13,845 bases of DNA from Pseudomonadota bacterium (GTDB lineage Bacteria; Myxococcota; Polyangia; Polyangiales; Polyangiaceae). Within the stretch, counting starts at the first letter, position 1. Each line of letters begins with the position of its first letter. Positions 1 to 13,845 of the stretch are shown here, piece by piece. A program made the position numbers and the translations under genes. The notes beneath the pieces were generated by a model. It was not told where the DNA came from and did no database searches. It was given only the letters and a program-made list of their open reading frames with translations. The stretch spans positions 1-13,845 of the forward strand of contig JAEZYO010000871.1 in NCBI GenBank assembly GCA_023419055.1, read 5' to 3'.

Positions 1-190
1 GCGCTCGCTCGATGTCGCGCGACCGCCAATCGATGAGAACGGCACGCGAAGGGAGCAGCCCCGAGCCTCCGCAATCCGGGCAGTCGACGGAGCCGAAGTC
101 ACCGGGGTGTTCCCCAGTACCCCAGCAGCTCACGCACTTGCGGTCGTTCTCGGCAACGGTGGCGGGCTTCGTGTCCGTCATGTTTCTCAT
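1..190 (-). CDS. Small protein with two CxxCxGxG zinc motifs (partial, runs off left edge)
   Basis: Sixty-three codons are visible before the window ends. Two cysteine motifs stand out: CVSCWGTG (residues 19-26) and CPDCGGSG (37-44). Paired CxxCxGxG units are the zinc-binding repeats of the DnaJ cysteine-rich domain and of small DnaJ-like zinc ribbons, so I infer a zinc-binding protein, but no J domain or other partner domain is visible. After the second motif the chain reads LPSRAVLIDWRSRDIERA and continues beyond the edge. Two in-frame ATG codons are possible, at 190 and 181. I prefer 190 because a run of six G residues lies about 7 bases upstream on the coding strand. The gene follows the aldo/keto reductase by 59 bases on the same strand and may be co-transcribed with it. 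The function is unknown to me. Confidence 0.65.
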   Translation of the reverse strand, partial: MRNMTDTKPATVAENDRKCVSCWGTGEHPGDFGSVDCPDCGGSGLLPSRAVLIDWRSRDIERA

Positions 191-249
191 CGCTACGCCC
201 CCCGCGCGGCGAGGGCAAGGTCCCACCGGGCCTGAGCGTCCGAGCAGCA

Positions 250-1209
250 TCAGGGCAGCCTCTCGCCGCGGGCAGCCCCGTAGAGCTCGTACCACTCCTC
301 CCGGCTGAGCTCGACGTCGTCCGCCCGGGCCGCGCCCCGAATGCGGTCGGGCTTGGCGCTGCCCAGTACCGGCTGCAAGCCCGCCGGGTGTCGCAGCAGC
401 CAGGCGATCGGGATGGCTTCCGGGGCGACCCCCTTCTCGGCGGCGAGACGCTGAACCACCCGGGCGAGGCCCCGCGCTCGATCGTCCGCTTCTCCACCGA
501 GCGCGCGTCCTCTACCGAGCGGGCTCCACGCCTGGACGGTCACGCCGTGCAGTCGACAATAGTCGAGGAGCCCGTCGACTCCCGTCGAGGGGCGGCCCTG
601 GTTCGCCGCAATCCCCGCGTCGATGAGCTCGGTGTGCGCGAGCGAGAGCTCGAGCTGATTGGTCACCAGAGGCCGGGTGAGCGCGCGAGCGAGGAGCTTC
701 ATCTGCGCGGCAGTGTGATTGCTCACGCCGAAGTGCTTCACCTTGCCGCTCGTGAAGAGCACGTCGAAGGCGCGAGCCACTTCCTCGGGTTCGGCGAGCG
801 CGTCGGGGCGATGCAGGAGGTAGACGTCGAGGTGATCGGTGCCCAGGCGCCGCAAGCTCTGCTCGGCCGAGCTGACGATGTGCTCGTAGCTGAAGTCGAA
901 GCGGTGAGGCGCTGCGCCGTCCGCGACGCGGATCCCGCACTTGCTCTGGATGAAGATGTCCTCGCGACGGACGCCGAGCTCCGCGATCGCGCGGCCGAAC
1001 ACGATTTCGGAGCTCCCGCGGCGGTAAATGTCCGCGTGGTCGAAGAAGTTGATGCCGCCCTCGAGCGCCGCTTCGAGCGCCGCTTTCGCTTTCGCCACGG
1101 CTTCGCCGGCGGACGCGCCGCCCCCACCGTCGCCGAGCGGGAGGCAGCCGTAAGCGACGCGCGAGACGCGCAGCGCTCGTTCGCCAGGCCCGAGGTTCAG
1201 TGTCCGCAT
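250..1209 (-). CDS. Aldo/keto reductase, YdhF-like
   Basis: A 319-residue NAD(P)H-dependent oxidoreductase of the aldo/keto reductase superfamily, a soluble (beta/alpha)8 barrel that reduces carbonyl groups. The catalytic tetrad can be placed: Asp57 and Tyr62 in FFDHADIY, Lys90 in IQSKCG, and His133 in YLLHRPD. GKVKHFGVSN (155-164) and TNQLELS (183-189) are typical barrel motifs. SAKPDRI (284-290) matches the nucleotide 2'-phosphate region. The wording DHADIY, SKCGI, SAEQSL and LLHRPD is close to E. coli YdhF, so I assign that branch; the natural substrate is unknown. The ATG at 1209 gives the normal family length. It lies 67 bases after the DUF58 gene on the same strand, so it may be read from the same transcript, but the larger gap suggests it is not part of that complex. 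Confidence 0.93.
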   Translation of the reverse strand: MRTLNLGPGERALRVSRVAYGCLPLGDGGGGASAGEAVAKAKAALEAALEGGINFFDHADIYRRGSSEIVFGRAIAELGVRREDIFIQSKCGIRVADGAAPHRFDFSYEHIVSSAEQSLRRLGTDHLDVYLLHRPDALAEPEEVARAFDVLFTSGKVKHFGVSNHTAAQMKLLARALTRPLVTNQLELSLAHTELIDAGIAANQGRPSTGVDGLLDYCRLHGVTVQAWSPLGRGRALGGEADDRARGLARVVQRLAAEKGVAPEAIPIAWLLRHPAGLQPVLGSAKPDRIRGAARADDVELSREEWYELYGAARGERLP

Positions 1210-1276
1210 CGCGCTCGAGTATGAGCGGCCCGCGCCCGTGCGACCAGCGTGCGCGCCGTGATCGCTCTCCGGGCCT

Positions 1277-2587
1277 TCACAAGAGGTGGCGCGCCTTGAC
1301 CTCGAGGTAGCGCGTGATGACCTCGCCCGTCACGTGCGCGCCGCTCGCTTCGAGCACGATCGCGCCGGCTCGCTTCATCGAGCCGACTACGGACTCGCGC
1401 CAGCGCAAGAGCTCGGCCGCTGCGCCCTTGTCGTACAGATCGCGGGGGCTCCGGTCAGGCTCCGCGAGCACGGCCTCGATGTCGCGGTCGCGGAACATCA
1501 CGACCAGCGGCAAGTGCCGGCGCCCGAGCGACTTCAGGCGGCGCACCAGGAGGTCTGCCACGCTGTCGTCGAGCACGTGCGAGAACAAGACCACGAGCGA
1601 GCGGGTTCGGACGCGGCGAACCAGGTACTCGAAGGCGGCGTCGTAGTCGGGTTCGACCAGGCGCGGGTGGAGCCCGTAGGTGGCGTGAATCAAGGCGCGC
1701 GTCGCCGCGGCGCCGCCCGTCGGGGGCATGAACACGCGCACCGAGTCGTCGAAGCCGAGCACGCCGACGCGATCGCCGCCCCGCGTCGCGACGTGCGACA
1801 ACATGAGCGCTGCATTCAAGGCGTGATCGAAGCGTGGTAGCCCGGCGTCGATGCCGGTCATCATGCGCCCGCCCTCGAGCAAGAACATGAGGTTCTGGTT
1901 GCTCTCGAGCTGGTACTCGCGGCTCGTGAGCTTGTCCCGGCGCGCAGTGGCCTTCCAGTCGATGGCTCGGAAGCCGTCGTCCGGCACGTAGTCCCGCAGG
2001 CGCGCGAACTCGGTTTGCCCGCCGCGGCGCCGCGAGGCGCGCACCAGCGAGAGCTCGCGGTTCTCGCGGGCGAGCGCGTCGAACTGACGAATCTGCTGCA
2101 GATCCGGGTAGACGCGGATGCGCTGCTCGGCCGGCAGCCTGATCTGGCGGACCCAGAGCCCGAGCAAGGACTCGTAGCGCACGTGGTGGTCGCCGAGCGT
2201 GTAGGTGCCGCGCACGCCGGGGACGATCTGGTAGGTGAGGCGAGCGCTGGCGCGCGGCGCCAGGCGGAGCGACGAAGGGAGGCCCTCGGCGACGGCACCC
2301 TCGAAGAGGTCGTCGGTGAGCTCGAGCTCGAGGGGCCGGCGGGCGAGCGAGCGAACCGAGAGCGTGACGGCGTTGCGCCGCCCGTTCGAGAAGACGTCGG
2401 CGGTGCGGCGCTCGACCGCGACGCGCGGCCGAAGCGAGAGGAGCGCGTCGAGCAGGGCGAGCGCGAGCAAGAAGAGATCGAAGCCGACCGCGTACGTGAC
2501 GAAGCGCGGCTCGAGGATCCCGAGCAGGCCGAGCCCGAGCGGGAACAGCAAGAGCAGGAGCAGGGTGCGCGACGGCAGGAGCGGCAT
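1277..2587 (-). CDS. DUF58 / vWA-like protein of the MoxR operon
   Basis: A 436-residue membrane-anchored protein. Two hydrophobic helices (about residues 6-26 and 29-50) come first, then a beta-rich region. The DUF58 signature follows: EFARLRDYVPDD (193-204) and RAIDWKATARRDKL (207-220). The C-terminal half looks like a von Willebrand A fold, which in this family is the usual partner of MoxR ATPases. The expected metal-site strand (commonly LDxGRxM) reads LLEGGRMM (236-243), with Glu238 where Asp is usual, so metal binding may be altered. The ATG at 2587 is 16 bases after the moxR-like stop, with AAGGA about 13 bases upstream. The neighbours support a role in a MoxR-vWA chaperone or maturation complex at the membrane; the client is unknown. 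Confidence 0.9.
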   Translation of the reverse strand: MPLLPSRTLLLLLLFPLGLGLLGILEPRFVTYAVGFDLFLLALALLDALLSLRPRVAVERRTADVFSNGRRNAVTLSVRSLARRPLELELTDDLFEGAVAEGLPSSLRLAPRASARLTYQIVPGVRGTYTLGDHHVRYESLLGLWVRQIRLPAEQRIRVYPDLQQIRQFDALARENRELSLVRASRRRGGQTEFARLRDYVPDDGFRAIDWKATARRDKLTSREYQLESNQNLMFLLEGGRMMTGIDAGLPRFDHALNAALMLSHVATRGGDRVGVLGFDDSVRVFMPPTGGAAATRALIHATYGLHPRLVEPDYDAAFEYLVRRVRTRSLVVLFSHVLDDSVADLLVRRLKSLGRRHLPLVVMFRDRDIEAVLAEPDRSPRDLYDKGAAAELLRWRESVVGSMKRAGAIVLEASGAHVTGEVITRYLEVKARHLL

Positions 2588-2603
2588 GCGGCGGCGAGGT
2601 CCT

Positions 2604-3559
<956 letters not shown>

Positions 3560-3563
<4 letters not shown>

Positions 3564-5455
3564 GAACGCGCTCCCATTTTCATGACAAGGCTCTCGATTT
3601 GCCGGACCTTCTGCAGATCGTCCGGGGAGTTCTGATCAGGCGAGCTCTCCGCGATCCTGACTTCGGCCACGAGCTCCGCCGCGCTGCCCTCGTGGATCCC
3701 GCTGCGCAGCGACAGCACCGAGGCGGTCTCGGCGACGTTCCCGCGCCTGCCCCCGAGGGCCCGCCGGCTGGCTCGCTCGAGCAGCCACCCGCCGTACTCG
3801 GCGAGGACCTGGCGCGTCGCGCGAGCCCGCTCGTAGCAGGCGCCGAGCACTCGCACGTGCTCGACGAAGCGGCGAGTCGAGGTCTCGATCGGGTCGCGCC
3901 GCTTCCCGAAAGCGGCGCCGTAGCGCCACGCGAAGAACGCGCCGAGGAGAAGCAGCTGCAACACCGACGGCAGCAAGCCCGAGCGCTTCAGCGAGGAGAC
4001 CGGCGAGGTCGCCGCGGCGCCGGTGAAGTCGCCCACGAACTCGGTCGTGACCGACCCGTCGGCGTTCAGCTGGTCGTCGACGAAGAGCGCGTTGTCGGCG
4101 GCCGTGAGGGACGCGTTCTGAAGGAAGGAGGCCTCCGCGACCACCGAGACGGTGCCGTCCCCGTAATCGCTGTCGACCCAATACGGCCGCTCGTCGCAGA
4201 CGATCCGGATCTTCTGGCCGTAGACTTCCTCCGGGTCGATAGCGAGTCGAGCCTGACCGAGGGCGCGAATGGCTCGCGGGGAGTCTTGTAGAGCGGGGCC
4301 GCAGCTGGCCGGCTGAGTCTCGATGCCGGTCCTCTCGACGAAGAGCTCGTCCTCGACTCCGGCCGCGATCAGGTGCCCGCCGCGCGCCACCCACTGCAGG
4401 ATAGCGGCCCAGGCTTCTGGCTCGAGCGGGTCGACGACGACGACGCGCTCCACGCTGTCGTCCAGCTGGTCGAGCGGCGCGTAGCGGTTCTTCACCTGCG
4501 AGCCCGAAGCCGCGAGCAGCGTGCGCAGGAGATAGTAGCCCTCGGGTCCCTTGTCGGGGGAGCGCTGCGCTTGCGGGCCGCCGCTGCAGCCGAGGGTGAG
4601 GAGCGCGAGCGCGAGCACCGCGGTCGACGCGAGCAGCCGCTTCACGCTGAGCTTGACCGGTGCGTAGGCGTTCTCGAAGGTTTGGCGAGTGGCCTCGCGG
4701 CCTCCGAACTCGACCCGCTCGAGCTCGCGGCTCACCCCGCGGAAGACTCGCGCGAGCTCGGGCTCGGTCGAAATGGCGCGCAAGACGTCGCCGTTCGATT
4801 GGCTCGACTCGAGCTCGATCAGGCCCCGCCCGCGGAACGCGTGCATCAACGCCGAGTAGGCGGCGCGGAGCGCGGCAGCGTAGCGGCCGTCGGCGGCGGC
4901 CTGCTCGGCGAGCAAGAGCCAGCGCTCGGGATCCGAGATGCGCGGGGCGGCGGCCGCGGGTGCCTCGACTTCGGCGGTCCCCGCGGACAGAGCGGCCTCC
5001 TCTGGCAGGTGCCCGTCACGACGGGTCGAGCTCACGGCTCGGACGATCTGCGCGATGACGAACGCCGCGAGCGCCGCCACGAGGCCCCAGAAGAGCAGGT
5101 TCGAGACCGCCCCGAGGCCGGAGTTCGGACGCGGGCTCGACATGGAGCTCCGTGGCTCCATACGGGGTGGAGGCGGGGGCGCGCTCGCGCTGTCGCTCTT
5201 CGCGCACGCTTTCGCGAGCCCGGGGCAGCGCGCTGCGACGTGGTCGGCGAGGGGGCAATACTTCCGCACGTCGGAAGGGCGCACCACGACCTCGTCGCAG
5301 AACCAGAGCTCGCGCGTGCCCTTCGAGAACGTCTCCTCCACGTTCTTCGAGCTCGACTTCGTCGGGTCGAGAACGGTCGCATCGTCGCCGAACGCGGACG
5401 AGGCCGAGAGCGTGACCGCGAGCACGAGGAGCGTCGAACGCGCGCCGAGCTTCAT
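3560..5455 (-). CDS. DUF4129-DUF4350 fusion-like membrane protein
   Basis: A 631-residue open frame combining two proteins usually encoded separately in such operons. Residues 1-23 form a signal peptide ending near AFG/DD. A cysteine-containing, exported and proline-rich stretch follows, then a membrane helix (117-138) and a DUF4129-like cytoplasmic part (about 175-262, with YAAALRAAYSALMHAF). Then comes VKRLLASTAVLALALLTLGC (271-290), which looks like a signal peptide or lipobox, and a DUF4350-like part: GYYLLRTLLAASG (307-319), VVVVDPLEPE, LQWVARGGHLI. One more helix (about 496-512) precedes a charged tail. The ATG at 5455 overlaps the upstream stop (ATGA) and has GAGGG 5 bases before it. 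A GTG at 4645 (V271) could start a separate 361-residue DUF4350 protein, but no Shine-Dalgarno sequence precedes it and there is no stop between the parts. A one-base frameshift or assembly error is the alternative. Confidence 0.8.
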
Positions 5456-6234
5456 GACAGCCCTCGCGCGAGATCGAGCGACGCGCGCTGGAAGCGCACT
5501 TGCACGTCCCACGCTTCGCGGCGTGTGCGCACGTCGATGTAGGCGAGGTAGCGGAGGGCGGCGCAGAAGGGCGTCGCCACGAAGAAGCCGAGCAACGCGA
5601 AGTACGAGCCGCCCTCGTCGAGCAAGCTCGGCATGGCGGCGATCTCGAGGAGGTTCTCGACCACGGCGCGCCCGAGCGCGTCCACGACGAGCGCGAAAGC
5701 GACGGGCACGAGCGCGAGCGCGAGCCCCGCCTCGAGCGCGATGGTGGTGCGCGTCCCGAGGAAGCGCGAGCTCCGGCTCAGCGCGGCGCCGAGCGGCAAG
5801 CGCTCGAGCAGCACGATCTCGTTCAGGAACAAGAGCCGCGGGACGGCGATCACGAGGCCGAGCACGGTGACGGCGCCGAACGACAGCGAGGCCACCCGAA
5901 CCAAGGTCGCGAAGACGTAGCGGGGGAAGCGCGCCAGGGTATCGCGCGAGACGCTCCTCAGCGTCACCCCGTGCTCGAACATGGCGCGCCCGCCGGCGAC
6001 GGTGAACGGCGCTTGAACGAGAGAGTTTAGCGCGATGGCGGCGCACCAGACCAGCCACCAGGAGGTCTCCGCCAAGCGCAAGGCGGCGCACGCGGCGAAC
6101 GCCGGCAAGAGCCAGAGCGCCGCGAGCTTCAGGTACGCGCGCCGCTCGAGGCCCATCACGAAGCGAAAGGACAGATCGACGATCTCGGCGATCGGACGTT
6201 CACGAATGGCCACCCGCGCGTGACCGAGGTTCAT
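5452..6234 (-). CDS. Multi-pass membrane protein of the MoxR/SpoIIM operon
   Basis: A 260-residue integral membrane protein with about five to six hydrophobic segments (roughly 36-53, 58-78, 107-131, 133-147, 165-188 and 210-230). A conserved-looking cytoplasmic end follows: RYLAYIDVRTRREAWDV (228-244). A Y-x-D-x-R-x-R-x-E-x-W-D ending is seen in membrane proteins that sit beside SpoIIM, DUF4129 and DUF4350 genes in other bacteria (recollection, not searched). The ATG at 6234 overlaps the SpoIIM-like stop by 4 bases, with AAGGG just upstream, and its own stop overlaps the next ATG by 4 bases. This points to tightly coupled synthesis with its neighbours. No enzyme motif is visible; I infer a structural or partner subunit of the membrane complex. 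Confidence 0.88.
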   Translation of the reverse strand: MNLGHARVAIRERPIAEIVDLSFRFVMGLERRAYLKLAALWLLPAFAACAALRLAETSWWLVWCAAIALNSLVQAPFTVAGGRAMFEHGVTLRSVSRDTLARFPRYVFATLVRVASLSFGAVTVLGLVIAVPRLLFLNEIVLLERLPLGAALSRSSRFLGTRTTIALEAGLALALVPVAFALVVDALGRAVVENLLEIAAMPSLLDEGGSYFALLGFFVATPFCAALRYLAYIDVRTRREAWDVQVRFQRASLDLARGLS

Positions 6235-7196
6235 GCGCCCTTACCTCGCGACGTTCGGCCGCCGAGCAAGAAGAAAGCGACCAGTAAGACGAAGGTGACG
6301 GCCGAGGCGGCGTACTTGACCGGCCGCGGAATGGCCGAAGGTGACCAGAAGCCCTCGATCGCCGCCGCGATGAGCAGCATGAACGCGACCCCGACGATCA
6401 TCGACACGAGCTCCCGCGAATTTCGGCGCAGCGAGCCGAGGCGAGTCAGGCCTCCCGTATCGATGAGCGATTGTCCGAGCCGGAGCCCGGCCGCTCCGGA
6501 GAAGACGATGGCAGTGAGCTCGAAGGTGCCGTGCGTGCACACGAAGGTGAGCAGGTTGTCGAGGTGGCCGAGCCGGGCGACGTGCCCGAACACGGCGCCG
6601 TTGACGACGCCGTTGTAGACCAGGAAGAACACCGACCCGAGCCCGAAGAGCACTCCCGTGGCGAAGCAACGGAGCGCGATCCCCACGTTGTTGTAGACGT
6701 AGAAGCCCGCCATGGCAGTATCGTCGGCCTCGCTGCGGCCGTCGAAGCCCTCCCGGAACGATTCGCCGAATTGTTCGAGCTGGGCCGCTGGTAGCACCCG
6801 GGTCGCGAAATCCTCGGAGCCGAGCGCGCCCACGACGCCGACGGCGAACGGCAGCCAGAACAGGCACATCGCGGAGAGCACGAGCCAGCGGTTCTTGCGT
6901 ACCGCTCGCGGGAAATCGACGAGCACCAGATCGACGAGCGAACGCGAGCTCCGAGCGCTCGCGATGTAGAGCGTGTGGTGCGCGCGAGCGACGAGGTCGT
7001 CGAGGTAGCGGATCAGATCGGGCGTGCAGCCGAGCCGTCGCGCGCGCATCAGATCGGCGCAGGCGGCGCGGTAGAGCGAAGCCAGCCGCGAAATGCCGGT
7101 CGCGGGACGCGTCCAGGCGGCGCGCTCGGCGGCGACGGCGCGATCGAGCTCGTGCCAGAGCGGCATGCGCTCCTTCACGAAAGTCTCCCTACGCAC
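6231..7196 (-). CDS. SpoIIM-like (DUF95) membrane protein
   Basis: A 321-residue protein of the stage II sporulation protein M / DUF95 superfamily. The soluble N-terminal helical part begins FVKERMPLWHELD, like the family's usual F-V-x-E-R-x-P-x-W-x-x-L opening. Membrane helices lie near 104-125, 173-195, 215-240, 262-284 and 293-312. The family core YNNVGIALRCFATG (168-181), YNGVVNGAVFGH (194-205) and HGTFELTAI (222-230) is intact. I chose GTG at 7196, which has AGGAGG 8 bases upstream and keeps the family N-terminus. It overlaps the RDD stop by 8 bases. An in-frame GTG at 7178 is the runner-up. Outside sporulating Firmicutes this family sits with RDD, MoxR and DUF58 genes, so sporulation need not be its role. 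Confidence 0.9.
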   Translation of the reverse strand: MRRETFVKERMPLWHELDRAVAAERAAWTRPATGISRLASLYRAACADLMRARRLGCTPDLIRYLDDLVARAHHTLYIASARSSRSLVDLVLVDFPRAVRKNRWLVLSAMCLFWLPFAVGVVGALGSEDFATRVLPAAQLEQFGESFREGFDGRSEADDTAMAGFYVYNNVGIALRCFATGVLFGLGSVFFLVYNGVVNGAVFGHVARLGHLDNLLTFVCTHGTFELTAIVFSGAAGLRLGQSLIDTGGLTRLGSLRRNSRELVSMIVGVAFMLLIAAAIEGFWSPSAIPRPVKYAASAVTFVLLVAFFLLGGRTSRGKGA

Positions 7197-7956
7197 GCTC
7201 GCTGCCTCCTCGAGCGTGCTGGTACGCGACCTCGAGCAGGCGCGTCGGGCTCTTGTAGCGAACACCGTATCGCTTGGAGAGCGCCTCGGCCAAGAGCTCG
7301 GCGAGCTCTTCCTCGCGGCTCGGAGCAAGCTCGTTCCTCTTGCGCAAGAAGAGCTCGAGCGAGTCGATGGTCTCGTTCGATAGCTGGAAGTTCGCCGGAA
7401 ACTTGCGAGCTTCGTTCGCGGTGAGCGGTTTCGCCAGCCTGATCGCGGCGTCGAGCTTGGGCCTCGCCTCGTGGATCACCATGGTCCCTGCAGCGAGATC
7501 GCCGATCCTTCGGAAGTTCTGGTCCGCCACCATCGCCAAAAGGCCGAGCGCGTAGCCTACGGGGAGGAAATCGGCGGCGCGCAGCAAGTTCCTGATCAAG
7601 CTGTCGTTGAACCGCACCGGTAGGCCGTCCTGGCGCACGACGCGCAGCCCGAACACGCGCTTGCCGAGGCTCGCGCCGCGCCACCAGAGCTCGCTTGCCA
7701 CGAAGTAGCCCCACTCGATCACGAACATCGCGAACAGCAGGATCCCGACGCGGAAGCCGTCACCGCCGTCGTCGAACGCGCTCGCCAGCCCCGCCGGGAT
7801 GGCGAGCAAGAGCAGGAGCCCGGCGCGCGCGAGCAGGTCGAGCAGGTACGCGAAGCAGCGGCGGGTCGGTCCGGCGAGCTGAAACTGGAAATGGACGTGC
7901 TCCGGGGTCTCGATGGAGACCCGGGTGTCGAGGAGCTCGGCGGCGCGTTCGGTCAT
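7189..7956 (-). CDS. RDD-family membrane protein with C-terminal extension
   Basis: A 255-residue protein with an RDD domain at about residues 28-165. GPTRRCFAYLLD (29-40) carries the name-giving Arg and Asp. Hydrophobic segments lie near 44-60 and 69-88. GASLGKRVFGLRVV (95-108), SLIRNLLRAADFLP (119-132) and RRIGDLAAGTMVI (149-161) complete the signature. A charged, probably cytoplasmic tail of about 90 residues follows. It lacks the NPYAAP tag of the four RDD proteins upstream, so it is a different subtype, the one typically paired with SpoIIM genes. ATG at 7956 is preferred over TTG at 7968, since the protein then begins MTERAAELLDTRV and leaves 8 bases after the preceding stop. Its role is unknown; RDD proteins are suggested to be transporters or membrane subunits. 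Confidence 0.9.
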   Translation of the reverse strand: MTERAAELLDTRVSIETPEHVHFQFQLAGPTRRCFAYLLDLLARAGLLLLLAIPAGLASAFDDGGDGFRVGILLFAMFVIEWGYFVASELWWRGASLGKRVFGLRVVRQDGLPVRFNDSLIRNLLRAADFLPVGYALGLLAMVADQNFRRIGDLAAGTMVIHEARPKLDAAIRLAKPLTANEARKFPANFQLSNETIDSLELFLRKRNELAPSREEELAELLAEALSKRYGVRYKSPTRLLEVAYQHARGGSERA

Positions 7957-7964
7957 GTGGCGGA

Positions 7965-8498
7965 TCAAGCCTTGATCACGCGCGTGCCCGCGATCTGATC
8001 ACGAATGGTGCGGCGATCGGTGCGGAACACGGAGAGCGCGTCCACCAGGTTGTACAGGTTGCCGATGACCGGGATCGCGCCTCCCAGGCGTCCGACCAGA
8101 CCGCGCATGAAGACGCCGTAGAAGAAGCCGGGGTTCGAGCCGTCGAGGCGCACGATCTTCGTCTTGACGATCCGCTTGCCGATCGATTGGCCGCTGTTCG
8201 AAATCATCACGCACTGGATGAGCGCGATGGCGAGCACCACGAGGCTGCCCAACCCCAGCATGACCCAATCCTTAATCTCGAAGACGTCGGCGGCTTCGCC
8301 GAACTGCTCTTCCAGCGAGAGGATCGGGAGGTAAGCGAACACGCCGGGAACCGTGATCACGACGGTGTCGATCAAGTTACCGGTGAAGCGCTGAGCCGGC
8401 GTCGCGAGCACCTGGACGTCGGGCGTGGCGCGCCGTTCGTAGTCTTCTCGCGACGTCTCGGCGGGCGCGGCGTAGGGGTTGTAGTCGGGCGAGGTCAT
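7965..8498 (-). CDS. RDD-family protein with NPYAAP tag (paralog 1)
   Basis: A 177-residue membrane protein. The N-terminal tag NPYAAPAET occupies residues 7-15, followed by a polar linker of about 20 residues. The RDD domain then starts at QRFTGNLID (36-44). Hydrophobic segments lie near 45-60 and 78-99. GQSIGKRIVKTKIVRLDG (103-120) and DRRTIRDQIAGTRVI (161-175) match the other tagged paralogs almost word for word. The ATG at 8498 overlaps the stop of the 24-residue micro-ORF by 4 bases (ATGA); GGAGG lies about 16 bases upstream, far for efficient initiation, which suggests translational coupling. It is one of four tagged copies, most like the copy at 9103-9624. The specific function is unknown. 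Confidence 0.9.
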   Translation of the reverse strand: MTSPDYNPYAAPAETSREDYERRATPDVQVLATPAQRFTGNLIDTVVITVPGVFAYLPILSLEEQFGEAADVFEIKDWVMLGLGSLVVLAIALIQCVMISNSGQSIGKRIVKTKIVRLDGSNPGFFYGVFMRGLVGRLGGAIPVIGNLYNLVDALSVFRTDRRTIRDQIAGTRVIKA

Positions 8499-8569
8499 GG
8501 CTTTGTCGAGAAGTCCTCCGGACCTGTCTCACGTGGCGCGGCGTAGGGGTGGAGCTCGCCCGCTTTCAT
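8495..8569 (-). CDS. Tag-only micro-ORF (24 aa) between RDD genes
   Basis: A 24-residue open frame whose first half, GELHPYAAPRET (residues 4-15), is the N-terminal tag of the flanking RDD proteins, placed at the same offset from the start codon (residues 7-9 HPY, where the others have NPY). No RDD domain follows: the frame stops after STKP. The ATG at 8569 overlaps the preceding RDD stop (ATGA), with GAGGG about 4 bases upstream. Its own stop overlaps the next RDD start (ATGA), so it is coupled on both sides. The tag is closest to that of the paralog at 10050-10562 (GELNPYAAPAET). It is either the remnant of a fifth tagged paralog whose body was deleted, or a retained short peptide. Expression is untested. 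Confidence 0.5.
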   Translation of the reverse strand: MKAGELHPYAAPRETGPEDFSTKP

Positions 8570-9084
8570 GTCGCCCTCGGTGGTTGACGGACCACGCGCG
8601 TCCCCGCGATGACGTCCCGGAGCGTGCGCCCTTCGGGGCGAAAGACGAGCAAGGCGTCGATCACCAGGTAGGCCTGGCCCGCGAAGGGAATCAGCGCCGG
8701 GAGGTAGCCGCACCACGAGCGCAGGACGACGCCGCGGAGAAAGCCCGGCTGCGACCCGTCGAGCAGGACGATCTTGATCCTGGCGGCGCGCTTCCCGATC
8801 GACTGCCCGTCGTTCGCGACCAGGACCCATTGTAGCGTCCCGGCCGCGAGCAAGAACGAGCTCAGGATCGCCCATTTCACCGCGTCGGACTTGTCGAGGA
8901 GCAGCCCGATGCAGACCAGCGCCGGGACCGACGCGACGACGAGAACGAGCCCGTCCACGAGCAGTCCGCCGAGTCGCTGGACCGGCCTCGCGGGCTCGTC
9001 GCCGTGAGCCGCCCGCAGCGGCACGAGATCGGTGGCCGAGGTCTCGGCAGGCGGGGCGTAGGGGTTGAAGGCGGGCTCGCTCAC
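8566..9084 (-). CDS. RDD-family protein with NPYAPP tag (paralog 2)
   Basis: A 172-residue membrane protein of the tagged RDD group. The tag reads NPYAPPAET (residues 7-15). The RDD domain starts at VQRLGGLLVD (35-44). Hydrophobic segments lie near 45-63 and 71-90, then GQSIGKRAARIKIVLLDG (93-110), a third hydrophobic stretch around 127-147, and GRTLRDVIAGTRVV (152-165). The start is GTG at 9084, which places the tag at the shared offset; the Shine-Dalgarno match upstream is weak. It lies 18 bases after paralog 3 and overlaps the micro-ORF start by 4 bases. It and paralog 4 share LRSWxGxLPAL after the central motif, whereas paralogs 1 and 3 share MRG/LRG and PVIGNLY or PIVGNLY. This suggests two subtypes in the array. 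Confidence 0.9.
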   Translation of the reverse strand: MSEPAFNPYAPPAETSATDLVPLRAAHGDEPARPVQRLGGLLVDGLVLVVASVPALVCIGLLLDKSDAVKWAILSSFLLAAGTLQWVLVANDGQSIGKRAARIKIVLLDGSQPGFLRGVVLRSWCGYLPALIPFAGQAYLVIDALLVFRPEGRTLRDVIAGTRVVRQPPRAT

Positions 9085-9102
9085 GTCGATTCGTGCCGCC
9101 GA

Positions 9103-9624
9103 TCAAACCTGGATCACGCGCGTACCGGCGATCATGTCGCGCAGGGTCCGTCGGTCGTCCTTGAAGATGCAGAGCGTGTCGGCGAGGCCGTAGAGGTTAC
9201 CGACGATCGGCACGGCGCCCGGGAGGTACCCGACGATGCCGCGCAGGAGGACGCCGTGCACGAACCCGGGCAGCGAGCCGTCGAGGCGGACGATCCTGGT
9301 CTTGACCAGTCGCTTGCCGATCGATTGGCCTCGCGTCGAAATCATGAACCACTGCACGCCCGCGATCGCGAGGATGACGAGGCCCATCACACCCAAGAGG
9401 AGCGTGCTCTCGGTGGGCTCTCCGTCGGTGTTCTTTTCGAGAGCCGACAGCGGAATCATCGCGAGCACGATGGGGACCACCAGCACGAGGCTGTCGAGCA
9501 CGTTGCCCGCGAAGCGCTGGCCGAGGGTGGCGAGCACGTAGTGATCCGGGCTCGCCTGCTGGGTGAAATCGTAGGCGGGCGTCTCCGTGGGAGCGGCGTA
9601 CGGGTTGTAGTTGGGATCGTTCAC
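9103..9624 (-). CDS. RDD-family protein with NPYAAP tag (paralog 3)
   Basis: A 173-residue RDD membrane protein with tag NPYAAPTET at residues 7-15. The RDD domain starts at GQRFAGNVLD (35-44), with hydrophobic segments near 45-60 and 75-95. GQSIGKRLVKTRIVRLDG (99-116), VPIVGNLYGLAD and DRRTLRDMIAGTRVI (157-171) follow. Two GTG starts compete. The one at 9624 has a perfect AGGAGG 6 bases upstream and gives the same tag offset as the paralogs. The one at 9639 would place the AGGAGG inside the coding region, so I reject it. The gene follows a 425-base stretch without a convincing gene, so it may have its own promoter. It is close to paralog 1 and reads on into paralog 2 after 18 bases. Confidence 0.9.
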   Translation of the reverse strand: MNDPNYNPYAAPTETPAYDFTQQASPDHYVLATLGQRFAGNVLDSLVLVVPIVLAMIPLSALEKNTDGEPTESTLLLGVMGLVILAIAGVQWFMISTRGQSIGKRLVKTRIVRLDGSLPGFVHGVLLRGIVGYLPGAVPIVGNLYGLADTLCIFKDDRRTLRDMIAGTRVIQV

Positions 9625-10049
9625 GTCATTCCTCCTCACGCCGCGCGCGGGCGCGGCTCCTCCGAGTGAAGCGGCGCGACGCCGAGCTCGGCGCTCGAGC
9701 GCTCCGCCTTTTCATGCCACCAGCCATGCTTCCCAGAGTCATCGTCGGCCCCGAACCATCCAAACGAATCTCTCAGCGGAGTCACGTGGAGGTCAAGTGA
9801 GGGCGAGCCTGGCTCTCGATCAGGCGCCCCCCGGCGTTCCGTGCCGAGATCGAAGGGCTTCACCGCTTGCTGAACCCTTGAGCAGGAAGCGGGCGGAGGG
9901 CCGCCCTCGCGCCCCCCCGAGCCGACGAGAAACACGGCGCACGAGGCCCGGCGAGACGAACAAACTTGATTTAGGCAATGAAGTGCCGACAGGGCGCCCC
10001 GTGCCGCTTGACGAGGCCGGCCCCGGGAGAGCTCGACGAGCGCCGCGGC
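9625..10049. other. 425-base spacer between RDD paralogs 4 and 3
   Basis: No gene here is convincing. The minus strand has an open frame (9636-9935, 99 codons) ending in an overlap with a rejected RDD start. Only its last third has the G/C third positions typical of the neighbours, and I recognise no family. The stretch holds one copy of a 17-base motif (9869-9885) shared with the region upstream of paralog 4, and a short AT-richer island (about 9955-9985) unlike the surrounding sequence that could hold a promoter for the downstream RDD genes. I see no clear terminator with a T-run after paralog 4. Confidence 0.5.
9869..9885 (-). repeat. 17-base motif, copy upstream of RDD paralog 3
   Basis: On the minus strand it reads CTGCTCAAGGGTTCAGC, 16 of 17 bases identical to 10663-10679 and in the same orientation toward an RDD gene. 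Its distance to the paralog 3 start (245 bases) differs from the other copy, so a fixed-position promoter role is not supported. Confidence 0.4.
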
Positions 10050-10562
10050 TCACGCTCGGATCACGCGCGTCCCGGCGATGCGATCGCGCAGCGTGCGTCG
10101 GTCTTTGCGAAAGACGTAGAACGAGTCGACGACCACGTACGCGTAGCCCACGATGGGCACGAGCGCGGGCAGGCACCCCACCCAGGAACGCAAGACGACG
10201 CCGTGGTAGAAGCCGGCGCGCGAGCCGTCGACCCGGACGATCTTCGTCCCGAAGGCGCGCTTGCCGATGGTCTGCCCAGAGCTCGCGACCAAGAACCACT
10301 GCGCGAGCGCCGGCAGGAACGCCGCTAGCGCGACGAAGATGATGAAGCTCGTCGGGTCCCTGTCGGAGTAAGAGGCTAACGGCCCGAGCGCGACCACGAG
10401 CGCGAAGGACGGGAGGACGAAGACCAGCACGTCCACGAAGTGGGCGGCGAAACGCTGGTTGATGCTGGCGAGCCGCTCGGCGCGGGAGAGGGCTTGCTCT
10501 CCGACGTCGTGGGCGGGCGTCTCCGCCGGTGCCGCGTAAGGATTGAGCTCACCCCGAGCCAT
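10050..10562 (-). CDS. RDD-family protein with NPYAAP tag (paralog 4, first of the array)
   Basis: A 170-residue membrane protein and the first gene of the minus-strand block. The tag NPYAAPAET is at residues 7-15. The RDD domain begins INQRFAAHFVD (34-44). Hydrophobic segments lie near 45-62 and 72-93, with GQTIGKRAFGTKIVRVDG (96-113), a further segment around 128-148, and DRRTLRDRIAGTRVI (154-168). The ATG at 10562 has GGAGGA directly against it, an unusually short spacing, and a 7-bp inverted repeat (10567-10588) whose downstream arm includes part of this ribosome site. The spacer to paralog 3 is 425 bases, so it may be transcribed separately. It diverges from rplV across the intergenic region. 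Confidence 0.88.
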   Translation of the reverse strand: MARGELNPYAAPAETPAHDVGEQALSRAERLASINQRFAAHFVDVLVFVLPSFALVVALGPLASYSDRDPTSFIIFVALAAFLPALAQWFLVASSGQTIGKRAFGTKIVRVDGSRAGFYHGVVLRSWVGCLPALVPIVGYAYVVVDSFYVFRKDRRTLRDRIAGTRVIRA

Positions 10563-10588
10563 TCCTCCGACTGTCTCAAGCCAGTCGG
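10563..10588 (-). promoter_or_regulatory. Hairpin overlapping the ribosome site of RDD paralog 4
   Basis: On the minus-strand RNA, CCGACTG pairs with CAGTCGG (7 bp, loop of 8). The downstream arm contains the first two bases of GGAGGA, which abuts the ATG at 10562. If it forms, it would compete with ribosome binding. There is no T-run, so it is not a standard terminator. Function is inferred only. Confidence 0.35.
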
Positions 10589-10662
10589 GGCCTGGTCAAC
10601 GAGCCCGCCGGCCGCCACCGTGAAAGGAGTGGGGCGCCCGGGCGAGCCCTGGAGGAGCCCCG

Positions 10663-10679
10663 GCTGAACCCTTGAACAG
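10663..10679 (-). repeat. 17-base motif, copy upstream of RDD paralog 4
   Basis: On the minus strand it reads CTGTTCAAGGGTTCAGC. The copy at 9869-9885 differs at one base. Inside it GTTCA occurs twice, 8 bases apart. It lies 101 bases upstream of the paralog 4 start. Confidence 0.4.
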
Positions 10680-10684
10680 CCCTT

Positions 10685-10700
10685 TTGGCACGACTTTCGC
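10685..10700 (+). promoter_or_regulatory. Sigma-54-like site upstream of rplV
   Basis: TTGGCACG-N4-TCGC has the GG-N10-GC spacing that sigma-54 requires and differs from the TTGGCACG-N4-TTGC consensus at one base. It points toward rplV, 206 bases before the start codon. A housekeeping ribosomal operon would not be expected to use sigma-54, so this may be chance. Confidence 0.35.
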
Positions 10701-10729
10701 CGATCGATGCAAGATCCGACGACAGGCGC

Positions 10730-10758
10730 TTGCCAGGCCACCGGTCGTTTGCTAGGTA
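10730..10758 (+). promoter_or_regulatory. Sigma-70-like promoter for the rplV operon
   Basis: TTGCCA (10730-10735) is followed, after 17 bases, by TAGGTA (10753-10758), preceded by TGC, which resembles an extended -10. The following bases GGCGACCCC make a G/C-rich discriminator, usual at growth-rate-controlled promoters. A start near 10765 would leave a leader of about 140 bases. Confidence 0.45.
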
Positions 10759-10839
10759 GGCGACCCCTTTGCAGGCTCGGGCCATCGCTCACGCGGGCTT
10801 CGGGTTCTGCCAGCCGCCAGGGTTTCGGCCCACGAGAGG

Positions 10840-10880
10840 CGGATGTCGGAGCAACGACATTCGATGCTCCAGGGGCCGAC
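10840..10880 (+). promoter_or_regulatory. Structured leader before rplV with two competing hairpins
   Basis: Hairpin A pairs 10840-10848 with 10855-10863 (9 bp including one G-U, loop GAGCAA). Hairpin B pairs GGAGCA (10848-10853) with TGCTCC (10865-10870) and can be extended by GTC (10845-10847) with GAC (10878-10880). They share bases, so they exclude each other. The ribosome site AAGGA (10891) lies just downstream. A role in autoregulation is inferred, not shown. Confidence 0.35.
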
Positions 10881-10905
10881 AAGTCTCACCAAGGAAACTG
10901 TCGTC

Positions 10906-11247
10906 ATGGTCAGTACCGCTTCAGCTAATTATCAACGGATCAGTCCGCGCAAAGCGCGCATGATCGTCGACTTGATCCGGGGCCGCGACGCTGCCGAGGC
11001 GCTTCAGCTCCTCGAGTTCACCAACAAGGCGGGCGCCCCCTTCGTGAAGAAGCTCCTCGCGAGCGCCGTCGCGAACGCGAAGCAGCGCCGACCCGACGTC
11101 GACGTGGACGCGCTCTTCATCAGCAAGGCCACCGTCGACAAGGGGCCGAACTCGCACCTTCGCCGTTGGCGCCCGCGTGCGCAGGGCCGCGCCACGATGA
11201 TTCAGAAGGGCGTGAGCCACATTCACATCGAGCTGGATCAGCGCTGA
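10906..11247 (+). CDS. rplV: 50S ribosomal protein L22
   Basis: A 113-residue protein of normal L22 length. It binds 23S rRNA, and its long beta hairpin lines the peptide exit tunnel. RISPRKARMIVDLIRGR (11-27) is the family N-terminal signature, and LRRWRPRAQGRA (85-96) followed by KGVSHIHIEL (101-110) the conserved end. ATG at 10906 has AAGGA 10 bases upstream and matches the family start. An in-frame ATG at 10843 would add 21 unrelated residues and lies in the leader hairpin, so I reject it. It is the first gene of the plus-strand block. rpsS, normally directly upstream, is missing here. Confidence 0.97.
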   Translation: MVSTASANYQRISPRKARMIVDLIRGRDAAEALQLLEFTNKAGAPFVKKLLASAVANAKQRRPDVDVDALFISKATVDKGPNSHLRRWRPRAQGRATMIQKGVSHIHIELDQR

Positions 11248-11273
11248 TCCACCGCTAGCAGAGCAGCATATCC

Positions 11274-11966
<693 letters not shown>

Positions 11967-11969
11967 GTC

Positions 11970-12383
11970 ATGCTGAGTCCCAAGCGCACCAAGTTCCGTA
12001 AACAGCAGAAGGGCAAGAACCGCGGCGTCGCCTGGACCGGTTCGGACGTGTCCTTCGGCGATTTCGCGCTCCAGGCCGTCGATCGCGCCCTCCTCACGGC
12101 GCGTCAGATCGAGGCCGGCCGTATGGCGATTCAGCGCCACGTGAAGCGCGCCGGCAAGCTCTGGATCCGGGTGTTCCCGGACAAGCCGATCACCAAGAAG
12201 CCCCTCGAAGTCCGCATGGGTAGCGGTAAGGGCGGCGTCGAGGGTTGGGTCGCGGTGATCAAGCCGGGCCGCGTGCTGTTCGAGATCTCGGGCGTGCCCG
12301 AGAAGGACGCGCGCGAAGCCTTCCGGCTCGCCTCGGCCAAGCTCCCGATCGAGACGAAGTTTCTTGCCCGCGGAGTGTTGTGA
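11970..12383 (+). CDS. rplP: 50S ribosomal protein L16
   Basis: A 137-residue protein of the expected length, located in the central protuberance region near 5S rRNA and the A-site t[18 protein letters not shown] is the family start. [13 protein letters not shown] (77-88) includes Arg82, equivalent to the arginine that is hydroxylated in E. coli L16 (Arg81); whether it is modified here is unknown. [18 protein letters not shown] (92-109) and KLPIETKFL are also conserved. It begins 3 bases after rpsC, whose final codons supply GGAG as the ribosome site, so translation is probably coupled. Confidence 0.97.
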
Positions 12384-12385
12384 CC

Positions 12386-12592
12386 ATGAAGGCGAAGGAT
12401 CTCCGAGAGCGGTCGACCGAGGACCTGCAGACCCTCAAGGGCAGCTTGAGCAAGGACCTCTTCTCGTACCGCATGAAGAACCACACCCAGCAGCTCGAGG
12501 ACACGAGCCTGCTCGGCAAAACCAAGCGAGACATCGCCCGCATCGAGCAGATCCTGCGCGAGCGGAAGAGTGCTGAAGGAGAAGCGTCGTGA
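12386..12592 (+). CDS. rpmC: 50S ribosomal protein L29
   Basis: A 68-residue helical-hairpin protein near the peptide exit site of the large subunit. MKAKDLRERSTEDLQ and LLGKTKRDIARIEQILRERK fit the L29 pattern (MKxxELR..s.eEL...; k.iARikTil.er). The ATG at 12386 starts 2 bases after the rplP stop and gives normal family length. A longer open frame runs upstream into rplP but lacks family similarity. The stop overlaps the rpsQ GTG start by 4 bases (GTGA). Confidence 0.95.
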   Translation: MKAKDLRERSTEDLQTLKGSLSKDLFSYRMKNHTQQLEDTSLLGKTKRDIARIEQILRERKSAEGEAS

Positions 12593-12879
12593 GCAGCCCC
12601 CAGGCAGGTCAGCGGGCGTACCGCCGCCGCCTCATCGGTCGCGTTCGCAGCGACAAGATGGAGAAGACGGTGGTGGTCGAGGTCGTGCGGTTCAAGCGCG
12701 ACTCGGTCTACAAGAAGTACGTTCGCGTGCGTAAGCGCTACAAGGCGCACGACGAGCAGAACGAGTTCAAGGTCGGGGACCGCGTCGAAATCGAGGAGCA
12801 CCGCCCGCTCTCGCGCGACAAGCGCTGGAAGGTCGTGCGCCTCATCGATCGCCCTGCACAGGAGATCGCCGCGCCATGA
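12589..12879 (+). CDS. rpsQ: 30S ribosomal protein S17
   Basis: A 96-residue OB-fold protein of the small subunit that binds 16S rRNA early in assembly. [19 protein letters not shown] (14-32) and [20 protein letters not shown] (61-80) are the S17 signature; the common Glu-Thr-Arg-Pro-Leu-Ser reads Glu-His-Arg-Pro-Leu-Ser here. A short N-terminal extension ([12 protein letters not shown]) precedes the core. The start is GTG at 12589, with AAGGAG about 8 bases upstream. It overlaps rpmC and, at its end, rplN by 4 bases each. Confidence 0.96.
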
Positions 12880-13244
12880 TCCAGATGCAGTCCTTCCTCG
12901 ACGTGGCGGACAACTCCGGCGCCAAGCGCGTCCAGTGCATCAAGGTGCTGGGCGGCTCGCGCCGTCGCTACGCCGCGCTCGGCGACGTCATCGTCGTCAG
13001 CATCAAAGAAGCGCTCCCCAACGCGAAGGTGAAGAAGGGCGATACGGCCAAGGCCGTCGTCGTTCGCACCCGCCGCGAGTACCGCCGCCCCGACGGCAGC
13101 TACATCAAGTTCGACGACAACAGCGCCGTCTTGATCAACGCCCAGCAGGAGCCGGTCGGCACCCGCATCTTTGGCCCGGTCGCCCGCGAGCTCCGCGCCA
13201 AGAAGTTCATGAAGATCATCAGCCTCGCCCCGGAGGTGCTGTGA
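12876..13244 (+). CDS. rplN: 50S ribosomal protein L14
   Basis: A 122-residue protein of the standard length, at the interface of the two subunits. It opens [20 protein letters not shown], the near-universal L14 start, and continues [20 protein letters not shown] and [40 protein letters not shown] closes it. The ATG overlaps the rpsQ stop (ATGA), with AGGAG 12 bases upstream. The TGA overlaps the rplX ATG by one base. Confidence 0.98.
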
Positions 13245-13561
13245 TGCAACGCCTCACGGTCGGTGATGAAGTCGTCGTCATCCGCGGCAACGACAAGGGC
13301 AAGAAGGGCAAGATCAAGAAGGTCATCGAGGAGCGTCACGCCGTCGTCGTCGAGGGCGTGAACGTGGTCAAGCGCCACCTCCGCGCGCTGCCCCAGCGTC
13401 CGGGCGGCATCCTCGAGGTCGAGGCCCCGCTCGACTGGAGCAAGGTCGCGCTCCTCGATCCGAGCACCGGCAAGCCCACCCGCGTGAAGTTCAAGGTCGA
13501 AGGCGAGAAGAAGACTCGCGTCGCGAAGAGCGGCGCGGTCATTCCGGAGCAAACGAAGTAG
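13244..13561 (+). CDS. rplX: 50S ribosomal protein L24
   Basis: A 105-residue KOW-motif protein that starts large-subunit assembly on 23S r[21 protein letters not shown] (7-24) is the KOW motif. [20 protein letters not shown] (36-55) and [18 protein letters not shown] (67-84) are typical of L24. The ATG at 13244 sits in a TGATG overlap with rplN and has GGAGG 7 bases upstream. A longer open frame continues upstream inside rplN but has no L24 similarity. Confidence 0.97.
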
Positions 13562-13563
13562 CC

Positions 13564-13845
13564 ATGGCCGATACCGTCGAGCCGCGTCTCCGCACGCGCT
13601 ACCAGAAAGAAGTGATCGGGGCGCTCATGAAGCGCTTCGGTTACAAGAACGTCAACCAGGTCCCCCGCCTGCAGAAGGTGGTCGTGAACATGGGCCTCGG
13701 TGAGGCCACGGGTAACCCGAAGCTCGTGGACGCCGCCGTGGCCGAGCTGACGCAGGTCACCGGTCAGAAGCCGGTGGTGACGCGCGCCAAGAAGTCGATC
13801 GCGACCTTCAAGCTGCGCCAGGGCATGCCGATCGGCGCCATGGGC
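13564..13845 (+). CDS. rplE: 50S ribosomal protein L5 (partial, runs off right edge)
   Basis: The first 94 codons of L5 are present. It binds 5S rRNA and forms part of the bridge to the small subunit. [20 protein letters not shown] (8-27), [16 protein letters not shown] (33-48), and [20 protein letters not shown] (66-85) are clear L5 segments, ending at GMPIGAMG. The ATG at 13564 follows rplX by 2 bases; GGAG lies further upstream than usual. A full L5 is about 180 residues, so roughly half is missing beyond the window. Confidence 0.97.

Follow-up and report, generated by a model that had tools for sequence, protein, structure and literature searches.

The closest described parallels to the element reported here are termination-reinitiation pairs, in which neighboring genes are coupled through an ATGA overlap, as treated in PMC6728339 and PMC10666635. 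In PMC10666635, reporters in E. coli and Haloferax indicate that a spacing of about 20 to 38 nt nearly abolishes reinitiation and that no more of the upstream gene than its last 15 nt is needed for it; earlier work cited there describes reinitiation across 73 nt. A second parallel is provided by tagged RDD proteins (PF06271) encoded in SpoIIM/MoxR/DUF58 operons. Here, we describe a micro-ORF of 24 codons that shares features with both, found in a 13,845-nt stretch of DNA from a member of the Polyangiaceae (the whole of which we call the window). It resembles the coupled pairs in having 4-nt overlaps, here two in series, but falls well short of normal gene length, and its coupling is predicted from sequence. 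It lies between two tagged RDD genes and carries a variant of their tag at the same offset from the start; it differs from them in having no RDD domain, in its 24 codons and in an H in place of the N of the tag. We hold with moderate confidence that this micro-ORF represents the remaining 5′ stub of a fifth paralog of the tagged RDD type, probably still acting as a translational bridge.

The operon is read from the minus strand in the order RDD1, RDD2, RDD3, micro-ORF, RDD4, RDDm, SpoIIM, further genes, DUF4350, MoxR and DUF58. Four of its genes encode tagged RDD proteins: RDD1 (10050..10562; 170 amino acids; MARGELNPYAAP), RDD2 (9103..9624; 173 amino acids; GTG start; NPYAAP), RDD3 (8566..9084; 172 amino acids; GTG start; NPYAPP) and RDD4 (7965..8498; 177 amino acids; NPYAAP). 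Each matches PF06271 and carries NPYA[AP]P from residue 7. RDDm (7189..7956) encodes an untagged RDD protein of 255 amino acids if read from the ATG at 7956 (a TTG at 7968 is possible) and is the first gene of a conserved RDDm-SpoIIM-MoxR-DUF58 set, the other members of which are a SpoIIM-family protein with a start codon that is not settled (6231..7187), a MoxR-type AAA ATPase (AAA_3, bpMoxR; 2604..3563) and a DUF58 protein (1277..2587), all on the minus strand. RDD1 and RDD2 are separated by 425 nt (9625-10049) in which tblastn gave no notable RDD similarity, and it is possible that RDD2 onward has its own promoter there. Just before RDD2, ATGACGTGA at 9621-9629 (minus strand) is a start codon followed at once by a stop, and it overlaps the GTG start of RDD2. 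Beyond RDD1 (10563-10905), a plus-strand ribosomal run opens with rplV, and rpsS was not found in the window. Among relatives (L076-L084), rpsS and rplV lie anywhere between side by side (L084) and about 11 kb apart (L076), which suggests that insertions are frequent at this point of the S10 cluster.

The micro-ORF occupies 8495..8569 on the minus strand, between RDD3 and RDD4, and encodes MKAGELHPYAAPRETGPEDFSTKP before a TGA stop. Its start shares an ATGA with the RDD3 stop (8566..8569), and its stop shares another with the RDD4 start (8495..8498), each an overlap of 4 nt on the minus strand. A ribosome-site-like GAGGG (8574..8578, minus strand) stands 4 nt before its ATG, with a predicted pairing of −6.4 kcal/mol, which is moderate (RDD2, −12.0). 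The initial annotation had described such a frame, linked to both neighbors by ATGA overlaps, preceded by a ribosome site and carrying the tag at the offset seen in four RDD genes. Re-reading the sequence confirmed the frame, its coordinates, its peptide, the offset and these signals. It had also named the tag NPYAAP; a tag does begin at residue 7, exactly as in RDD1, RDD2, RDD3 and RDD4, but the micro-ORF reads HPYAAP and RDD3 reads NPYAPP. The micro-ORF thus has the position and five of the six residues of NPYA[AP]P, with N changed to H.

Of the stop/start overlaps of 4 or 1 nt expected for a translationally coupled gene, the micro-ORF has the 4-nt kind, ATGA, on both sides. Overlaps of 4 nt also occur elsewhere in the operon: an ATGA between SpoIIM and the next gene, another at the following junction, and a GTGA before MoxR. 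Since they are common here, the micro-ORF is placed like a gene, and the overlaps alone are unremarkable. Inside the micro-ORF, a GGAGG (8515..8519, minus strand) lies 16 nt before the RDD4 ATG, beyond the usual Shine-Dalgarno distance. The peptide matched no Pfam family, PF06271 included, whereas RDD1 to RDD4 and RDDm all match that domain. Its GC3 was 0.71 overall and 0.58 in codons 13 to 24, compared with 0.88 to 0.90 for the RDD1 to RDD4 genes. However, this is a weak sign of drift, because the first 24 codons of RDD1 likewise have a GC3 of 0.71.

The likeness of the micro-ORF to the RDD N-termini is not a product of chance. We scored all 20,717 stop-free 20-mers on both strands of the window against the four N-termini; the four RDD genes scored 102 to 113, the micro-ORF came fifth with 59, and the next 20-mer reached 28. 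When its 75 nt were shuffled 20,000 times with dinucleotides preserved, the top score was 41, so that 59 was never reached. A chance frame was rejected on these grounds. An origin as a frameshift within RDD4 was likewise rejected, as RDD4 is intact and carries a tag of its own where the other RDD genes have theirs.

Nine RDD queries were compared with the window by tblastn, and the homology to RDD N-termini covered nearly the entire micro-ORF. The best match came from P0010 (57% over codons 1 to 21, E = 1.2e-4), the sole one with E < 0.001 outside the RDD genes. It was followed by P0048 (58% over 19 residues, codons 5 to 23, E = 0.001), the RDD1-type protein P0049 (73% over 15, E = 0.005), RDD1 itself (73% over 15, E = 0.006) and RDD4 (43% over 23, E = 0.006). 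Ungapped identity over 20 residues was highest for the RDD1-type proteins P0046 and P0047 (13/20), followed by P0010 and RDD1 (12/20) and RDD4 (10/20). The search for other RDD relics in the window gave as its next match RDD1 at 6099-5953 (E = 0.002), inside another gene, which we rejected. At the DNA level, the micro-ORF agreed with RDD1 to RDD4 at 17 to 21 of the 27 tag positions and at 9 to 12 of the 30 positions from 46 to 75; the full genes agreed among themselves at 19 to 24 and 12 to 19 positions, respectively. The tag DNA is thus the best-kept part of the micro-ORF, a pattern that a working tag or a long history in a full gene would each explain. A remnant should match the 5′ portion of a gene family and lack the remainder, and the micro-ORF does both.

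Such a remnant would imply a former full-length gene at this position; among the sequences compared, none was seen there, which counts against this reading. An internal deletion would have taken the stretch from about codon 24 to the RDD4 start. What stayed would be the start and the ribosome site before it, the tag, and a stop in frame that overlaps the RDD4 start; the product would no longer be a membrane protein. The changed tag residue and the lower GC3 (0.71 against 0.88 to 0.90) are drift signs that we count for this reading. Protein searches recovered relatives of the window genes on metagenome contigs: P0003 (80%) and P0004 (74%) for RDD4, a single one, P0036 (51%), for RDD3, and others for RDD2 and RDD1. 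More distant RDD relatives include Nannocystaceae and Myxococcales. A tree of 24 rows resolved clades for RDD1, RDD2, RDD3 and RDD4 together with separate lineages for P0010 and for P0048/P0013; the fork holding P0010 is open, and its exact place is unsure. Neither lineage has a full-length member in the window, and P0010 and P0048 are full RDD proteins. P0010 has the same listed contig size (6114) as P0009 of the RDD2 clade and P0049 of the RDD1 clade, and P0048 the same (1726) as P0012 of the RDD2 clade; in the tree, P0009 is sister to P0008, from the 2668 contig. At least six lineages of the tagged family can thus be counted, two of them lacking a full-length member in the window. These two, P0010 and P0048, appear to stand beside array members in relatives, to which they are tied only by equal listed contig size. 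Some lineages with no full-length counterpart in the window match the micro-ORF about as well as anything does. Its 24 residues, with an RDD1-like start and a P0048-like end, are too few to name the parent lineage. In this reading, the lost paralog was one of a tandem array in which copies come and go.

Comparable losses are found in other RDD genes. About 40 middle residues, GQSIGKR among them, have been lost in frame from P0036, an RDD3 orthologue with NPDAAP as its tag, and the RDD domain is no longer detected in it by Pfam. In genome G454, a 63-codon tagged frame (L159, 2275-2084) directly upstream of the RDDm gene runs from the tag through LAERGS into DDRRCLHDRIAGTKVV, its membrane core having been lost in frame. 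Like the micro-ORF, it keeps tag and frame without the membrane core at a matching operon position, there adjoining RDDm; it differs in its length and in retaining the C-terminal piece. These in-frame losses suggest that keeping the frame is favored, but they are no proof, because open frames are easier to find. The initial annotation had offered two origins, and the loss of a fifth paralog's membrane domain by deletion is the better supported of the two, given these two in-frame core losses and the extra paralog lineages in relatives.

The region upstream of SpoIIM was compared in 23 of the 55 genomes with a SpoIIM match, comprising 20 regions and three genomes (G403, G404 and G430) picked for their RDD matches. 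RDDm adjoined SpoIIM in 23/23. Directly before RDDm on the same strand, there was a full tagged RDD gene in three (G403, G404 and G430, with one each at the matching place), a remnant in one (G454) and neither in 19. Three of those 19 (L160, L163 and L165) have a tagged gene of another kind in the opposite direction, and in three others (L164, L166 and L173) the DNA covered ends within about 2 kb. Genome G350 is close to the window by rpsC (95%). RDD4 had no close match among 108 genomes of the family of G350 (best full-length match, about 41%), and RDD2 had none among 183 genomes of its order (best, about 47%). A search of genome contigs for close relatives gave 16 loci, the best by E-value at 35%, while viral contigs gave none and plasmids gave five records, all below 60%.

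We surveyed the tag itself in the first 45 residues of 97 relatives, leaving out the window copies and the micro-ORF. It was present in 51, with N as the first residue in 46, S in four, D in one and H in none. A scan of 18 related genomes for [NH]PYA[AP]P gave 51 sites, comprising 33 long frames (start no more than 15 codons away and 80 or more residues following the tag), seven shorter frames and 11 without a near start. Among the long frames, 32 were N-type, and the one H-type (L149) does not look like a tagged membrane protein; another (L125) lies opposite a longer ORF. None of the seven short frames has the architecture of the micro-ORF. Four (L126, L129, L148 and L175) overlap longer ORFs on one strand or the other, and the G454 remnant (L159) likewise has longer ORFs opposite it. 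In L143, 48 residues follow the tag, whereas L141 is a frame of the H type with 35 codons and a GTG start. Besides RDD proteins, several dissimilar proteins of these genomes, many of them containing hydrophobic stretches, carry NPYA[AP]P at the N-terminus (L130-L190), and some RDD proteins have between two and four consecutive NPY-type repeats there (L023, P0033). A GYF_2 domain (PF14237) was found in 18 RDD proteins (P0026, P0044 and 16 of the 71 matches of one protein search). None of these 18 has an NPY-type tag in its first 45 residues, compared with 51 of the 79 other relatives. To judge from the sequences, the tag and GYF_2 may substitute for one another or be binding partners. In the literature library searched, six NPYAxP- and NPYQxP-type spellings of the tag found no paper, and nothing on the tag appeared among the papers listed on GYF/RDD and on MoxR/SpoIIM/RDD/DUF58.

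The strongest rival to a deleted fifth gene is a partial tandem duplication, in which a 71-nt unit from the start of a neighboring RDD gene was copied once and a fifth full gene never existed. From the micro-ORF start to the RDD4 start is 71 nt, and ATGA opens each of the two copies; a unit of 3n+2 nt that starts at ATGA automatically gives a short frame with ATGA on both sides, barring an earlier in-frame stop, so that no lucky deletion end points are required. The tag DNA of the micro-ORF and RDD4 shares a 16-nt exact stretch and agrees at 21/27 positions, and none of the other three tagged genes of the window comes as near to the first 60 nt as RDD4 does (39/60, against 34 to 36), which slightly favors duplication. 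However, the similarity is uneven along the unit, falling from 39/60 in the first 60 nt to 9/30 at positions 46 to 75. This is the pattern of old paralogs and argues against duplication. The peptide is also nearer to the RDD1 type and P0010 than to RDD4, and we regard duplication as unlikely. We give little credence to a relic with no present role, its overlaps inherited from the old gene: the changed tag residue and codon drift would fit it, but the start, the ribosome site and the frame have been preserved, as have both overlaps.

Two further alternatives assign the micro-ORF a function of its own. A working tag-only peptide would compete for, or prime, a binder of the NPYAxP tags of membrane proteins. 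The tag is the best-kept part of the micro-ORF, lies at a constant offset and is preceded by a ribosome site, and its spread across the N-termini of unlike proteins suggests that a binder may exist. On the other hand, a near-invariant Asn is His in the micro-ORF, which speaks against a working tag peptide, GC3 is low in the second half of the frame, and no comparable tag-only gene occurs among the 51 sites of the 18 genomes. We found no direct evidence for the competitor that the initial annotation had proposed, and we consider such a peptide very unlikely. It is equally improbable that a truncated copy was re-used, its small soluble product tuning the array by filling the receptor to which NPYAxP-tagged membrane proteins bind. 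Alternatively, whatever its paralog history, the micro-ORF might have been selected as a regulatory leader through which translation is sensed for RDD4. Its position directly before RDD4 with ATGA coupling would suit a leader, yet the homology of the tag would be left without explanation, and we assign this the smallest likelihood of all.

The remnant of a fifth paralog may still have a use as a ribosome bridge to RDD4. Ribosomes finishing RDD3 would restart at the micro-ORF ATG, read its 24 codons and then terminate right where RDD4 begins. Without translation of the micro-ORF, RDD3 would end 67 nt short of the RDD4 start, an untranslated gap that should weaken or break coupling; hence the bridge. 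The GGAGG of RDD4, 16 nt off, also speaks for it, and with a 4-nt overlap at each end the stub seems well built for passing ribosomes. However, the 73-nt case cited in PMC10666635 means that a 67-nt gap is not necessarily fatal, and this weakens the bridge reading. The ribosome sites of RDD3 and RDDm are poor too, so RDD4 may not need a bridge.

The micro-ORF is most likely an informative yet fairly ordinary outcome of gene duplication and loss, and it draws attention to the NPYAxP N-terminal tag. If the remnant does serve as a bridge, a coupled operon can lose a gene product yet keep its ribosome traffic, and this locus would be a natural test of the shortest possible coupling frame.
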